Source: an uncultured Paracoccaceae bacterium
Lineage (GTDB): Bacteria; Pseudomonadota; Alphaproteobacteria; Rhodobacterales; Rhodobacteraceae
Direction of reading: 5' to 3'
NCBI GenBank assembly: GCA_947497065.1
Contig: CANMEQ010000001.1
Coordinates: 613,076-677,075 of the forward strand
Length of the DNA stretch: 64,000 nucleotides
Below are positions 1 to 64,000 of the stretch, one piece after another. Every line of letters starts with the position of its first letter. Positions within the stretch are counted from its first letter, which is position 1. Position numbers and translations under genes: made by a program. The notes under the pieces were generated by a model, which did not search any database, was not told where the DNA came from, and saw nothing but the letters and a program-made list of their open reading frames with translations.

Positions 1-2
1 CC

Positions 3-1649
3 CGCCGTGTGGTCCATGACACCGATGAACAACAGCTCTACTTCGATCACGCCACCTTCCGCGTCTTGGGCCTGCCTATTTTCTACCTGCCCCGCATGCG
101 CCTGCCCGACCCCACCTTGGAGCGCGCAACAGGTTTACTGATCCCCGAACTGGAATCGACTGACACCTTGGGCACCGGCATCAAACTGCCCTACTTCATC
201 CGCTTGGGCGATGACCGTGACCTCACGCTCACCCCCTATCTGTCCACCTCCACCACAACCCTCGAAGCCGTCTACCGCCAGATGTACCTCAACGGCGAGA
301 TCGAAATCGAAGGCGCCGTCACCCGCGACGACCTCACAGACGGCACCCGCGCCTATCTCTTCGCCGAAGGCATCTTCGACCTTGGCCAAGACGTGGTGCT
401 GCGGTTTGACGCCGAATACACCTCGGATGACGACTACCTGCTCGCCTACGATTATTCCGACAAAGACCGCCTCGACAGCGAAATCTCCATCGAACGGATC
501 CGCGACCGCGATATGCTGGTCGCAGCCCTCACCTATTATACCTCCCTGCGGGACGGCGAAGTCTCCGCCACCTTGCCGCCCCTGCTGGGCGACATCCAAT
601 GGGAACGGCGCACAAACCCCGATTGGGGCGGCACCCTCACCTTCACGTCCGACATGCAAAGCCACTACCGCGAAAGCAGCGCCGACATCACGGGCCGCGA
701 CGTGGGCCGGCTTGGCTACGGCGTCAACTTCCGCCGCGACCACGTCACAAACTACGGCCTCGTGATCGACAGCGACGTGGGCTTCCAACTGGATTTCTAC
801 AACGTCAACGACGACAGCACTGTCTCCGACACCTTGCGCACAACAACCTTCACCCAAACCAGCCTGCGCTACCCCCTGATCCGGCGCAGCGCGCAAGCCA
901 CCCATGTCCTCGAACCGGTCGTGCAGTTGGCCTGGTCCAACACAACCGGCGGCACCGTCACAAACGAAGACAGCGTCGCGACTGAATTCGACCAAGGCAA
1001 CCTGCTGTCCCTGTCGCGCTTTTCGGGCGAAGACGCCCTCGAAGAGGGGCTGCGCGCCGCCGCAGGCCTCACCTGGACCCGCCTTGGCGCAAGCGGATGG
1101 GACAGCACGCTGACCGTAGGCCGCGTGTTCCGCGAAGACGCAGACGATAATTTCACCTTCACATCCGGCCTCTCCGGCACCGCCTCCGATTGGCTCGTGG
1201 TCGGCCAAATCTCAACCCCAGCGGGCCTGACCTTCGACAGCCGCTTTGTCGTGGGCAGCGATTTCGACATCACCAAAGCCGAAGCCCTGATGGGCTGGTC
1301 CGGCCCCAAACTCGACCTCACCGCAGGCTACATCTTCCTGCCCGAAGACGCCGATGAAGACCGGACAGAGAATGTCTCCGAATGGACCATCGACGCCGAC
1401 TATGACGCCAATGAAACATGGTCCTTCGGCGCCTTCGCCCGCTACGATGTCATCTCCAGCGGCCCCTCTCGCGCGGGCCTCGACATCGGCTGGGAAAACG
1501 AATGCGTCACCGTTGATTTTTCGGTGTCGCGCCGCTTCACAACTTCCACTACACTGACCGCAAGCACGGACTTCGGCCTGTCCGTTGGCTTGAACGGCTT
1601 TAGCGCCGGACAACCCGCCAACAGCGCCGCACACCGTTGCACCAAATAG
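3..1649 (+). CDS. lptD: LPS-assembly protein LptD, C-terminal part (cut by left edge)
   Basis: The frame is open through the left edge, so the true start and the periplasmic domain lie outside; 548 C-terminal residues remain. LptD is the outer-membrane beta-barrel that, with LptE, inserts lipopolysaccharide into the outer leaflet. The segment near residue 20 (FRVLGLPIFYLPRMRLPDP, then GLLIPEL) is the conserved junction between the periplasmic part and the barrel. The rest is a long series of short amphipathic strands rich in Tyr, Phe, Asp and Thr, as in a large barrel. The stop lies 14 bases before surA, whose product is the chaperone that folds LptD, which supports both calls. Confidence 0.9.
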   Translation, partial: RRVVHDTDEQQLYFDHATFRVLGLPIFYLPRMRLPDPTLERATGLLIPELESTDTLGTGIKLPYFIRLGDDRDLTLTPYLSTSTTTLEAVYRQMYLNGEIEIEGAVTRDDLTDGTRAYLFAEGIFDLGQDVVLRFDAEYTSDDDYLLAYDYSDKDRLDSEISIERIRDRDMLVAALTYYTSLRDGEVSATLPPLLGDIQWERRTNPDWGGTLTFTSDMQSHYRESSADITGRDVGRLGYGVNFRRDHVTNYGLVIDSDVGFQLDFYNVNDDSTVSDTLRTTTFTQTSLRYPLIRRSAQATHVLEPVVQLAWSNTTGGTVTNEDSVATEFDQGNLLSLSRFSGEDALEEGLRAAAGLTWTRLGASGWDSTLTVGRVFREDADDNFTFTSGLSGTASDWLVVGQISTPAGLTFDSRFVVGSDFDITKAEALMGWSGPKLDLTAGYIFLPEDADEDRTENVSEWTIDADYDANETWSFGAFARYDVISSGPSRAGLDIGWENECVTVDFSVSRRFTTSTTLTASTDFGLSVGLNGFSAGQPANSAAHRCTK

Positions 1650-1663
1650 ATCGAGTTGAGCAT

Positions 1664-2893
1664 ATGAAACAGCAGATGAAGACAAACTGGCGCACCGTAA
1701 CAGCCGCGCTCGCCACATGCGTGACCTTGATGGGCCCAACCACGGCCACCGCCCAGTTTGGCCCCGCGATCACCGTCAACGACAGCGTCGTCAGCCAGTT
1801 TGAAATCACCCAACGTCTCACGATGCTGGAAATGTTCCGCACCCCCGGCGCGAACGAGGCTCTGGCCCGTGAACAGCTCATCGAAGACCGCCTGAAACTG
1901 CAAGAATTGCGCAACGCAGGCCTGACAATCACCGAAGAAAGCCTGCGGTCCGCCATGGCCGACTTCGCCGCCCGCGCCAATATGGACCTTGACCAATTCA
2001 TCACCGTCCTGGGCCAACAAGGTGTCTCCGAAGAAACCCTGCGCGACTTTGTTCGCGTCAACATCAGCTGGCGCGACTACATCCGCAACGAATTTGGCAG
2101 CCGCGCCCAAGTGACCGAGGCCGAGATCGACCAGGCCTTGGGCCAGTCCGGCGGCGCCTCCGGCATCGAAGTTCTGCTGTCCGAAATCATCATCCCCGCG
2201 CCGCCCCCACGGGCCCAACAGGCGCTGGCCACCGCGCAGCGCATCAGCACGCTCACCTCCACCTCTGCCTTCGAATCCGAAGCCCGCCGCGTCTCTGCTT
2301 TGCCCTCGCGCACCCGTGGCGGCCGCCTCGATTGGCTGCCCATCACCAATTATCCCGCTGGCCTGCGCGGATTGTTGCTCGACCTCGCCCCGGGCGAAGT
2401 CACAGCCCCGATCCCGATCACCAACGGCGTGGCCCTGTTCCAAATGCGCGGCGTGCGCGAAGTGGCCCGTGCCGCAGCCGAACCCGCCGCCATCGAATAC
2501 GCCGCCTTCTATATCGCTGGCGGTCTGTCCGAGCGGGCCCTGCGCGAAGCTGCCCGCATCGATGCCAGTGTCGACACCTGCGACGACCTCTACGGCATCG
2601 CCCGCGACCTGCCCCGCGAACAGCTCGAGCGGGACATTCTGCCCCCCGCAGACATCCCCCAAGATGTCGCCATCGAATTGGCCAAACTGGATCCGGGCGA
2701 AACATCCTACACCCTGACACGGGCGAACGGCGAAACATTGGTGTTCTTGATGCTGTGTGGCCGCACGCCTGCTCTGGGTGACGGCCAAGATCGCGAAACC
2801 ATCCGCAACCAACTGCGTTCCCAACGGCTCAGCACCTACGCCGATGCGCTGCTGGCAGACCTGATGGCTGCCGCAACCATCACCTACAACTGA
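1664..2893 (+). CDS. surA: Periplasmic chaperone / peptidyl-prolyl isomerase SurA
   Basis: Predicted 409-residue periplasmic chaperone that escorts outer-membrane proteins to the BAM complex. The ATG at 1664 is preferred over the TTG at 1637, which overlaps lptD, because it begins a clear Sec signal peptide (basic MKQQMKTNWR, hydrophobic core, TATA-QF cleavage region). The N-terminal domain follows (VNDSVVSQFEITQRLTML, typical of SurA). One parvulin-like domain is recognisable around residues 165-260 (IEVLLSEIIIP ... RGGRLDWLP ... GEVTAPIPITNGVALFQM). It sits between lptD and pdxA, the usual order. Its TGA shares one base with the pdxA ATG, so translation is probably coupled. Confidence 0.92.
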   Translation: MKQQMKTNWRTVTAALATCVTLMGPTTATAQFGPAITVNDSVVSQFEITQRLTMLEMFRTPGANEALAREQLIEDRLKLQELRNAGLTITEESLRSAMADFAARANMDLDQFITVLGQQGVSEETLRDFVRVNISWRDYIRNEFGSRAQVTEAEIDQALGQSGGASGIEVLLSEIIIPAPPPRAQQALATAQRISTLTSTSAFESEARRVSALPSRTRGGRLDWLPITNYPAGLRGLLLDLAPGEVTAPIPITNGVALFQMRGVREVARAAAEPAAIEYAAFYIAGGLSERALREAARIDASVDTCDDLYGIARDLPREQLERDILPPADIPQDVAIELAKLDPGETSYTLTRANGETLVFLMLCGRTPALGDGQDRETIRNQLRSQRLSTYADALLADLMAAATITYN

Positions 2894-3852
2894 TGAAACC
2901 CATCGCAATCTCCTGCGGCGAACCGGCGGGCATCGGCGCCGATATTGCCGTCGCCGCATGGAATGCCATCGGGCAAGACATTCCAATGGTGTGGCTGGGC
3001 GACCCCAGCCACCTGCCCCCCCAGACAAAATGGCAGGCGGTCGAAACCGCAGCCGAAGCAGTGCACGCCACAGCCTTTCCCGTGCTCGCCCGCGACTTTG
3101 GCGCGCCACGCACCTTGGGCACCCCCAATCCCGCCCATGCCCAAGGCGTAATCGACGCCATCGCCGATGCCGTCTCACTGGTGCAATCAGGCGATTGCGC
3201 AGCCCTGTGCACCGCGCCCATCCACAAACAGGCCCTGATCGACGGCGCCGATTTCGCCTACCCCGGCCACACCGAATACCTCGCCGCCCTCGCAGACCGC
3301 GACAGCGTGGTAATGATGCTGGCCTGCGACATGCTGCGCGTGGTGCCCGCCACCATCCACATCCCCCTCTCGCAGGTGCCTCAGCAGCTCACCGCCGCCA
3401 CCCTGACGGACACGATCCTCATCACCCATGCCGCCATGATCCGCGACTTTGGCATCAAAGCCCCGCGCATCGCCGTCGCAGGCTTGAACCCCCACGCGGG
3501 CGAAGGCGGAAAAATGGGCATGGAGGAGATCGACATGATCACCCCCACCCTCAACGCCCTGCGCGCCGAAGGCTTCGACATTGCAGGCCCGCTCTCCGCC
3601 GATACCATGTTCCACCCCGCGGCCCGCGCCCGCTACGATGTGGCCATCTGCATGTACCACGACCAAGCCCTGATCCCGATCAAAACGCTGGATTTCTCCA
3701 GCGGCGTCAACGTCACCTTGGGCCTGCCCTTCGTGCGCACCTCTCCCGATCACGGCACCGCCTTCGACATCGCCGGCACCGACAAAGCCGACCCGACCTC
3801 CATGATCGCAGCCCTGAAAATGGCCGCCCAAATGGCCAACGCCAGATCCTAA
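2893..3852 (+). CDS. pdxA: 4-hydroxythreonine-4-phosphate dehydrogenase PdxA
   Basis: 319 residues, normal family length. PdxA oxidises 4-phosphohydroxy-L-threonine with NAD(P) in the DXP-dependent route to pyridoxal phosphate. The three metal-binding histidines are in recognisable contexts: PGHTEYLA, NPHAGEGGKMG and SPDHGTAFDIAGT. The start ISCGEPAGIGADIA is also characteristic. The ATG overlaps the surA stop by one base, and rsmA follows after nine bases, so the four genes lptD-surA-pdxA-rsmA look like one transcript. Confidence 0.96.
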   Translation: MKPIAISCGEPAGIGADIAVAAWNAIGQDIPMVWLGDPSHLPPQTKWQAVETAAEAVHATAFPVLARDFGAPRTLGTPNPAHAQGVIDAIADAVSLVQSGDCAALCTAPIHKQALIDGADFAYPGHTEYLAALADRDSVVMMLACDMLRVVPATIHIPLSQVPQQLTAATLTDTILITHAAMIRDFGIKAPRIAVAGLNPHAGEGGKMGMEEIDMITPTLNALRAEGFDIAGPLSADTMFHPAARARYDVAICMYHDQALIPIKTLDFSSGVNVTLGLPFVRTSPDHGTAFDIAGTDKADPTSMIAALKMAAQMANARS

Positions 3853-3861
3853 GGCCCGCAC

Positions 3862-4704
3862 ATGAGCATCGACACACTCCCCCCCCTCCGTCAGGTCATC
3901 GACACCCACGGGCTGGCCGCGAAAAAATCGCTCGGTCAGAACTTCCTGCTCGACCTGAACCTGACCGCCAAAATCGCGCGGCTGTCGGGCAAAAACGAAG
4001 GCCACGATGTCCTCGAAATCGGCCCCGGCCCCGGCGGCCTCACGCGGGGCCTGCTCTCCGAAGGCGCGCGCCGCGTCCTCGCCATTGAAAAAGACGAACG
4101 CTGCCTGCCGGCGCTGGCCGAAATCGCCGCCGCCTACCCTGACCGCCTGCAGGTCCTCTCCGGCGACGCCCTCGACATCAACCCCCTCGAACACCTCAAC
4201 CAGCCCATCCGCGTGGCCGCCAACCTGCCCTACAACGTCGGCACCGAACTGCTGGTGCGCTGGCTCACGCCCCCAGAATGGCCTCCGTTCTGGGACAGCC
4301 TCACTCTGATGTTCCAACGCGAAGTGGCCCAACGCATCACCGCCGAACCCGGCTCCAAAGCCTACGGCCGCCTTGCGATCCTCAGCCAATGGCGCACCGA
4401 CGCCCAGATCGTGCTGAACCTCCCCCCCGAGGCCTTCTCCCCGCCGCCCAAGGTCTCCAGCGCCGTCGTGCACCTCACAGCCCTGCCCGAACCGCGCTTT
4501 CCGGCAGATGCCAAAACCTTGCAGCACGTCACCGCGACTGCCTTCAACCAACGGCGCAAAATGCTGCGGTCCTCGCTCAAAGGTCTCTCCGCCCAGATCG
4601 AAGACCACCTAATCGCAGCCGACATCAAGCCAACCCAACGCGCCGAAGAGATCGACCTCGAACGTTTCTGCGCCCTGGCCCGCTCCCTCAAAAACAACAG
4701 CTGA
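3862..4704 (+). CDS. rsmA: 16S rRNA dimethyladenosine transferase RsmA (KsgA)
   Basis: 280 residues. It dimethylates two adjacent adenosines near the 3' end of 16S rRNA during small-subunit maturation. Visible motifs are [11 protein letters not shown] at the N-terminus, the SAM-binding loop [15 protein letters not shown], and the catalytic [11 protein letters not shown]. The C-terminal helical domain has [13 protein letters not shown]. It is the last gene of the lptD operon; a strong hairpin with a T-run begins eight bases after its stop. Confidence 0.96.
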
Positions 4705-4711
4705 GCAAACG

Positions 4712-4744
4712 AAAAAGGCCCCCGAATAATCGGAGGCCTTTTCT
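4712..4744. terminator. Rho-independent terminator, probably bidirectional
   Basis: AAAAGGCC pairs with GGCCTTTT around an inner CCGA-ATAA-TCGG stem-loop, with one C/A mismatch between the two stems. It has A-runs on one side and T-runs on the other. It lies between the convergent rsmA (ends 4704) and the DUF4167 gene (ends 4768), so it can serve both. Confidence 0.85.
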
Positions 4745-4767
4745 TCAAAATCACTTGGCGGTTTAAA

Positions 4768-5322
4768 TCACTCTGCCGCTTCTGGCGCAGCTCCACCCTC
4801 GGAAGACCCGCTCTCAGCCGCCGGCTGATCCGGCCGCGTCTTGGGCTTGCGCGTGCGGCGCTTTTTCGGCGCTGGCTTTTCTTCCGGCGTCTCCACCAAA
4901 CCACTGTCTTGCTCGCCTGCGTCCTGTTGTGGGGCATCCTCGCCCGCATCAACAGGCGCTGGCGCTGCAGCAGCCTCTTCTTGCGCTTTCAACCGTTCGG
5001 CGCGCTCACGATCCCGTTCCGCCTGCCGCTCACGGTTCTGCTTCTCTTGCTCTTCGCGTTTCGCGTCGATCTCTTTTTGTGCTTCCGCCAACATCCGCGT
5101 GTAATGCTCCGCGTGCTGGGCAAAGTTTTCCGCATTCACACGGTCACCAGACAGAACAGCATCACGGTGCAGCTGATTGTATTTTTCAATAATCTGCTGC
5201 GGCGTCCCGCGCACCTTACCCTCGGGGCCGGAACTGTCAAAAACGCGATTGACGATATTGCCGCCAGACGGGCGATTGTTGTTGCGGTTCTTATTCCGCG
5301 AACGGGACCTAGATGACTTCAT
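4768..5322 (-). CDS. DUF4167 domain-containing protein
   Basis: 184 residues from the ATG at 5322, with GGA about ten bases upstream; an in-frame extension to 5382 is possible but looks non-coding. The N-terminus is a basic Arg/Lys/Asn-rich stretch (SSRSRSRNKNRNNNR). Next comes the conserved DUF4167 block (VFDSSGPEGKVRGTPQQI, YNQLHRDAVLSGDRVNAENF, QHAEHYTRML), then a charged coiled-coil-like Glu/Arg segment and an acidic tail with KKRRTRKPK. The family is widespread in alphaproteobacteria beside prfA/prmC, as here. The basic start suggests nucleic-acid or ribosome contact, but no function is established from the sequence. Confidence 0.85.
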   Translation of the reverse strand: MKSSRSRSRNKNRNNNRPSGGNIVNRVFDSSGPEGKVRGTPQQIIEKYNQLHRDAVLSGDRVNAENFAQHAEHYTRMLAEAQKEIDAKREEQEKQNRERQAERDRERAERLKAQEEAAAAPAPVDAGEDAPQQDAGEQDSGLVETPEEKPAPKKRRTRKPKTRPDQPAAESGSSEGGAAPEAAE

Positions 5323-5508
5323 AAAGTGATTTCCAGTTAACTCTTTGGTCGCGGCCCTGTCCCACCTCATGTGAGAGCTCAATAAATTGCCTGCGATGTT
5401 CTGGCGTCGTCGGTTGGGGCGAACCGCCCGTCATCCGACTAACGTAAATATGCCGTCCATTTCGTTAATCGCAAGCAAAAACTGCACTTACCCCCAGATT
5501 TCGCAGGG

Positions 5509-6339
5509 TTAAGGCGCCTTTTGGCCCAAAACCACACGGTCCCGCCCATCCAAATCCGTGCGAATCTCAACATTCAACAGACCGGCGGCCTGCATCATCC
5601 CACTCACCGCAGCCCCTTGTGTCGGGCCGATCTCAACCATCAGCCATCCACCGGCGCGCAAATAAGAATCAGCCCCCGCACAAATCGTCCGGTAACAGCT
5701 CAACCCATCCGCCTCATCCGTCAGCGCCATGCGCGGCTCGAACGACAGTTCGGTGGCCAAACCTGGCATCTCATCGCGCGCAATGTACGGCGGATTCGAC
5801 ACAATCAGGTCAAACGATCCCTCAATCGCCGCATACCAATCGGACGCCACGAAACTGCACCGCTCTGACACAGCCGCCGCTTCCGCATTCTGCCGCGCAA
5901 CCGCCAAAGCCGCGTCCGACATATCCGCGCCTAGGCCAACAGCCTCCGCCCGCTCCGCCAGGATCGACACCAAAATACACCCCGAACCGGTGCCCAAATC
6001 CAACACCCGTGTCACCGGCACCGCCAATGCGGCGGCCACCAATTCCTCTGTCTCAGGGCGTGGGTCTAAAACGTCGGGGGTCACCTTGAATGTCCGGCCA
6101 AAAAACGCGCGTTTGCCCAACAGGTGCGACACAGGCACGCCGCGCGCACGCTCGTTAATCTGCACGGCAAATCTCTCAGCAGCCCGGTCTGAAATCTCGT
6201 CGCGCTCATGCAACGTCAGACGGCCGACCTCGATCCCGAGACAGCCCGCCATCAACCAACGGGCATCACGGGCCGCCCCGTCAATTTCAGCATCAACCAA
6301 CTGCGCCACGCCTTGGCGCAGCGCAAATTGCACGATCAC
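5509..6339 (-). CDS. prmC: Release-factor glutamine N5-methyltransferase PrmC
   Basis: 276 residues. It methylates the glutamine of the GGQ motif in release factors. The SAM-binding motif [16 protein letters not shown] and the catalytic [11 protein letters not shown] are both present, preceded by an N-terminal helical substrate domain. It starts with GTG at 6339 and overlaps the last four bases of prfA, its substrate gene, so the two are translationally coupled. Confidence 0.95.
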
Positions 6340-7391
6340 TCACCCATCTCCGCCAAAGCAGTGGCCTGCGCATCTTGGATCAAGGCATCCATCACCTCGT
6401 CCAAATCGCCCTGAATAATCTGTTCCAGCTTATACAGCGTCAAATTGATCCGGTGATCGGTCATCCGCCCCTGCGGATAATTATACGTCCTGATCCGTTC
6501 AGACCGGTCCCCCGACCCAACTTGAGACGCCCGATCCGCAGACCGTTCATCATGCAACTTCTGCCGTTCCGCATCATAAAGACGCGTCTTCAACACCTGC
6601 ATCGCGATCTCGCGGTTGCGGTGCTGTGATTTCTCCGAACTCGTAACCACAATCCCAGACGGCAAATGGGTGATCCGCACAGCCGAATCCGTGGTGTTCA
6701 CGTGCTGCCCCCCCGATCCGGACGCCCGCATCGTATCAATCCGAATGTCGCCGGGGTTGATCTGAATATCCACATCTTCCGCCTCAGGCAGCACCGCAAC
6801 AGTCGCCGCAGACGTGTGGATCCGCCCCCCGCTTTCAGTTTCCGGCACCCGTTGAACACGGTGCACACCGCTTTCATACTTCATCCGCGCAAACACGTTT
6901 TCACCTGTTATCCGCGCGGTGGCCTCTTTGATGCCCCCCAACTCGGATTGGCTTTCTTCAATAATTTCGAACTTCCAGCCCCGTGTTTCGGCATAGCGAT
7001 TGTACATTCGCAACAAATCACCGGCAAAAAGCGCTGCCTCATCTCCACCCGTCCCGGGCCGAATTTCAACCAAGGCAGGCTTTCCATCTGCACTGTCACG
7101 GGGGATCAGCGCCAGCTTCACGGCCTGTTCGGCCTCCGGCAAACGCTCGCGCAGCTCGGGCAGCTCCATCTCCGCCAGCTCCCGCATCTCCGGGTCGTCC
7201 AGCATCGCCTCAGCGCCTTCAATCTCGGCCACCAGCTCTTGATAGGTCCGCACAACCTCCACCACAGGGCGCAGCTCTGCATACTCGCGGCTTACGGCGA
7301 CAAATTCATCTCCGCCCAATCCCTCGCCCATGCGGGCTTCTAGGAATTCGAAACGTTCGGTGATCTGGATCATACGGTCTTGAGGTATCAT
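6336..7391 (-). CDS. prfA: Peptide chain release factor 1
   Basis: 351 residues, standard length. RF1 recognises UAA and UAG and triggers peptide release. The catalytic [15 protein letters not shown] is intact. The stop-recognition region reads [23 protein letters not shown], where the tripeptide is P-E-T instead of the better-known P-A/V-T; the rest of the context matches RF1 rather than RF2. The gene overlaps prmC downstream and the DUF1499 gene upstream by four bases each. Confidence 0.96.
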
Positions 7392-7855
7392 GAAGTCGGT
7401 GTATCCGTTCCAGTGCCCGCGTCAAGCTGCGCCAACCATCCTTCGATCCGCGCGCGGTTCACGCCCAAATCCGATCGACCAAACCGCAACCGGCCAAACA
7501 CCTGCAACGCAGGCTGTCCGGTGGCTGCATCAGTCACCAAAGACACCGTCGTGTAATCGGGAAACCCACACACACGTGACCGCGTCACATAGGTCATCTT
7601 GCCGCTCTCTAGCGTGCCCACCAGCCCCATCGTGCGCGGCGTCGCACGGATGATCCGGTCCAAAGCCGCCATCTCGGCCCGACCATCCCCGCGCACAGCC
7701 CGCTGCTCCACATAGCCGCTTTCAGCCGGAAACTGGCCCAGCCCCATCGCCGGCAACTTCGTCTCATGCCAATCAGCGGCGCGGCTGGGCGCCACACGAA
7801 TGTAGATCAGCAACGCAACAACCGCCGCGACAAACCCGAACAAAATGAATTTCAA
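7388..7855 (-). CDS. DUF1499 domain-containing membrane-anchored protein
   Basis: 155 residues with an N-terminal hydrophobic segment ([18 protein letters not shown]), probably an uncleaved anchor or signal. The DUF1499 region follows ([42 protein letters not shown], in two halves). Family function is unknown. Its stop overlaps the prfA start by four bases, so it is probably co-transcribed with prfA-prmC. Confidence 0.8.
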
Positions 7856-7885
7856 AACGATAGCCCTTCAAAGACGATGTGAGCC

Positions 7886-8833
7886 CTAGCGATACTTTAC
7901 ACCCGGCAGGATACTCAACATCTCAAACATGATATTTGCCCCCACGAGGGCCGTGTTTCCACTCGGGTCATAGGGCGGCGAAACTTCAACTAAGTCCCCC
8001 CCAACAATATTCAATCCCCGCAACCCGCGGATCAATTGCATCGCCTGCGGCGTGGTCAGCCCCCCGATCTCCGGCGTGCCCGTTCCGGGCGCAAAACTCG
8101 GGTCCAGACTGTCGATATCATAGGTAAAGTAGCACGGGTGATCCCCAATGCTCTCAACGATCTCTTTTCCTAAATTATCCAATGGCTTATGCCACAAACT
8201 TGATGCAAGTCGTTGATTGAACCCCCATCCCGCAGCTTCCGTGAAATCCTCTGCCGTATATCCAGTCCCTCGAAGCCCAATTTGCCATACTTTTGAAGGC
8301 ACTAGCAGCCCCTCTTCATACGCACGCCGAAACACAGTGCCATGGGTTTCCCGCTCCCCAAACATTTCGTCATTCACATCCGCATGGGCATCCACATGCA
8401 CCAGCGCCAAAGGCCCGTGTTTCTTTGCCATGGCCCGCAAAATCGGCAAGGTCATCGAATGATCGCCCCCCAATCCCATAGGGATCACAGGATGCTCTAA
8501 CAGCGCCTCATAGGACCGTTGAATGATCGCCAAACTGTCAGCTAGTGAAAACGTATTGATCGAAATGTCGCCCAAATCCGCACATTGCAAACTGTCAAAC
8601 GGGGCCGCCCCTGTTTGAATATTATAGGGCCGGATCATCGCACTTTCCTGGCGCACTTGTTTCGGTCCAAACCGCGTACCAGACCGCCAGCTGGTGCCAA
8701 TATCCATGGGGATGCCCACAAACCCCACATCCAGCCCCTCAGCCGTTTCCGCAACAGGCAAGCGCATAAACGTCTGCAGCCCCGCAAACCGCGCAAGATC
8801 ATTTCCCGATACCGGTTGATTAAATTCGCTCAT
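7886..8833 (-). CDS. speB: Agmatinase-family ureohydrolase, copy 1
   Basis: 315 residues from the ATG at 8833; a long in-frame upstream extension runs antisense-like through the neighbour and is not credible. Ureohydrolases cleave guanidino compounds to urea plus an amine with a binuclear Mn centre. All metal ligands are in place: GGDHSMTLP, HVDAHADVND and YDIDSLDPSFAPGTGTPE. Agmatine is the default substrate, but guanidinobutyrate, guanidinopropionate or other guanidines are possible and cannot be separated by eye. It follows copy 2 after a single base, and both are in an operon with an M20 amidohydrolase. Confidence 0.88.
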   Translation of the reverse strand: MSEFNQPVSGNDLARFAGLQTFMRLPVAETAEGLDVGFVGIPMDIGTSWRSGTRFGPKQVRQESAMIRPYNIQTGAAPFDSLQCADLGDISINTFSLADSLAIIQRSYEALLEHPVIPMGLGGDHSMTLPILRAMAKKHGPLALVHVDAHADVNDEMFGERETHGTVFRRAYEEGLLVPSKVWQIGLRGTGYTAEDFTEAAGWGFNQRLASSLWHKPLDNLGKEIVESIGDHPCYFTYDIDSLDPSFAPGTGTPEIGGLTTPQAMQLIRGLRGLNIVGGDLVEVSPPYDPSGNTALVGANIMFEMLSILPGVKYR

Positions 8834-8834
8834 C

Positions 8835-9797
8835 TCAAACCCTCTTGTTCCACAGCGCAAGACAACACAGCTCAAACGCAACATGCGCCCCTGCAATCGC
8901 CGTCGCCCCCGTCGTGTCATAGGGCGGCGACACCTCAACAATATCGCCCCCCACCATATTGATCCCCGCCAAATCGCGCAGCACCGCCGCCGCCTGCCAA
9001 CTGGCCAAACCACCCCAAACAGGCGTGCCCGTGCCCGGTGCAAACGCAGGATCCAACGCATCGATATCAAAGGTTACATAGGTGGCCCCATCGCCCACAA
9101 TGTCGCGCGCCGTCTGCGCCACCCAACCGGCCCCCTTTTCGTGGCATTCGCGGGCATCCAGATACCGAATGCCCAAATAATCGTCGCATTCCGTCCGTAT
9201 CCCAATCTGCACAGACCGCGCAGGATCGACCAAGCCCAGCTTCACAGCCTTGTACATGAACGTTCCATGATCCACGCGGTCCAAGTCATCATCGGCCCAT
9301 AGGTCGGAATGGGCATCAAACTGAATCACCCCAAGCGGCCCGTATTTCGCCGCATAGGCTTTCAAGATAGGCAGGGTTATAAAATGATCCCCTCCCAAGG
9401 TCACCGTGCCGACATCCGCCGCCAAAATCCCCGCGATATGCGCCTCGATCGCCGCAGGCGTGCCCGCGACATTGGCATAATCAAACGCCAAATCCCCGTA
9501 ATCGGCGATGGCAAACTCCCCCAGCGGATCAAATCCCCAGCCATAGGGCGGATCATAGGGCTGCAACGTGCTGGCCTCGCGGATCGCACGAGGCCCAAAC
9601 CGCGTGCCGGGCCGGTTCGTCACCGCCTGATCAAACGGCACCCCCGTGATCGCCAAATCCACACCGCGCAAATCCTTGGTGTATTTGCGCCGCAAAAATG
9701 ACGTGGCCCCGCCAAATGTATTCTCAAACGCGCAGCCCTTCAGGTCATCGCGCGTAAACGCCAAATCTATCTGCCCCTTGGCATCTTCCAAAGCCAT
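8835..9797 (-). CDS. Agmatinase-family ureohydrolase, copy 2
   Basis: 320 residues, a diverged paralogue of the next gene downstream. The ligand motifs are GGDHFITLP, QFDAHSDLWAD and FDIDALDPAFAPGTGTPV, so catalysis should be intact. Its substrate pocket and N-terminus (FGGATSFLRRKYTKDL) differ from copy 1, which suggests a different guanidino substrate. The ATG at 9797 abuts the stop of the M20 gene (TAA ending at 9798 on the minus strand). I infer a guanidino-compound catabolic operon. Confidence 0.86.
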   Translation of the reverse strand: MALEDAKGQIDLAFTRDDLKGCAFENTFGGATSFLRRKYTKDLRGVDLAITGVPFDQAVTNRPGTRFGPRAIREASTLQPYDPPYGWGFDPLGEFAIADYGDLAFDYANVAGTPAAIEAHIAGILAADVGTVTLGGDHFITLPILKAYAAKYGPLGVIQFDAHSDLWADDDLDRVDHGTFMYKAVKLGLVDPARSVQIGIRTECDDYLGIRYLDARECHEKGAGWVAQTARDIVGDGATYVTFDIDALDPAFAPGTGTPVWGGLASWQAAAVLRDLAGINMVGGDIVEVSPPYDTTGATAIAGAHVAFELCCLALWNKRV

Positions 9798-10967
9798 TTA
9801 TGCACCCTCCAAGGGTAGAGCACGCTCCGCGATGCGCGCAAAAAACGACGCACCATAGGGCGCTGTCTCATCGTCAAAATCATAATCCGGCTGGTGCAAC
9901 CCCGCCGTATCTCCATTGCCCACAAACAAATAGGCTCCGGGCCGTTCCTGCAAGAAATACGCGAAATCTTCCGCCCCCATCTCTGGCGCCACATCTTCGC
10001 GCACCGCGCCCCCGGCGGCCACGTCTCGCGCAACTTCTGCCGCAAACGCTGTGTTTTCCGACGTATTCACCGTCGGCGGAAACCCCTCTTCGTAGCGCAA
10101 AACAGCCTCCACATTGAACGCCGCCGCATGCCCCGCCACAATCTCGCCCATCCGGCGCTTCACCATGTCCTGCACGGCCGTATCAAACGTGCGAACCGTC
10201 CCACCAAGGTACGCCCCCTCGGGGATCACATTATCCGCCGTCCCCGCATGGATCATCGTCACCGAGACAACCAATTCATCCAAGGCACAATGGTTGCGAC
10301 CCACGATCGTGCCGATGGCCTGCCCAATGGCCAAGGCCGCAGGGATCGGATCGCGCGTGTCTTGCGGATAGGCCCCATGGCCGCCCTCGCCCGTAATATC
10401 CACATGAAACGTATCCACCGCCGCCATGATCGGCCCCGGCGTCGTGTAAAATTCGCCCACGGGCGTTCCGGGTGCATTGTGCAGCGCATAAATCTGCGAC
10501 ACGTCAAAGCGGTCCAACACACCCTCTTCCACCATCAACTCGGCCCCGCCGCCAGTCTCCTCAGCGGGCTGAAACACCAACACAACACGCCCTGAAAACT
10601 TGCGCGTCTCCGCCAAATACTTCGCAGCCCCCAACAACATCGTCGTGTGCCCGTCATGACCACAGGCATGCATCTGCCCCGCATGGGTCGACGCCCAGTC
10701 AGCCCCGGTGCTCTCCGTGATAGGCAAGGCGTCCATATCCGCCCGCAACCCAATGCTCGGCCCCTCCCTTTGACCATTGATCACCGCAATCACACCGGTC
10801 TTCGCCACCCCTTCATGTATTTCATCCACGCCAAATTCGCGTAAACGCTCGGCCACAAAGGCCGCGGTCTTCGGGCAATTCTGCCCCAACTCAGGGATCG
10901 TATGCAGATGCCTACGCCATGTCTTCATCTCGTCGGCATAGGCGGCAATACGGTTAATTACGGGCAT
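9798..10967 (-). CDS. M20 family amidohydrolase (hippurate hydrolase / N-acyl-aminoacid deacylase type)
   Basis: 389 residues. Binuclear metallo-amidohydrolase with RADMDALPI, HACGHDGHTTMLLGAA, PAEETGGGA, LHNAPGTPVGEF and EMGAEDFAYFL. These are the metal-binding and dimerisation-domain signatures of the HipO/IAA-amino-acid hydrolase group. It is the first gene of a three-gene operon with two ureohydrolases. An acylated guanidino compound that must be deacylated before or after urea release is a plausible substrate (inference only). It is divergent from mazG across a 63-base gap. Confidence 0.9.
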   Translation of the reverse strand: MPVINRIAAYADEMKTWRRHLHTIPELGQNCPKTAAFVAERLREFGVDEIHEGVAKTGVIAVINGQREGPSIGLRADMDALPITESTGADWASTHAGQMHACGHDGHTTMLLGAAKYLAETRKFSGRVVLVFQPAEETGGGAELMVEEGVLDRFDVSQIYALHNAPGTPVGEFYTTPGPIMAAVDTFHVDITGEGGHGAYPQDTRDPIPAALAIGQAIGTIVGRNHCALDELVVSVTMIHAGTADNVIPEGAYLGGTVRTFDTAVQDMVKRRMGEIVAGHAAAFNVEAVLRYEEGFPPTVNTSENTAFAAEVARDVAAGGAVREDVAPEMGAEDFAYFLQERPGAYLFVGNGDTAGLHQPDYDFDDETAPYGASFFARIAERALPLEGA

Positions 10968-11030
10968 GTCTGGACCTTATCTGCGGGCTTGAATACCGTC
11001 ACTGTGTCACCATTAAAGAGCACCCACAAT

Positions 11031-11894
11031 ATGCCCTCCCACACCGCCCCCAACGACCCTGCAATTCACGCCACCGCCGATGCCGATCAAATGAACCGCC
11101 TGCTCGCCATCATGTCGGCCCTGCGCGACCCGCAAACGGGCTGCCGCTGGGATGTAGAGCAATCCTTCGCCACCATCGCGCCCTACACAATCGAAGAAGC
11201 CTACGAGGTCGCAGACGCCATCGCCCGCAATGACATGCCCGACCTCAAAGGCGAATTGGGCGACCTGCTGTTCCAATCCGTGTTCCACGCTCAAATCGCG
11301 CAGGAGGCCGGCCATTTCACGTTTCAGGACGTGGCCCGCACCATGTCCGACAAAATGATCACCCGTCACCCCCATGTATTCGGCGATCAAAGCAATAAAA
11401 AATCCGCCGAACAACAGACCGCCGATTGGGAAAAAATCAAAGCTGCTGAGCGCGCCGACCGCGCAGAAACCCGCACCCTCGATGGGGTCGCCGTGGGCCT
11501 TCCCGCCCTGCTGCGCGCCTACAAACTGCAAAAACGCGCCGCACGCGTGGGCTTTGACTGGCCCGACGTCGTGCATGTCATCGATAAAATCGCCGAAGAA
11601 GCCGCCGAAGTCGTCGAGGCCCGCGACACGCTCACCCAGGATGCGCTGACCGAAGAAATGGGCGATCTGCTGTTCGTCATGGCCAACCTCGCCCGCCACC
11701 TCAAAATCGACCCCGAGGCCGCCCTGCGCGCCGCCAATGCGAAATTTCAACGCCGGTTCGAAGGCGTAGAAGACAAACTCGCCGCACTGGGCAAATCCCC
11801 CTCTGACAGCACCCTCGAAGAGATGGACCGCCTGTGGGACGCTGTGAAAGCCGATGAAAAAGCACGTAAAAATGCGCAGAGCGCCACGCCCTAG
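11031..11894 (+). CDS. mazG: Nucleoside triphosphate pyrophosphohydrolase MazG
   Basis: 287 residues from the ATG at 11031. It hydrolyses (d)NTPs to monophosphates as a house-cleaning enzyme. The two tandem MazG domains each show the metal-binding EExxE...ExxD pattern: YTIEEAYEVADAI with GELGDLLFQSVFHAQ, then EEAAEVVEARD with EEMGDLLFVMANLARHL. The longer 10902 start is rejected because it runs back into the divergent M20 gene. Confidence 0.95.
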   Translation: MPSHTAPNDPAIHATADADQMNRLLAIMSALRDPQTGCRWDVEQSFATIAPYTIEEAYEVADAIARNDMPDLKGELGDLLFQSVFHAQIAQEAGHFTFQDVARTMSDKMITRHPHVFGDQSNKKSAEQQTADWEKIKAAERADRAETRTLDGVAVGLPALLRAYKLQKRAARVGFDWPDVVHVIDKIAEEAAEVVEARDTLTQDALTEEMGDLLFVMANLARHLKIDPEAALRAANAKFQRRFEGVEDKLAALGKSPSDSTLEEMDRLWDAVKADEKARKNAQSATP

Positions 11895-11924
11895 AGCACC
11901 GCAGCTAGAAACACCGGGCCCAGC

Positions 11925-11963
11925 CCAAAAAATAATGTGGACGTGGCTCGCACCACGTCCACA
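11925..11963 (-). terminator. Perfect 11-bp dyad followed by T-run on the minus strand
   Basis: TGTGGACGTGG (11936-11946) and CCACGTCCACA (11953-11963) are exact reverse complements with a 6-base loop. Read on the minus strand, the hairpin is followed by ATTATTTTTT, so it fits a terminator for the SH3-like gene, although it sits about 195 bases after that stop. The remaining interval 11964-12158 shows no coding signal. Confidence 0.6.
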
Positions 11964-12158
11964 CGAATTGTACTGAAAACATGTGCGAAAAGACCACTCA
12001 CAAGCCAATTTCGCTGATCTACTTATGCAACCAAACCGTGCATAGCGACATATTTCACCTCCAAAATTTCGCCCTGAACCTTGCGGCACCCGTCCTGATG
12101 GTGAAAAAATACAGCCTCTTGCCTATAAATTGAGCAAATTCAAAATCCGCGCCCTATC

Positions 12159-12557
12159 TCAGTCCACGAAATCGCACAAATACCCGTCATGGGCCCAGCC
12201 AGACACGCTCAGGTGTTTGTACTCTTGTGGAAATCCGTCTTTCGAATGGGTCCGCGACCCATCCACCACACGCACCCAATTGCCGCGACGGTTCGTGGTA
12301 TCCACCTCCAAAATCGCCAAACGGTTAAACGCGCGCACCTGCTGATACTCCGTGCCAGCCCCCGACCGCACCGACAAAAATCCGTCCGGCCCGTTTACAT
12401 TGCACACCATCACATAATTCAGCCCCGGCGCATTCAACGGCCAAGCATTGTCCCGCGCCAAACCGGCCAGATACACCTGACCATAGGTGCGGTTCTCCGC
12501 GTGAGCAGACGGCGCAATCGCAACAGCCGCCAACGCGGCAAGAATAAGGTTTTTCAT
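12159..12557 (-). CDS. Secreted SH3-like domain protein
   Basis: 132 residues. A clear Sec signal peptide (MKNLILAALAAVAIAPSAHA-EN) precedes a short domain that resembles bacterial SH3: NGPDGFLSVRSGAGTEYQQV, LEVDTTNRRGNWVRVVDG, SGWAHDGYLCDF. Bacterial SH3 domains usually bind peptidoglycan or proteins in the envelope. Two cysteines (VCNVNG and YLCDF) could form a disulphide. It stands alone, with non-coding gaps on both sides (187 bases to the ABC-F gene). Confidence 0.75.
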   Translation of the reverse strand: MKNLILAALAAVAIAPSAHAENRTYGQVYLAGLARDNAWPLNAPGLNYVMVCNVNGPDGFLSVRSGAGTEYQQVRAFNRLAILEVDTTNRRGNWVRVVDGSRTHSKDGFPQEYKHLSVSGWAHDGYLCDFVD

Positions 12558-12744
12558 AAATCTTTGGTCTTTCTAAAGCGTTAAAACACCCCACGCTGAG
12601 CCCCTCAACGCAAGATGCCGCAACACTAAGGGCGCCACCCACCCCAAGACCAGTGCAAACCACCCAAGGTAAGGACAGCCCTACCTCAGGCCCAAAAACC
12701 CGGGCGCCCGTAGGCCGCAGACCGACGCCTCGCGCGCCTCAGCC

Positions 12745-14550
12745 CTACCCGGCCTTTTCTTCCAGCATCAGCCACTCTTCCTCGGCGGCATCCAGCTTTT
12801 CTTGGCGCTCCAGCAACGCATCGGTCGCCTTTTGGAACTTCACAGGATGATCCGTGAACAAAGCAGGATCGGCCATCAATTCGCCCAGCTTCGAAATCTC
12901 GGCCTCAAGGCGCGCAATCACACCCGGCAGCTCTGCCAAACGGTGCTGCTCGGTAAAGCTCAGCCCCGCCTCTTTGCTCACAGGCTTGGCCTTCTCGGCT
13001 TTCACCTTTGGCTTGTCCGCCTTTGGCGCCTGCGCAACCTCATCGGCCTTCTGGTTCTGATAATCAGACCATCCGCCCGCATAGGTCACCGCCCGCCCTT
13101 CACCTTCCATGGCGATGGTCGTGGTGGCCACGCGGTCAATGAAATCACGGTCGTGGCTAACCAACAGCACCGTGCCCGGATATTCGCCCAATAGATCCTG
13201 CAACAGGTCCATCGTTTCGATATCCAAATCGTTCGTCGGTTCGTCCAAAACCAGCACGTTGGATTCGCGCGCCATCAGCCGCGCCAACAGCAACCGCGCC
13301 TTTTCGCCGCCCGACAGCGATCGCACCGGCGCGCGGACCTGCCGTTCGTCAAACAAAAACTCTTTCAGATAGCCCACGACATGTTTGGGCTGCCCCCGCA
13401 CCATAATCTGATCAGCCTTCCCGCTGACCGCCATGCTCGGGTCCGTCGTCAGATTATCCCACAACGTAGTGTCCGGGTTAAGCTGCGCCCGCGCCTGATC
13501 GAACACGGCAATCTCGAGGTTGGTCCCGTGTTTGACCGTGCCTGCATCCGGCTCAGCTTTACCCAGCAACATATTGATAAGGCTCGTCTTCCCAACACCG
13601 TTAGGCCCCACAAACGCCACTCGATCCCCCCGCTGCACGGTAATATCAAATCCGCGCAGAATGGTTTTATCGCCAAACGCTTTCTTCAGGCCAACCGCCT
13701 CAATCACCTTCTTGCCAGATGTCTGACCACCCTCAAACGCCATCGCCGCCGTGCCCTGCCGCTTGATCTGGCTGGCACGCTCGGCCCGCAAATCCTGCAA
13801 GGCGCGCACACGGCCCATGTTGCGTTTGCGGCGCGCAGAAATGCCCTCTACCGCCCAACGCGCTTCCGCCTTGATCTTGCGGTTCAGCTTGTGTCGCTGC
13901 TGGTCTTCTTCTTCCCAGGCCTTCTCGCGCCATTCCTCGAAATGAGCAAACCCGCGATCCTGACGGCGCACTTGCCCGCGATCGACCCACAACGTGGCCC
14001 GCGTCAGCGCGTTCAAAAACGCCCTATCGTGTGAAATCAAAACGAACGCCGCTTTCGTCTGGCTCAGCTCACGCTCCAACCACCGGATCGCTTCAATATC
14101 CAAATGGTTTGTCGGCTCGTCCAGCAACATCAACTCGGGCGCTTCTGCCATCAGCTTCGCCAGCGCCGCACGGCGGCGCTCCCCGCCCGAGGCCACACCA
14201 ACCTCGCGGTCAGGATCAAATTTCAACCCCTCCGCAACAGCCTCAACCTTCCACGCCTCAGACACATCCAACCCGCTGGACGCATAGGCCCCCAAGGTCG
14301 CATAGCCCTCCATCGTGGGGTCCTGCTCCATGTAGCCGACGCTCACGCCGGGGGCCGCAGTCACGCTGCCCGTGTCCGCCTCAACCAACCCCGCCATCAC
14401 CTTCATCAAGGTCGATTTGCCAGACCCGTTGCGCCCCACCAGCGCCACACGGTCCCCCGGTTGCACAACAACCGACAAATCAGAAAAAACAGGATCGCCG
14501 CCAAAGGTCAGCGCGATATCGGAAACTTGTAATAAGGGTGCTCTAGCCAT
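12745..14550 (-). CDS. ABC-F family ATPase, Uup-like
   Basis: 601 residues and two ABC cassettes without membrane segments. Walker A: GRNGSGKST and GPNGVGKTS. Signatures: ASGGERRRAALA and LSGGEKARLLLA. Walker B: LMLLDEPTNHLD and VLVLDEPTNDLD. A charged linker (QQRHKLNRKIKAEARW) lies between them, and a C-terminal coiled coil rich in Lys/Ala/Glu is typical of Uup. ABC-F proteins act on ribosomes; Uup also affects transposon excision in E. coli. The function here is inferred from family. Confidence 0.93.
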   Translation of the reverse strand: MARAPLLQVSDIALTFGGDPVFSDLSVVVQPGDRVALVGRNGSGKSTLMKVMAGLVEADTGSVTAAPGVSVGYMEQDPTMEGYATLGAYASSGLDVSEAWKVEAVAEGLKFDPDREVGVASGGERRRAALAKLMAEAPELMLLDEPTNHLDIEAIRWLERELSQTKAAFVLISHDRAFLNALTRATLWVDRGQVRRQDRGFAHFEEWREKAWEEEDQQRHKLNRKIKAEARWAVEGISARRKRNMGRVRALQDLRAERASQIKRQGTAAMAFEGGQTSGKKVIEAVGLKKAFGDKTILRGFDITVQRGDRVAFVGPNGVGKTSLINMLLGKAEPDAGTVKHGTNLEIAVFDQARAQLNPDTTLWDNLTTDPSMAVSGKADQIMVRGQPKHVVGYLKEFLFDERQVRAPVRSLSGGEKARLLLARLMARESNVLVLDEPTNDLDIETMDLLQDLLGEYPGTVLLVSHDRDFIDRVATTTIAMEGEGRAVTYAGGWSDYQNQKADEVAQAPKADKPKVKAEKAKPVSKEAGLSFTEQHRLAELPGVIARLEAEISKLGELMADPALFTDHPVKFQKATDALLERQEKLDAAEEEWLMLEEKAG

Positions 14551-14599
14551 GCTGTCTGCTAGCGGTCAAACCCGCCCACTTCAAGCCCATTTACGCCCC

Positions 14600-15373
14600 T
14601 CAAACGCCCGCCGCCACCGCCCGCAGCGCCTTGGCCCGCGCCGCTGGAATGGCTGCAATCTCAAGGCCCGTGAACACATGCAACGTGTTCATGTCCCGAT
14701 CCACCACCGCATGATCGCTCACCCAGCCGCCCATGGATAAATAGGTGCGCAACAGCGACGGCACCTGCCCCATCGCCACCGCACGGTCCCCCACAGGGCA
14801 AGCCGTCTGCGCATACGCCACGACCTCGGCCGCCTTCACCCCAATCCGGTCCGACACATGCCGCGCGGCCAACAGATTGAACGCCTCTGAATAGACCTCG
14901 GCTGCGATACCTGCAAAAGACGAACAGCCAAACAGCACCTGAACCCCCTGCACATCCACAATCCGCGCCAACATCCCCCAAGCCAGGCGCAACACATCCG
15001 CATCACCCTCGCCCTCCAAAACGCAAAACCGGCCCAGCTCCAGAAACCCACCATCAAAACTGTGTAACCCATCCATGCGGTAAAACTGCGCCGCATAACT
15101 GTCGGCCAACGCCAAAGGTGCTTGAAACACCTGCACGCGGTAACAACACACCAACCGCCCCGCCGCATCCTCAATCAACACATGCTCGCACGCCGCATCA
15201 AACCGGTCGCGGTCCACCCCACCGGGTTGCGCAGGCACACCCGCCATTTCGAAAAAACACGCATGGCGCAGCCGCTGGGCCGCCATCACATCTGCGTCAC
15301 TTTGGGCAAATCGCGCCGTATACCCACCCCGCACAAGCGGATCAGGCCGTCTGCTGAACATATCTGTTGCCAT
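14600..15373 (-). CDS. olsB: L-ornithine N-alpha-acyltransferase OlsB (GNAT superfamily)
   Basis: 257 residues. OlsB transfers a 3-hydroxyacyl chain from acyl-ACP to ornithine, the first step of ornithine-lipid synthesis. Recognisable features: YTARFAQSDADVMAAQRLRHACFF, DRDRFDAACEHVLIED, CCYRVQVF, FLELGRFCV and a GCSSF...CPV C-terminal half, all typical of the OlsB/hemolysin-like GNAT group. The usual partner olsA (the second acyltransferase) is not adjacent. An in-frame ATG at 15361 is an alternative start. No membrane segment is seen. Confidence 0.82.
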   Translation of the reverse strand: MATDMFSRRPDPLVRGGYTARFAQSDADVMAAQRLRHACFFEMAGVPAQPGGVDRDRFDAACEHVLIEDAAGRLVCCYRVQVFQAPLALADSYAAQFYRMDGLHSFDGGFLELGRFCVLEGEGDADVLRLAWGMLARIVDVQGVQVLFGCSSFAGIAAEVYSEAFNLLAARHVSDRIGVKAAEVVAYAQTACPVGDRAVAMGQVPSLLRTYLSMGGWVSDHAVVDRDMNTLHVFTGLEIAAIPAARAKALRAVAAGV

Positions 15374-15412
15374 GTTATTGCCGCCCCATCCTCGGACCGA
15401 CCACGCGCACCA

Positions 15413-15886
15413 TCAGCCGTCGCCGATAAAATCACCGGCGTTGATCTGACCGATAGACCCAAACAACTGACGCAAGAATGTCGTATCGCGTACGTTGTCG
15501 CGCGTCACACGCCGCGACAGCGCCACAACCTGACCGTTCTCCAAACCGAAGCGTTCAACGTTGGACACAACACCCTCCGCATCAAACCGGATCGCCACAA
15601 CCTGACGCTCAATCTCTTTGGGCTCAAGCGGGCCGTAGAACCGGAAACGGCTTTCAACATAAAAGAAATCACCGCCATTGGTCACACCAGAGGCCGTCGG
15701 CGGCCCGATCACATCAGACACAGTGCCGCGCGTATCTACCCCAACCAAAACTTCGGCCAATTGCGCATCCGTGGGCGCATATCCGTGATTGCGGTACAGC
15801 GTCGTACATCCAACCGCCACCAATAGGGCAGACCCCATCACGGCTGCGCGTATCATCCGACCTGCTGTGCGACCTGTCTGCGTCAT
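15413..15886 (-). CDS. bamE: Outer-membrane assembly lipoprotein BamE
   Basis: 157 residues from the ATG at 15886, chosen because AGGGGG lies five bases upstream and the protein then begins with a lipoprotein signal (MIRAAVMGSALLVAVGC, lipobox VAVGC). BamE is an accessory subunit of the BAM beta-barrel insertion complex. The BamE/SmpA/OmlA core is visible: LAEVLVGVDTRGTVSDVIGPP, FFYVESRFRFYG and VAIRFDAEGVVSNVERF. It is divergent from the DUF177 gene, a common order in alphaproteobacteria. Confidence 0.88.
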   Translation of the reverse strand: MTQTGRTAGRMIRAAVMGSALLVAVGCTTLYRNHGYAPTDAQLAEVLVGVDTRGTVSDVIGPPTASGVTNGGDFFYVESRFRFYGPLEPKEIERQVVAIRFDAEGVVSNVERFGLENGQVVALSRRVTRDNVRDTTFLRQLFGSIGQINAGDFIGDG

Positions 15887-15988
15887 GCGACCCCCTGTTT
15901 CACCGCTACCTGACGTTTTCACGTTGGCTTCGTTCGGCTTTTAACGCATTTACAGTCAACACGCGACGTTATTCAAGGGTGCCCGCAC

Positions 15989-16549
15989 ATGACCGACCTT
16001 CCCAGCCAAATCGTGCGACTGGCTGACTTGCCAAACCGCAAGCGCACGCATTTCACGTTCGAACCAGACGCGCCCGCACGCGCAGCGCTCGCCCAATCTC
16101 TCGACGTGCCCACCTTGCGCAAACTGCGCTTTACAGGCGAGCTGATTCCCTTGGGCAAACGCGACTGGCGGATCGAAGCCACACTGGGCGCCACCGTGAT
16201 CCAAGACTGCGTCGTCACCCTCGATCCCGTCACCACCCGCATCGACGAAGACGTGATCCGCACCTACACCGCCAAATTCGATCTGCCCGATACCGATGAA
16301 ATCGAAATGGCCGAAGACGACGACACCACAGATCCGCTGCCCGAAACCCTCGATCTGGTGGCCGTCGCCCTCGAAGCACTGGCCCTCTCCATCCCCGCCT
16401 ACCCCCGCAAAGACGGTGCAGAAACAGGAAAAGCTGTTTTTACCGAACCGGGAAAAGCCGCGATGACAGACGAAGACGCGCGCCCCTTTGCAGGCCTCGC
16501 AGCCCTGCGTGCGGGCCTTGAAAACAAGGCCGAAGACGACAAAGGCTGA
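15989..16549 (+). CDS. DUF177 / YceD-family protein
   Basis: 186 residues. YceD-family proteins are nearly always encoded beside rpmF and are implicated in 23S rRNA and large-subunit maturation. The central region has the family pattern around a single cysteine (IQDCVVTLDPVTTRIDEDV) and an acidic segment (DEIEMAEDDDTTDPLPETLDL). It is followed by rpmF after about 200 bases that contain a good promoter candidate, so rpmF need not depend on this gene. Confidence 0.85.
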   Translation: MTDLPSQIVRLADLPNRKRTHFTFEPDAPARAALAQSLDVPTLRKLRFTGELIPLGKRDWRIEATLGATVIQDCVVTLDPVTTRIDEDVIRTYTAKFDLPDTDEIEMAEDDDTTDPLPETLDLVAVALEALALSIPAYPRKDGAETGKAVFTEPGKAAMTDEDARPFAGLAALRAGLENKAEDDKG

Positions 16550-16587
16550 CCCCCACGGGGGGCCACCCAACCCCCTTGGCAAAAACA

Positions 16588-16616
16588 CTTGCGTCCTAAA
16601 AGAATCGCAGTATGTT
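16588..16616 (+). promoter_or_regulatory. Candidate sigma-70 promoter of rpmF-plsX-fabH
   Basis: CTTGCG at 16588-16593 and TATGTT at 16611-16616, separated by 17 bases. It lies in the otherwise empty gap before rpmF. The same element type occurs before tRNA-Pro in this window, which strengthens it. Confidence 0.45.
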
Positions 16617-16748
16617 CGCGCCTCTTTTCAAATCACGTCTCGACAGGCTGGCCGATATGTCCTAAAGCCCCCGAAACGCTGACTTGAGCGACGAAATTCA
16701 CACGGCTCCATCGCCCAACTGATGTAGCCCTTTACCCGAGGTTGCGAC

Positions 16749-16955
16749 ATGGCTGTCCCACAGAATAAAATCTCCAAATCCCGCCGGAACAACCGTCGGT
16801 CCCACCACGCACTTGGTGATGCAAACCCTAACGAATGCCCGTCCTGCGGTGAGCTGAAGCGCCCGCACCACGTGTGCCCGTCTTGCGGTTCCTACGCAGA
16901 CCGCGAAGTAATCGCGCAGTCCGACGAAATCGATCTGGACGACGACGCAGCATAA
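16749..16955 (+). CDS. rpmF: 50S ribosomal protein L32
   Basis: 68 residues. The basic N-terminus [18 protein letters not shown] and two CPSCG knuckles ([18 protein letters not shown]) identify a zinc-binding L32. The acidic tail EIDLDDDAA is common in alphaproteobacteria. It precedes plsX by 31 bases, the usual rpmF-plsX-fabH order. Confidence 0.98.
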
Positions 16956-16986
16956 GCCCTAGGGTTGGCCGGACAAAGGGGTTCCA

Positions 16987-18105
16987 ATGACCGTGTCTGA
17001 TCCTAAGACTGAACAGCTCGTATTATCTGTCGACGCCATGGGCGGCGACCGCGGGCCCGCAGCAATTGTTGCGGGCCTTTCGCGTTTCCTGTCGAAAAAC
17101 GCGGATGTGCAGGTGCTCCTGCACGGGGATGAAGCACAGCTCAATCCCCTGATCGCAAAGCGGAAAATCAACGCGCAGGTCACAATCATCCACGCCGATG
17201 ATGTCGTCACCATGAACGACAAGCCCAGCCAGGTCATGCGCCACGGCAAAGCCACATCCATGTGGTCCGCCATCGAATCTGTGCGCTCCAAACAGGCCGC
17301 CGTCTGCGTCTCATGTGGTAACACCGGCGCGCTTATGGCCGTCTCCATGGTCCGCCTGCGCAAGGCCGAAGGCGTCAATCGCCCTGCCATTGCCTGCCTC
17401 TGGCCCTCGCGCACCAAGGCCGGGTTCAACGTCATGCTCGACGCCGGCGCCGATATCCGCGCCGACGAAGAAGACCTGCTGACCTATGCACTCATGGGCG
17501 CGTCCTACGCCCGCAACGGCCTCGGCCTTGGTCGCCCCCGCGTGGGCCTGCTCAACGTCGGCACCGAAGAGCACAAAGGCCGTGCCGAACTCAAAGTCGC
17601 CAACGACCTTATTCGCGGCGCCGCCAACCGTGGCGAATACGAATATGTGGGATTCGTTGAAGGCGGCGATTTGCCCGGCGACCGCACCGATGTCATCGTC
17701 ACCGACGGCTTCACCGGCAATATCGCGCTCAAAACCGGCGAAGGCACCGCCAACTTCATCTCCGATTCTCTGCGCGCCGCCTTCAAGGCCACCCCCTTCT
17801 CGCGCATCGCAGCACTGCTGGCCGCCACTTCCCTTGGCCGCCTGAAAAAGAAAATCGACCCCCGCCGCGTCAACGGCGGCGTCTTCTTGGGCCTCAACGG
17901 CACCGTCATCAAAAGCCACGGCGCTGCCGATGCCACCGGCGTCGAAGCCGCGCTCGCCTTGGCCGCAAAACTCGCCCGCTCCGGTTTCACCGACAAACTG
18001 GCAGCACGGGTTGCATCTGCCGCCGCCCTTGCGCAAGATGACGCAACGGAACAATCCGCAGATGAAGCCCCAGCAGCCCCCACCGGCGCGAGCAAGGACA
18101 CTTAA
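16987..18105 (+). CDS. plsX: Phosphate acyltransferase PlsX
   Basis: 372 residues. PlsX makes acyl-phosphate from acyl-ACP for phospholipid synthesis. Diagnostic parts: SVDAMGGDRGP, AVCVSCGNTGALMA, GLLNVGTEEHKG, IVTDGFTGNIALKTGEG and KSHGAADATGVEAAL. The last 30 residues form an Ala/Pro-rich tail that is probably disordered. fabH follows after five bases. Confidence 0.97.
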   Translation: MTVSDPKTEQLVLSVDAMGGDRGPAAIVAGLSRFLSKNADVQVLLHGDEAQLNPLIAKRKINAQVTIIHADDVVTMNDKPSQVMRHGKATSMWSAIESVRSKQAAVCVSCGNTGALMAVSMVRLRKAEGVNRPAIACLWPSRTKAGFNVMLDAGADIRADEEDLLTYALMGASYARNGLGLGRPRVGLLNVGTEEHKGRAELKVANDLIRGAANRGEYEYVGFVEGGDLPGDRTDVIVTDGFTGNIALKTGEGTANFISDSLRAAFKATPFSRIAALLAATSLGRLKKKIDPRRVNGGVFLGLNGTVIKSHGAADATGVEAALALAAKLARSGFTDKLAARVASAAALAQDDATEQSADEAPAAPTGASKDT

Positions 18106-18110
18106 TACCA

Positions 18111-19082
18111 ATGACCATTCGCGCGACCGTAAAAGGCGTCGGACACTATCTCCCCTCTCGTGTTGTGCCCAATTCCGAATTCGAAAAGACCCTCGACACC
18201 AGTGACGAGTGGATCAGAACACGCTCCGGCATCGAACGTCGGCATTTCGCCGCCGATGACGAATTCACATCCGACCTAGGCACCAAAGCCGCGCAAAACG
18301 CGCTCGATATGGCCGGCCTCACCCCCGATGACATCGACGCCATCATCGTCGCCACATCGACTCCGGACCTCACATTCCCTTCCGCCGCGACCATGATTCA
18401 GCAAAAACTGGGCATGACACGCGGCTTCGCCTTCGACATCCAAGCCGTCTGCGCAGGCTTCGTCTACGCGCTCGCCAACGCCAACGGCATGATCCTCTCG
18501 GGCCAAGCCAACCGCGTCTTGGTCATCGGCGCCGAAACCTTCTCGCGCATCCTCAATTTCGAAGACCGCTCCACCTGCGTCCTCTTCGGCGATGGCGCAG
18601 GCGCGCTGATCCTCGAAGGCGAAACCGCCACAGGCACCGCAGAAGACCGCGGCATCTTGGGCGTCGACCTCAACTCAGACGGTCGCCACCGCGATATGCT
18701 CTACGTCGATGGCGGCATGGTCAGCCAAAACACCGGCCATATCGTCATGCAAGGCAACGCCCTTTTCCGCCAAGCCGTTGAAAAGCTTGCATCTACAGCC
18801 ACAACCGCCCTCACAAAATCGGGCCTCGGCCATGAAGATGTAGACTGGGTTGTCCCCCACCAAGCCAACATTCGCATCATCCAAGGCACCGCCAAGAAGC
18901 TTGGCGTCAGCATGGATAAGGTCGTCGTCACGGTCCAAGATCACGGCAACACCTCGGCCGCATCGATCCCCTTGGCCCTCTCCGTGGGCGTCGAACGGGG
19001 GCAAATCAAACAAGGCGATCTGCTGGTCACCGAAGCCATCGGCGGCGGCTTGGCGTGGGGCGCTGTCGTTCTGCGCTGGTAA
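18111..19082 (+). CDS. fabH: Beta-ketoacyl-ACP synthase III
   Basis: 323 residues. FabH condenses acetyl-CoA with malonyl-ACP to start fatty-acid synthesis. The catalytic triad is in place: Cys in QAVCAGFVYAL, His in WVVPHQANIRI and Asn in DHGNTSAASIPLA. It ends with GGGLAWGAVVLRW, typical of the family. It is tightly linked to plsX. Confidence 0.98.
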   Translation: MTIRATVKGVGHYLPSRVVPNSEFEKTLDTSDEWIRTRSGIERRHFAADDEFTSDLGTKAAQNALDMAGLTPDDIDAIIVATSTPDLTFPSAATMIQQKLGMTRGFAFDIQAVCAGFVYALANANGMILSGQANRVLVIGAETFSRILNFEDRSTCVLFGDGAGALILEGETATGTAEDRGILGVDLNSDGRHRDMLYVDGGMVSQNTGHIVMQGNALFRQAVEKLASTATTALTKSGLGHEDVDWVVPHQANIRIIQGTAKKLGVSMDKVVVTVQDHGNTSAASIPLALSVGVERGQIKQGDLLVTEAIGGGLAWGAVVLRW

Positions 19083-19100
19083 TCGCACAAGCCCCTGTTA

Positions 19101-19130
19101 TTGACTCTCTTTTTGTCCTTGGCCTAAGGT
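19101..19130 (+). promoter_or_regulatory. Candidate promoter of ihfA
   Basis: TTGACT at 19101-19106 and TAAGGT at 19125-19130 with an 18-base spacer, in the 73-base gap between fabH and ihfA. The first hexamer is close to consensus. It may add ihfA transcription on top of read-through from fabH. Confidence 0.4.
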
Positions 19131-19155
19131 CTTCCCAACTCAAAGGGGATGAACA

Positions 19156-19458
19156 ATGGCAGACAAGACACTGACACGTATGGACCTTGCAGACGCGGTG
19201 CACGAAGAAGTGGGCCTGTCCCGCAACGAAAGCGCCGACTTGGTCGAAAGCGTCCTGACCCATATGTCCGATGCATTGGCCAGCGGCGACAGCGTGAAAA
19301 TCTCGTCCTTTGGCACATTTTCCATCCGCGACAAAGCCGCCCGCGTTGGCCGCAACCCTAAAACAGGCGAAGAAGTGCCCATCACGCCGCGCCGCGTGCT
19401 CAGCTTCCGGCCCAGCCACCTGATGAAAGACCGTGTCGCGGACGGCAACAAACGCTAG
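19156..19458 (+). CDS. ihfA: Integration host factor subunit alpha
   Basis: 100 residues, a HU/IHF-fold DNA-bending protein that works as a heterodimer with IhfB. Seen: [41 protein letters not shown] and the DNA-intercalating arm [20 protein letters not shown]. An AAAGGGG ribosome site precedes the ATG. A merR-type gene follows, the usual fabH-ihfA-merR order. Confidence 0.95.
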
Positions 19459-19481
19459 CGCCACCTGAAAGGACGCATCGG

Positions 19482-20459
19482 ATGTCTAAATCCCGCGACG
19501 CTTTCCGCACAATCTCCGAAGTTTCAACGGCGCTGGACACTCCAGCCCACGTGCTTCGCTTTTGGGAAAGCAAATTCAGCCAAGTCAAACCCGTCAAACG
19601 GGCCGGCGGCCGCCGCTACTACCGCCCCGGCGATTTGAACCTGCTCGCGGGGATCAAACGACTGCTCCATGACGACGGCATGACCATCAAAGGCGCGCAA
19701 AAACTTCTCCGGGAAAAAGGCGTGAAACACGTCACCGCCTTGGGCGCCGAAACCCTCGAGGGCTCCGTGGATATGGTCTCAACCCCAGACGCGGACACCA
19801 CCGCGCCAGCGACACCAGAAGACCAGCCCACAGCAGCTACCCCCGTGGCCGAAGCCACGCCCGAAGGCGAGGCCCCCAAAACCGAAACGGCTCCCACGGA
19901 ACCGCAGCCTGCGAAAGCGATCGAAACGCCACCCCAAGATCTCTTCGCCGTGCTGGCCGAAAAAACCGCCGCCGCCGAACCGCAGCACACCCCCGACACC
20001 ACGCCAGCCCCTGTCTCTGAAGCCGCGCCCGACGCTGAGCCCGAGCCAGAAACTGAGACCGCGACCGAATCTGAACCCGCATCAGAGCCAGAGGCGCAGA
20101 TCGACATAACAAACATCGTGGCCCTCCCCCGCACCCCAACAAAAGTCACCAACGACGGACCCGCGCTGACTTTGAATCTATCTGGTGCCCAGCCCGAAAC
20201 ACCGTCTGAGGCCGAACCATCTGAGCCTGAACCGTCCGAGCCTGCTGCCGCCACACTGCCCGCGGAAGAGACTCCAGCGCAGCCCAAACTCACACTGCCG
20301 GATGTCCCAGCAGACCCGTCAGACAACGACAGCAAAGCCTCCGCGCGCGTGTTCCATCTTCTGCAAAATACCGCCCCATCCGGCCTGCACGCCCGCCGTG
20401 ATCAGATCGCACCGCTTTTGGCCCGCCTGCAAGACCTCCGCGATCGCGTCGGCGCATAG
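19482..20459 (+). CDS. MerR-family transcriptional regulator with long acidic low-complexity tail
   Basis: 325 residues. Residues about 10-85 form a MerR-type winged helix ([54 protein letters not shown]). About 200 residues rich in Pro, Glu, Ala and Thr follow, then a short conserved C-terminus ([36 protein letters not shown]). The tail is probably disordered. No metal-sensor cysteines are seen, so the signal is unknown. Genes of this type next to ihfA are typical of the group. Confidence 0.85.
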
Positions 20460-20489
20460 CACTCCATAGCCAATTGATGCGTTTTACGA

Positions 20490-20518
20490 CTTGCCTCAGC
20501 GCTCAGTTCCGGTATGAA
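20490..20518 (+). promoter_or_regulatory. Promoter of tRNA-Pro
   Basis: CTTGCC at 20490-20495 and TATGAA at 20513-20518 with a 17-base spacer, 11 bases before the mature tRNA 5' end. Position and spacing are ideal for a short-leader tRNA transcript. Confidence 0.6.
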
Positions 20519-20529
20519 CCCCGTCAAGT

Positions 20530-20606
20530 CGGGCTATGGCGCAGCCTGGTAGCGCGTCCGTCTGGGGGACGGAAGGTCGCAGGTTCGAGTCCTGCTAGCC
20601 CGACCA
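20530..20606 (+). tRNA. tRNA-Pro, anticodon GGG
   Basis: 77 bases fold as a cloverleaf. The acceptor CGGGCTA pairs with TAGCCCG. The D-stem is GCGC/GCGC. The anticodon stem TCCGT/ACGGA encloses CTGGGGG, giving anticodon GGG (reads CCC). The T-arm is GCAGG-TTCGAGT-CCTGC. The discriminator A and CCA are encoded (20603-20606). Confidence 0.96.
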
Positions 20607-20613
20607 ACAAAAA

Positions 20614-20648
20614 CCGCCCGTCACGCATTCGCGTAGGCGGGCGTTTTT
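20614..20648 (+). terminator. Rho-independent terminator after tRNA-Pro
   Basis: CGCCCG and ACGC on the left pair with GCGT and CGGGCG on the right around ATTC, with a small internal mismatch, followed by TTTTT. It ends the tRNA transcript before dcd. Confidence 0.85.
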
Positions 20649-20697
20649 GTATCTCGATGTTTCCAGCACCTTTGCGTGCAAACCAAGGGACCAAGAC

Positions 20698-21783
20698 ATG
20701 AAAAATGGTGTTCTCTCCGACGAACAGATCGATGATCTGCGCACCAAAGGCGCCATAACCGCCAGCGCGCCTTTGGACAGCGGCCAAATCCAACCCGCCT
20801 CCCTTGATCTGCGTCTGGGCCACACCGCTTACCGCGTCCGCGCCTCATTCCTTGCGGGCAAAGGCCAGACCGTGGCCGACAGGTTGGCCCAGTTCACCAT
20901 GCACAAAATCGACCTCACCCATGGGGCCGTGCTGGAAAAGGGCTGTGTATACGTGGTCCCCCTGATGGAAGCCCTCAATCTCCCCGAAGGCATGACCGCA
21001 GCGGCCAGCGCAAAGTCCTCAACCGGTCGTCTCGACCTGCTGACCCGCATCATCACCGATGACGGCGTCGAATTCGACCGCGTGCCAAACGGATACTCCG
21101 GCCCGCTCTACGTCGAAATCTGCCCACGTTCCTTCTCGGTCCTCGTGCGTCCGGGCCTGATGCTCAACCAAATCATTTTCCGGCTCGGCAAAACCTTCCT
21201 GGACGACGCCGAACTGGCCGCCCTTCACGCCGAAACCCCAATCGTTGATGGCACCGCAGTCATTTCAGACGGTCTCGGCTTCTCCGTCGATCTGCGCCCT
21301 GCAACCGGCGACCTCGTGGGCTACCGCGCAAAACCCCACACCGGCGTGATCGATCTGGGTCAAATCAACCACTACGATCCCGCCGACTTTTGGGAAGAAG
21401 TCCGCACCACTCAAGGCCAAATCATCCTCGATCCCGGCGCGTTCTACATCCTCGTCAGCCGCGAAGCGATCGCGATCCCCCCAAATTGCGCTGCTGAAAT
21501 GGCCCCCTATTTGGCCATGGTTGGCGAGTTCCGCGTCCACTACGCGGGCTTTTTCGACCCTGGATTCGGCTGGGACGGCGCAGGCGGTGCCGGATCACGC
21601 GGCGTCCTCGAAGTCCGCTGCCACGAAGCCCCCTTTGTCCTCGAACACGGGCAAGTCGTCGGCAGACTGGTCTACGAACACATGTCAGCGCACCCCAAGG
21701 CTCTCTATGGCCGCGACGTAAAATCAAACTACCAAGGCCAAGGCCTCAAGCTGTCAAAGCACTTCCGCAGCACCAACGCCTAG
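20698..21783 (+). CDS. dcd: 2'-deoxycytidine 5'-triphosphate deaminase, long alphaproteobacterial form
   Basis: 361 residues from the ATG at 20698; upstream in-frame codons fall inside the terminator. It converts dCTP to dUTP for thymidylate synthesis. The trimeric dUTPase/Dcd fold is seen twice: IQPASLDLRLG with AKSSTGRLDLLTRI and GYSGPLYVEICPRSFSVLVRPG, then a second half (GQIILDPGAFYILVSREAIAIP, VHYAGFFDPGFGWDG). This gives roughly double the length of the E. coli enzyme. Its TAG shares CTAG with the stop of the convergent GGDEF gene. Confidence 0.9.
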   Translation: MKNGVLSDEQIDDLRTKGAITASAPLDSGQIQPASLDLRLGHTAYRVRASFLAGKGQTVADRLAQFTMHKIDLTHGAVLEKGCVYVVPLMEALNLPEGMTAAASAKSSTGRLDLLTRIITDDGVEFDRVPNGYSGPLYVEICPRSFSVLVRPGLMLNQIIFRLGKTFLDDAELAALHAETPIVDGTAVISDGLGFSVDLRPATGDLVGYRAKPHTGVIDLGQINHYDPADFWEEVRTTQGQIILDPGAFYILVSREAIAIPPNCAAEMAPYLAMVGEFRVHYAGFFDPGFGWDGAGGAGSRGVLEVRCHEAPFVLEHGQVVGRLVYEHMSAHPKALYGRDVKSNYQGQGLKLSKHFRSTNA

Positions 21784-23276
21784 GCCGCTTTGCTATCAGC
21801 CGCGCTCACGATCACCTCTAGATCCAAAAGCTCTTCTAATTCGGGCTCGGCTTCAGGGGCGAACGCAAACACAGGCTCGAAACGCCCATTCCCAAGCGGC
21901 ACAAGCCCGGCACCAGTCTGTTGTTCAAGATGCAGCCGCTGATCCGCACGCACAATCGCATCTGTCGGGCTTTCATCCCCTAAATCCATCGTCCCGATCC
22001 CAAGCGGAATATGCATTGCTGCGGGCTCCAGATCCAGTCCAGCCAAGAACGGGGCAGTCGGATCGGAAAGCGCAGCTCTCAGTCGCTTCGCAACAATCAC
22101 CAAATCGCTCTTTCGCTTCACCCTCAATGTCACCAAAAACTCATCAGCGCCCCAACGACCCAAAGCATCAGACGCACGCAAATGTGGCATCAGGGTTTCA
22201 GCAACACGCGCCAGAACCGCCTCACCATCCCCAGCCCCAAACGCTTGATCCAAATCTCTGAAATAATCCAAATCCATTAAGATCAGACCGTAATTCGCCC
22301 CACTGCTCCGAAAATCCACCCAAGCGCCCTCTACCACTTCGGTAATCCCAAACCGGTTCAGCGCGCCGGTGACCGGATCAACTCGTGACGACATCGCTTC
22401 ATCCCGCTCCGCGCGCCTACGCCGCGCCACAGACCCTTCATGCCGCGCAGATGTGGTCAGCAAAATCACCATCATAAAGCACGACATCACCGAAATCATC
22501 GTCGCCTCATAGGGAAGGCCCGACGTTCCAGTTTGCCCCATCTTGTGCAAAACAAATCCCGCAGCCCAAGGCACGATGGCAACCGCGACCCCCATCACCC
22601 GTGTCTGGCTGCCCAAATCACCCCGCAAAAAGGCAACGCGCACAAAGGGCCTATGCACATAGACAGACATCATCGCCAAACTGGCCGATGCCAACCCAAG
22701 AAACGTAAATACGCCCACGTCACCTGCAAAATATTCCAAACCGTAGGTCAGCTCGACCATCGTGCTAAACACAAACCCAAGGCCAATCGCCAACAGCAGC
22801 CCCCCAAGCTGCCCACTGCCCTGCCGTGCAAGCGCCGCCCCGGAAAACGCCCCGATCGTGATCGCGGCTTCCATACTAAACTGCCCAGTAAAATTGCCGA
22901 GAGGGCCGAACATCAGGGTCGGTGCACCACCTGCCACCGCAACGACCAGCGCATCCATCACCCGCGTCACACAGGTCAACAAAATCACCGACAAAACACC
23001 GGTGCGCCAAATCTCGTTTCGCCCAAACCGCCGCGTGCGCAGGATCGAAACCCCAAGCCCCAGCAAACACAGCGCCGTCACCGGATGCGTCGCCGCACCA
23101 CCGTTCAACGGCTGCATCAACCACGTAACTGACAAGAAATTCGTAAGCGCCCCAAGACCCGCAAACGCCATCACCATAAACGCAAGTGGCACCCGTGCGC
23201 GCAATGCGAACCGAATGTAGTTGAACGGTTCACCGCCCATCTCCAGTTTCAAAACCTTAACCATAGCGTCCCTCAT
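21780..23276 (-). CDS. Membrane protein with C-terminal GGDEF-type domain (degenerate signature)
   Basis: 498 residues. The N-terminal half holds about eight hydrophobic helices (for example GVLSVILLTCVTRVMDALVVAV and GGLLLAIGLGFVFS). The diguanylate-cyclase domain starts at DPVTGALNRFG and continues with LILMDLDYFRDLDQAFGAGDGEAVL. The active-site loop reads GRWGADEFLV, so the motif is G-A-D-E-F instead of G-G-D-E-F. The metal-binding Asp in MDLD is kept. It may have reduced activity or act as a c-di-GMP or GTP sensor. No EAL domain follows. It stands alone; its stop overlaps that of dcd. Confidence 0.85.
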   Translation of the reverse strand: MRDAMVKVLKLEMGGEPFNYIRFALRARVPLAFMVMAFAGLGALTNFLSVTWLMQPLNGGAATHPVTALCLLGLGVSILRTRRFGRNEIWRTGVLSVILLTCVTRVMDALVVAVAGGAPTLMFGPLGNFTGQFSMEAAITIGAFSGAALARQGSGQLGGLLLAIGLGFVFSTMVELTYGLEYFAGDVGVFTFLGLASASLAMMSVYVHRPFVRVAFLRGDLGSQTRVMGVAVAIVPWAAGFVLHKMGQTGTSGLPYEATMISVMSCFMMVILLTTSARHEGSVARRRRAERDEAMSSRVDPVTGALNRFGITEVVEGAWVDFRSSGANYGLILMDLDYFRDLDQAFGAGDGEAVLARVAETLMPHLRASDALGRWGADEFLVTLRVKRKSDLVIVAKRLRAALSDPTAPFLAGLDLEPAAMHIPLGIGTMDLGDESPTDAIVRADQRLHLEQQTGAGLVPLGNGRFEPVFAFAPEAEPELEELLDLEVIVSAADSKAA

Positions 23277-23334
23277 TTTCTACATTCAGGGACGTTATGA
23301 ACCGAAGGCTCTGAATATTTTAATAACTCGAAAT

Positions 23335-23532
23335 TCAGAACCTGTTAATACGTCGGATCAACCGCGATGCTTGACGCAAATTCTTGCTGTTTTGCTTGCC
23401 CTGCTGGGCCAAAGCACGGTCTTCTTGGGATTGTTTGCCCTGCCCCTCACCCCGTTTAGACATGGCTTTCATGCCAGAATTTAGGCCTTTATTCACCAAC
23501 CGACGCAGGATCATATTTAAAATTCTGTCCAT
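23335..23532 (-). CDS. Small basic protein of unknown function
   Basis: 65 residues from the ATG at 23532, chosen because GGAGAG lies four bases upstream. The sequence begins MDRILNMILRRLVNKGLNSGMKAMSKRG, then a polar Gln/Ser-rich middle and a basic end (KNLRQASRLIRRINRF). The N-terminal amphipathic helix and high Arg/Lys content suggest membrane-surface or nucleic-acid contact. I do not recognise a named family. It lies 89 bases downstream of scpB on the same strand. Confidence 0.6.
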   Translation of the reverse strand: MDRILNMILRRLVNKGLNSGMKAMSKRGEGQGKQSQEDRALAQQGKQNSKNLRQASRLIRRINRF

Positions 23533-23621
23533 GAAACTCTCCAAAAAACGAAGCATCCGCAGATCACGGGCCCCAACACCACTTAGGCTACATCCTAATT
23601 CAGGCAAAGTATGGGCGCAAA

Positions 23622-24275
23622 TCACGTCTCTTCAAACATATCCGTCTGATCTTCATCGCCATCGTCTTCATCGGGCGTGTCCATTGGCGGCGTGGGGCGG
23701 CTTTCCAACAAACCAGCCGACCGCAATTCCTTCAGCCCCGGCAAATCGCGCGCGCTTTCCAGCCCGAAATGATCCAAAAACCCTTGCGTCACCACAAATG
23801 TCACCGGCCGTCCCGGCGTCATCCGCCGCCGCCCGAACCGAATCCACTCCATCTCAATCAACTGATCAATCGTGCCACGGCTCACACTCACGCCACGAAT
23901 TTCCTCGATCTCGGCCCGCGTGACCGGCTGATGGTAGGACACAATCGCCAGCGTCTCCACCGCAGCCCGGCTCAGCTTTCGCGTCTCAACCGTTTCTTTT
24001 TGCATCAAGAACCCAAGGTCAGGCGCCGTCCGAAACGCCCAGGCGTCGCCCACACGCACCACTGAAACACCGCGCCCCTCGTAGCGTTTGCGCAAATGCA
24101 CCAAGGCCTCAGCCGGATCGCACCCATGGGGCATCCGCCCCGCCAATTCCTTCACCGTCACCGGATCGGCCGTGGCGAACATAATCGCCTCCACCATGCG
24201 CTCCTGCTCGGCCATGGGCGGCGCCTCGAACAGGCTGTCCTCTTGTTCCACCTCGGGCTGCACATCACCGGTCAT
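23622..24275 (-). CDS. scpB: Segregation and condensation protein B
   Basis: 217 residues. ScpB dimers bind the kleisin ScpA in the SMC-ScpAB condensin. Two winged-helix domains are seen (MVEAIMFATADPVTVKELAGRM; then SRAAVETLAIVSYHQPVTRAEIEEIRG and VSRGTIDQLIEMEWI). The C-terminus is acidic. Its start overlaps the scpA end by 11 bases. Confidence 0.93.
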   Translation of the reverse strand: MTGDVQPEVEQEDSLFEAPPMAEQERMVEAIMFATADPVTVKELAGRMPHGCDPAEALVHLRKRYEGRGVSVVRVGDAWAFRTAPDLGFLMQKETVETRKLSRAAVETLAIVSYHQPVTRAEIEEIRGVSVSRGTIDQLIEMEWIRFGRRRMTPGRPVTFVVTQGFLDHFGLESARDLPGLKELRSAGLLESRPTPPMDTPDEDDGDEDQTDMFEET

Positions 24276-25053
24276 CGTCTATCCTTTTGATATGAATGGG
24301 GGCGAAGGTCTCGCTTTGGCGAATTTCCAGCTTCCCCTCCTTGGCAAGCTCCAAAGACGCCGCAAATGTGGCCGCCGTGGCCGACCGCCGCTTCTTGGGG
24401 TCCATCTCCCACCCCTCAGGCAGGTAAGACACAATATCCGTCCACTCGCCAGCAAACCCGATCAGCTTGCGCAACCGCCCCAAGGCCTCTTCCATCGTGT
24501 AGGTGCTCTCGCGATCCAGCACAAACGGGCGAAACTCGTCCTTGGTGCGAATGCGCGCATAGCCTTGCATCAAATCCAGCAAGGTCGCCGTATAGGTTAC
24601 ACGCCGCGTCCGCGTGACATCCTCGGTGATCCCGCGGGCAAAGAAATCCCGCCCCAACTGATCGCGCGCCATCAACTTCGCCGCCGCATCACGCATCGCC
24701 GCCAAACGTTCCAACTGAAACGCCAAATGCGCGGCCAATTCCTCGCCCGATGGCCCCTCTTCCGCAGGATCAGGGGGCAACAACAACCGCGACTTCAAAA
24801 ACGCCAGCCAAGCGGCCATCACCAGATAATCCGCCGCCAACTCCAGCCGCAAATCCTGCGCCTTGTGAATGAACGCCAAATACTGCTCCGCCAAAGCCAA
24901 AACACTGATCTGGCGCAAATCCACCTTCTGCGTCCGGCTCAGCGTCAGCAGCAAATCCAACGGCCCCTCAAACCCGTCCACATCCACAATCAGCGCCTCG
25001 GCTGCAAGCCGCTCGCTGACGTCCGGTGTTAGGTTTGGTAATTCGTCCGTCAT
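24265..25053 (-). CDS. scpA: Segregation and condensation protein A (kleisin)
   Basis: 262 residues. ScpA bridges SMC heads. The N-terminal block (VDGFEGPLDLLLTLSRTQKVDLRQISVLALAEQYL) and ELAADYLVMAAWLAFLKSRLLLP are diagnostic. The C-terminal winged helix has TAATFAASLELAKEGKLEIRQ. It lies 38 bases after nagZ. Confidence 0.94.
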   Translation of the reverse strand: MTDELPNLTPDVSERLAAEALIVDVDGFEGPLDLLLTLSRTQKVDLRQISVLALAEQYLAFIHKAQDLRLELAADYLVMAAWLAFLKSRLLLPPDPAEEGPSGEELAAHLAFQLERLAAMRDAAAKLMARDQLGRDFFARGITEDVTRTRRVTYTATLLDLMQGYARIRTKDEFRPFVLDRESTYTMEEALGRLRKLIGFAGEWTDIVSYLPEGWEMDPKKRRSATAATFAASLELAKEGKLEIRQSETFAPIHIKRIDDDR

Positions 25054-25091
25054 CTGACCTCAAATCATGGGGAACCAGCCGCCAACAGCGC

Positions 25092-26081
25092 CTAGTTCAA
25101 GAGATCATCAAGTTCTTCTGTGAGCGCTTCAATGTCAACGTCCGCAGGCGTTTTCCGCCACGCCAACGCCGCCTCCGCCCGCGCTTGGGCCGCCTGGCTC
25201 ATCGCGCCAGCCGCCTCACCCACCGCCGAAATCTCTGCCGCTTCGCCATTGCAATGCAACACAACATCACAGCCCGCCGCGATCGACGCCCGCGACCGCA
25301 CCGCCACATCGCCCGACAAAGCTTCCATCGAAATGTCATCGGTCATCAACAACCCGCCAAACCCGATCTCATGGCGGATCAGGCTCATCATCGTGGGCGA
25401 TGTCGTCGCCGGTGCGCTGTCATCAATGTCTTCAAACACAATATGCGCCGTCATGCCCATGGGCACATCCGCCAACGCTTTGAAGGGTGCAAAATCCTGC
25501 GCCTCCAAAAACGCCCGCGTCGCTGTCACGCGCGGCAAATCCTTGTGACTGTCGACCGAGGCCAACCCATGACCGGGAATATGTTTGGCCACCGGCAGCA
25601 CGCCGCCCGCCAAATGCGCATCCGCCACAACGCGCGCGGCATCCATCACCGTCACCACATCCTCGCCGTAACAGCGGTTGCGCAAAAACGGATGGGTCAC
25701 CCGCCCCGCAATATCCGCACAGGGGGCACAATTGGCATCAATCCCGACATCGCGCAGCTCATGGGCAATCACACGGTAGCGGATCCACATGGCCCGCATG
25801 GGATCACTGGCGCGCTGCATCTGCTCAAGGGGCGGCAACCACTCGCGCCAATACGGGCTGCGCAACCGCTGCACACGCCCGCCTTCTTGATCAATCAAAA
25901 TAGGCGCATCATGGCCCGCCGCCTCCCGCAGATCGGCGCACAACCGGCGCAGCTGATCTGGCGTGTCGATGTTGCGAGCAAACAAAATGAACCCAAACGG
26001 CTTGAACGCGCGAAAATACGCGCGCTCCCAATCCGTGATCTGCGTGCCTTCAGGGCCGAAAATGGCCGCCCCGAATGTCAT
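25092..26081 (-). CDS. nagZ: Beta-N-acetylhexosaminidase NagZ
   Basis: 329 residues, glycoside hydrolase family 3. It removes GlcNAc from anhydromuropeptides in cell-wall recycling. Seen: LIDQEGGRVQRLR, the catalytic loop VAKHIPGHGLASVDSHKDLP (His/Asp dyad) and the nucleophile Asp in LLMTDDISMEAL. There is no signal peptide, in line with a cytoplasmic enzyme. Its ATG shares one base with the stop of the SPOR gene. Confidence 0.94.
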   Translation of the reverse strand: MTFGAAIFGPEGTQITDWERAYFRAFKPFGFILFARNIDTPDQLRRLCADLREAAGHDAPILIDQEGGRVQRLRSPYWREWLPPLEQMQRASDPMRAMWIRYRVIAHELRDVGIDANCAPCADIAGRVTHPFLRNRCYGEDVVTVMDAARVVADAHLAGGVLPVAKHIPGHGLASVDSHKDLPRVTATRAFLEAQDFAPFKALADVPMGMTAHIVFEDIDDSAPATTSPTMMSLIRHEIGFGGLLMTDDISMEALSGDVAVRSRASIAAGCDVVLHCNGEAAEISAVGEAAGAMSQAAQARAEAALAWRKTPADVDIEALTEELDDLLN

Positions 26082-27157
26082 TACCGCACCACGACAGGAA
26101 TGCAGGCGGCCCCTTCGGCAGACATGGCCGAACAGAACCGGCGCGCATCGCTCAGGTCCGCAAAGCCCATGGCCCGCAACCGGTAGAACGTACGCCCACC
26201 CGACGCGGCCTCTTGGATAATCTGCTCTTTGCCGTCAAAAAACTCTGGGAACCGGCCAGTCAAACGCAACCATTCCGTCGCTGCAATATCGGCACTGTCA
26301 AACGCGCCCAACTGAACCAGCTTGGTGCCCGCAGGCAAGGCCGCTGTCGTCACTTCACCCGTGACAGGTGCCGCCGCTTGCGCCGCACTCACCGCCCCAG
26401 CAGAGGCCGCAGCTTGCACAACAGGTGCCGCCGCAGGTGTAGGCGTCGGTGTGGTGCGCAAAGCCGCAGGGCGCGACGCTGGGCGCGGCGAACGCCGCAC
26501 ACCGGGCACCGCGTCCGGAATAATATTTGGATCAACCGCAACACCATTTACGGCCACTTCCACAGGCACATCCTCACCGGCAGACAGCTCGCTCAACGGG
26601 GCCGCCCCCGCTGCAATCTGATCCGCCAAGGCCAGCACATCATCCGCCGTCAAGGGCGTCGACGGATCCACCGGCGTGGCCAAAGCCGCCACAACCTGTG
26701 GCGCATCTTGCGTATCATCTTCTGTCAGCGTGACCGGAATAGCCTCAACAGTCTCCGCTTCGGGAACTGGATCAGGCTGCACCTCAGCCGCTTCTGCCGT
26801 CGGCACAACCTCTAAATCTTCAGCCGCCAATCCAATGCTGTTGGGCGCCAGCACCAAACGGTCCTCCGGCTCAGCCGCGCCCCCAATGGCGGGCACAGCA
26901 TTCACAGACAACCCAACATTTGACGCGATCTCGCCACCGGGATTTTCAGGCGCCACCCGCATTTCGCCGGCCATCGCTTGCACCACCGGCACACCGGTCA
27001 CATCGCGCATCAACAGCTTATAGCCCCAAATGCCAACGCCACCGACCAGCGCGACTGAAACACTCGCCGCTGCAATGTTTACGAATTTTCCCGCCTTAAC
27101 GGAACCTGCCGGAATCGATCCGCCTGACCCGTTTGGGCCAGATGTAAAATCTGCCAT
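26081..27157 (-). CDS. SPOR domain-containing inner-membrane protein
   Basis: 358 residues. A short cytoplasmic start is followed by one transmembrane helix (FVNIAAASVSVALVGGVGIWGY), then a long Ala/Pro/Glu/Val-rich periplasmic linker. The C-terminal SPOR domain is LVQLGAFDSADIAATEWLRL, FYRLRAMGFADLSDARRFC and ACIPVVVR. SPOR domains bind denuded septal peptidoglycan, so a role in division or wall remodelling is likely. The position between argS and nagZ is conserved in the group. Confidence 0.88.
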   Translation of the reverse strand: MADFTSGPNGSGGSIPAGSVKAGKFVNIAAASVSVALVGGVGIWGYKLLMRDVTGVPVVQAMAGEMRVAPENPGGEIASNVGLSVNAVPAIGGAAEPEDRLVLAPNSIGLAAEDLEVVPTAEAAEVQPDPVPEAETVEAIPVTLTEDDTQDAPQVVAALATPVDPSTPLTADDVLALADQIAAGAAPLSELSAGEDVPVEVAVNGVAVDPNIIPDAVPGVRRSPRPASRPAALRTTPTPTPAAAPVVQAAASAGAVSAAQAAAPVTGEVTTAALPAGTKLVQLGAFDSADIAATEWLRLTGRFPEFFDGKEQIIQEAASGGRTFYRLRAMGFADLSDARRFCSAMSAEGAACIPVVVR

Positions 27158-27225
27158 ACTCGCCTCGCTGCGCGGGACTTAAGCCCCGTCTTCTGCTTGC
27201 CTACTCGTCCCCAGACACGTGCGCT

Positions 27226-28962
27226 TTAGCGCATCTCTTCCGCTGGAGTGACACCAAGAATAGACAAACCATGAGAAATTACAACGCTTACAGACTTCAC
27301 TAGGGCGATTTTCGCCTGCGAAGCTGCGACGTTATCCTCTTGGATGAACCGCAAACTCACGTCATCATTGCCGCGATTCCACAATCCATGCAGCTCCGAC
27401 GCCAGATCATACAGGTACAGCGCAATGCGATGCGGCTCGTTTGTCCGTGCCGCAATCTCCACCACGCGCGGCCATTCCGCCGCCTTCGCAGCCACAGCCA
27501 TCTCCGCAGGATGGGTCGCAAGCGACAGGTCCGCCCCAGCCAAATCCGACAGATCAATCCCTGCGTCACCCGCCTTGCGCATCACCGAATGCACACGGGC
27601 ATGGGCGTATTGCACATAAAACACGGGGTTGTCTTTGGACTGCTCCGTCACCTTGTCGAAATCAAAATCAAACGGCGTGTCGTTCTTGCGCGTCAACATG
27701 ATGAAACGGGCCACATCCTTGCCCACCTCATCCACCAAATCCTGCACGGTGATGAACGTGCCCGCCCGCTTGGACATTTTGAATTCTTCGCCGTTTTTGA
27801 ACAAACGCACAATCTGCGCCAGCTTGATATCCAGCGGCACACGGTTCTCAGACAGGGCCGCAACCGCCGCCTTCATCCGCTTCACATAGCCTGTGTGGTC
27901 GGCCCCGAACACATCAACCAATGCGTCGAACCCTCTGGAAACCTTATCAAAATGGTACGCGATGTCTGGCGCGAAATAGGTCCAGGCCCCGTCACCCTTT
28001 TGCACAGGCCGGTCCTCGTCATCGCCAAACTCGGTGGATTTAAACAACCATTGCTCGCGCGGTTTCCAATCCTCGGGCATCTTGCCCTTCGGCGGCTTCA
28101 ACGTGCCCCAATAGATCAGATCCTTGGATTTCAAATCCTCAATTGCCTGCTCAATCCGGCCCGTCCCGTAGAGCGACTTTTCAGAGAAAAACACATCCAT
28201 ATTGATGCCCAAAGACGCCAAGTCTTCCCGCACCAAATCCATCATCGCATCAGTCGCAAAGCTGCGCACATCCGCCAGCCACACATCTTCAGGCTGGCCC
28301 ACATAGGCATCCCCAACCTTCGCCTTCAACGCTTCACCCGCGTTGATCAAATAGGCCCCCGGATAGGTCCCATCCTCAAACTCAACCGTCTGGCCATGGG
28401 CCTCCAGGTACCGCAAATACACAGACCGCGCCAAAACATCGACCTGCCCGCCACCGTCATTGATGTAATATTCGCGCGTCACATCGTACCCCGCGTAATC
28501 CAGCAAAGACGCCAAAGCATCGCCAAAAATAGCGCCCCGCGTGTGGCCCACATGCAACGGACCGGTGGGGTTTGCAGAAACATACTCCACGTTAATCTTT
28601 TTGCCGGCCCCCATGTCAGACCGCCCGAAATCAGGGTTGGTCAACACATCTTTCATGACCTGCCCCCAAACCGCCGCATCCAACCGCAGGTTCAAAAACC
28701 CCGGTCCCGCAACATCGGCACTGGAAACTCTCGCATCCGCAGCCAACCCTGCCGCCAAAGCCTCGGCAATATCGCGCGGCTTCATCTTGGCAGGCTTGGC
28801 CAAAACCATCGCCGCATTCGTCGCCATATCCCCATGGGCGGCATCGCGCGGCGGCTCGACGGCCACGTTGTCAAACGTCAATCCATCGGGCAACACACCC
28901 TCGGATGTCATCTGGGTCAAACACTCGATCACTAACGCGCGGATATCGGCAAACAGGTTCAT
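27226..28962 (-). CDS. argS: Arginyl-tRNA synthetase
   Basis: 578 residues, class I synthetase. The HIGH motif appears as SANPTGPLHVGHTRGA and KMSK as KMSKRAGTFITVQDLVDEVG. The N-terminal Arg-specific additional domain and C-terminal anticodon domain (FYVQYAHARVHSVMRKAG) are present. It is the head of argS-SPOR-nagZ-scpA-scpB. The usual upstream neighbour dgt is displaced by an opposite-strand membrane gene. Confidence 0.97.
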   Translation of the reverse strand: MNLFADIRALVIECLTQMTSEGVLPDGLTFDNVAVEPPRDAAHGDMATNAAMVLAKPAKMKPRDIAEALAAGLAADARVSSADVAGPGFLNLRLDAAVWGQVMKDVLTNPDFGRSDMGAGKKINVEYVSANPTGPLHVGHTRGAIFGDALASLLDYAGYDVTREYYINDGGGQVDVLARSVYLRYLEAHGQTVEFEDGTYPGAYLINAGEALKAKVGDAYVGQPEDVWLADVRSFATDAMMDLVREDLASLGINMDVFFSEKSLYGTGRIEQAIEDLKSKDLIYWGTLKPPKGKMPEDWKPREQWLFKSTEFGDDEDRPVQKGDGAWTYFAPDIAYHFDKVSRGFDALVDVFGADHTGYVKRMKAAVAALSENRVPLDIKLAQIVRLFKNGEEFKMSKRAGTFITVQDLVDEVGKDVARFIMLTRKNDTPFDFDFDKVTEQSKDNPVFYVQYAHARVHSVMRKAGDAGIDLSDLAGADLSLATHPAEMAVAAKAAEWPRVVEIAARTNEPHRIALYLYDLASELHGLWNRGNDDVSLRFIQEDNVAASQAKIALVKSVSVVISHGLSILGVTPAEEMR

Positions 28963-29024
28963 GGCACTTCCTTTCTCGGATGCGTCCGTTTAGCACTACC
29001 ACATCCCACGTCAACGAGCCTTGC

Positions 29025-30125
29025 ATGACACGAACCCTGTTCTTTCTTACGGCCCTAACCGCAACGCTAGGTGCAATGACCGCAATCCTTATGCGGATCG
29101 AACTGGCCTACCCCGGCGTCTCGCCCCTTTTCCAGACAACAGATGGCGCCCCAGACGGCAATATGTTTAGCGCCGTCACGACCTTTCATGTTACCGTTAG
29201 CTACCTGTGTGTCACCCTGCTTGGAACCACCATGGCCAGCGCAGCGAGACCAAAAGGCGCCCCGTTATCAGCGCTATTCATCGGCCTCGGCTGCCTTTTC
29301 TCCTTCGTCATCCTCTCGATCTTGGCCCTCACGCTCATACCTGCCCCGTCGGGCGATCAATCTGGCGTTGGATGGGTGCTGTACCCACCGCTATCAACGC
29401 AGCCCCAATCGATGTTCGACACACTGCTAGACATGCTGCCCTTCGAATTTTGGCTAGACCCAATTGTAACGGACATCACAAAAGTCTTCATGTTGCCGTC
29501 TTGCGCCATGGTGCTTCTGGGGGCCTATGCAATGGTCGCGACGGTGCCATCATTTCGCTGGCTGTCGGTGATTGGGGTCATTCTGTTGGTCCCAATAACG
29601 ATATTGGTTGGCGCTATCATCTTCGACAACAGCACCCCGTTTGTCGCGCCAACCTATCTCATCGCCGTCTTTCCATTGCTTGCCTTCGCCAGCATTCGCC
29701 TGATCGATGCCGCGCCAAGCTGGCTCATGATCCTAACGGCAGGGCTCATCATAACCTCGGTCGGTCAGATTATTTTTCTGATCATCGCGACCCAAGGCTT
29801 CATAGATGGCACCATCGCAGAACCCGCGGCAACCTATGTGTTCCCCCTTGGCATGGCGTTCTTTGCCCTGCCTGCGCTCATTCTATATGACCGAAACACG
29901 GACCTGCCCGCTTGGGCGACTGCGGCCACGGTCGGCGCTATTGCGATCCCAATGACCCTTTGGGTCTCGTTTTTGGTCAAACTGGGCCTCGACGGCATGC
30001 CCGCACGATATGTCGACTACCCGAACGCCTTTGCCGCCGACAACCTAGCCGTTTCGGCGAATGTCATCTTCTTCGCCGCAATCTACCTGACTGTTATCAC
30101 CGCCATTCATCGCCAAACCCGATAG
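29025..30125 (+). CDS. Truncated cytochrome c oxidase subunit I-like membrane protein lacking copper-site ligands
   Basis: 366 residues with about ten hydrophobic helices. Several stretches match heme-copper oxidase subunit I: MRIELAYPGVSPLF (compare MRMELQHPGVQYM), the run SGVGWVLYPPLST, and DGMPARYVDYPNAFA (compare GMPRRYIDYP.AFA), in the same order as in COX1. One helix-II-like histidine (TTFHVT) remains where a heme ligand sits. The HPE, HH and HFH motifs that bind CuB and the second heme are absent, and the protein is about 180 residues shorter than a real COX1. It is therefore unlikely to be an oxidase. The ATG at 29025 has only a weak ribosome site. It lies on the plus strand between the minus-strand genes argS and dgt and ends two bases before the dgt stop. 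Confidence 0.7.
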   Translation: MTRTLFFLTALTATLGAMTAILMRIELAYPGVSPLFQTTDGAPDGNMFSAVTTFHVTVSYLCVTLLGTTMASAARPKGAPLSALFIGLGCLFSFVILSILALTLIPAPSGDQSGVGWVLYPPLSTQPQSMFDTLLDMLPFEFWLDPIVTDITKVFMLPSCAMVLLGAYAMVATVPSFRWLSVIGVILLVPITILVGAIIFDNSTPFVAPTYLIAVFPLLAFASIRLIDAAPSWLMILTAGLIITSVGQIIFLIIATQGFIDGTIAEPAATYVFPLGMAFFALPALILYDRNTDLPAWATAATVGAIAIPMTLWVSFLVKLGLDGMPARYVDYPNAFAADNLAVSANVIFFAAIYLTVITAIHRQTR

Positions 30126-30127
30126 GA

Positions 30128-31288
30128 CTACCCTAGCAACCGCTCATGAGTTTCCAGTGCAAACCGGTCCGTCATCCCGCTGATATAATCCGACACGATC
30201 CGCGCCAAGGCGACCTCATCTTGCGCCGCCGCCACATCCTTGCGCCATTGTTTCGGCAAATGCTCCGGCTGGGCCATGAACAACGGAAACAAATCCTCAA
30301 CCACCTGCGTCACATTCTCCCGCATCGCCACAACCGTCGGCGCGCGGTACATCTGGGTGAACAAAAATTTCCGAACAACCTTCAGATCCGCCCAAAGCGC
30401 TGGTGAAAACTGCACCATCATCCGCCCCGCGCCCCGCACATCACCACACGACTGCGGATCTACCTCCGCCAAATTCGCGCGACTCACCGTGATCACGTCT
30501 TCCACCAAAACCCCGAAAAAGCGCCGCAGCGCCTCATGCCGGCGGCGGTATTTGTCGAGGTTCGGATAAGTAACATCCACCTCCCGAAAACACTCCCCAA
30601 CAATCGGCAGCCCCAGCAAATCATCCGTGCTAAACAGCTCTGCCCGCAACCCGTCGTGAATATCATGATGGTTGTAGGCCACATCATCGGCCAACGCCGC
30701 CACCTGCGCCTCGGCACTGGCATGGGTCGCCAACTCCAAATCATGGCGCGCGTTATACTCTTCCAACGCATAAGGCACCGGCCCCTGACCCTCCGCAACA
30801 ACCGGCCCGTTGTGTTTGGCAATCCCTTCCAACGTCTCCCACGTCAGGTTCAGCCCATCCCACTCCGCGTAATGCCGCTCCAAAGAGGTCACAATCCGCA
30901 CCGCCTGCGCATTGTGATCAAACCCGCCATAGGGCGCCATCAGCGCCGCCAGAGCATCCTCACCCGTATGGCCAAACGGCGTGTGTCCCAAATCATGGGC
31001 CAGCGCCACCGCCTCGGTCAGCTCGCCATTCAAGCCTAGGGCACCCGCAATGGTCCGCGCCACCTGCGCCACCTCAATCGAATGGGTCAGCCGCGTGCGA
31101 AAATAATCGCCCTCGTGCTCCACAAACACTTGGGTCTTGTGCTTCAGCCGCCGAAACGCGCTGGAATGAATAATCCTGTCCCGATCCCGCTGAAACGGCG
31201 ACCGAAACTCGCTCTCCTCTTCCGAATACAACCGTCCACGCGTCTGCGTGGGATGACATGCATAAACTGCACTCATAGCCTGCCTCAT
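30128..31288 (-). CDS. dgt: Deoxyguanosinetriphosphate triphosphohydrolase-like protein (HD domain)
   Basis: 386 residues. It hydrolyses dNTPs to nucleoside plus triphosphate. HD-domain residues are present: HSSAFRRLKHKTQVF, RLTHSIEVAQVARTIA, VALAHDLGHTPFGHTGE and FDHNAQAVRI. The ATG at 31276, with GAGG upstream, is an alternative start that removes four residues. It is divergent from erpA. Confidence 0.93.
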   Translation of the reverse strand: MRQAMSAVYACHPTQTRGRLYSEEESEFRSPFQRDRDRIIHSSAFRRLKHKTQVFVEHEGDYFRTRLTHSIEVAQVARTIAGALGLNGELTEAVALAHDLGHTPFGHTGEDALAALMAPYGGFDHNAQAVRIVTSLERHYAEWDGLNLTWETLEGIAKHNGPVVAEGQGPVPYALEEYNARHDLELATHASAEAQVAALADDVAYNHHDIHDGLRAELFSTDDLLGLPIVGECFREVDVTYPNLDKYRRRHEALRRFFGVLVEDVITVSRANLAEVDPQSCGDVRGAGRMMVQFSPALWADLKVVRKFLFTQMYRAPTVVAMRENVTQVVEDLFPLFMAQPEHLPKQWRKDVAAAQDEVALARIVSDYISGMTDRFALETHERLLG

Positions 31289-31372
31289 TTGTCCCTAGAC
31301 CACAGCACTGCCTTGCCGGTCCTTGTTAGCGCACCTATATTACGAAAGTGTTGAAACCGATAGGCCAAAGCC

Positions 31373-31699
31373 ATGCTGACCCTGCCCCCAAAAGTCACCC
31401 CGCGCGCATTTGAACGTCTCGCCGAAATTGGCGCGGCAAATGATGGCAAAGCGCTGCGCGTCGCCGTCGAGGGCGGCGGCTGCTCCGGCTTCCAATATGA
31501 AATCGACCTCGACGCCCCCAAAGACGACGATCTCGTCCTCGAAGGGTCCGGCGAAAAAGTCGTGATCGACAGCGTGTCTCTGCCGTTCCTCGCAGACGCC
31601 GTCATCGACTTCACCGAAGAATTGATCGGCGCGCGGTTCGTGATCGAAAACCCCAACGCCTCCAGCTCCTGCGGCTGCGGGACCAGCTTCTCAATGTAG
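31373..31699 (+). CDS. erpA: Iron-sulfur cluster insertion protein ErpA (A-type carrier)
   Basis: 108 residues. A-type carriers deliver Fe-S clusters to apoproteins. The three cluster cysteines are in EGGGCSGFQYEIDLD and NASSSCGCGTSFSM. Length and spacing fit ErpA rather than IscA, though by eye this is a close call. xth follows after a gap that contains a 10-bp dyad. Confidence 0.92.
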   Translation: MLTLPPKVTPRAFERLAEIGAANDGKALRVAVEGGGCSGFQYEIDLDAPKDDDLVLEGSGEKVVIDSVSLPFLADAVIDFTEELIGARFVIENPNASSSCGCGTSFSM

Positions 31700-31709
31700 C
31701 CCGCCTGCA

Positions 31710-31738
31710 CGGCTGTACATACAGGATGTGTACAGCCG
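31710..31738. promoter_or_regulatory. Perfect 10-bp dyad between erpA and xth
   Basis: CGGCTGTACA (31710-31719) and TGTACAGCCG (31729-31738) are exact reverse complements around nine bases. A T-run (GTTTTT) occurs only about 25 bases later, so this is not a standard terminator. It could be an operator or an mRNA hairpin at the erpA 3' end. No gene fits in 31700-31810. Confidence 0.5.
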
Positions 31739-31810
31739 GTGTACGCAAATCATACGCTTGTTTTTCGCCCCTTTAACCGTCAAAACGACAGGGTAATTTC
31801 GGGGGCATAT

Positions 31811-32611
31811 ATGAAAATCGCGACATTCAATATCAACGGCATCAAGGCCCGCATGGGCGCGCTCACCGAGTGGCTGGAAACCTCCGCCCCAGACGTTGCC
31901 CTGTTGCAGGAAATTAAATCCGTCGACGAAAACTTCCCGCGCGAACACTTTGAAAACCTCGGCTACACCGTTGAAACACATGGACAAAAATCGTTCAACG
32001 GCGTCGCGATCCTCTCCAAACTCCCCCTCGAAGACGTCACCCGCGGCCTCCCCGGCGGCGAAGGCACAGGCCGCGACAACGAAGACGACATCGAGGCCCG
32101 CTACATCGAAGCCACGGTCATTGGCGAAAAACCTATTCGTATCTGTGGGTTATACCTGCCCAACGGCAACCCAGCCCCGGGCCCCAAGTACGATTATAAA
32201 CTGCGCTGGATGGAGCGTCTCCGCCTGCGCGCGCTCGAGCTGATGGAACTTGAAGAACCCTTCCTAATGGCCGGTGATTACAACATAATTCCCCAACCCG
32301 AAGACGCAAAACGCCCCGCCGCCTGGACCGAAGACGCCCTCTTTCGCCCCGACAGCCGCGCAGCCTTCCGCCGTTTGCTAAACCTCGGCCTCACCGAAGC
32401 CTTCCGTGCCCGCCACCAAGGCGCTGGCCACTATTCGTTCTGGGACTACCAAGCCGGCGCATGGGACCGCAACGATGGCATCCGCATCGATCACTTTTTG
32501 CTGTCAAATCAATGCGCTGACTTGCTCAACGACTGCTGGATCGAAGCCGAAGTCCGTGGCCGTGAGAAGCCATCAGACCACGTTCCCGTCTGGGTCGACC
32601 TCGACGCGTAA
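31811..32611 (+). CDS. xth: Exodeoxyribonuclease III (AP endonuclease)
   Basis: 266 residues from the ATG at 31811, with GGGGG upstream. Base-excision repair nuclease. Catalytic motifs: MKIATFNINGIKAR, LLQEIKSVDENFP, YLPNGNPAP, MAGDYNIIPQPEDAK, SFWDYQAGAWDRNDGIRIDH and KPSDHVPVWVDL. All expected active-site residues (N, E, D, N, D, H) are seen. Confidence 0.96.
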   Translation: MKIATFNINGIKARMGALTEWLETSAPDVALLQEIKSVDENFPREHFENLGYTVETHGQKSFNGVAILSKLPLEDVTRGLPGGEGTGRDNEDDIEARYIEATVIGEKPIRICGLYLPNGNPAPGPKYDYKLRWMERLRLRALELMELEEPFLMAGDYNIIPQPEDAKRPAAWTEDALFRPDSRAAFRRLLNLGLTEAFRARHQGAGHYSFWDYQAGAWDRNDGIRIDHFLLSNQCADLLNDCWIEAEVRGREKPSDHVPVWVDLDA

Positions 32612-32641
32612 AGGCCTCTGCTGCCACGCACTCTAGGCCTC

Positions 32642-33790
32642 TCACAGGTCGGTGACGTCATACTCATACAGCCAATTCATCCGCTTCAAAAACGCGGATG
32701 GGGCAACTAACCCCAGCGTTTTCAAACCCATATGGGCCACTCTTCGCTGGATCCCTGACAAATGATAGTTGCGCGCATTGCTGTTCGCGGCCTCAATGGC
32801 CCGCGTCACACGGGGCGCACGCATCGCTTCATAGGATTTTAACCCGTTTGAAATATCGTCTTCGAGATCACAAACGGAGGCCAGTACATAAGCATCTTCA
32901 ATCGCCAAATTTGCGCCCTGCGCTAAAAACGGCAATGTCGGATGGGCCGCATCACCGAGAAGGCATAGCGAGCCATCGCGCCACGTCTCTGCCACGGGAT
33001 GCCTGAAAAGGCCCCATAAATGAACTTGGTGCACGCACTCCAAAATGCGCTGCAACTCGGGTGCCACGTCTGAAAAGGCAGCCATCAGATGTGCGGGATC
33101 ATCCTCGTGGGACCATCCCTCCTCCGCCCATGTGCTGCGCTCCTGAACGGCCACAATGTTCAACCGCCCGTCGCGCAACGGATAGGTGACAACATGTTTT
33201 TTAGGGGCCATCCAAATGCGGGCCACCGGCGGGGCAGGCATATCAACAATCGCGCGCCACGCCACTTGTCCGGTAAAAAAGGCATCCCCGCTCGGGTTCA
33301 TCACTGCACGCGACGCAGACCGCAGCCCTTCGGCCCCTACGATCAAATCGCCGTCCACCTCCGCAGGTAGCTTTGCGGACCCTAGGTGGATGCCAACACC
33401 AGCCGCACGGCAGGCCTCCGCCAAAACGCCGATTAAATCAGGTCGATGATAAAACCGGTAAGGCGCATCATCGAGACGTGTCAGATCAAACCGCGCTATG
33501 CGGCGCCCTGTCAGCGCATCCGTCGGTTCAACCGCCTGTGCGGCCAATCCAACCCGCGCCAAAGCGTCCCCCAGCCCCAAGGCATTCAAGGCGCGCGCCC
33601 CATTTGGCGTGATCTGGATACCCGCACCGACCTCCGTCAGCGCCTCCGCCCGTTCATGAACCGTGACCTCGGCCCCATGTCTGGCAAAAGCCAACGCCGC
33701 CGTCAGCCCGCCCAAACCGGCCCCTATAACGCAAACGCGGCGGCCCTTGTTGGAGCCGCCGCGGTTCGTATTCGTCAGAGTGTTCAACAC
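32642..33790 (-). CDS. FAD-dependent monooxygenase (UbiH / salicylate hydroxylase-like)
   Basis: 382 residues from the GTG at 33790, one base after the dksA stop; longer in-frame starts overlap dksA. It is a class A flavoprotein hydroxylase with the FAD fold VCVIGAGLGGLTAALAFARHG, the DG motif DGDLIVGAEGLRS and the GD motif LLGDAAHPTLPFLAQGANLAIEDA. This combination is closest to 3-hydroxybenzoate or salicylate hydroxylase-type proteins; the substrate is not clear. A 9-bp GC-rich hairpin lies within its first codons. It is convergent with xth. Confidence 0.85.
   Translation of the reverse strand: MLNTLTNTNRGGSNKGRRVCVIGAGLGGLTAALAFARHGAEVTVHERAEALTEVGAGIQITPNGARALNALGLGDALARVGLAAQAVEPTDALTGRRIARFDLTRLDDAPYRFYHRPDLIGVLAEACRAAGVGIHLGSAKLPAEVDGDLIVGAEGLRSASRAVMNPSGDAFFTGQVAWRAIVDMPAPPVARIWMAPKKHVVTYPLRDGRLNIVAVQERSTWAEEGWSHEDDPAHLMAAFSDVAPELQRILECVHQVHLWGLFRHPVAETWRDGSLCLLGDAAHPTLPFLAQGANLAIEDAYVLASVCDLEDDISNGLKSYEAMRAPRVTRAIEAANSNARNYHLSGIQRRVAHMGLKTLGLVAPSAFLKRMNWLYEYDVTDL
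33736..33763 (-). terminator. GC-rich hairpin inside the start of the monooxygenase gene
   Basis: On the minus strand CGCGGCGGC pairs exactly with GCCGCCGCG around a 10-base loop and is followed by TTTGCGTT. It lies 28 bases after the dksA stop and within codons 10-19 of the downstream gene. It may end most dksA transcripts or limit read-through. Confidence 0.45.
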
Positions 33791-33791
33791 C

Positions 33792-34214
33792 TTAGTCGTC
33801 ACGGTGCACTTTTTCGCGGCGCTCGTGACGCTCTTGCGCCTCAAGGCTCATCGTCGCAATCGGGCGCGCATCCAGACGTTTCAGGGAAATCGGCTCACCT
33901 GTGACATCGCAATAGCCATATTCGCCCTCATCAATACGGCGCAAGGCAGAATCAATTTTGGCAACCAATTTGCGTTCACGGTCACGGGTCCGCAATTCCA
34001 AGGCACGATCGGTTTCTTCAGAGGCGCGATCCGCAACATCAGGGATATTGCGCGTACCATCTTTCATGCTTTCGATCGTATCGCGGCTGTCTTCCAAAAT
34101 ATCAGACCGCCACGCAATCAACTTCCGCCGGAAATATTCCAGCTGCTTGTCGTTCATAAATGGTTCGTCTTCGGCCGGTTTATAGTCATCCGGCAAGAAT
34201 TCTTCAGCTTTCAT
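33792..34214 (-). CDS. dksA: RNA polymerase-binding transcription factor DksA (single-cysteine type)
   Basis: 140 residues from the ATG at 34214. DksA inserts a coiled coil into the RNA polymerase secondary channel and works with ppGpp. The coiled-coil tip DVADRASEETDRA carries the D-x-x-D-x-A pattern needed for activity. The C-terminal zinc-finger region reads YGYCDVTGEPISLKRL, then PIATMSLEAQERHERR: only the first of four zinc cysteines remains. DksA proteins without a full zinc site are known from alphaproteobacteria and Pseudomonas DksA2. It probably shares a transcript with the monooxygenase gene. Confidence 0.92.
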   Translation of the reverse strand: MKAEEFLPDDYKPAEDEPFMNDKQLEYFRRKLIAWRSDILEDSRDTIESMKDGTRNIPDVADRASEETDRALELRTRDRERKLVAKIDSALRRIDEGEYGYCDVTGEPISLKRLDARPIATMSLEAQERHERREKVHRDD

Positions 34215-34406
34215 GTTCGCTCCCTCGGCGGCGGGCAACCCATAACTGTCAGGCGACGCAGACAAATCCCGCTCTCCTTTGCGCCTGCTCTACTACCATC
34301 ACGTGCCCGTGTCACCCCCTGTTCACGGTGATTTTTTCTGGCCTTGATGACGCGTTACAGCGTGATACCGTTGCGCCAAATATTCATATGAAAAGGCTGC
34401 AGACCT

Positions 34407-35246
34407 ATGCGCTTTACCGGCACCGAAACCTATGTCGCCACCGACGACCTGACCATTGCGGTCAACGCGGCCGTCACATTGCAACGTCCCTTGTTGGTCA
34501 AAGGCGAACCCGGCACCGGCAAAACCGAACTGGCCCGCCAAGTCAGCGCGTCTCTGGGTCTTCCCATGATCGAATGGCACGTAAAATCCACCACGAAAGC
34601 CCAACAGGGCCTGTATGAATACGATGCCGTCTCGCGGTTGCGCGACAGTCAATTGGGCGATGAAAAGGTCAATGACGTCGCCAACTACATCAAAAAGGGT
34701 AAGCTGTGGCAGGCGTTCGAGGCAGACGGTCGCGTGGTTCTGCTGATCGATGAAATCGACAAGGCCGACATCGAATTCCCCAACGACCTTTTGCAAGAAC
34801 TCGACCGGATGGAATTTCACGTCTACGAGACTGGCCAAACGATCAAGGCGGCACAGCGCCCGATTGTGATCATCACATCCAACAATGAAAAAGAACTGCC
34901 CGACGCGTTTTTGCGGCGCTGCTTTTTCCACTACATCCAGTTCCCCGACATGGACACGATGCGCAAGATCGTTGAAGTCCACCACCCCGGCATCAAAGAC
35001 AGTCTTCTGACCGCTGCGTTGACGCAGTTCTTTGAGATCCGCGAACAGCAGGGATTGAAGAAAAAACCGTCAACATCGGAAGTCCTCGATTGGTTGAAAT
35101 TGCTGCTGGCCGAAGATTTGACCGCCGAAGATCTGAAACAGAATGGCGCCTCTGCGCTTCCGAAATTGCACGGGGCTTTGTTGAAGAATGAGCAAGACGT
35201 GCATTTATTCGAACGACTCGCCTTTATGGCGCGTGGTGGACGCTGA
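34407..35246 (+). CDS. MoxR-family AAA+ ATPase
   Basis: 279 residues. Walker A GEPGTGKT at residues 33-40, Walker B VVLLIDEIDKAD near 110, sensor ITSNNEKELPDAFLRRC. MoxR ATPases act with VWA-domain partners in metal insertion or complex maturation. A CoxE-like VWA gene lies 2 kb downstream on the same strand, with a lipoprotein and small membrane proteins between, so the pair probably works together at the membrane. Downstream, 35247-35523 shows no clear coding or hairpin signal. Confidence 0.92.
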   Translation: MRFTGTETYVATDDLTIAVNAAVTLQRPLLVKGEPGTGKTELARQVSASLGLPMIEWHVKSTTKAQQGLYEYDAVSRLRDSQLGDEKVNDVANYIKKGKLWQAFEADGRVVLLIDEIDKADIEFPNDLLQELDRMEFHVYETGQTIKAAQRPIVIITSNNEKELPDAFLRRCFFHYIQFPDMDTMRKIVEVHHPGIKDSLLTAALTQFFEIREQQGLKKKPSTSEVLDWLKLLLAEDLTAEDLKQNGASALPKLHGALLKNEQDVHLFERLAFMARGGR

Positions 35247-35523
35247 GTTGGTCTGAGGCTGGGCCAGCATACCCCAATCACGCCCCAGAATCGTGCCGAA
35301 ACCATATCTTGTAGGATGATGAACAACACCTACTAAGCCATTGAGTCTTTTGAAACACACACCGTCGTACAATCGTTCATTTTGGAACTTTTACGGTGAA
35401 ATAAGGCAGCCTTCTCCCCTTTAATGTTTTTGTCCAAGCAATGGACGTGGAATTGCCCAATTTCGCGCCCACTTGGGCCTCAGTCGACAGGCAGGTTCTG
35501 ACTGAGACAAAAGGAGAGCAGAG

Positions 35524-35703
35524 TTGACCAAGGCAAAAATGCCGGTCGCAAAGCATCACACGTCGCGGACCCAAAGGGACCGGACGGGACAGGTGTGGAC
35601 CGAAGAATTAACCTATGCCATGAGCCGCGCAAATTGCGCTGGCGCGCAGGGTATAGATGCATACGCCCAACACAGCAGCGCTGCGGCTGGGGGTATCCTA
35701 TGA
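35524..35703 (+). CDS. Small ORF translationally coupled to the DUF2927 lipoprotein gene
   Basis: 59 codons starting with TTG at 35524, which has AAGGAG (35511-35516) seven bases upstream, the best ribosome site in this gap. An internal ATG lies at 35539. The stop TGA at 35701 overlaps the ATG of the next gene in the arrangement ATGA. The product is polar and basic at the start (Lys, Arg, His) with an Ala/Gly-rich end and no membrane segment. It resembles no family I know. It may be a real protein or a leader that feeds ribosomes into the lipoprotein gene. Codon use (AGG, CGG) is less typical, which lowers confidence. Confidence 0.4.
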   Translation: MTKAKMPVAKHHTSRTQRDRTGQVWTEELTYAMSRANCAGAQGIDAYAQHSSAAAGGIL

Positions 35704-37082
35704 GCCGTACATTCCGCCGCCTTTTGGCCCTATCGATCATGTTCATGACCGCCTGTACCCCTGTGCCACAGGCCAATGTCGCCCCCTCCCTTCCGACCCG
35801 CACCATGGGTCTGCAGGATGCGCTGCCGCCCATGCGGTCCTTTGCGGGCAACCCGATTGCCACCCCCACACGGTCCAACCGTGAAATCGGCAAAGACTTC
35901 ATGGATTTGGCGTTCCGCATGGAAAGCGGCCGCCCCGTGGCCCGTCTCACCCGGTTTGAAGCCCCTATTTCCGTGCGTGTCACTGGTGACGTGCCCGCCA
36001 GCCTGCCGCAAGACCTGCGCGCCCTTTTGGGTCGCCTGCGTTCTGAAGCCAACATCGACATCTTCATGACCGGCGCCGAAAGCGCCTCTATCACAATCGA
36101 AGCGATCCCACGTCGTGTGCTGAACGAAGCCGTCCCCCGTGCGGCCTGTTTCGTGGTGCCACGTGTGTCGTCGTGGGAAGAATTCAAAACGGTCCGCCGG
36201 ACCCCGACCGTCGATTGGACCACATTGGAACGCCGTGATCGCGCGGCTGTGTTCGTCCCCTCCGATGTTGCTCCACAAGAAATTCGCGACTGTTTGCACG
36301 AAGAGCTGGCGCAGGCCCTCGGCCCCCTCAACGATCTGTACCGTTTGTCGGATTCCGTGTTCAACGATGACAACATTCATGCTGTGCTGACGGCCTTCGA
36401 CATGTTGATTTTGCGCGCCTATTACGATCCAGGCCTTCAAAACGGCATGAGCCGCGGGCAAGTCGCTGCACGATTGAACCCGATTTTGGCGCGCCTGAAC
36501 CCAGCCGGTGAAATCCAAACGCCACGGCCACAAAATGACACGACCCGCGACTGGATTGAAAACATTGAAACCGCGCTGACGGCAGGCTCGTCCGCCCAGC
36601 GCCGCCGGAACGCCGCCCTACAGGCTGTCAGCGTTGCAAAAGCCCTGAATTGGTCCGGCCCACGGGATGGTTTCGCCCATTATGCCTTTGGCCGCCTGAA
36701 TGTCGGCCACGACAGCGACATCGCCTTGGCCTCTTTTAACCAAGCGCTGTCCATCTACAACCGGTCCTCTGAAACACGTCTTCACGCCGCCCACGTCTCC
36801 GTACAACTGGCGGCCTTTGCCCTCTCTGCGGGCGATGGTGCTGCCGTCTTGAACCTCGTCGAAGGGGCCATGCCGATCGCGGCAGCCCATGAAAATGCCG
36901 CTCTGCTCGCGACATTGATGATGTTCAAGGCGGAAGCGCTGGATATGACGGGCCAAAAAGACGCGGCAGCCGCAGTGCGCATGGACTCTTTGGGTTGGGC
37001 ACGGTACGGATTTGGCGACGACCAACAGGTCCGCGCGCGATTGCGCGAAATTGCATCACTCAACCCACTCAAAGGGATCTAA
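35700..37082 (+). CDS. DUF2927 domain-containing lipoprotein
   Basis: 460 residues from the ATG at 35700, which starts a lipoprotein signal (RRLLALSIMFMTAC, lipobox MTAC). The DUF2927 region covers about residues 60-260 (FMDLAFRMESGRPVARLTRFEAPISVRV, CLHEELAQALGPLNDLYRLSDSVFNDDN), which recalls a zincin-like metal-binding arrangement around H-E-E. The C-terminal part is helical and repeat-like (FAHYAFGRLNVGHDSDIALASFNQAL), perhaps TPR-like. It lies between the moxR and VWA genes. Confidence 0.8.
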   Translation: MSRTFRRLLALSIMFMTACTPVPQANVAPSLPTRTMGLQDALPPMRSFAGNPIATPTRSNREIGKDFMDLAFRMESGRPVARLTRFEAPISVRVTGDVPASLPQDLRALLGRLRSEANIDIFMTGAESASITIEAIPRRVLNEAVPRAACFVVPRVSSWEEFKTVRRTPTVDWTTLERRDRAAVFVPSDVAPQEIRDCLHEELAQALGPLNDLYRLSDSVFNDDNIHAVLTAFDMLILRAYYDPGLQNGMSRGQVAARLNPILARLNPAGEIQTPRPQNDTTRDWIENIETALTAGSSAQRRRNAALQAVSVAKALNWSGPRDGFAHYAFGRLNVGHDSDIALASFNQALSIYNRSSETRLHAAHVSVQLAAFALSAGDGAAVLNLVEGAMPIAAAHENAALLATLMMFKAEALDMTGQKDAAAAVRMDSLGWARYGFGDDQQVRARLREIASLNPLKGI

Positions 37083-37086
37083 CGCT

Positions 37087-37257
37087 ATGATCTACCCCCT
37101 CGCAGGCATCTTCATCGGAGCAGTGCTGGGGGCGTTCAAGGCGAAATCCAAGGGTGGCAAGCCAGCGGATATGGCGCAATGGGGCGCTGTGTTTGCGATG
37201 ATCTTCGGGATTATCGGGTTGTTTATCGCTGTGATCATCACGCGGGCGTCTATCTGA
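37087..37257 (+). CDS. Small two-helix membrane protein
   Basis: 56 residues. Two hydrophobic segments (YPLAGIFIGAVLGAF and WGAVFAMIFGIIGLFIAVIIT) flank a basic loop KAKSKGGKP. It starts four bases after the lipoprotein gene, and the VWA gene starts one base after its stop, so it belongs to the same operon. No named family is recognised. Confidence 0.7.
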   Translation: MIYPLAGIFIGAVLGAFKAKSKGGKPADMAQWGAVFAMIFGIIGLFIAVIITRASI

Positions 37258-37258
37258 T

Positions 37259-38443
37259 ATGTTCCTGCCCTTCTTCGATCAGCTTCGAAGAGGTGGTGTG
37301 CCGGTCTCCTTGCGGGAATATCTGACGTTCCTTGAGGGCATGGACGCAGGCATCGCCACCTATGACATCAATGCGTTTTATTATCTCGCGCGCACCTGCA
37401 TGGTCAAAGACGAGCGTAATATCGACAAATTCGACCGCGCCTTTGCCGCAGCCTTCGAAGGTCTGGATGCCATCACTGCCGATCAAGTGCTTGAGGCCGT
37501 GGATATCCCCAAAGACTGGCTTGAGAAGATGGCGGAAAAACATCTGTCAGCTGAGGAAAAGGCCGAGATCGAAGCCATGGGCGGCTTTGATAAGTTGATG
37601 GAGACGTTGAAGAAACGTCTCGAAGAGCAAAAGGGCCGCCATCAGGGGGGCAACAAATGGGTTGGCACGGCTGGCACCTCCCCCTTTGGGGCTTATGGGT
37701 ACAATCCCGAAGGCGTGCGGATCGGTCAGGACACATCCCGCCACCAGCGTGCGGTGAAGGTTTGGGACAAGCGCGAATTTCGCAATCTTGATGACACCGT
37801 CGAGATTGGCACCCGCAACATCAAGGTTGCCTTGAAACGCCTGCGCAAATGGGCCCGCGACGGCGCCGTCGAGGAGCTGGACCTGAACGGTACCATTCGG
37901 GCCACAGCAGAGAACGGCTATCTGGATGTTCAAACCCGGCCAGAACGGCGCAATGCCGTAAAGGTTTTGCTGTTCCTTGATGTAGGCGGCTCCATGGATC
38001 CGCATATCAAATTGGTCGAAGAGCTGTTCAGCGCCGCTAAGACCGAGTTTAAACACCTTGAGCATTTCTACTTTCACAACTGCCTCTATGAAGGTGTGTG
38101 GCGCGACAACCGCCGCCGTTGGGGTGCACAAACGCCCACGTGGGATGTGCTGCGCACCTATGGGTCCGACTACAAGTGTATCTTCGTGGGTGACGCGTCT
38201 ATGTCCCCCTATGAGGTGGCCTACCCCGGCGGTGCGAATGAACATTGGAACGAAGAAGCAGGCCAGACTTGGCTGGAGCGCGCGCGCGACCAATGGCCCA
38301 ATCATATCTGGCTTAACCCCCTGCCCGATACATATTGGCCCTACACGCAATCTGTCCGTATGATCCAAGATATCTTTGGGGCGGACCGTATGGTGCCAAT
38401 GACGCTCAGCGGGATCGAACGTGGAATGAAGGTGCTGACATGA
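37259..38443 (+). CDS. VWA domain-containing protein, CoxE-like
   Basis: 394 residues. N-terminal helical region (FFDQLRRGGVPVSLREYLTFLEGM), a Lys/Glu-rich middle, and a C-terminal von Willebrand A domain with the metal site VLLFLDVGGSMDPHI and later FVGDASMSPYEV. The first serine of the usual D-x-S-x-S is glycine. Proteins of this type are partners of MoxR ATPases. Its stop overlaps the next gene in ATGA. Confidence 0.85.
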   Translation: MFLPFFDQLRRGGVPVSLREYLTFLEGMDAGIATYDINAFYYLARTCMVKDERNIDKFDRAFAAAFEGLDAITADQVLEAVDIPKDWLEKMAEKHLSAEEKAEIEAMGGFDKLMETLKKRLEEQKGRHQGGNKWVGTAGTSPFGAYGYNPEGVRIGQDTSRHQRAVKVWDKREFRNLDDTVEIGTRNIKVALKRLRKWARDGAVEELDLNGTIRATAENGYLDVQTRPERRNAVKVLLFLDVGGSMDPHIKLVEELFSAAKTEFKHLEHFYFHNCLYEGVWRDNRRRWGAQTPTWDVLRTYGSDYKCIFVGDASMSPYEVAYPGGANEHWNEEAGQTWLERARDQWPNHIWLNPLPDTYWPYTQSVRMIQDIFGADRMVPMTLSGIERGMKVLT

Positions 38444-38814
38444 TACGCGACCTCTGGGAACACAACAGACCTGCCCTTTTGGCCTTTGCAGTTGCCTTGG
38501 TGGCTTTGGGGGTGTTCGGGGTACGCACCTTTGCCTCTGCGGTGTATTGGTATGATCCTGCCCACCAAGATCAGCCGCTCGCCCCATGGATGACACCGCG
38601 CTATGTGGCGAAGTCTTACGATCTACCGCCCTCCATTATGCGTGAGGCGCTTATGCTGGCCCCCGATGGCCCACCGCGCCGGATCAGGCTGGACCGCTTG
38701 GCATTGGAGAAGGGTGTAACCCTAGAGGTTTTGCAGGCCCGTGTTGAGGCCGCAGCGGAAATTCTGGACGCCCAGCGCGAGGCGGAAAAGCTGCATCGGG
38801 CCAACGATGAGTGA
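38440..38814 (+). CDS. Hypothetical single-pass membrane protein
   Basis: 124 residues. One transmembrane segment (ALLAFAVALVALGVFGVRTFASAVYW) is followed by a soluble region (WMTPRYVAKSYDLPPSIMREAL) and a helical, charged end (LEVLQARVEAAAEILDAQREAEKL). The middle resembles a short helix-turn-helix-like block seen in similar roseobacter proteins, but no function can be assigned. It overlaps the VWA gene by four bases and dedA by eight, so all three are probably co-translated. Confidence 0.7.
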   Translation: MIRDLWEHNRPALLAFAVALVALGVFGVRTFASAVYWYDPAHQDQPLAPWMTPRYVAKSYDLPPSIMREALMLAPDGPPRRIRLDRLALEKGVTLEVLQARVEAAAEILDAQREAEKLHRANDE

Positions 38815-39430
38815 GACGCTTCTTTCCCTAGTCGTTGATTACGGCGTGACAATCGTCTTTTGCGTGACGTTCCTGAGCTGTCTGGCAGTTCCGGTACCAT
38901 CGTCCTTGTTGATGTTGGCAGCAGGCGGTTTTGCGGCAACGGGTGATTTATCCTTGTTTGCCGTAACGGCGGGCGCGTTTTGCGGGGCGGTATTGGGGGA
39001 CAACACAGGCTATTGGATCGCACGACGGCTGGGCGCGCGCGCCGAACACTGGTTGGCGGCCAACCCCAAACGCGCAAACCTACGGGATCGCTGCGTGGCC
39101 TTTTTAGACAAACGCGGCGGGCCATCTGTGTTTTTGACCTGCTGGCTGTTTGCGCCATTGGGACCATCCATGAATTACGTCTGTGGCTTGTCGAAATTCC
39201 ATTGGCCCCGTTTCGCGCTGTGGGGCATGGCAGGCGAAGTTGTTTGGGTCTCGATCTACGTGGGCCTTGGCTACACCTTCGCAGACAGCATTGCGGTTCT
39301 GGCCAGTGTCTTGGCCAACGCAAGCGGATTCGTCACAGCCTTTGGGGCGGTTGTTGTTTTGGGCTTCTGGTTGCACAGCGCTGTGAAAAAACGCGCAGCA
39401 GAGAAGGCCAGCATGGCTCGTCAGACCTAG
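38807..39430 (+). CDS. DedA-family membrane protein
   Basis: 207 residues from the ATG at 38807. Family features: hydrophobic re-entrant segments, GAFCGAVLGDNTGYWIARRLG, FLDKRGGPSVFLTCWLFAPLGPSMNYVCGL, and FALWGMAGEVVWVSIYVGLGY. Members act as lipid scramblases or in proton-motive-force homeostasis. It overlaps the preceding gene, closing the moxR-VWA cluster. Confidence 0.82.
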   Translation: MSETLLSLVVDYGVTIVFCVTFLSCLAVPVPSSLLMLAAGGFAATGDLSLFAVTAGAFCGAVLGDNTGYWIARRLGARAEHWLAANPKRANLRDRCVAFLDKRGGPSVFLTCWLFAPLGPSMNYVCGLSKFHWPRFALWGMAGEVVWVSIYVGLGYTFADSIAVLASVLANASGFVTAFGAVVVLGFWLHSAVKKRAAEKASMARQT

Positions 39431-39441
39431 GACGCGCCGCT

Positions 39442-40524
39442 TTAGGCGGCCTTCAAAAGAACCGCAGCTTCATGACGTTTCAGGCTAAGGCGCGCGGCGG
39501 GTTGATTTGCCTGGCCCGTGGCGACACCGGGGAATAGCCCCTCCAACTCTGCACGGACGGCGGCATCCATACCTGAGACGGTTTCCAAACCCGGCTGGAA
39601 GCTTTCTGTCCAAATGCCATCGCTCAGCACCAATTGGTGACGGGCGAAGGCGAAATGAATGTAGGTCACCGGCCCTAAGGCTGTATCGCGGTGCACCTTG
39701 CGCTCGTCGACCATATGGCCTGCGGGGACCAGCACCTGATCTTCACCAAACAGCATTTCCACATTTCCACCTGCATAAAGCACGCGATGCATCGGCGAGA
39801 CGAGCATATCACGGCACGGTCGCCCTTCCCCGAAGGTGCCGGCAGGTATGACAACCGGCCGCAATTTAGGGTTCACCCAAAGATCTGCCCACGACAGGAC
39901 GGTTTGCGCCACCCATTCAATAGGCTGGAACCCGTCATCCATGGTTTTCACCATATCCCCGACGGTCAGGTCTTCGACAGCCACAAGCCCGCGGTCTGTT
40001 TCGATCTGGGTGCCCGGCGTAAAGCACGGCGGCGTCGCGTAGGATGCATAGGGCGTTGTAGACCCGCCTGGCCCTTCGGCAGTGCCAACCACCGTCAAGG
40101 TCACGCCAATCGGTGGAAAGCCTCCCACAGGACCGACAAAGGCCAACCCTTCGACAGTGCCGAAGCTGGGCTGCCCGTCGTTGCCGTTGATGTTAAAGCC
40201 AATCAGGGTGTAGGTGTTTCCACTAGGGTCCGACACGGTCAGCCGATACTCGGCCTCGACCCGGTCGCCTGCGTCATAGTCCACGTTCCCGTAGGTGATA
40301 TCGCTATCAAGGTTTTGCCCCGATTCACTGTCGTTGAAATTCGCGTCATCATCAACGACATCCACAGTTTGCCATGCGTTCGAGTTCAGGGTGATTTCCA
40401 TCCCCATCAGATGAACGCCACTGCCCTGATTGAACCCTGACAAAACGGGCGTCGCTGACGCGTCGTTGGGGTCAGTGATGCTGATGTTGGATTCTTCTAA
40501 GGTGTAGAGTGTGAAAACAGGCAA
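39442..40524 (-). CDS. Hint domain-containing protein
   Basis: 360 residues from a TTG start at 40524 with GAGGG upstream. The N-terminal 150 residues are an Asp/Asn/Gly-rich beta-type region. A Hint (hedgehog/intein) domain starts at PCFTPGTQIETDRGLVAVEDLTVGDMVKTMDDG and includes RDMLVSPMHRVLY. The terminal His-Asn of inteins is not seen, so protein splicing is unlikely. Such proteins are numerous in Rhodobacteraceae and thought to be secreted. No classical signal peptide is visible. Confidence 0.85.
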   Translation of the reverse strand: MPVFTLYTLEESNISITDPNDASATPVLSGFNQGSGVHLMGMEITLNSNAWQTVDVVDDDANFNDSESGQNLDSDITYGNVDYDAGDRVEAEYRLTVSDPSGNTYTLIGFNINGNDGQPSFGTVEGLAFVGPVGGFPPIGVTLTVVGTAEGPGGSTTPYASYATPPCFTPGTQIETDRGLVAVEDLTVGDMVKTMDDGFQPIEWVAQTVLSWADLWVNPKLRPVVIPAGTFGEGRPCRDMLVSPMHRVLYAGGNVEMLFGEDQVLVPAGHMVDERKVHRDTALGPVTYIHFAFARHQLVLSDGIWTESFQPGLETVSGMDAAVRAELEGLFPGVATGQANQPAARLSLKRHEAAVLLKAA

Positions 40525-40541
40525 TGTCGGACCCTCGTTAC

Positions 40542-40602
40542 ATATAGCTTCGCTATATCGGCAAATTGCGGCAATTTTTTGGAAACTGTGCTGACGCAGT
40601 TT
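40542..40602. repeat. Three consecutive short dyads upstream of the Hint gene
   Basis: ATATAGC-TTC-GCTATAT (40542-40558), AAATTG-CGG-CAATTT (40563-40577) and AAACTGTG-CTGA-CGCAGTTT (40583-40602, one G-T wobble). All are AT-rich and lie in the divergent gap between the Hint gene and the M48 protease gene. They could be stacked RNA hairpins in the Hint 5' leader or regulator sites. Confidence 0.55.
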
Positions 40603-40683
40603 AGGTTTGTGCTGGGTGTTGCGTGTTGGACTCGGTTCTTATCCCTGCTTGCCCGCGGCACCCTTAAGCCCCATATCTGAGGT

Positions 40684-41367
40684 ATGTTAAAATTTACCCC
40701 CATTTTGCTGGCCGTTGTTTACGGTTTCATCATGTACCGCTTCTCTGCGTGGCGGTTGAAACGTGAGCTGGATGAAAAGTCGACAGAGCTTGCCGATCCT
40801 GCGTTGCGCAAGCTGGCGGCGGATATGGCGCAGGTCGTCGATATTCCACGCATCAAGGTCCACATTTATGAGGTTGAGCCGGTAAATGGCCTGGCCGCGC
40901 CGGATGGGCGTATTTTCATCACCCGAGGCTTTTATGCCAAATACCAAAACGGCGAGGTCACAGCCCCTGAAATGGCATCCGTGATCGCGCATGAACTGGG
41001 CCATGTTGCATTGGGCCATTCGCGCCGCCGGATGATAGATTTTTCAGGGCAGAACGCGTTGCGCACGGCCCTTGCCATGGTTCTGTCGCGTATCTTGCCA
41101 GGGATTGGGCCAATGATTGCGAATGCTGCCATGTCGCTGTTGATGGCGCGCCTGTCCCGTAGCGATGAATATGAGGCCGATGCCTATGCCTCCGCGCTGC
41201 TGGTGAAGGCGGGCATCGGAACCGCACCTCAAAAGTCGCTGTTCGAGAAATTAGAGCATTTGACAGGCGCACATGGGGCCGCACAGCCCGCTTGGCTGCT
41301 CAGCCACCCCAAAACTCCCGAACGGATCGCGGCCATACAGGCCAATGAAATTAAATGGGATGTTTGA
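40684..41367 (+). CDS. M48-family membrane-anchored metalloprotease
   Basis: 227 residues. An N-terminal hydrophobic segment (FTPILLAVVYGFIMYRF) is followed by the protease domain with the zinc site HELGH at residues 103-107 and the third ligand in SRSDEYEADAYAS. A hydrophobic hairpin lies between (ALAMVLSRILPGIGPMIANAAMSLLMA). It resembles Oma1/HtpX-like quality-control proteases, but is shorter than HtpX. It is convergent with the PIN gene. Confidence 0.88.
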   Translation: MLKFTPILLAVVYGFIMYRFSAWRLKRELDEKSTELADPALRKLAADMAQVVDIPRIKVHIYEVEPVNGLAAPDGRIFITRGFYAKYQNGEVTAPEMASVIAHELGHVALGHSRRRMIDFSGQNALRTALAMVLSRILPGIGPMIANAAMSLLMARLSRSDEYEADAYASALLVKAGIGTAPQKSLFEKLEHLTGAHGAAQPAWLLSHPKTPERIAAIQANEIKWDV

Positions 41368-41406
41368 CCGGCTGGATTAACGGGCACGTTTGACCAGAAC
41401 GGGGCC

Positions 41407-41952
41407 CTAATTTTGCGTAAGCCGTTTGCCAAGCCGAGGCAGGCGCGCTTTGCGCATCAGTTTACGCATATCCCACGCGTCACCCGACAGGCGCCGCGCT
41501 TCGGCCAAGACAGCCTCCCCCACCGCTTGGACGACGTCTGGATGATCGTCGTGCAGGGCAATCAAGAACCCGTCGGGGTCCACACGCCTAACGCCTTCTT
41601 CGGCCAAGATGTTGCGAGGGAAGTCTTTGGCATTCACCGTCATCACAGCATCAGCCGAGCACCCGATTGTTGCGGCCAAGACATGGATGTCATTCGGGTC
41701 TGGCAACCACAGGCGCGCTTCTAGGCCTTGGGGAATGTTCACCAAGGCCTTCGGGAACCGCGCAGTGAGGCTTACGATTTCACCACGGGCAATGGTTTCA
41801 CCCTGTGGCCCGATTTTACGGGCCGCTCTGGCCCATTCTTCCAAGATGCGCGGCGACCAACGCGGCTCGAACAGAGCGTGCTCTGCGACCCCGAGAACCA
41901 CCTCGCGCATGACAGTTGGGTATAAAACACAGGCGTCAATCAGGACCCGCAT
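41407..41952 (-). CDS. PIN-domain protein (putative ribonuclease)
   Basis: 181 residues. PIN fold with acidic residues in expected places: Asp6 in VLIDACVLYP, Glu in RILEEWARA, Asp in LPDPNDIHVLAATIG and the later TVNAKDFP. It starts six bases after the RlmI-like methyltransferase gene, so the two are probably co-transcribed. No antitoxin-sized gene is next to it. It may be a housekeeping RNase rather than a toxin. Confidence 0.8.
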   Translation of the reverse strand: MRVLIDACVLYPTVMREVVLGVAEHALFEPRWSPRILEEWARAARKIGPQGETIARGEIVSLTARFPKALVNIPQGLEARLWLPDPNDIHVLAATIGCSADAVMTVNAKDFPRNILAEEGVRRVDPDGFLIALHDDHPDVVQAVGEAVLAEARRLSGDAWDMRKLMRKARLPRLGKRLTQN

Positions 41953-41958
41953 GTTGGT

Positions 41959-43155
41959 CTACAACCGGAATGTCAGCGCTTTGAGGTATCCGCTTTCGGC
42001 CAGCTGGGGCAAAAGCGGATGATCCGGACCGGCAAACCCTGTACTGACCAATTGGCCACGTTTGCCGCCCTTGCCGATCCCGCGCGCGGAGGCATCGCGG
42101 AACCGTTTGAGGTCGGCGGCGTGGGAACACGAACACAGCACCAAGTATCCGCCCTCTTTCACCAACGGTGTCGCCATGCGGGCAACGCGCTCATAGGCGC
42201 GCATGCCCTTTTCCAATGCTGGTTTGGAGGGCGCGAAAGCGGGCGGGTCGCAGATTACGACGTCAAACCGTTCTTTGGCTTTGCCCATTGCTTCGAGAGC
42301 ATCGAAAGCATCTGATTGACGGGTTTCAAACCGATCGGCGACGCCGGTTGCGTCGGCCCCGGCCTGCGCCAATTCAAGCGCTGCGGCTGATCCATCGACC
42401 GCAACGGCGCTGTCGGCACCAGCAGCCAAGGCCGCTAGGGAAAACCCACCGACATGGCTGAACACATCAAGCACACGACCACCGGAAGCCAGACCTGCGG
42501 CAAAGGCGTGGTTGGGGCGTTGATCAAAGAACAGGCCGGTTTTCTGCCCCCCCATTACGTCGGCCATATAGGTGGCGCCGTTCATCGGGACAGCAATTGG
42601 CCCCGTCGGCGCGGTGCCTGCGGCCACGGTCAGCTCTTCATCGAGGCCTTCCAAGCTGCGGGCCCGGCCGGTGCCGTTTTTAATCACTGTGGTGCATCCC
42701 GTCACTTCGATCAGGGCCGCGACGAGAACATCAAACAAGCGCTCCGCCCATGCGGCATTGGGTTGCACGACAGCCACATCGCCAAAGCGGTCAATCACCA
42801 CCCCGGGCAGGCCGTCAGCCTCGGCATGGACGAGACGGTAGAAGGGATCGGGATACATCCGCGTCCGGTGTTCGAGGGCCCGGGTCAGGCGCGCTGCGAA
42901 CCATGCCTGATCAACCTCTGCTTCCGTATCGAAATCCAACATGCGCACGGCAATTTTGGATTTAGGGTTAATGGTCCCAAGACCGAGCGGCTTGCGCTCT
43001 GCGTCTTCCAACACGACCAAACCACCATGGCTGAGGCCCTTGGTGCGGCGGTCCATCACCACTTCATTGGCGAAGACCCACGGAAACCCGTGACGAATGA
43101 CTTGCGGTTTTGCGTTGGGACGCAGGCGAACAATGGGAAGCGGGATATGTTTCAT
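41959..43155 (-). CDS. RlmI-like 23S rRNA (cytosine-5) methyltransferase
   Basis: 398 residues from the ATG at 43155. An N-terminal PUA-like domain (PQVIRHGFPWVFANEVV) precedes a class I SAM fold: VLDVFSHVGGFSLAALAAGA, then VAVDGSAAALELAQ, and the motif VVICDPPAFAPSKPALEKG. Two conserved cysteines lie in LCSCSHAADLKRF. This matches the RlmI/RlmK family; the exact target base is not certain. It leads an operon with the PIN gene. Confidence 0.85.
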   Translation of the reverse strand: MKHIPLPIVRLRPNAKPQVIRHGFPWVFANEVVMDRRTKGLSHGGLVVLEDAERKPLGLGTINPKSKIAVRMLDFDTEAEVDQAWFAARLTRALEHRTRMYPDPFYRLVHAEADGLPGVVIDRFGDVAVVQPNAAWAERLFDVLVAALIEVTGCTTVIKNGTGRARSLEGLDEELTVAAGTAPTGPIAVPMNGATYMADVMGGQKTGLFFDQRPNHAFAAGLASGGRVLDVFSHVGGFSLAALAAGADSAVAVDGSAAALELAQAGADATGVADRFETRQSDAFDALEAMGKAKERFDVVICDPPAFAPSKPALEKGMRAYERVARMATPLVKEGGYLVLCSCSHAADLKRFRDASARGIGKGGKRGQLVSTGFAGPDHPLLPQLAESGYLKALTFRL

Positions 43156-43205
43156 GACCGCCCCATAGCGCGTTCCAATGCCGTTGGGAAGCAAATCAGC
43201 AGGGC

Positions 43206-43302
43206 AAATGACCTATCCTACTGCGGAATTCAGGAAAATGTGCTAGACTGATCGCGAAAGATAAAATGACGGCCACTCTCACGCTGAGCCGATAGGTCAT
43301 TT
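43206..43302. promoter_or_regulatory. Inverted pair of 12-bp elements upstream of edd
   Basis: AAATGACCTATC (43206-43217) and GATAGGTCATTT (43291-43302) are exact reverse complements, 73 bases apart. A further AAATGAC occurs at 43264-43270. They lie in the 233-base gap between the RlmI-like gene and edd, so they may be regulator sites for the Entner-Doudoroff operon. Confidence 0.5.
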
Positions 43303-43388
43303 TAGGAAAAACATACGAAAAACAACCATTGTTAGCGCAAACATATTCTGGTAGCACCCAAGCAACCCGAAACACCAAAAGGTGCATC

Positions 43389-45191
43389 ATGGCATTAAAT
43401 TCAACAATCGACCGCGTCACAGATCGTATCATCGCACGAAGCGAAGGTGCGCGGAAAACTTATCTGGACCGTATGGCAGCAGCGGCGGCCGAAGGCCCGC
43501 GGCGCGCGCATTTGACCTGTGGCAACCAAGCCCACGCCTATGCAGCCATGGGCCAAGACAAAGACAGCCTTGTGGCGGAGCGTACGCCCAACATCGGGAT
43601 CATCACGGCCTACAACGACATGCTGTCGGCGCACCAACCGTTTGAGACCTTTCCAAACCAGATCCGCGAAGCTGCGCGCGCTTTAGGCGGCACGGCCCAA
43701 GTGGCGGGCGGCGTACCTGCCATGTGTGACGGGGTGACCCAAGGCCAAACAGGCATGGAATTGTCGCTCTTTTCACGGGATGTGATTGCTTTGGCGGCGG
43801 GCGTTGGCCTGTCACACAACGTGTTTGATTCCGCCTTGTACCTAGGCGTTTGCGACAAAATCGTTCCCGGTTTGATTATCGCTGCAGCCACCTTCGGCTA
43901 TATCCCCGGCCTGTTTGTGCCCGCGGGCCCGATGGTGTCTGGCCTACCCAATGATGAAAAGGGCAAGGTGCGTCAGGAATTCGCGAAAGGCAACATTGGC
44001 CGCGAAGAGCTAATGAAAGCCGAGATGGCGTCCTACCACGGGCCGGGTACCTGCACGTTCTACGGCACGGCCAACACCAACCAGATGTTGATGGAATTCA
44101 TGGGCCTGCACCTGCCGGGCGCGTCTTTCGTCAATCCGGGCACCGAATTGCGCGAGGCGCTGACCACAGCGGCCACACAACGCGCGCTGGAGATCACAGC
44201 CCTTGGTAATGACTACACCCCTGTGTCGGACATTTTGGACGAAAAGGCCTTTGTAAATGGCTTGGTCGGTTTGATGGCCACCGGTGGATCCACCAACCTT
44301 GTGCTGCACCTGCCTGCCATGGCGCGCGCGGCGGGGGTTATTCTCGATCTGGAAGATTTCTCTGATCTGTCTGCGGCGACGCCTCTGATGGCAAAGGTCT
44401 ATCCAAACGGGTTGGCGGACGTGAACCACTTCCACGCAGCAGGCGGTTTACAGTTTATGATCGGTGACCTGCTCGAGGCTGGATTGCTGCATGAAGACGT
44501 GAAAACAGTCGCGGGTGCAGGGCTCAGCCATTATGCAAAAGACCCGAAATTCAGAGACGGTGGCGTTGTATATTCGGATGGTCCGAAGGAAACGCTAAAC
44601 GATCGTATTTTGCGCCCTTCTGCAGATCCGTTCCAACCCCAAGGTGGTTTGGTGCAGCTCAGCGGAAATATCGGTCGCGGTGTGATCAAGATTTCCGCCG
44701 TCGCACCGGACCGCCACGTGGTTGAAGCCCCTGTGCGTGTTTTCCATGAGCAACACGATGTGAAGGCGGCGTTCCAAGCGGGCGAATTTACCGAAGACAC
44801 GATTGTTGTTGTCCGCTTCCAAGGGCCAAAATCAAACGGCATGCCAGAATTGCACTCGCTGACACCGACATTGGCGGTTCTGCAGGACCGTGGCTTGAGG
44901 GTGGCTTTGGTCACGGATGGCCGCATGTCTGGCGCCTCTGGCAAGGTGCCATCAGCCATTCACGTCGCCCCCGAGGCGGCAGACGGTGGCCCGATTTCGC
45001 TGCTGCGCGATGGGGACATCGTGCGTTTGGATGCTGACGCAGGCACATTGGAATGCCTGACTGACCTATCGGACCGCCAACCGGCTGTCGCGGATTTGAC
45101 AGGAAACGGCAACGGTGTAGGCCGTGAATTGTTTGAGGTCTTCCGTAATCAGGTTGGACCCTCTACAGATGGCGCAGGAGTGGTCGTCTAG
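43389..45191 (+). CDS. edd: Phosphogluconate dehydratase
   Basis: 600 residues from the ATG at 43389. Edd dehydrates 6-phosphogluconate to KDPG. It belongs to the IlvD/Edd Fe-S family, with [49 protein letters not shown] and [19 protein letters not shown]. eda follows 71 bases later, giving the complete lower Entner-Doudoroff step pair. Confidence 0.97.
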
Positions 45192-45216
45192 TATACCACT
45201 TTACTTACTCACTTGT

Positions 45217-45242
45217 GTCAGCAGGGCTGCGGCGTTGCTGAC
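45217..45242 (+). other. 7-bp dyad between edd and eda
   Basis: GTCAGCA (45217-45223) and TGCTGAC (45236-45242) are exact reverse complements with a 12-base loop. No T-run follows. It could be an mRNA hairpin that sets relative edd/eda levels. Confidence 0.35.
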
Positions 45243-45262
45243 GATCCGCAAAGGAAACGAAT

Positions 45263-45904
45263 ATGACACCCGAACAAGCTTCTATTGAGGCCGCAAAAGT
45301 CTGCCAACTGGCCCCGGTCGTCCCCGTTATCGTGGTTGATGATGCCGCCACCGCTGGCGATCTGGCCAAAGCGCTGGTCACAGGTGGCCTGCCCGCATTG
45401 GAAGTCACCCTGCGCACCCCTGCCGCATTGGACGCGATCCGCGAGATGGCAAAAGTTGAAGGTGGCGTTGTTGGTGCGGGCACATTGCTGACCCCTGCTG
45501 ACGTTGAAGCCGCAAAAGAAGCCGGTGCAACCTTCGGCGTGTCGCCCGGTGCGACTGACCGTTTGCTCGACGCCTGTGAAGCCAACGACCTGCCGTTGTT
45601 GCCCGGTGCGGCCTCGGCATCCGAAGCGATGCGTTTGTTGGAGCGCGGCTACACGGTACAAAAGTTCTTCCCCGCTGGGGCGGCAGGCGGCGCGCCGCTG
45701 CTCAAAGGGATTGGCGCACCGATCCCGCAGGTGAAGTTCTGCCCGACCGGTGGCGTGTCTTTGGCCAACGCCAATGACTATCTGTCGCTGAGCAACGTGA
45801 TCTGTGTGGGTGGGTCTTGGGTGGCCCCAACATCCATGGTGAATGCAGGCGACTGGGCTGGCATCACGGCACTGGCCGCTGAAGCGTCTAAACTGGCGCG
45901 TTAA
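45263..45904 (+). CDS. eda: 2-dehydro-3-deoxy-phosphogluconate aldolase
   Basis: 213 residues. It cleaves KDPG to pyruvate and glyceraldehyde-3-phosphate. Active-site segments: PALEVTLRTPAALDAI (Glu), VGAGTLLTPADVEAA, and the Schiff-base lysine in YTVQKFFPAGAAGG. AGGAAA precedes the ATG. Its TAA shares TTAA with the stop of the convergent gene. Confidence 0.97.
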   Translation: MTPEQASIEAAKVCQLAPVVPVIVVDDAATAGDLAKALVTGGLPALEVTLRTPAALDAIREMAKVEGGVVGAGTLLTPADVEAAKEAGATFGVSPGATDRLLDACEANDLPLLPGAASASEAMRLLERGYTVQKFFPAGAAGGAPLLKGIGAPIPQVKFCPTGGVSLANANDYLSLSNVICVGGSWVAPTSMVNAGDWAGITALAAEASKLAR

Positions 45905-46173
45905 TTCTGTTCCTCTACGCGGGCGCGGCGACCGCCGCGTCTGCGTGGGGTGAGCGATGGGGCAAGCCCATCGCGCAACGTTGCGGTCATCGGATGATCG
46001 GTGGGTTTGTCTGCGTGGCGTTCTAAAAGCCCAGCGATACCAGCGGTTGCTTTACCCTGATAGCTCAACGCCCAATCCAAGAAAATCGAACGACATTCAG
46101 GCGCGGTGATGCCATCGATGGCATAGGCATCGGTGATCAGGCCCTTTGGGTCCAATGTGTCTTTGTTGGTCAT
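45901..46173 (-). CDS. Conserved hypothetical protein coupled to glnE
   Basis: 90 residues, soluble. Begins MTNKDTLDPKGLITDAYAIDG, with IFLDWALSYQG and a basic end (PRRRGGRRARVEEQN). Its ATG overlaps the glnE stop by four bases, so it is translationally coupled to glnE. A role linked to nitrogen control is possible only by association. No family is recognised. Confidence 0.75.
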   Translation of the reverse strand: MTNKDTLDPKGLITDAYAIDGITAPECRSIFLDWALSYQGKATAGIAGLLERHADKPTDHPMTATLRDGLAPSLTPRRRGGRRARVEEQN

Positions 46174-48923
46174 GGCGCGCCTATTAAAATGCGATCGATC
46201 GTGGCCGCCGCAGCGGTACTGCAGGTTTGCATCTGATGCGCCAAATCTTCAAGACTTTCCGCACCCGTTTCCCGCAGGATCAGCCTACGGCCGCCTTCGC
46301 CCAGTTTGTCGACGTTCAAACCGCCACCCTGCAAAAGCTGCGCTGCAACTTGAACGGTCCAGCACAATTGAGCGGCGTCTGTGAGCGCGTTTTGATCCGC
46401 GCTGTTCAATCCCGCGGCAGCGACCTGCTCCATAGTTGCGCGGCCGGTGTTGCCAGCCCGCAAGGCCAGGGTTTGTCCGGCCAGTTCAACATCTTGCAAG
46501 CGCCCCGCCCCGATTTTCGCATCAAAGGGGCCGTCCATCGATTTGGCCTCTGCGATGCGGCGGCGCATATCTGCGACATCCGCCAACACGGTTTCACCCG
46601 TGGCTTTCGCAGCGAGAACCCGTGCACGAACAGCCTCGACATCTGCCGCGAGCGCCGCATCGCCGGCAACCACCCGCGCCCGCGTTAACGCCAGATGCTC
46701 CCAGGTCCAGGCTTGTTCCATCTGATAGGTTTCGAACCCAGAAAAGGCCGTGGCCACGGGCCCTTGCCCGCCACTTGGGCGCAGGCGCATATCAACCTCG
46801 TACAGACGCCCTTCGGACATCGGGGCGGATAGGGCTGTCACCAAGGCTTGTGTCAGGCGCGCATAATAGGGGCGCGTTGCCAAGCTGCGTGGCCCGTCCG
46901 ACGCGTCTTGTCTTTGGCCGTCATAGATCACGATGAGATCGAGATCGGAAGCCGCATGCAAGCGCCCAGCCCCAAGCGATCCCATCCCAAGTACGACTGC
47001 CCCCCGACCTGGAGGCGGACCATGCTTTTTGGCGAAATGTTCAACGACCACAGGAAAAAGTGCCTCTATGACCGCCTGTGCTAAATCAGCATATTGAACG
47101 CCCGCCGTATCTGCATCGATCAGATTGCGCAGGTAATGCACGCCGATCCGGAAATGCCATTCTTTCATCCAGCGACGGGCCGCATCGAGCCGTGTTTCAT
47201 AGTCAGATGCGTTGTCCAATTTGGATTTGAGGGCCGTATGCAAGCCCGCTTGACCGGGCCAGTCTGAAAAGAAATCACCACCGATCACCGCGTCAAACAC
47301 GGCCGCGTTGCGGCCTAAATATTGTGCCAACGCTGGTGCGGTTGCCGCGATATCAACGATAAGCTGTGTTAGCTGCGGATTGGCGTCGAACAAGGAGAAA
47401 ATCTGCACGCCCGCAGGGAGGCCGGACAAAAACCCATCAAAGGCCAATAGCGCCTCTTCAGGTTTGGCGGCATCTTGCAGGGCCGCCAAAATACGCGGTT
47501 TCAGGCGACCAAAAATCTCCACGGCGCGATCGGACCGCAAGGCCGGATAGGTCAGCCAACGGTCTGTGATGGTCGTCCCGAAGGCTGGTGCGGGGGCCGC
47601 TTCGCTGGGGGCAAAGAACCCTTCCGTGAGGGCGTGTACCTCTTCCAGCCGCGCCGTGAGATCGGCGCGCAATGCGGTGTCTTCGGTGCCCATGAAGGCG
47701 GCCAAACGCGCAAAGCCGTCGTCGGTGCTCGGAAGGTCGTGGGTTTGGGCGTCGCCGATCATCTGCAACCTGTGTTCGACCTCGCGGTGAGCGCGGTAAT
47801 GATCGGTGAGGACCGTGGCTTCTGCCTGTTGGACCCAGCCTGCATCAACCAACGCGGCCAAGCCATCGACGGTGCCGCGACACCGCAAAGCCGGATCGCG
47901 CCCGCCGGCAATAAGCTGGCGGGTTTGAGTGAAAAACTCGATCTCGCGGATGCCACCACGGCCGAGTTTCATGTTATGACGAGGCAGGCTGATTGGCCCC
48001 CCGAGGCCCTTGTGCTCGCGAATGCGCAACCGCATGTCGTGGGCGTCTTGAATGGCAACAAAATCAAGATGTTTGCGCCACACAAAGGGCCTCAGAGTTT
48101 CCAAGAACCTCTCGCCAGCGGCGATGTCGCCCGCAGCCGCGCGCGCCTTGATATAGGCTGCGCGTTCCCATGTGCGGCCAACGCTTTCGTAATACCGCTC
48201 CGCCGCTTCCATTGATAAACACACAGGTGTGGCGGATGGATCTGGGCGCAGACGCAGGTCGGTTCGGAAGACATAGCCGTCGCCTGTCATGTCGCTAAGC
48301 AGCGCCGCCATTTTACGTGTCACGCGAATGAAGGATGCGCGTGCATCGTGGAAGTCATCTGGGTCGAAGCGGGTTTCATCAAAGAGGCAAATCAAGTCGA
48401 TATCGCTGGAGTAGTTCAGCTCAAGCGCACCACCTTTGCCCATCGCCAAGCAAACCATTCCGCCTGCGGTGACAGCGTCCTCTGGTCCCTGCCCTGGCAA
48501 TTTTCCACGTTTGATTTCGGCGGCCACAAGTCGTTGCAGTGCGACATGGACCGCACCGTCTGCCAATCGCGATAGGGCGTGCGTGACGTCCTCTAGCGAC
48601 CAAACGCCGCCCAAATCGGCTAGTGCCGTGAGCAAGGCGATGCGCCGCTTTGCTTGACGAAGGCCTGAGGGCAGATCGGAAAGTTCCAATGTGGCAAGAG
48701 CTGCCAACTCTTCGTCCAAAGCGGTCTCCGGTGCGTCCAACGCAGAGCGCAACCACGCACCATCGCGGCGCATAAGACCCGCCAGATAACCGCTGCAACC
48801 GGCGGCGCCAGAGATCAGATTGCGCACTTCGGGTCCGAAATCACCGAAAGGATCGGCGGCTTCACGGCCTAAAACGGCATCAAACGGGATCGGGCTACGG
48901 GTCATACGGGATGTAAATGTCAT
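46170..48923 (-). CDS. glnE: Bifunctional glutamine synthetase adenylyltransferase / adenylyl-removing enzyme
   Basis: 917 residues from the ATG at 48923; 48905 is an alternative start. It adenylylates and deadenylylates glutamine synthetase in response to PII proteins. Two nucleotidyltransferase domains are seen: MGKGGALELNYSSDIDLICL (N-terminal half) and LGMGSLGAGRLHAASDLDLIV (C-terminal half), both with the D-x-D pair. Each is followed by helical regions (RLRPDPSATPVCLSMEAAERYY and MRLRPSGGQGPVATAFSGFETY). Length is close to the E. coli protein. Confidence 0.95.
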   Translation of the reverse strand: MTFTSRMTRSPIPFDAVLGREAADPFGDFGPEVRNLISGAAGCSGYLAGLMRRDGAWLRSALDAPETALDEELAALATLELSDLPSGLRQAKRRIALLTALADLGGVWSLEDVTHALSRLADGAVHVALQRLVAAEIKRGKLPGQGPEDAVTAGGMVCLAMGKGGALELNYSSDIDLICLFDETRFDPDDFHDARASFIRVTRKMAALLSDMTGDGYVFRTDLRLRPDPSATPVCLSMEAAERYYESVGRTWERAAYIKARAAAGDIAAGERFLETLRPFVWRKHLDFVAIQDAHDMRLRIREHKGLGGPISLPRHNMKLGRGGIREIEFFTQTRQLIAGGRDPALRCRGTVDGLAALVDAGWVQQAEATVLTDHYRAHREVEHRLQMIGDAQTHDLPSTDDGFARLAAFMGTEDTALRADLTARLEEVHALTEGFFAPSEAAPAPAFGTTITDRWLTYPALRSDRAVEIFGRLKPRILAALQDAAKPEEALLAFDGFLSGLPAGVQIFSLFDANPQLTQLIVDIAATAPALAQYLGRNAAVFDAVIGGDFFSDWPGQAGLHTALKSKLDNASDYETRLDAARRWMKEWHFRIGVHYLRNLIDADTAGVQYADLAQAVIEALFPVVVEHFAKKHGPPPGRGAVVLGMGSLGAGRLHAASDLDLIVIYDGQRQDASDGPRSLATRPYYARLTQALVTALSAPMSEGRLYEVDMRLRPSGGQGPVATAFSGFETYQMEQAWTWEHLALTRARVVAGDAALAADVEAVRARVLAAKATGETVLADVADMRRRIAEAKSMDGPFDAKIGAGRLQDVELAGQTLALRAGNTGRATMEQVAAAGLNSADQNALTDAAQLCWTVQVAAQLLQGGGLNVDKLGEGGRRLILRETGAESLEDLAHQMQTCSTAAAATIDRILIGAP

Positions 48924-49081
48924 TTCGCAAGTGTGCGGGCCTCTGCGGAGGAGTTCAACCGGTCTGACCATATTTGGAGAGCGATTTGCGGGGCCAAAAG
49001 AGGAACTGGCGCATGCCGGTAATCTACGGGAGAGCAAAGTAACGAAATTGCGGAGTGCCGCGCCTGCGTGCGACCGTTTCT

Positions 49082-49157
49082 AGAGGGGCGACGGGTGCGA
49101 TTTTCGGGTCTCCCCCCCGCGGCGCGCCCTCTCGGCACCCAATTCTTTTTCTTTTTA
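49082..49157 (+). other. Structured GC-rich element followed by T-rich tract, possible terminator or small RNA end
   Basis: GGGTGC (49093) can pair with GCACCC (49135), and AGAGGG (49082) with CCCTCT (49127). The two pairings cross each other, so they are alternatives or a pseudoknot. A T-rich run (AATTCTTTTTCTTTTT) follows on the plus strand. The element lies in the 363-base gap between the divergent glnE and DUF2852 genes, where no plus-strand gene ends. The left part of the gap (48924-49081) shows no convincing ORF. Confidence 0.3.
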
Positions 49158-49177
49158 ATCAACGTCTTAATATGTAA

Positions 49178-49196
49178 ATGTAAAAAACATTTACAT
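49178..49196. promoter_or_regulatory. Palindromic operator, copy 1, upstream of the DUF2852 gene
   Basis: ATGTAAAAAACATTTACAT: half-sites ATGTAAA and TTTACAT around five bases. It differs from copy 2 (49237-49255) at three positions, two of which change symmetrically in the half-sites. It is embedded in a longer 9-bp dyad (ATGTAAATG / CATTTACAT, 49172-49196). Confidence 0.65.
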
Positions 49197-49236
49197 CACA
49201 TCTTGCCAGACAGCGCCGAGTTCCCCATTTCTATTA

Positions 49237-49255
49237 ATGTGAAAAGCATTCACAT
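49237..49255. promoter_or_regulatory. Palindromic operator, copy 2, upstream of the DUF2852 gene
   Basis: ATGTGAAAAGCATTCACAT: half-sites ATGTGAA and TTCACAT around five bases. It starts exactly 59 bases after copy 1 and 50 bases before the ATG of the DUF2852 gene. Confidence 0.65.
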
Positions 49256-49286
49256 ACACACAAACGCACACAATGGAGCACCCCGC

Positions 49287-49724
49287 ATGACCACTTCGTC
49301 CACCAACATCGACTATTCGGCCCCCTATGCCCGTCCGGTGAAAGACGGCAATTGGTTCCAACGCAGCGAAGCCTGGCTTGATGCCCGCGGCAAAGGCGCA
49401 TGGATCGCAGCGATGGTTTTGGGGTTCATCTTTGTGTGGCCCGTTGGCCTCGCCCTTCTTGCCTATATGATATGGAGCAAACGTATGTTTTCAGGAAATT
49501 GCGCATCCAAACGCGCCCACCACACAGCACACCGTGGCGCATTGCGCCCCTCTGGGAATTCTGCATTTGATGCCTACAAAGCGGACACGTTGCGCCGCCT
49601 GGAAGACGAGCAGAACAACTTCGAAGAGTTTCTGAAGCGCCTGCGTGAGGCGAAAGACAAAGCCGAATTTGATCAGTTCATGGAAGACCGTGCGGACCGC
49701 ACAGCACATGATACCCAAGACTAA
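49287..49724 (+). CDS. DUF2852 domain-containing membrane protein
   Basis: 145 residues from the ATG at 49287, with GGAG upstream. A short soluble start, one or two transmembrane passes (GAWIAAMVLGFIFVWPVGLALLAYMIW), a basic segment, and a C-terminal coiled coil (DTLRRLEDEQNNFEEFLKRL). The family is common in Rhodobacteraceae and of unknown function. Two copies of a 19-bp palindrome lie in the promoter region, so expression is probably tightly regulated. A terminator follows. Confidence 0.8.
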   Translation: MTTSSTNIDYSAPYARPVKDGNWFQRSEAWLDARGKGAWIAAMVLGFIFVWPVGLALLAYMIWSKRMFSGNCASKRAHHTAHRGALRPSGNSAFDAYKADTLRRLEDEQNNFEEFLKRLREAKDKAEFDQFMEDRADRTAHDTQD

Positions 49725-49744
49725 CCTGCCTTTATCGGCAAACC

Positions 49745-49774
49745 AAACGCCCATCCGCATGCGGGTGGGCGTTT
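49745..49774 (+). terminator. Terminator after the DUF2852 gene
   Basis: AAACGCCCA pairs with TGGGCGTTT, with an inner CCGC-AT-GCGG. The T-run is short (TTT then C), so termination may be partial. Confidence 0.65.
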
Positions 49775-49907
49775 CAGTGCGTCTTGATCTGCCCCGTTCA
49801 CTTATCGAAGCCCCCAGAAACTGCGGGGTTGGCGCGGGGCAGTGCAACCGCTACGATACCTAAAAATGGGTCAGTCTCGGCCACTTACAGGGTACTCTCA
49901 GGTCACG

Positions 49908-50741
49908 ATGCGTCACAGCCTCCCAATCGCCCCGCAGTTTTACGTCACTGCGCCCCAGCCTTGCCCCTATTTGGCGGACCGGATGGAACGTAAATTGTTT
50001 ACGGCGCTCCAAGGTGATGCGGCTGAAAAGCTGAATGACAGCCTATCAAAGCAAGGGTTCCGCCGATCACAAAACGTGCTGTACCGCCCGTCGTGCGCGG
50101 ATTGTAACGCCTGCCTGTCTGCGCGCATTCGTGTTGCGGATTTTAGCCCCAGTAAAAGTCAGAAACGTGTTTCCAAACGCAACGCATTCTTGAGCCGCAG
50201 CGCATCGTCCCCTTGGGCGACAGAGGCTCAATATGCATTGTTTCGCGACTACCTCGACAGTCGGCATGCCACTGGTGGGATGGCCGATATGGATCTGTTT
50301 GAATTTGCAGCGATGGTGGAAGAGACGCCCATTCGCACCCGCCTGATTGAATACAAAGAAGCCGAAGCGCAGACCTTGGATGACCCATATGAGGGGCTGC
50401 GCGCGGTGTGTCTGACGGATATTTTGGAAGACGGGGTGTCGATGGTTTATTCGTTCTTCGACCCTGCGTTGATGCGCAATTCTTTGGGGACTTATCTGAT
50501 CCTTGATCATATCGAGATCGCTCGGAACCTCGGGCTGCCTTACGTGTATTTGGGCTATTGGGTGCCTGGGTCTGACAAGATGGGCTACAAGGCGAATTTC
50601 AAAGGTGTTGAGATTTACCGCGATGGGGCGTGGGAAACGCTGACCCATCCAGATGATTATTCGGCCGATATCCACCCGATGTCCGTGGAGCCTATTGCCG
50701 AACAAGTCGCTCGGATCGACCTGCCTGACGGCCAAGGGTAG
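49908..50741 (+). CDS. bpt: Aspartate/glutamate leucyltransferase (N-end rule, Bpt type)
   Basis: 277 residues from the ATG at 49908, with AGG eight bases upstream. It transfers leucine from Leu-tRNA to N-terminal Asp or Glu, marking proteins for ClpSAP. Seen: [41 protein letters not shown] and [22 protein letters not shown]. It is the ATE/Bpt family; the bacterial two-domain form of this length is Bpt. Confidence 0.93.
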
Positions 50742-50779
50742 ACGTCGGAAACCTGAGACCATTCTAGACATGGCATGCA

Positions 50780-50810
50780 AAAAGGGCGCCCGGTTGGGGC
50801 GCCCTTCTTT
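50780..50810. terminator. Bidirectional terminator between bpt and the TRAP operon
   Basis: AAGGGCGCCC (50782-50791) and GGGCGCCCTT (50797-50806) pair perfectly around GGTTG, with A-runs before and CTTTG after. It lies between two convergent gene ends. Confidence 0.9.
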
Positions 50811-50834
50811 GTTTCATACCCTTCACCGAAGAGG

Positions 50835-53186
50835 TTACTTCAGCAGGTTCGGCACAATCGTTACGATGCTTGGGAAGAAGGCCAAGATCGCAAGGCCCGC
50901 CACTTGGATCAGCACGAAAGGTGCAACACCGCGGTAAATATGGCCTGTGGTGACTTCTTTGGGTGCCACGCCACGCAGGTAGAACAGCGCGAAGCCGAAC
51001 GGCGGTGTCAGGAACGACGTCTGAAGGTTCACCGCGATCATGATTGTCACCCACTTCGGATCGAATGTTCCGCCGTAAATCACGGGCCCCACAATCGGGA
51101 TCACGATGTAGATGATTTCCAAGAAGTCGAGCACGAACCCAAGGACGAACAACACCAGCATAACGATCAGGAACACGGTCCATTCATCATCAAACGAGCG
51201 CAAGAATTGCTGGATGTAATGTTCGCCGCCGAAGGAAATGACGACCAAGTTCAACAATTGCGACCCGATCAGGATGGTGAACACCATGGATGTCACCTTC
51301 GCCGTTTCGCGCACAACGGGTGTGAGCACGCCACCCAACCACAAAACGGCACAGGCGTAGAACAGGCCGAACATGGAAAACAGGAACATGGAGAACGCGA
51401 AGATGAAGGCCAGTTGGTCTTCGAAGGCCACGTTTTCCTGCCCGATGCGCATGTCAAAGTTGACACCCACGATCAACAGCAAAGCCACAGCCCCTGTCGC
51501 CAACAAGATGATCTTGCCGGATTTTTCCTGATCCGCCAGTTTGCGGTAGGCCGCCAGCATGATCGCCCCACCTGCGCCAAGTGCGGCAGCCGGTGTTGGA
51601 TTGGTGATACCGCCAAGGATCGAGCCCAGCACAGCCACGATTAACACGAGCGGTGGGAACACCACGCGCAGCAGATCGTTTTTGGCCAGACGCGCCATGG
51701 CAAATCGCATGGACCAAAGCACCAACAGAAGCGGCAGAATAATGATCAAGGTGGTCACGCCCGGCGTGGTCAACGGATTGATCAGCACGATATCGGCCAA
51801 CAAGATCAGCGCGATGCCCCCTGCCCCGATGATCAGCGGCATAGGGTCGGACGATGGCGATACACCGCGTGCGGTGGTCAAAACCAGCGCCATCAACAGC
51901 GCCATGATGCCCAAACCCGTGCCAATCACAGGTGCCGTTGCAACCTTTTCGGCAACCCGCTCAGCGCGCTCTTCGTCGCTGAGAGCCCGAGCTTGCTCAA
52001 CACCGCCTGCATCGTCGATGGCTTGTTGTTCAGCGAGCGCCGTTGACCATGCCTCTTCACCGTGCAGTTCCAACATGGAGGCTGCACATTCGTCAGACAC
52101 GTTTGTGCGCAGGCTTGCTGTTTGACCGGAGTCGGTGAAGCTGTCGACAATCACAGACTGGCTGCCAACGACGCCGAGGTTCATCAAGAAGACCAACAAA
52201 ATGATCAAACCGCCCGGTACAGCCAAGAACCATGTCAGGCTTTCATTGCGGGTGATGGGTTCGCCATTGGCGGATCCTGTATCGACCGCTGGTGCTTTGG
52301 CCGGGTTCAAAAGCGCGAAACCGAAGGCGTAGGCCGCATAGAGGAACGCCAACATGATACCCGGCAGCAAGGCCGCTTGGAACAATGTCCCGACGGAGAC
52401 AACCGCAGGCTCGCCAAGATAGGTCAGCGCATCGGTACACCCTGCCAGTTGAGCGCGTTCTTCTTGCGCGGCAGAGTATAGATCCCCCGCCAAGGTGCCC
52501 AGCAGAACGATTACGATAGAAGGCGGAATGATTTGCCCCAGCGTGCCCGACGCAGCAATGACGCCTGTGGCGAGTTCTTTCGAATAGCCCGCCCGCAACA
52601 TAGTTGGCAAAGACAGCAAACCCATGGTCACAACTGTGGCGCCAACGATACCGGTCGAGGCTGCGAGAAACGCACCAACAACAACAACCGAGACCGCCAA
52701 ACCGCCAGGTAAACCGCCAAACACGCGCGACATGGTAGTCAGCAAATCATCTGCGATTTTGGAACGTTCAAGTGTGATGCCCATCAGAACGAACATCAGA
52801 ACCGCCAAAAGCGTTTCGATAGACTGCCCCGCCAGAACACGTTCGTTCATGCGGTTCACAACAAAGGACACATTCCGGTCCAGCGCGGTTTCCCAACCGC
52901 CCACAAAAACATGTTCTGCAATGCGTGGCAGATCGGGATATCTGAACACCGATATGGTGTCGGGCCGGATGCCTTCGGCAATGAGGGCCGCATATTCAGC
53001 CGTTCCGGTATCGATCGCTTGGTGGATCAGATAGCCGCCAGAATCCAACGCCGCGATAATTGCGAATGAAATGATCGCCGAGCCACCGATGGCAAATGCC
53101 ACCGGGAAGCCAGACAGGATACCTGCGAACAAGCACAGGAATACGATGATGAGGCCTATTTCTACGCCATCAAGTCCGAACAGCAT
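50835..53186 (-). CDS. TRAP transporter large permease subunit, enlarged form
   Basis: 783 residues, far longer than the usual DctM (about 430). The DctM core is clear: IGLIIVFLCLFAGILSGFPVAFAIGG, LGQIIPPSIVIVLLG, DFLEIIYIVIPIVGPVIYG and LQTSFLTPPFGFALFYLRGVAP. Extra hydrophilic insertions occur near residues 50-115 (DTGTAEYAALIAEGIRPDT) and 335-420 (DECAASMLELHGEEAW and an acidic helical stretch), plus additional helices in the middle. The TRAP family moves carboxylates, amino acids or osmolytes with Na+. It overlaps the small-subunit gene by one base. Confidence 0.9.
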   Translation of the reverse strand: MLFGLDGVEIGLIIVFLCLFAGILSGFPVAFAIGGSAIISFAIIAALDSGGYLIHQAIDTGTAEYAALIAEGIRPDTISVFRYPDLPRIAEHVFVGGWETALDRNVSFVVNRMNERVLAGQSIETLLAVLMFVLMGITLERSKIADDLLTTMSRVFGGLPGGLAVSVVVVGAFLAASTGIVGATVVTMGLLSLPTMLRAGYSKELATGVIAASGTLGQIIPPSIVIVLLGTLAGDLYSAAQEERAQLAGCTDALTYLGEPAVVSVGTLFQAALLPGIMLAFLYAAYAFGFALLNPAKAPAVDTGSANGEPITRNESLTWFLAVPGGLIILLVFLMNLGVVGSQSVIVDSFTDSGQTASLRTNVSDECAASMLELHGEEAWSTALAEQQAIDDAGGVEQARALSDEERAERVAEKVATAPVIGTGLGIMALLMALVLTTARGVSPSSDPMPLIIGAGGIALILLADIVLINPLTTPGVTTLIIILPLLLVLWSMRFAMARLAKNDLLRVVFPPLVLIVAVLGSILGGITNPTPAAALGAGGAIMLAAYRKLADQEKSGKIILLATGAVALLLIVGVNFDMRIGQENVAFEDQLAFIFAFSMFLFSMFGLFYACAVLWLGGVLTPVVRETAKVTSMVFTILIGSQLLNLVVISFGGEHYIQQFLRSFDDEWTVFLIVMLVLFVLGFVLDFLEIIYIVIPIVGPVIYGGTFDPKWVTIMIAVNLQTSFLTPPFGFALFYLRGVAPKEVTTGHIYRGVAPFVLIQVAGLAILAFFPSIVTIVPNLLK

Positions 53187-54232
53187 TAGTGTGTCCCCTC
53201 AAATGCTTCTTCGCCTTCACCCAGCGAGTCTTTGTCTAGATTTTTGCCAACGCTCTCTTCGCCTTCCACCAATTCAAGGTATGAGCGATAGAAGAACGCG
53301 ACCGCCTGCAACAGCACGAGCACCGTGAAGGTCACCAAGAGAATTTTAAACAAGAAGTAGGCGTTAAACCCGTTCGGGCTGAAGCCGATTGTTTCGACGT
53401 TCCAGCGCAGCGCGCGAGCCTTAGTGATCAACCGCTCCAAGCTGTCGGATGCGGAGGGGTTTGGAACGACCAAATGACGCCACAAGAAATACCACCCGTA
53501 CATCCATGTCAAAACCGCAGCAGGCACCATAAAGATGATAGCACCGACCATATCGATGATGCGTTTGGTGCGGTGGCCCACAGCGGAATACACCAGATCA
53601 ACCCGCACGTGGCCGCCTTGCACGAAGGTGTAGGTCACGCACAAACACACGATCATGGCGTTGTAGAGTTTGAGGCTTTCAGCCCACCAGCTCACGTCGT
53701 GGGTCAAGACCATCCCGAAGCCAAGACTGATCTCGGATACGGCAAAAACACGTTGCATGAAAATAATCACGATCTGGATCATCACCATCGTCAAACCGGC
53801 CCAAGCGAATGTTCGGCCGATTGTGTTGGCGATTTTTTCAAACACCATCACACAGCCCCACATGAAGGGCCGGTGCATAAACGCTGCAATCGTTATGATG
53901 AGGAAGAGCGTGAAGACCGCGAAAAACAGCTCGACGGACCCGCCATAGTAGATGAACCGCATCAGGGCTTCTTTGTCTTCGGTTGTGTTGCCCCAGCTGA
54001 GCCAATCCAACCAGATATTCGGATGGGTGATCACGAAGGCCATGTTGTAGAAGGCTTCGATGATATTGGCGAGAACCCAGACAATGCTGTCCCAGATGGC
54101 GCCAAATGTTGTTGTGGCAGGTTCAATGGGGTCCGCACCTTCAGCGGCATGGCCCTGAAGTCGTTCTACCCAAACCGTGAACCCGTTTTCGTAAGAAGCC
54201 CAAAAGCCTGCGTTTGCGGCGTCTTCTTCCAT
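53186..54232 (-). CDS. TRAP transporter small permease subunit, enlarged form
   Basis: 348 residues, about twice the usual DctQ. It has an N-terminal soluble start, early hydrophobic helices (IWDSIVWVLANIIEAFYNMAFV, LFFAVFTLFLIITIAAFM), then the DctQ core (IVCLCVTYTFVQGGHVRVDLVY, ICMVGAIIFMV-like helix) and late helices (ILLVTFTVLVLLQAVAFFYRSY). The motif VRVDLVYSAVGHRTKRIID is typical of DctQ. It is co-transcribed with the large subunit gene. Confidence 0.87.
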   Translation of the reverse strand: MEEDAANAGFWASYENGFTVWVERLQGHAAEGADPIEPATTTFGAIWDSIVWVLANIIEAFYNMAFVITHPNIWLDWLSWGNTTEDKEALMRFIYYGGSVELFFAVFTLFLIITIAAFMHRPFMWGCVMVFEKIANTIGRTFAWAGLTMVMIQIVIIFMQRVFAVSEISLGFGMVLTHDVSWWAESLKLYNAMIVCLCVTYTFVQGGHVRVDLVYSAVGHRTKRIIDMVGAIIFMVPAAVLTWMYGWYFLWRHLVVPNPSASDSLERLITKARALRWNVETIGFSPNGFNAYFLFKILLVTFTVLVLLQAVAFFYRSYLELVEGEESVGKNLDKDSLGEGEEAFEGTH

Positions 54233-54314
54233 AGCTCAGCCCCTCGAGATGTCTTGCTAAATGTAATGGATATGCGCCGCACTCCCCTCCCCGGGTCGTG
54301 GACGTTGAAAAGGT

Positions 54315-54338
54315 GGCCCCGCTGAAATCAGCAGGGCC
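54315..54338 (-). other. Hairpin between the TRAP binding-protein and permease genes
   Basis: GGCCC-C-GCTGA-AA-TCAGC-A-GGGCC, a 10-pair stem with one mismatch; on the minus strand it is followed by ACCTTTT. In this position it probably stabilises or partly ends the binding-protein mRNA, giving more binding protein than permease. Confidence 0.6.
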
Positions 54339-54378
54339 GCCCGAATGTGTTCTGAACGCGGACGTTCAGAGAGTGGCC

Positions 54379-55464
54379 TTAGCCACCCATGACACGGTCA
54401 CGCTGGGCGCGGTAAGCCCCTTCGGATTTGGAAATCCAGCTGGAAGACGCAGCCATAGACGTGTTGTAGGACGCGCGGATGCGGTCGTACAATTCGTCAC
54501 CTGCATACTGATCCATTGTCTCAGTCGCAGCTGTGCCCATTGCATCCCAAACGCTGTCAGGGAATTCCAGAACTTTAACACCGCCGGCCTGCAAACGCTC
54601 AAGCGCTGCGCCGTTGTTGTTCATGAACTGTGCCAGGTTCCACTGATGGGATTCGCCCGCAGCGATCTCGATGATCTTCTGGTGCGCTGGGGACAGATCG
54701 TTGAACACGTCGAGGTTTGTCGCCAAGGACAGGCCTGCGCCCGGCTCGTGCATACCCGCTGTGTAATAGAACTTGGTGATTTCCTGGAAACCAGCCTTCT
54801 CATCAGCCCATGGGCCGATCCACTCGGTGCCGTCGATGGCGCCGGATGCGAGGGCTTGGTACACTTCAGCACCTGGAAGGTTCTGGATAGAAGCACCCAT
54901 GTTGCCCAACGCCTGACCACCGAGGCCTGGCATACGGAACTTCAGACCTTGGAAGTCTTCTGGGCCGTTGATTTCCTTGGAGAACCAGCCACCAGCCTGT
55001 GGGCCTGTGTTACCAGCCAAGAAGGATTTCAGACCGAAGATTTCACCCAGTTCAGAGTGCAGATCATGGCCTTCACCGTTGTAGTACCAGTTCATCAGTT
55101 CCTGTGGGGACATGCCGAACGGAACGGATGTGAAGAATGCATATGCTGGGTGCTGACCTACGAAGTAATAGTCGGCGCCGTGGTACATGTCGGCCTGACC
55201 AGCTGTAACAGCGTCAAACACTTCGAACGCGCCAACAAGTTCGCCAGCTGCTTTCAGATCAATGGTCAAAGAGCCATCGGACATTGCTGTGATTGTGTCA
55301 GCTGCGCGTTGCGCTGCGTCATGTACACCAGCAAGGCCACGGCCCCATGTTGTCACCATTGTCAGTGTGCGGTTGCCCTGCGCGTATGCAGGTGCGGCGA
55401 GTGTTGTAGCTGCAGCGGCTGTGCCACCGAGTGCAGAGTTCTTTAGAAAAGAACGACGATCCAT
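54379..55464 (-). CDS. TRAP transporter substrate-binding protein (TakP/DctP family)
   Basis: 361 residues. A twin-arginine-like signal (MDRRSFLKNSALGGTAAAATTLAAPAYA) precedes a DctP-fold domain: GLKFRMPGLGGQALGNMGAS (the conserved Arg that binds carboxylate), EVYQALASGAIDGTEWIGPWADEK and KFYYTAGMHEPGA. The W-I-G-P pattern resembles the TakP group (2-oxo acids), but other carboxylates are possible. GGAGG precedes the ATG. It is first in the operon and divergent from the sensor kinase gene. Confidence 0.9.
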   Translation of the reverse strand: MDRRSFLKNSALGGTAAAATTLAAPAYAQGNRTLTMVTTWGRGLAGVHDAAQRAADTITAMSDGSLTIDLKAAGELVGAFEVFDAVTAGQADMYHGADYYFVGQHPAYAFFTSVPFGMSPQELMNWYYNGEGHDLHSELGEIFGLKSFLAGNTGPQAGGWFSKEINGPEDFQGLKFRMPGLGGQALGNMGASIQNLPGAEVYQALASGAIDGTEWIGPWADEKAGFQEITKFYYTAGMHEPGAGLSLATNLDVFNDLSPAHQKIIEIAAGESHQWNLAQFMNNNGAALERLQAGGVKVLEFPDSVWDAMGTAATETMDQYAGDELYDRIRASYNTSMAASSSWISKSEGAYRAQRDRVMGG

Positions 55465-55709
55465 GTGTTATTTCCTCCCATGGAATTGAACGCCCGCCAC
55501 TCTCCCAAGTGCCAGACAGATCGTTTCAAGTAGAGAGACGTTAGCGAAACAATTGCGCTGCCGGAATACCCACTGCCCCGTAGTTTTGCCCAAATTGTCA
55601 GCTAAACAGACCAATCAGCCCATATTTCGCGGGCATTCGCGGCGGTTTTCGCGCTGCAGCGGCGAATCGCGCTCTCGTGTTTTGGGTGATTCCCCGTTAT
55701 CGATTCGGT

Positions 55710-57140
55710 ATGCGCGCCTTGTTCAAACACCTGACTGCACCCTTTTCGATCAGCTACGGCCAAAAGCTGTTTTTGCTAGCGACAGTGCCGTTGCTGGTGT
55801 CTGTCACCGTAATCACCTGGATCGTGGCGAACCAATCCCGTGACTTGGCGGACCGAGAGATACGCGCGTTGGAAACACAATTGATTGACGCAAAACGCGC
55901 CGAATTGCAGAACTACCTCTCCATCGCGCGAACAGCGTTTGTGAACATCTATGGGCGGGCCGCCCCGGACGATGAAGATGCCAAACTGGAAGTATCGCGC
56001 GTGTTATCCGCCATGCTCTATGGGCAAGACGGATACTTTTTCGTGTTTGACTACGACGGAAACAATCTGGTCGCACCGCGCCAGACAGATTTAATCAATC
56101 GGAACTGGACCGGTTTAAAGGACGTAAATGGTGTGGAGATCACCGACGAAATTGTGCGGCTTGCCCGATCCGGTGGGGGCTATCATGAATTTGACTGGAT
56201 CAAACCAACGACCCGCGAAACCGCACCGATGATCGTGTATGTGAATGGCTTGCAAGATTGGCGATGGGCCATTGGCACCGGTATTTTTGTGGATGATGTG
56301 CGCGAAACGGTTGCCGAAGCACGCGCGGACGTTGAGGCGCGCATTCAACAAACGACGTTCTACATTCTGCTGATTACGATCGCGGCTTTGATCGCCGTTT
56401 TTCTGACAGGTATCGTGTTGAATGTCCGTGAACGGCGGCTGGCGGATGCCAAGCTAAAGCAGTTGACTGAACGGATTATCGACACCCAAGAGGAAGAACG
56501 CAGCCGGGTGGCGCGTGAATTGCATGATGGGATCAGCCAGATCCTTGTTTCTGTGCGATATGCCCTTGATCTGTCGCGCATTCGGCTGCGCAAAAATGAT
56601 GACCGCGCGGGCGAGAGCCTCGACAAGGGGATTGCCAGTTTGGGCGGCGCAATTCAAGAAGTCCGCCGTATTTCACGCGACCTGCGCCCCGGTGTTTTGG
56701 ATGATCTTGGGCTGGGCCCTGCCCTGCAATCGCTGATCGAGGACTTTGGCACCCGAACCGGCATTGAAACCTATTTCGAAACGGTCGTGTTTCGCGGACG
56801 ACTGGACGAAGAGGCGCGCATTGCCCTATATCGCGTCGCACAAGAGGCCCTGACCAACATTGAACGTCACGCTGAGGCGAGCCATGTGAACATGACACTG
56901 CAAGGCACAAGACAAGGCGCGTTGATGCGCATTGACGACAACGGAAAAGGCATCCCGCCCCGGCACCGAGGGCACAATGGCCTTGGGTTGCGCAACATGT
57001 CGGAACGTATTGAGCAATTGGACGGTAAATTGACCATTACATCATCGCGTACAGGCACATGCATTGAAGCTTTGGTGCCGCTGAGCCATATGTTGGCCCC
57101 TGAAAAATCCAGCCTACAGATCTTCGAGGAAAACACATGA
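55710..57140 (+). CDS. Sensor histidine kinase with periplasmic Cache domain
   Basis: 476 residues from the ATG at 55710; a GTG at 55677 would add 11. Two transmembrane helices (about 21-40 and 217-237) bracket a Cache-type sensor domain (MLYGQDGYFFVFDYDGNNLVAP, DWRWAIGTGIFVDDV). The cytoplasmic part has the HisKA_3 box with His272 in ARELHDGISQ and an HATPase domain (EEARIALYRVAQEALTNIERHA, GKGIP, GLGLRNMSERI). It belongs to the NarX-like family. Cache domains often bind organic acids or amino acids. Its position opposite the TRAP operon suggests that it senses the transported substrate. Confidence 0.9.
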   Translation: MRALFKHLTAPFSISYGQKLFLLATVPLLVSVTVITWIVANQSRDLADREIRALETQLIDAKRAELQNYLSIARTAFVNIYGRAAPDDEDAKLEVSRVLSAMLYGQDGYFFVFDYDGNNLVAPRQTDLINRNWTGLKDVNGVEITDEIVRLARSGGGYHEFDWIKPTTRETAPMIVYVNGLQDWRWAIGTGIFVDDVRETVAEARADVEARIQQTTFYILLITIAALIAVFLTGIVLNVRERRLADAKLKQLTERIIDTQEEERSRVARELHDGISQILVSVRYALDLSRIRLRKNDDRAGESLDKGIASLGGAIQEVRRISRDLRPGVLDDLGLGPALQSLIEDFGTRTGIETYFETVVFRGRLDEEARIALYRVAQEALTNIERHAEASHVNMTLQGTRQGALMRIDDNGKGIPPRHRGHNGLGLRNMSERIEQLDGKLTITSSRTGTCIEALVPLSHMLAPEKSSLQIFEENT

Positions 57141-57778
57141 AAACCACACGCGTGATTATCGTGGACGATCATCCCATGGTCGCTGAAGGCATTGAAGCCA
57201 TTTTGGAAACCTATGACGATCTGGAGGTGGCGGCAGTTCTGACAAACGGCCAAGAAGTCATTGATCGCGTTGAAGAATTGCAGCCAGATGTGATTTTGCT
57301 CGACCTCAACATGCCCGGCGTAAACGGGTTGTCTGCCACGGAGATTATTCTGGAGCGCCGCCCCGAGACACGGATCTTGATCCTCTCGATGCACGACAGC
57401 CCCGAGTATATTTCGACAGCGCTCAACCACGGCGCCAAAGGGTACGTTTTGAAAGATGTGCCGACTGAAGAAATCAAAACCGCGATCGACACATTGATGC
57501 AGGGTGACGAGTATTTGTGCACGGGCGCACGCGGCTCATTGGCGCCGCGCACCACAGATGGCCGCGAGCCCCTGACGTCGCGCGAGCAGCAAATTTTGCT
57601 CGAATTGGCCCAAGGCAAATCGAACAAAGATGTCGGCGAAGCATTGGATATTTCGGTGCGTACCGTTGAAACCCATCGCAAAAATCTAAAACGCAAGCTG
57701 GGCATCAGCACGACAGCCGGCTTGACGCGCTACGCGATGGAACACGGGGTTTTGCAGGGCACAGGGCGATTGAGCTGA
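57137..57778 (+). CDS. LuxR/NarL-family response regulator
   Basis: 213 residues. Receiver domain with Asp10-Asp11, phospho-acceptor Asp56 in VILLDLNMPG and Lys in GYVLKD. The C-terminal LuxR helix-turn-helix is LTSREQQILLELAQGKSNKDVGEAL, SVRTVETHRKNLKRKL. It overlaps the kinase gene by four bases (ATGA), so the pair is a cognate two-component system. The TRAP operon is the likely target. Confidence 0.93.
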   Translation: MKTTRVIIVDDHPMVAEGIEAILETYDDLEVAAVLTNGQEVIDRVEELQPDVILLDLNMPGVNGLSATEIILERRPETRILILSMHDSPEYISTALNHGAKGYVLKDVPTEEIKTAIDTLMQGDEYLCTGARGSLAPRTTDGREPLTSREQQILLELAQGKSNKDVGEALDISVRTVETHRKNLKRKLGISTTAGLTRYAMEHGVLQGTGRLS

Positions 57779-57820
57779 CGGTCAATCGACGTATTTGCAG
57801 CCCCCCCTTCTTCCCTAAAC

Positions 57821-57848
57821 AAAAGGCCGCCTTCTTTCGAAGACGGCC
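57821..57848 (-). terminator. Terminator of phoX
   Basis: On the minus strand GGCCG-T-CTTC-GAAA-GAAG-G-CGGCC is followed by TTTTGTTT. It lies 20 bases after the phoX stop and between convergent genes. Confidence 0.8.
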
Positions 57849-57867
57849 CAGTGAGTGCGTTCATAGT

Positions 57868-59748
57868 TTAGCCGATCACGGCGTTATCATCCCGCTTGAT
57901 GGCAACAATCGTTGAGCGTGCAAGCGATCCTTCACCATCTGGGAACGGGGCCGATGGGTGCTGGATGCCGACAAAAGCGGTGCGACGGTCCGACGACCAC
58001 GTGATGCCGGTCACCTCAGACCCGTTGGGGCCGGTCATGAAACGTTCGATTTCACCTGTCACGGGGTCGCCAACCAACATCTGGTTGTTGCCCATGCCTG
58101 CAAATCCGTCTTTGTTGCTGTCATCCCCATCGGTTTGGATCCACAACAAGCCCGTGCTGTCGAACATCATACCATCTGGACTGTTGAACATGTTTCCAAC
58201 GTTTACGTTGTCTGACCCGGCATAGGCATCGTCATGCACTGAAGGATTGCCCGCCATCACATAGAGATCCCAAACGAAATCAACAGCGGCATGATCATCG
58301 TTTTCGGGATACCACCGCACGATTTGCCCGTAGTTGTTTTCTGCGCGTGGGTTGGGCCCGTTCACAGGTGTGTCGTCGCCGCCCGCATTCGGTTTCACCG
58401 CGCGATTGCGGTTGTTGGTCAACGCGCAATAGGCCTCGGCGGCCACTGGGTTTACGGCGACCCATTCGGGCCGGTCCATTGTCGTGGCCCCGACAGCAGA
58501 TGCGGCCAAACGCGTATGGATCGCGATTTCGGCAACATCCATGCCGGTCGCCTCTGGCGTCAGTCCCAACCATTCCCCACGACCATCATCCGTGAATTTC
58601 GCTGCATATAGCTGGCCATGATCCAGCAGTGTAGATGTATCACCGCCGGGAACATAGACATCACGGGAGACGAATTTGTACAAATATTCGCCCCGCTCGT
58701 CGTCCCCCATGTACACGACAATGCGCCCATCAGGGGCCACGGCTGTCGCAGCATTTTCGTGTTTGAAGCGCCCAAGGGCTGTGCGTTTGACAGGTGTGCT
58801 TGTGGGATCGGCGGGATCGATTTCCACGATATACCCGAAACGGTTTGGCTCGTTCGGATTGACGCTCACATCGAAACGCGCATCGAATTTTTCGTAGGCG
58901 TAGCGCCCTTCTAGGCCGATGCCGTAGCGGGCGAAGGCATCAGACCGTTCAAAGGCCTCATCGGTGGAGCCAAAATAGCCGTTAAAGTTTTCCTCGCAAG
59001 TCAAATAGGTCCCCCAAGGCGTTTTGCCCGCACCGCAATTATTTAATGTGCCCAAGGCCAACACACCCTCAGGGTCAGCCTCCGTTTGCAACAAGTCATG
59101 CCCCGCAGCTGGCCCCTGGATCGCCATGGGTGTCGTGTGCGTGATGCGGCGGTTGTAGGGGCTGTCGATAACGATGTCCCAAACGCCGTCTGTTTCGGCG
59201 ACTTCAAACACGGCGACACCTTGTGCGTTTTGCAACAAGGCCACGTCTTCAGCTGATGTCACATCACCATCTGTCTGAGGCAGGTTCTGCGATGTGTTTG
59301 CGTATTCGTGGTTTACCGCGATTATTTCGTGGCCGTTGACGTTGAACAATTCCATGCCGTCGGTGTTTTCACCGAAGGCGCGCGCTTGGCCATCAACTGT
59401 GACACCGGTGACCGGGTCGAACGCAGGAGCATCGGAAAACAGCGGATCGCCCCATTTGGCGACAGGCGCCCACGAATACCCTTCTGGCACATGGATGGTG
59501 AAATCAGTGGCGATTGGAATGGGGTTGAATGCGAAACGACTGCTGGATTGGGCGCGTGCGGCGGTCGAGTTCATCAAACCCGCGCCCATCACAGCGGCCC
59601 CTGACCCCACGGCCAAGATGCGCCCCATAAATCCACGGCGCGTCATGGCGGAGGCAACAACCCCGTCAAAATCGTTTTCTTCCGGGCGCGGGTCTTTCAA
59701 CTCGTCCCACTCATCCCAGCTCAATTCGGGCTGTTCGATATCTTTCAT
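57868..59748 (-). CDS. phoX: PhoX-family alkaline phosphatase, Tat-exported
   Basis: 626 residues. An unusual 35-residue hydrophilic start precedes a Tat signal (TRRGFMGRILAVGSGAAVMG, then AGLMNSTAARA). PhoX is a Ca/Fe-dependent phosphatase for organic phosphate in the periplasm. Seen: EIIAVNHEYANTSQNLPQ, NNCGAGKTPWGTYLTCEENFNGYFG (the conserved Cys and Glu of the metal site), YVVEID-like strand GYIVEIDPADP, GRFKHENAATAVAPDGRIVVYMGDDERGEYLYKF (in parts) and PDGMMFDSTGLLWIQTDGD. I did not find a convincing Pho box upstream. Confidence 0.92.
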   Translation of the reverse strand: MKDIEQPELSWDEWDELKDPRPEENDFDGVVASAMTRRGFMGRILAVGSGAAVMGAGLMNSTAARAQSSSRFAFNPIPIATDFTIHVPEGYSWAPVAKWGDPLFSDAPAFDPVTGVTVDGQARAFGENTDGMELFNVNGHEIIAVNHEYANTSQNLPQTDGDVTSAEDVALLQNAQGVAVFEVAETDGVWDIVIDSPYNRRITHTTPMAIQGPAAGHDLLQTEADPEGVLALGTLNNCGAGKTPWGTYLTCEENFNGYFGSTDEAFERSDAFARYGIGLEGRYAYEKFDARFDVSVNPNEPNRFGYIVEIDPADPTSTPVKRTALGRFKHENAATAVAPDGRIVVYMGDDERGEYLYKFVSRDVYVPGGDTSTLLDHGQLYAAKFTDDGRGEWLGLTPEATGMDVAEIAIHTRLAASAVGATTMDRPEWVAVNPVAAEAYCALTNNRNRAVKPNAGGDDTPVNGPNPRAENNYGQIVRWYPENDDHAAVDFVWDLYVMAGNPSVHDDAYAGSDNVNVGNMFNSPDGMMFDSTGLLWIQTDGDDSNKDGFAGMGNNQMLVGDPVTGEIERFMTGPNGSEVTGITWSSDRRTAFVGIQHPSAPFPDGEGSLARSTIVAIKRDDNAVIG

Positions 59749-59944
59749 GGCTCATCCTCAGGATTTGGCTGGCAGCGCCAATGCTGCTGGGGCGCACTCA
59801 ATCCAACGTCTGTAACGAAGAGATTTCAATTTGATGCCAAATCCGTAAAATCGTTGTTTGACGCCCCCGAAAACCGCGGAAACCACATCTGGAAATAAAG
59901 TTGCGAAAAATTGCCCCGCTGCGACATTTTCGCGATTTGTGCTG

Positions 59945-59973
59945 TTGACCCCTCTTTTCAGCTTGGGCATAAC
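59945..59973 (+). promoter_or_regulatory. Promoter of the ilvB leader
   Basis: TTGACC (59945-59950) and CATAAC (59968-59973) with a 17-base spacer. The predicted start is near 59980, just before the leader-peptide ribosome site. Confidence 0.65.
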
Positions 59974-60000
59974 ACCCTCATGCAAAAGGAGACCTTAGGG

Positions 60001-60048
60001 ATGAAATCCGTCCTAGTGATTGTGGGAAAGACGCGCATGGGCCTGTAG
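60001..60048 (+). CDS. ilvL: ilvB leader peptide
   Basis: 15 codons encoding MKSVLVIVGKTRMGL, then TAG. Codons 4-8 are Val-Leu-Val-Ile-Val, the regulatory amino acids of the pathway. AAGGAG (59986-59991) lies nine bases upstream. An in-frame ATG at 59980 precedes the ribosome site and is less likely. With the downstream hairpins this forms a ribosome-mediated attenuator for acetolactate synthase. Confidence 0.85.
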   Translation: MKSVLVIVGKTRMGL

Positions 60049-60103
60049 ATCAGGTTGACCAGACCGGTTCCCATGCGCCTCCGAAATCTTCGGGGGCTTT
60101 TTT
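60033..60103 (+). promoter_or_regulatory. Transcription attenuator of ilvB (antiterminator and terminator)
   Basis: The terminator is GCCTCCGAA (60077-60085) paired with TTCGGGGGC (60089-60097) and followed by six T. The antiterminator is GCGCATGGG (60033-60041, inside leader codons 11-14) paired with CCCATGCGC (60070-60078), which overlaps the terminator left arm by two bases. A ribosome at the leader stop would cover the first arm and allow termination; a ribosome stalled early in the Val/Leu/Ile run would leave it free. Confidence 0.8.
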
Positions 60104-60174
60104 ATGCGATACGACACCGCCCCAAGGGGCACATGAACGATGATATGACACGCGATAAACGTAGGATGAATACA

Positions 60175-61929
60175 ATGTCAGCTCAAATGACCGGTGCAAA
60201 AATGGTAGTTCAAGCTCTGATTGATCAGGGTGTGGACACAGTGTTTGGATATCCCGGTGGCGCGGTCCTACCGATTTATGATGAGATCTTTCAGCAAAAT
60301 TCGATCAAGCACATTTTGGTGCGCCACGAACAAGGTGCTGTGCACGCCGCCGAAGGCTATGCACGCTCAACCGGCAAGCCTGGCGTTGCTTTGGTCACAT
60401 CTGGCCCTGGCGCCACGAACGCGGTTACGGGTCTGACAGACGCCTTGCTGGATTCCATTCCGATTGTTGTTCTGACCGGTCAGGTGCCAACATTCATGAT
60501 CGGCTCCGATGCGTTCCAAGAGGCCGACACCGTTGGCATCACGCGGCCCTGCACCAAACACAACTGGCTGGTCAGAGAGACCGACGCGCTGGCCCCTACC
60601 CTGCACGAGGCATTTCACGTGGCCACATCAGGCCGCCCCGGCCCTGTTTTGATCGACATCCCTAAGGATGTTCAGTTTGCCAACGGCACATATGCAAAAC
60701 CTGCGCCTGCGAAATCCCACTACCAGCCACAGCTGAAGGGCGACATTGAGGGCATCACGGATTTGGTGGCCGCGATGGAGAAAGCCAAGAAACCCCTGTT
60801 CTACACAGGTGGTGGCGTGATCAACTCCGGCCCGGCAGCTTCGAAATTGTTGCGTGAACTGGTCGGTGCCACGGGCTTTCCGATCACATCCACCTTGATG
60901 GGGTTGGGCGCATACCCCGCATCTGGTGAGCACTGGATTGGCATGTTGGGCATGCACGGCCTCTATGAGGCCAATATGGCCATGCATGACTGTGATTTGA
61001 TGATCAACATCGGTGCCCGATTTGATGACCGCATTACCGGCCGTCTGGACGCCTTCGCGCCGAACTCCAAGAAAGCGCACATCGATATCGATCCAAGCTC
61101 CATCAACAAAGTGGTTCAAACGGACATTCCGATCATCGGCGATATTGCTCATGTTTTGGAAGACGTTCTGAAGGTTTGGAAATCCCGCGGTGGCAAAACT
61201 AACACTGCCGAAGTCGCGAAATGGAACAGCCAGGTCGGGGACTGGAAAAAGGTAAATTGCTTGGCGTTCACGCAGGAGGGCAAAATCATCAAGCCGCAAT
61301 ACGCGCTCGAACGCCTCGAAGCCCTGACCAAAGACCGCAAAGACCGCTACATCACCACCGAGGTTGGCCAGCACCAAATGTGGGCGGCGCAATACCTCGG
61401 GTTTGAGGAACCAAACCAGTGGATGACATCAGGCGGATTGGGAACCATGGGCTATGGCCATCCCGCGTCCATCGGTGTGCAAATGGCCCACCCGGATGCG
61501 CTGGTGATCAACATCGCTGGCGAAGCCTCATGGTTGATGAACATGCAAGAAATGGGCACAGCCGTTCAATACAAGCTGCCTGTGAAACAGTTCATTCTGA
61601 ACAACGAACGTTTGGGCATGGTGCGCCAGTGGCAAGAATTGCTGCACGGTGAACGCTATTCATCCAGCTGGTCTGAAAGCCTGCCTGACTTTGTAAAGCT
61701 GGCCGAAGCCTTTGGTGCAAAAGGAATTATCTGTTCCGATCCGGCTGATCTGGATGACGCGATCATGGAAATGCTCAACCACGACGGGCCTGTTCTGTTC
61801 GACTGCTTGGTCGAGAAACATGAAAACTGTTTCCCGATGATCCCATCGGGCAAAGCACATAACGAAATGTTGCTGGGCGAAGCGGAAACCCAAGGCGTGA
61901 TCGACGCCAAAGGATCGGTGCTGGTGTAA
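60175..61929 (+). CDS. ilvB: Acetolactate synthase large subunit
   Basis: 584 residues from the ATG at 60175 (AGG nine bases upstream); ATGs at 60166 and 60133 are alternatives, and 60055 lies within the attenuator. The ThDP/FAD enzyme makes acetolactate or acetohydroxybutyrate for Val, Leu and Ile. Seen: [15 protein letters not shown], the catalytic Glu in [16 protein letters not shown], and [13 protein letters not shown]. The ThDP-Mg motif reads [18 protein letters not shown], then FILNN, so the usual G-D-G-S is G-E-A-S. It is regulated by an attenuator; ilvN lies 0.9 kb away. Confidence 0.96.
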
Positions 61930-61949
61930 TGCTTGGGGCGCAAACAAAA

Positions 61950-61980
61950 AAAGGCGGCCCAGATGGGACCGCCTTTCTTT
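61950..61980. terminator. Bidirectional terminator between ilvB and an EF-hand gene
   Basis: AAAGGCGG (61950-61957) pairs with CCGCCTTT (61969-61976), with inner CCCA-GA-TGGG, flanked by A-run and CTTT. It separates ilvB from ilvN transcription. Confidence 0.9.
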
Positions 61981-61996
61981 GGACACCTGAAGGGTC

Positions 61997-62263
61997 TTAC
62001 GATGCGGCGATATGCTCTTCGGCAAGACCGCGCTCTTCCGCATCAATCGCACCGCTTCCATCGATATCGAATACATCCATGTTACCCTCGATGATCTCAT
62101 CCGAGGACACTTCGCCGTCACCATCACGGTCAAGGGTCAGGTCGAGCTTTGCGGCATTTACGTCAAAATCTTCGATATCCGCCAAAGAAGCCGCGAACGC
62201 TGGGGCGCTCAAAGCGGTTACGGTAGCGAAAGTCAGGGCGACTGTTTTTGTGAGAGTAGACAT
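61997..62263 (-). CDS. Secreted EF-hand protein, copy 1
   Basis: 88 residues from the ATG at 62263, with GGAGAA upstream. Sec signal (MSTLTKTVALTFATVTALSAPAFA) and two calcium-binding loops, DRDGDGEVSSDE and DIDGSGAIDAEE. It is a paralogue of the gene at 63444-63713, with shared order (KLDLTLD, DEI, ERGLA). Such small periplasmic calcium binders are common in marine alphaproteobacteria; the role is unknown. It lies antisense between ilvB and ilvN. Confidence 0.85.
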   Translation of the reverse strand: MSTLTKTVALTFATVTALSAPAFAASLADIEDFDVNAAKLDLTLDRDGDGEVSSDEIIEGNMDVFDIDGSGAIDAEERGLAEEHIAAS

Positions 62264-62497
62264 AGTATTCTCCAAGGTTTGTGGCCCAACCGTTTGGGAC
62301 TGTTTGTCCTGCTGGGCTTCGAGAATACAACGGCGTATTTGTGTAATTTGTTCCCACAAAAATGTGAGGATAGCGTGTGATTGTGCAATTCAGCTTTTGA
62401 GAACAATAGACTACGCGGTTAAAAAAATTCGAAACGCGCTCATCGGATCGTCACCCTGCACCTCGTCTAACCCTCGTTTTGGGGAGGCTATTCACCT

Positions 62498-62815
62498 ATG
62501 AAGGTCGCATTCCGCAACATCAAATGGACCGTCGGGCTCGTTTGCGTTTTTGGTGTGATCGGCTGCTCGGGCGCGATCATCGCAAGCACAACACCGCAAA
62601 CCCAAGTCACAATCGAAGGGGTCCCCTTTGCTGTCGCACAGACATCCAGTGGGCTCACCATACGTAATTTCGAAACAGGGCGCACCGCCCCTGCACTGCT
62701 CATCACCTACGCGGGCCGCGCGGCCGAAACGGTCTCCGGTTGCCCGCTTACACACATCACCAAGGAAACGGGCGTGAACACCTATTACGCAACTGTTGCC
62801 TGCCCTACCGCCTAA
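62498..62815 (+). CDS. Putative lipoprotein of unknown function upstream of ilvN
   Basis: 105 residues. Lipoprotein signal (WTVGLVCVFGVIGC, lipobox VIGC). The soluble part is beta-rich (TQVTIEGVPFAVAQ, LLITYAGRAAETVSGCPL, YYATVACP) with two cysteines that may pair. GGGGAGG lies about ten bases before the ATG. ilvN starts 11 bases after its stop, so they are co-transcribed. The 234-base gap before it (62264-62497) shows no ORF and only weak promoter-like sequence. Confidence 0.7.
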   Translation: MKVAFRNIKWTVGLVCVFGVIGCSGAIIASTTPQTQVTIEGVPFAVAQTSSGLTIRNFETGRTAPALLITYAGRAAETVSGCPLTHITKETGVNTYYATVACPTA

Positions 62816-62826
62816 AGGACCAGACC

Positions 62827-63390
62827 ATGTCAGCACTCAACATCAAAAAAGGCTCTACAAGCCATTCTGCCTACAACCTGCGCCCTTCGTTCTCAGACAC
62901 AGAAGAACGCCATACACTGGCTGTGCTGGTCGAAAACGAACCCGGCGTCCTTGCACGTGTGATTGGCCTGTTTTCAGGCCGTGGCTACAACATTGAAAGC
63001 CTAACAGTCGCTGAGGTTGACCACACAGGCCATCTGTCCCGCATCACGGTTGTGACCACCGGCACGCCGCAAACGATCAACCAGATCACCGCACAGCTAG
63101 GTCGGATCATCTCAGTTCGGGATGTGCACGACCTAACCGTTGAAGGAAGCGCGGTGGAGCGTGAATTGGCCCTGTTCAAAGTCCAGGGTAAAGGCGACGA
63201 TCGTGTCGAAGCTTTGCGTTTGGCGGATGTCTTCCGCGCCAGCGTCGTCGACAGCACTTTGTCATCGTTCACATTCGAAATCACGGGCACACCAGAGAAG
63301 ATCGACGCATTTGCCGATCTCATGCGCCCAATCGGCCTGTCTGAAATGGCGCGAACCGGTGTGGCGGCCCTGTCGCGCGGAAAAGAATAA
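62827..63390 (+). CDS. ilvN: Acetolactate synthase small (regulatory) subunit
   Basis: 187 residues from the ATG at 62827, with AAAGGA upstream. The N-terminal ACT domain (HTLAVLVENEPGVLARVIGLFSGRGYNIESLTVAEV) binds valine for feedback inhibition. A second ACT-like half follows (ERELALFKVQGKGDDRVEALRLADVF, FTFEITGTPEKIDAFADLM). It is not directly behind ilvB, so its transcription is likely independent of the ilvB attenuator. Confidence 0.95.
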   Translation: MSALNIKKGSTSHSAYNLRPSFSDTEERHTLAVLVENEPGVLARVIGLFSGRGYNIESLTVAEVDHTGHLSRITVVTTGTPQTINQITAQLGRIISVRDVHDLTVEGSAVERELALFKVQGKGDDRVEALRLADVFRASVVDSTLSSFTFEITGTPEKIDAFADLMRPIGLSEMARTGVAALSRGKE

Positions 63391-63398
63391 AACAAAAA

Positions 63399-63426
63399 AG
63401 GCGGCTCCGTACGGGGCCGCCTCTTT
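63399..63426. terminator. Bidirectional terminator between ilvN and the second EF-hand gene
   Basis: AGGCGGC pairs with GCCGCCT around an inner CCGTACGG, with a T/G step between, preceded by an A-run and followed by CTTT. It lies between convergent genes. Confidence 0.88.
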
Positions 63427-63443
63427 CCAAATCAGGTTTGTGA

Positions 63444-63713
63444 TTAATTCAATCGACGCAATTCGAGCTGCTTTAATGCAATCCCACGTTCGCGCGCGTC
63501 CAACCGACCGTCGCCATTGCGGTCAAACGCATCCGGTCGTGCCAGCAGTATCTCGTCTGCAGTGATGTCACCGTCCTGGTTTCTATCGGTGTCGTAGGTT
63601 AAACGTAGCTTCCCAAGCTCAAAGCTACTCAAGCCAAAGCCTTGATCTGCAGACGCTGCGGATGTTCCCAAAATCACAAGTGAGACGGCGACAATATTCG
63701 TTATAATTTTCAT
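63444..63713 (-). CDS. Secreted EF-hand protein, copy 2
   Basis: 89 residues. Sec signal (MKIITNIVAVSLVILGTSAASA-DQ) and two calcium loops, DRNQDGDITADE and DRNGDGRLDARE. It is paralogous to the gene at 61997-62263; the two flank the lipoprotein-ilvN pair. Upstream, 63714-63906 is AT-rich in part and shows no ORF. Confidence 0.85.
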   Translation of the reverse strand: MKIITNIVAVSLVILGTSAASADQGFGLSSFELGKLRLTYDTDRNQDGDITADEILLARPDAFDRNGDGRLDARERGIALKQLELRRLN

Positions 63714-63906
63714 GGTGTTTTCCTTTGTTTTCAGTGCACAAAGTGGACCAAACCCGCCTGTGCATTTACAAATAAATAACTGATATTAAAGCCTTAAGTT
63801 CCCCTACCTCACGTTTGACGCGGCGGCACAGCACAGCCGTGTGTTCTTCCGTTTTCAAAATTTCATTGCCCCGTTACCAACATGAAATTCAGCGCCCCCC
63901 ACACGC

Positions 63907-63933
63907 AAAACGGCGACCCCGAGGGGGCCGCCG
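63907..63933 (-). terminator. Terminator of the gene entering from the right edge
   Basis: CGGCG-A-CCCC (63911-63920) pairs with GGGG-C-CGCCG (63924-63933), one mismatch. On the minus strand it is followed by TTTTGCG. It lies about 30 bases after the TAA of the right-edge frame. Confidence 0.7.
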
Positions 63934-63962
63934 CTGATCAAACACGAGGGATGTGTCTGGTC

Positions 63963-64000
63963 TTATGATTGCTCAACAAAGATCTCTGCAACGCCGCGCT
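63963..64000 (-). CDS. C-terminal end of a gene that continues past the right edge
   Basis: Reading inward from the right edge on the minus strand, one frame gives RGVAEIFVEQS and then TAA (63963-63965). It ends shortly before a terminator on the same strand, so this is probably a real gene end. Too short to identify. Confidence 0.5.
   Translation of the reverse strand, partial: RGVAEIFVEQS

What the first reader, a model, noticed from the sequence alone, without database searches (positions are those of the whole stretch)
29025..30125. Oxidase-subunit-I-like membrane protein without its copper centre, inserted in a conserved gene block
Seen: three stretches match COX1 in order (MRIELAYPGVSPLF; SGVGWVLYPPLST; DGMPARYVDYPNAFA), yet the HPE, HH and HFH ligand motifs are missing and the protein is only 366 residues. 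The DYP motif and the V-G-W-x-x-Y-P-P-L run are kept, so structural parts are under selection while redox ligands are lost. It lies on the opposite strand between argS and dgt, which are usually adjacent in this family. Inference: a repurposed heme-copper-oxidase fold, perhaps an assembly factor or single-heme protein (one helix-II-like His remains).
Basis: partly seen in the sequence, partly recalled or inferred. Interest (0 to 1): 0.75.

Follow-up and report, generated by a model that had tools for sequence, protein, structure and literature searches.

The report
Oxidase subunit stripped to one heme
Some bacteria of the Rhodobacter family carry, beside a housekeeping gene, a shortened relative of the main subunit of cytochrome c oxidase that has lost the residues that hold the oxygen-reducing centre; it is predicted to keep one heme pocket and likely serves respiration in another way, which would show that an oxidase can be taken apart and reused.

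The parts
29025..30125 (+). COX1-derived membrane protein, 366 aa, about 10 long predicted helices (COX1 has 12, recalled)
29094..29117 (+). Residues 24-31 RIELAYPG: equivalents of COX1 R54 (heme a formyl contact, role recalled) and E56 (non-redox Ca/Na site, role recalled)
   Evidence: R24: Arg in 26/26 close and 11/13 deep rows; E26: Glu in 25/26 and 10/13
29187..29189 (+). His55, equivalent of the COX1 helix II heme a ligand (Paracoccus H94)
   Evidence: 25/26 close and 10/13 deep rows; sole His of the protein in 6 of 26 close rows
29364..29399 (+). GVGWVLYPPLST, COX1 helix III-IV loop (W164 region)
   Evidence: W117 24/26 close rows but 1/13 deep rows; pLDDT under 50 at residues 111-125
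29619..29744 (+). Residues 199-240, standing where COX1 has residues 237-373 with all three CuB His, the cross-linked Tyr, E278 and K354
   Evidence: BLASTP blocks 7-198/31-236 and 241-358/374-500; own-COX1 indices of those residues 270-348
29835..29837 (+). Tyr271, by the preferred register at the position of the COX1 helix X heme a ligand (Paracoccus H413); His there in 12 of 13 deep relatives
   Evidence: Spacing and alignment A3; rival register
29991..30023 (+). DGMPARYVDYP, COX1 helix XI-XII loop (R474 and D477 region)
   Evidence: D477 position Asp 23/26, R474 position Arg 12/26 close rows
27226..28962 (-). argS, divergent neighbour
28963..29024 (.). 62-bp interval between argS and the gene; by eye no Shine-Dalgarno-like run before the ATG
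   Evidence: no promoter-like site scored in the interval
30128..31288 (-). dgt, convergent neighbour, 2 bp away
28950..30100 (.). Island of 88-94% DNA identity to locus L002 between nearby flanks of 71-87%: probable recent exchange of this gene

Best explanation
It is a shortened descendant of cytochrome c oxidase subunit I that has lost the ligands of the oxygen-reducing heme a3-CuB centre and is predicted to hold a single heme in the old low-spin (heme a) pocket, likely between His55 and Tyr271, so that it would serve as a heme-handling accessory of respiration rather than as an oxidase. Shown by sequence: common descent with COX1; absence of the block with the CuB ligands, the cross-linked Tyr, E278 and K354; absence of the heme a3 His and of D124; retention of the formyl-contact Arg, the Ca-site Glu and the helix II His; a His on helix X in the deeper relatives; a fixed seat next to argS; dN/dS well under 1 in recent pairs. 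Inferred: that a heme is bound, that Tyr271 stands in the place of its second His ligand (or beside a five-coordinate iron), and the role: taking up, storing or handing on a heme (possibly heme a) at the periplasmic side, where the kept loops lie in COX1 (recalled). It appears dispensable and conditionally useful, since it is lost repeatedly and exchanged between lineages.
Against: No heme binding is shown. In the window's clade the helix X His is gone. Register: joint MAFFT with COX1 and hhalign place Tyr271 on COX1 Y414, not H413, by opening a one-residue gap at H411; then Tyr271 would be an ordinary retained residue. P0004 has Gln for His55 and L007 Asn for Tyr271; G522 and G486 (same genus as G117) have lost the Arg and the helix II His, G486 also the helix X His, so some members do without the pocket. 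R473 (4/26) and R474 (12/26) are poorly kept in the close clade. The N-terminal half is not significant in hhalign (E 0.26), and Foldseek superposes loosely (query TM 0.38-0.64, rmsd about 8-14 A in the rows seen). No heme or oxidase gene lies beside it. Decay in 4 of 19 species speaks for low importance.
Confidence: 0.42

Rival explanations
1. Heme-free scaffold or decoy: the fold is kept for contacts of its periplasmic loops (COX2, cytochrome c, assembly proteins), and His55 is structural.
For: By my reading about 17 of the 32 COX1-invariant positions kept in at least 21 of 26 close rows fall in loops I-II, III-IV and XI-XII (list); helix X His lost in the close clade, R473 and R474 weak; G522 and G486 have lost the pocket; fast evolution and exchange. 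An Acetobacter COX1-like protein without metal ligands is kept next to ctaB (passage of PMC10715153).
Against: R24 and His55 are among the best kept residues over 39 divergent sequences, and His55 is the only His in six of them; the GWVLYPPLS loop is NOT kept in the deep rows (W 1/13), whereas the two His are (10/13).
Confidence: 0.3
2. Working one-heme membrane cytochrome: the low-spin heme passes electrons (for example from cytochrome c or CuA to quinone or another acceptor) without oxygen chemistry.
For: Both heme a ligand positions are His in 10 of 13 deep rows, and R473 is Arg in 8 of 13.
Against: Tyr in place of His in the window clade would be expected to give a low-potential or non-transferring heme (recalled from His/Tyr heme proteins); one heme per protein at most, and no partner gene beside it.
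Confidence: 0.13
3. Relic on the way out: a dead ctaD copy without function that happens to persist.
For: Remnants in G395, G396, G401 and G407 and an 80-bp interval in G402; 32-44% identity among congeners (window-L002 apart) whose ArgS is 79-89% alike.
Against: No stop inside any of the full-length matches listed, conserved pocket residues, dN/dS 0.06-0.23 in three pairs; presence in six genera.
Confidence: 0.1
4. No relation to COX1: chance motif matches in a generic membrane protein.
For: Pfam and NCBIfam scans show no COX1 match.
Confidence: 0.02

Closest known systems
Cytochrome c oxidase subunit I (CtaD/COX1, A1-type heme-copper oxidase, Pfam PF00115)
   Same: Common descent, predicted fold, helix II His, formyl-contact Arg, Ca-site Glu and Asp, GVGWVLYPPLS and GMP-RY-DYP loops
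   Different: 366 aa against frames of about 550-620 for ctaD, about 10 helices, no CuB ligands, no heme a3 ligand, no D124, E278, K354; not in the ctaD locus; no PF00115 match
'Deranged' COX1-like protein of Acetobacter, beside ctaB (PMC10715153; passages read; the original it cites not seen)
   Same: COX1-like protein kept after loss of metal ligands
   Different: Said there to lack all metal-binding residues and proposed to stabilise CtaB; here the heme a pocket is selectively kept and the gene sits by argS. Direct homology of the two was not tested
Degenerate B-family oxidases of alphaproteobacteria (PMC6431628, passages)
   Same: Oxidase relatives that may have lost oxygen reduction
   Different: B family; ours matches A1-type ctaD and stands alone
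Surf1 (PMC9145763, passages)
   Same: Works-like comparison only: membrane protein that binds heme A, probably through a His, and is suggested to store it and chaperone its insertion
   Different: Two transmembrane segments and an extracytoplasmic domain; not a COX1 fold (recalled)
HasA-type hemophores with His/Tyr heme ligation (recalled, no call)
   Same: Proposed ligand pair
   Different: Soluble, unrelated fold

Membership tests
Heme-copper oxidase subunit I (A1 type) | Sequence descent from COX1 | tested here: met
Heme-copper oxidase subunit I (A1 type) | Subunit I fold | tested here: met
Heme-copper oxidase subunit I (A1 type) | Three CuB His and cross-linked Tyr | tested here: not met
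   No family row has them together: H276 and Y280 columns empty in 39 of 39, H326 0/39, H325 1/39
Heme-copper oxidase subunit I (A1 type) | High-spin heme a3 proximal His (H411) | tested here: not met
   0 of 39
Heme-copper oxidase subunit I (A1 type) | Low-spin heme with two axial His (H94, H413) | tested here: not met
   Window protein: His55 kept, no His on helix X. In 10 of 13 deep relatives both His are present
Heme-copper oxidase subunit I (A1 type) | D and K proton pathway residues (D124, E278, K354) | tested here: not met
   0 of 39 for each
Heme-copper oxidase subunit I (A1 type) | Match to Pfam PF00115 | tested here: not met
   E up to 10, window protein only
Heme-copper oxidase subunit I (A1 type) | Oxygen reductase activity | not testable with these tools
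   Not expected, given the lost ligands
Deranged COX1-like protein of Acetobacter | Lacks all metal-binding residues | tested here: not met
   His55 kept
Deranged COX1-like protein of Acetobacter | Gene clustered with ctaB | tested here: not met
   Between argS and dgt
Deranged COX1-like protein of Acetobacter | Closest homology to that protein | not tested
   Its sequence was not at hand; in a class sample of 385 genomes only the window's own had a full-length match at E 1e-17
argS-linked COX1-like family (defined here) | Full-length profile match and seat divergent from argS | tested here: met
   16 of 16 members whose flanks were read

The most novel reading that the evidence does not exclude
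Evolution has cut cytochrome c oxidase down to its electron-entry heme: an orphan one-heme membrane protein, bis-His in most lineages and switched to His/Tyr ligation in the Octadecabacter group, carried as a fast-diverging, swappable single-gene cassette beside argS, where it takes heme a from, or lends it to, the cell's own oxidase.
Probability: 0.25. Interest if true: 0.82.

Novelty: new variant of a known kind. Interest (0 to 1): 0.62.

Why it matters
[quoted passage not shown] A family that keeps the residues of the first and drops the second would be a natural knock-out series of the enzyme: the deeper relatives would isolate heme a in a COX1 scaffold, and the window's clade would test whether Tyr can replace His there. 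It also gives a case of a central enzyme copied, stripped and then exchanged and lost as a dispensable single-gene cassette. If no heme is bound, it is still a second example beside Acetobacter of a retained oxidase pseudo-subunit and asks what such proteins hold on to.

Tried and rejected
Pfam and NCBIfam scans gave no COX1 match; two Pfam rows (UPF0242, archaeal pilin) were below their cut-offs. Foreign origin by base composition: GC 56.0 and GC3 67.0 lie within the range of the neighbours, rejected. General assembly factor of the aa3 oxidase: judged unlikely, because only 7 of 19 species of the genus have the gene intact while 17 of 19 show a ctaD-like frame. 'argS and dgt usually adjacent': only 28 of 73 within 250 bp; in some other genera the interval holds antiporter-like or apparently secreted-protein genes (judged by eye). 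The two registers on helix X: hhalign and joint MAFFT print Tyr271 = Y414; I prefer H413 because the family rows align with the same spacing on both sides (53 to the XI-XII loop column in 38 of 39 rows once G284 is counted from its His, P0021 has 52; 8 to the T405 column in all but G065) and G284 ties that column to COX1 H413. In G522 and G486 the loop column is not Gly. Fold-search tables print no residue pairs, so the models could not settle it. The COX1 set (43 distinct of 45) was picked by holding HPEVY and HFHYV, so the invariance of those motifs in COX1 is by selection. Joint MAFFT fills the H325, H326 and K354 columns with other residues instead of gaps, so the exact edges of the missing block are uncertain. 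Before the 39-row table identical sequences were to be removed; none was printed as identical; P0025 has an aberrant N-terminus, was kept and counts as a miss for the helix II His. The deep rows are not independent (G117, G619 and P0023-P0026 are one group, G257 and G435 another). Promoter and terminator scan: one promoter-like (0.7 expected) and three terminator-like sites (1.3 expected) in 1.4 kb, not used. Protein searches scored only the 8000, 7999 and 7997 best candidates; genome searches mostly scored five candidates a genome and listed only the best matches, so member counts are lower bounds. dS for argS by YN00 failed; the dS values quoted are NG86; SPOR, ErpA and FAD genes were not tested. 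Papers PMC4013037 and PMC6915089 (passages) added nothing on such proteins beyond ctaB and ctaA as remnants of an oxidase cluster in Acetobacter pasteurianus.

Full report
THE GENE. The window holds one clean ORF at 29025-30125 (+), 366 aa. argS (-) starts 62 bp before it and dgt (-) ends 2 bp after it. Neither Pfam nor NCBIfam names it. The window lies in contig C1 of a 3.25-Mb genome in which the protein finds only itself. Six further loci with the gene come from public records titled Octadecabacter, Pseudooctadecabacter or uncultured Rhodobacteraceae, and a seventh holds only a remnant.

WHAT IS LOST. The two BLAST blocks leave out own-COX1 residues 237-373, against 42 residues here, about 95 fewer. 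There lie the CuB ligands (270, 319, 320), the cross-linked Tyr (274), E278 (272) and K354 (348) (Paracoccus names and all roles are recalled). In the joint alignment of 39 family proteins with 43 COX1, none of the 39 matches COX1 at H276, E278, Y280, H326, K354, H411 or D124, and one (P0003) has a His in the H325 column. HPE and HFH occur in none; HH occurs in five, none the window protein, and not in those columns. No column besides H55 has His in 6 or more of the 26 close rows, so copper ligands have not moved elsewhere.

WHAT IS KEPT. In the close clade (26 sequences: P0001-P0022, L002, L005, L006, L007) R24 is Arg 26/26, E26 Glu 25/26, H55 His 25/26; these fall on COX1 R54, E56 and H94. 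In 13 deep relatives the counts are 11, 10 and 10. In six close proteins H55 is the only histidine. Of 188 COX1-invariant columns aligned to at least 20 of 26 close rows, 32 are kept in at least 21. Against the heme reading, the R473 and R474 positions are Arg in only 4 and 12 of 26, and W117 is kept in 24/26 close but 1/13 deep rows.

THE HELIX X POSITION. In the deep rows a His stands 53 residues before the XI-XII loop column in 12 of 13 (G486 has Asn); in the close clade the same place is Tyr in 24 of 26, P0021 has its Tyr one residue later by a shorter loop (so 25 of 26), and L007 has Asn. MAFFT of family members alone puts the His and Tyr of the 21 rows given into one column. G284 reads DTYFVVAQTHY where COX1 reads DTYYVVAHFHY, so its His is the heme a ligand H413 and H411 has become Gln. 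By this chain Tyr271 sits at the ligand position. The rival register, Tyr271 on COX1 Y414 with one residue missing at H411, is what hhalign and the joint MAFFT print. I hold the first to be likelier, since the other needs four deep lineages (G123, G257/G435, the G117 group, G065) each to have a new His just beside the lost one. Ten of 13 deep rows, about five lineages, have both His.

ONE LOCUS, FEW HOLDERS. Members were found by profile, without using place. All 16 whose flanks were read lie divergently beside argS: seven in the genus and G123, G117, G619, G284, G435, G257, G522, G486, G065; in 12 of them dgt follows directly. In G117 an antiporter-like gene stands between it and dgt. In a sample of 394 genomes of the family, full-length members were seen in 7 genomes of 6 genera (lower bound). 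Reading the argS side in 73 further genus representatives, 1.5-5 kb each, gave only G117 and G065. Among 385 genomes of the class only the window's own had a full-length match at E 1e-17; the six other hits are partial, five in frames of 537-561 aa that look like ordinary COX1 and one in a 201-aa frame at a contig end.

GAIN, LOSS, EXCHANGE. In the genus 7 of 19 species are intact. G395 (two TGA), G401 and G396 (N-terminal pieces in two frames) and G407 (a C-terminal piece) hold remnants, and G402 has an 80-bp interval; the other seven gave no match at E 1e-3 in the up to 1.5 kb read. Congeners with the gene share 32-44% of it, while ArgS is 79-89% and Dgt 85-93% alike. The exception is L002, 91% alike: synonymous divergence (NG86) is 0.23 in this gene but 1.01 in argS, 1.16 in dgt, 1.42 in nagZ and 0.73 in xth, and DNA identity is 88-94% over the gene against 71-87% in the 1.2 kb on either side; two windows further out also reach 90%. 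So this gene probably passed between the two lineages after they parted; strong synonymous constraint is a less likely cause. dN/dS is 0.18-0.23 here, 0.06 for G117-G619 and 0.13-0.18 for the nearly identical pair G257-G435, so the frame is under purifying selection.

MECHANISM. I commit to a one-heme, non-oxidase reading at 0.42: the pocket whose residues are kept is the heme a pocket, and what is lost is what oxygen reduction and proton pumping need. A heme-handling role is an inference, by analogy to Surf1, which binds heme A, probably by a His, and is suggested to store it (passages of PMC9145763). The nearest rival is a heme-free scaffold or decoy (0.30), for which the Acetobacter protein is a precedent (passage of PMC10715153). 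Two genus-mates of G117 that have lost the pocket (G522, G486) fit the scaffold reading better than mine.

IN PRINT. Nine paper searches ran. They led to PMC10715153, where a COX1-like protein without metal ligands in Acetobacter is reported from earlier work, and to degenerate B-family oxidases in PMC6431628 (passages). None of the listings or passages I saw describes an argS-linked COX1 relative that keeps only the heme a pocket; many subscription papers are not in the library.

Noticed in passing
L070/L072 (G398), L073 (G145), L053/L064 (G404), L049 (G394), just downstream of ctaD: Short ORFs (186-245 aa frames) that resemble only the C-terminal third of COX1, with changed ligand motifs (AHYKY in L072, AGNAE in L053), on the same strand after ctaD: a second kind of small COX1-derived protein in the same genus.
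   Followed up: partly
L239 (G395), L238 (G396), L236 (G401), L241 (G407): Decayed remnants of the argS-linked gene between argS and dgt, showing repeated loss.
   Followed up: partly
L106, L108, L109, L112, L114 (antiporter-like), L119, L121 (apparently secreted small proteins), argS-dgt interval of other genera: The argS-dgt interval is a variable site that holds other genes in other Rhodobacteraceae; identities judged by eye.
   Followed up: no
window 27226-28962 and 30128-31288 against L002-L007: ArgS of the window is closest to L007, L004 and L006, while its Dgt is closest to L002, which hints at recombination around argS as well.
   Followed up: no
window 28988-29016: A block like GTTTAGCAC...ACGTCAACG before argS is also seen in 10 of 11 species without an intact copy whose interval was printed, so it probably belongs to the argS promoter; the ATG of the COX1-like gene follows within about 10 bp.
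   Followed up: no
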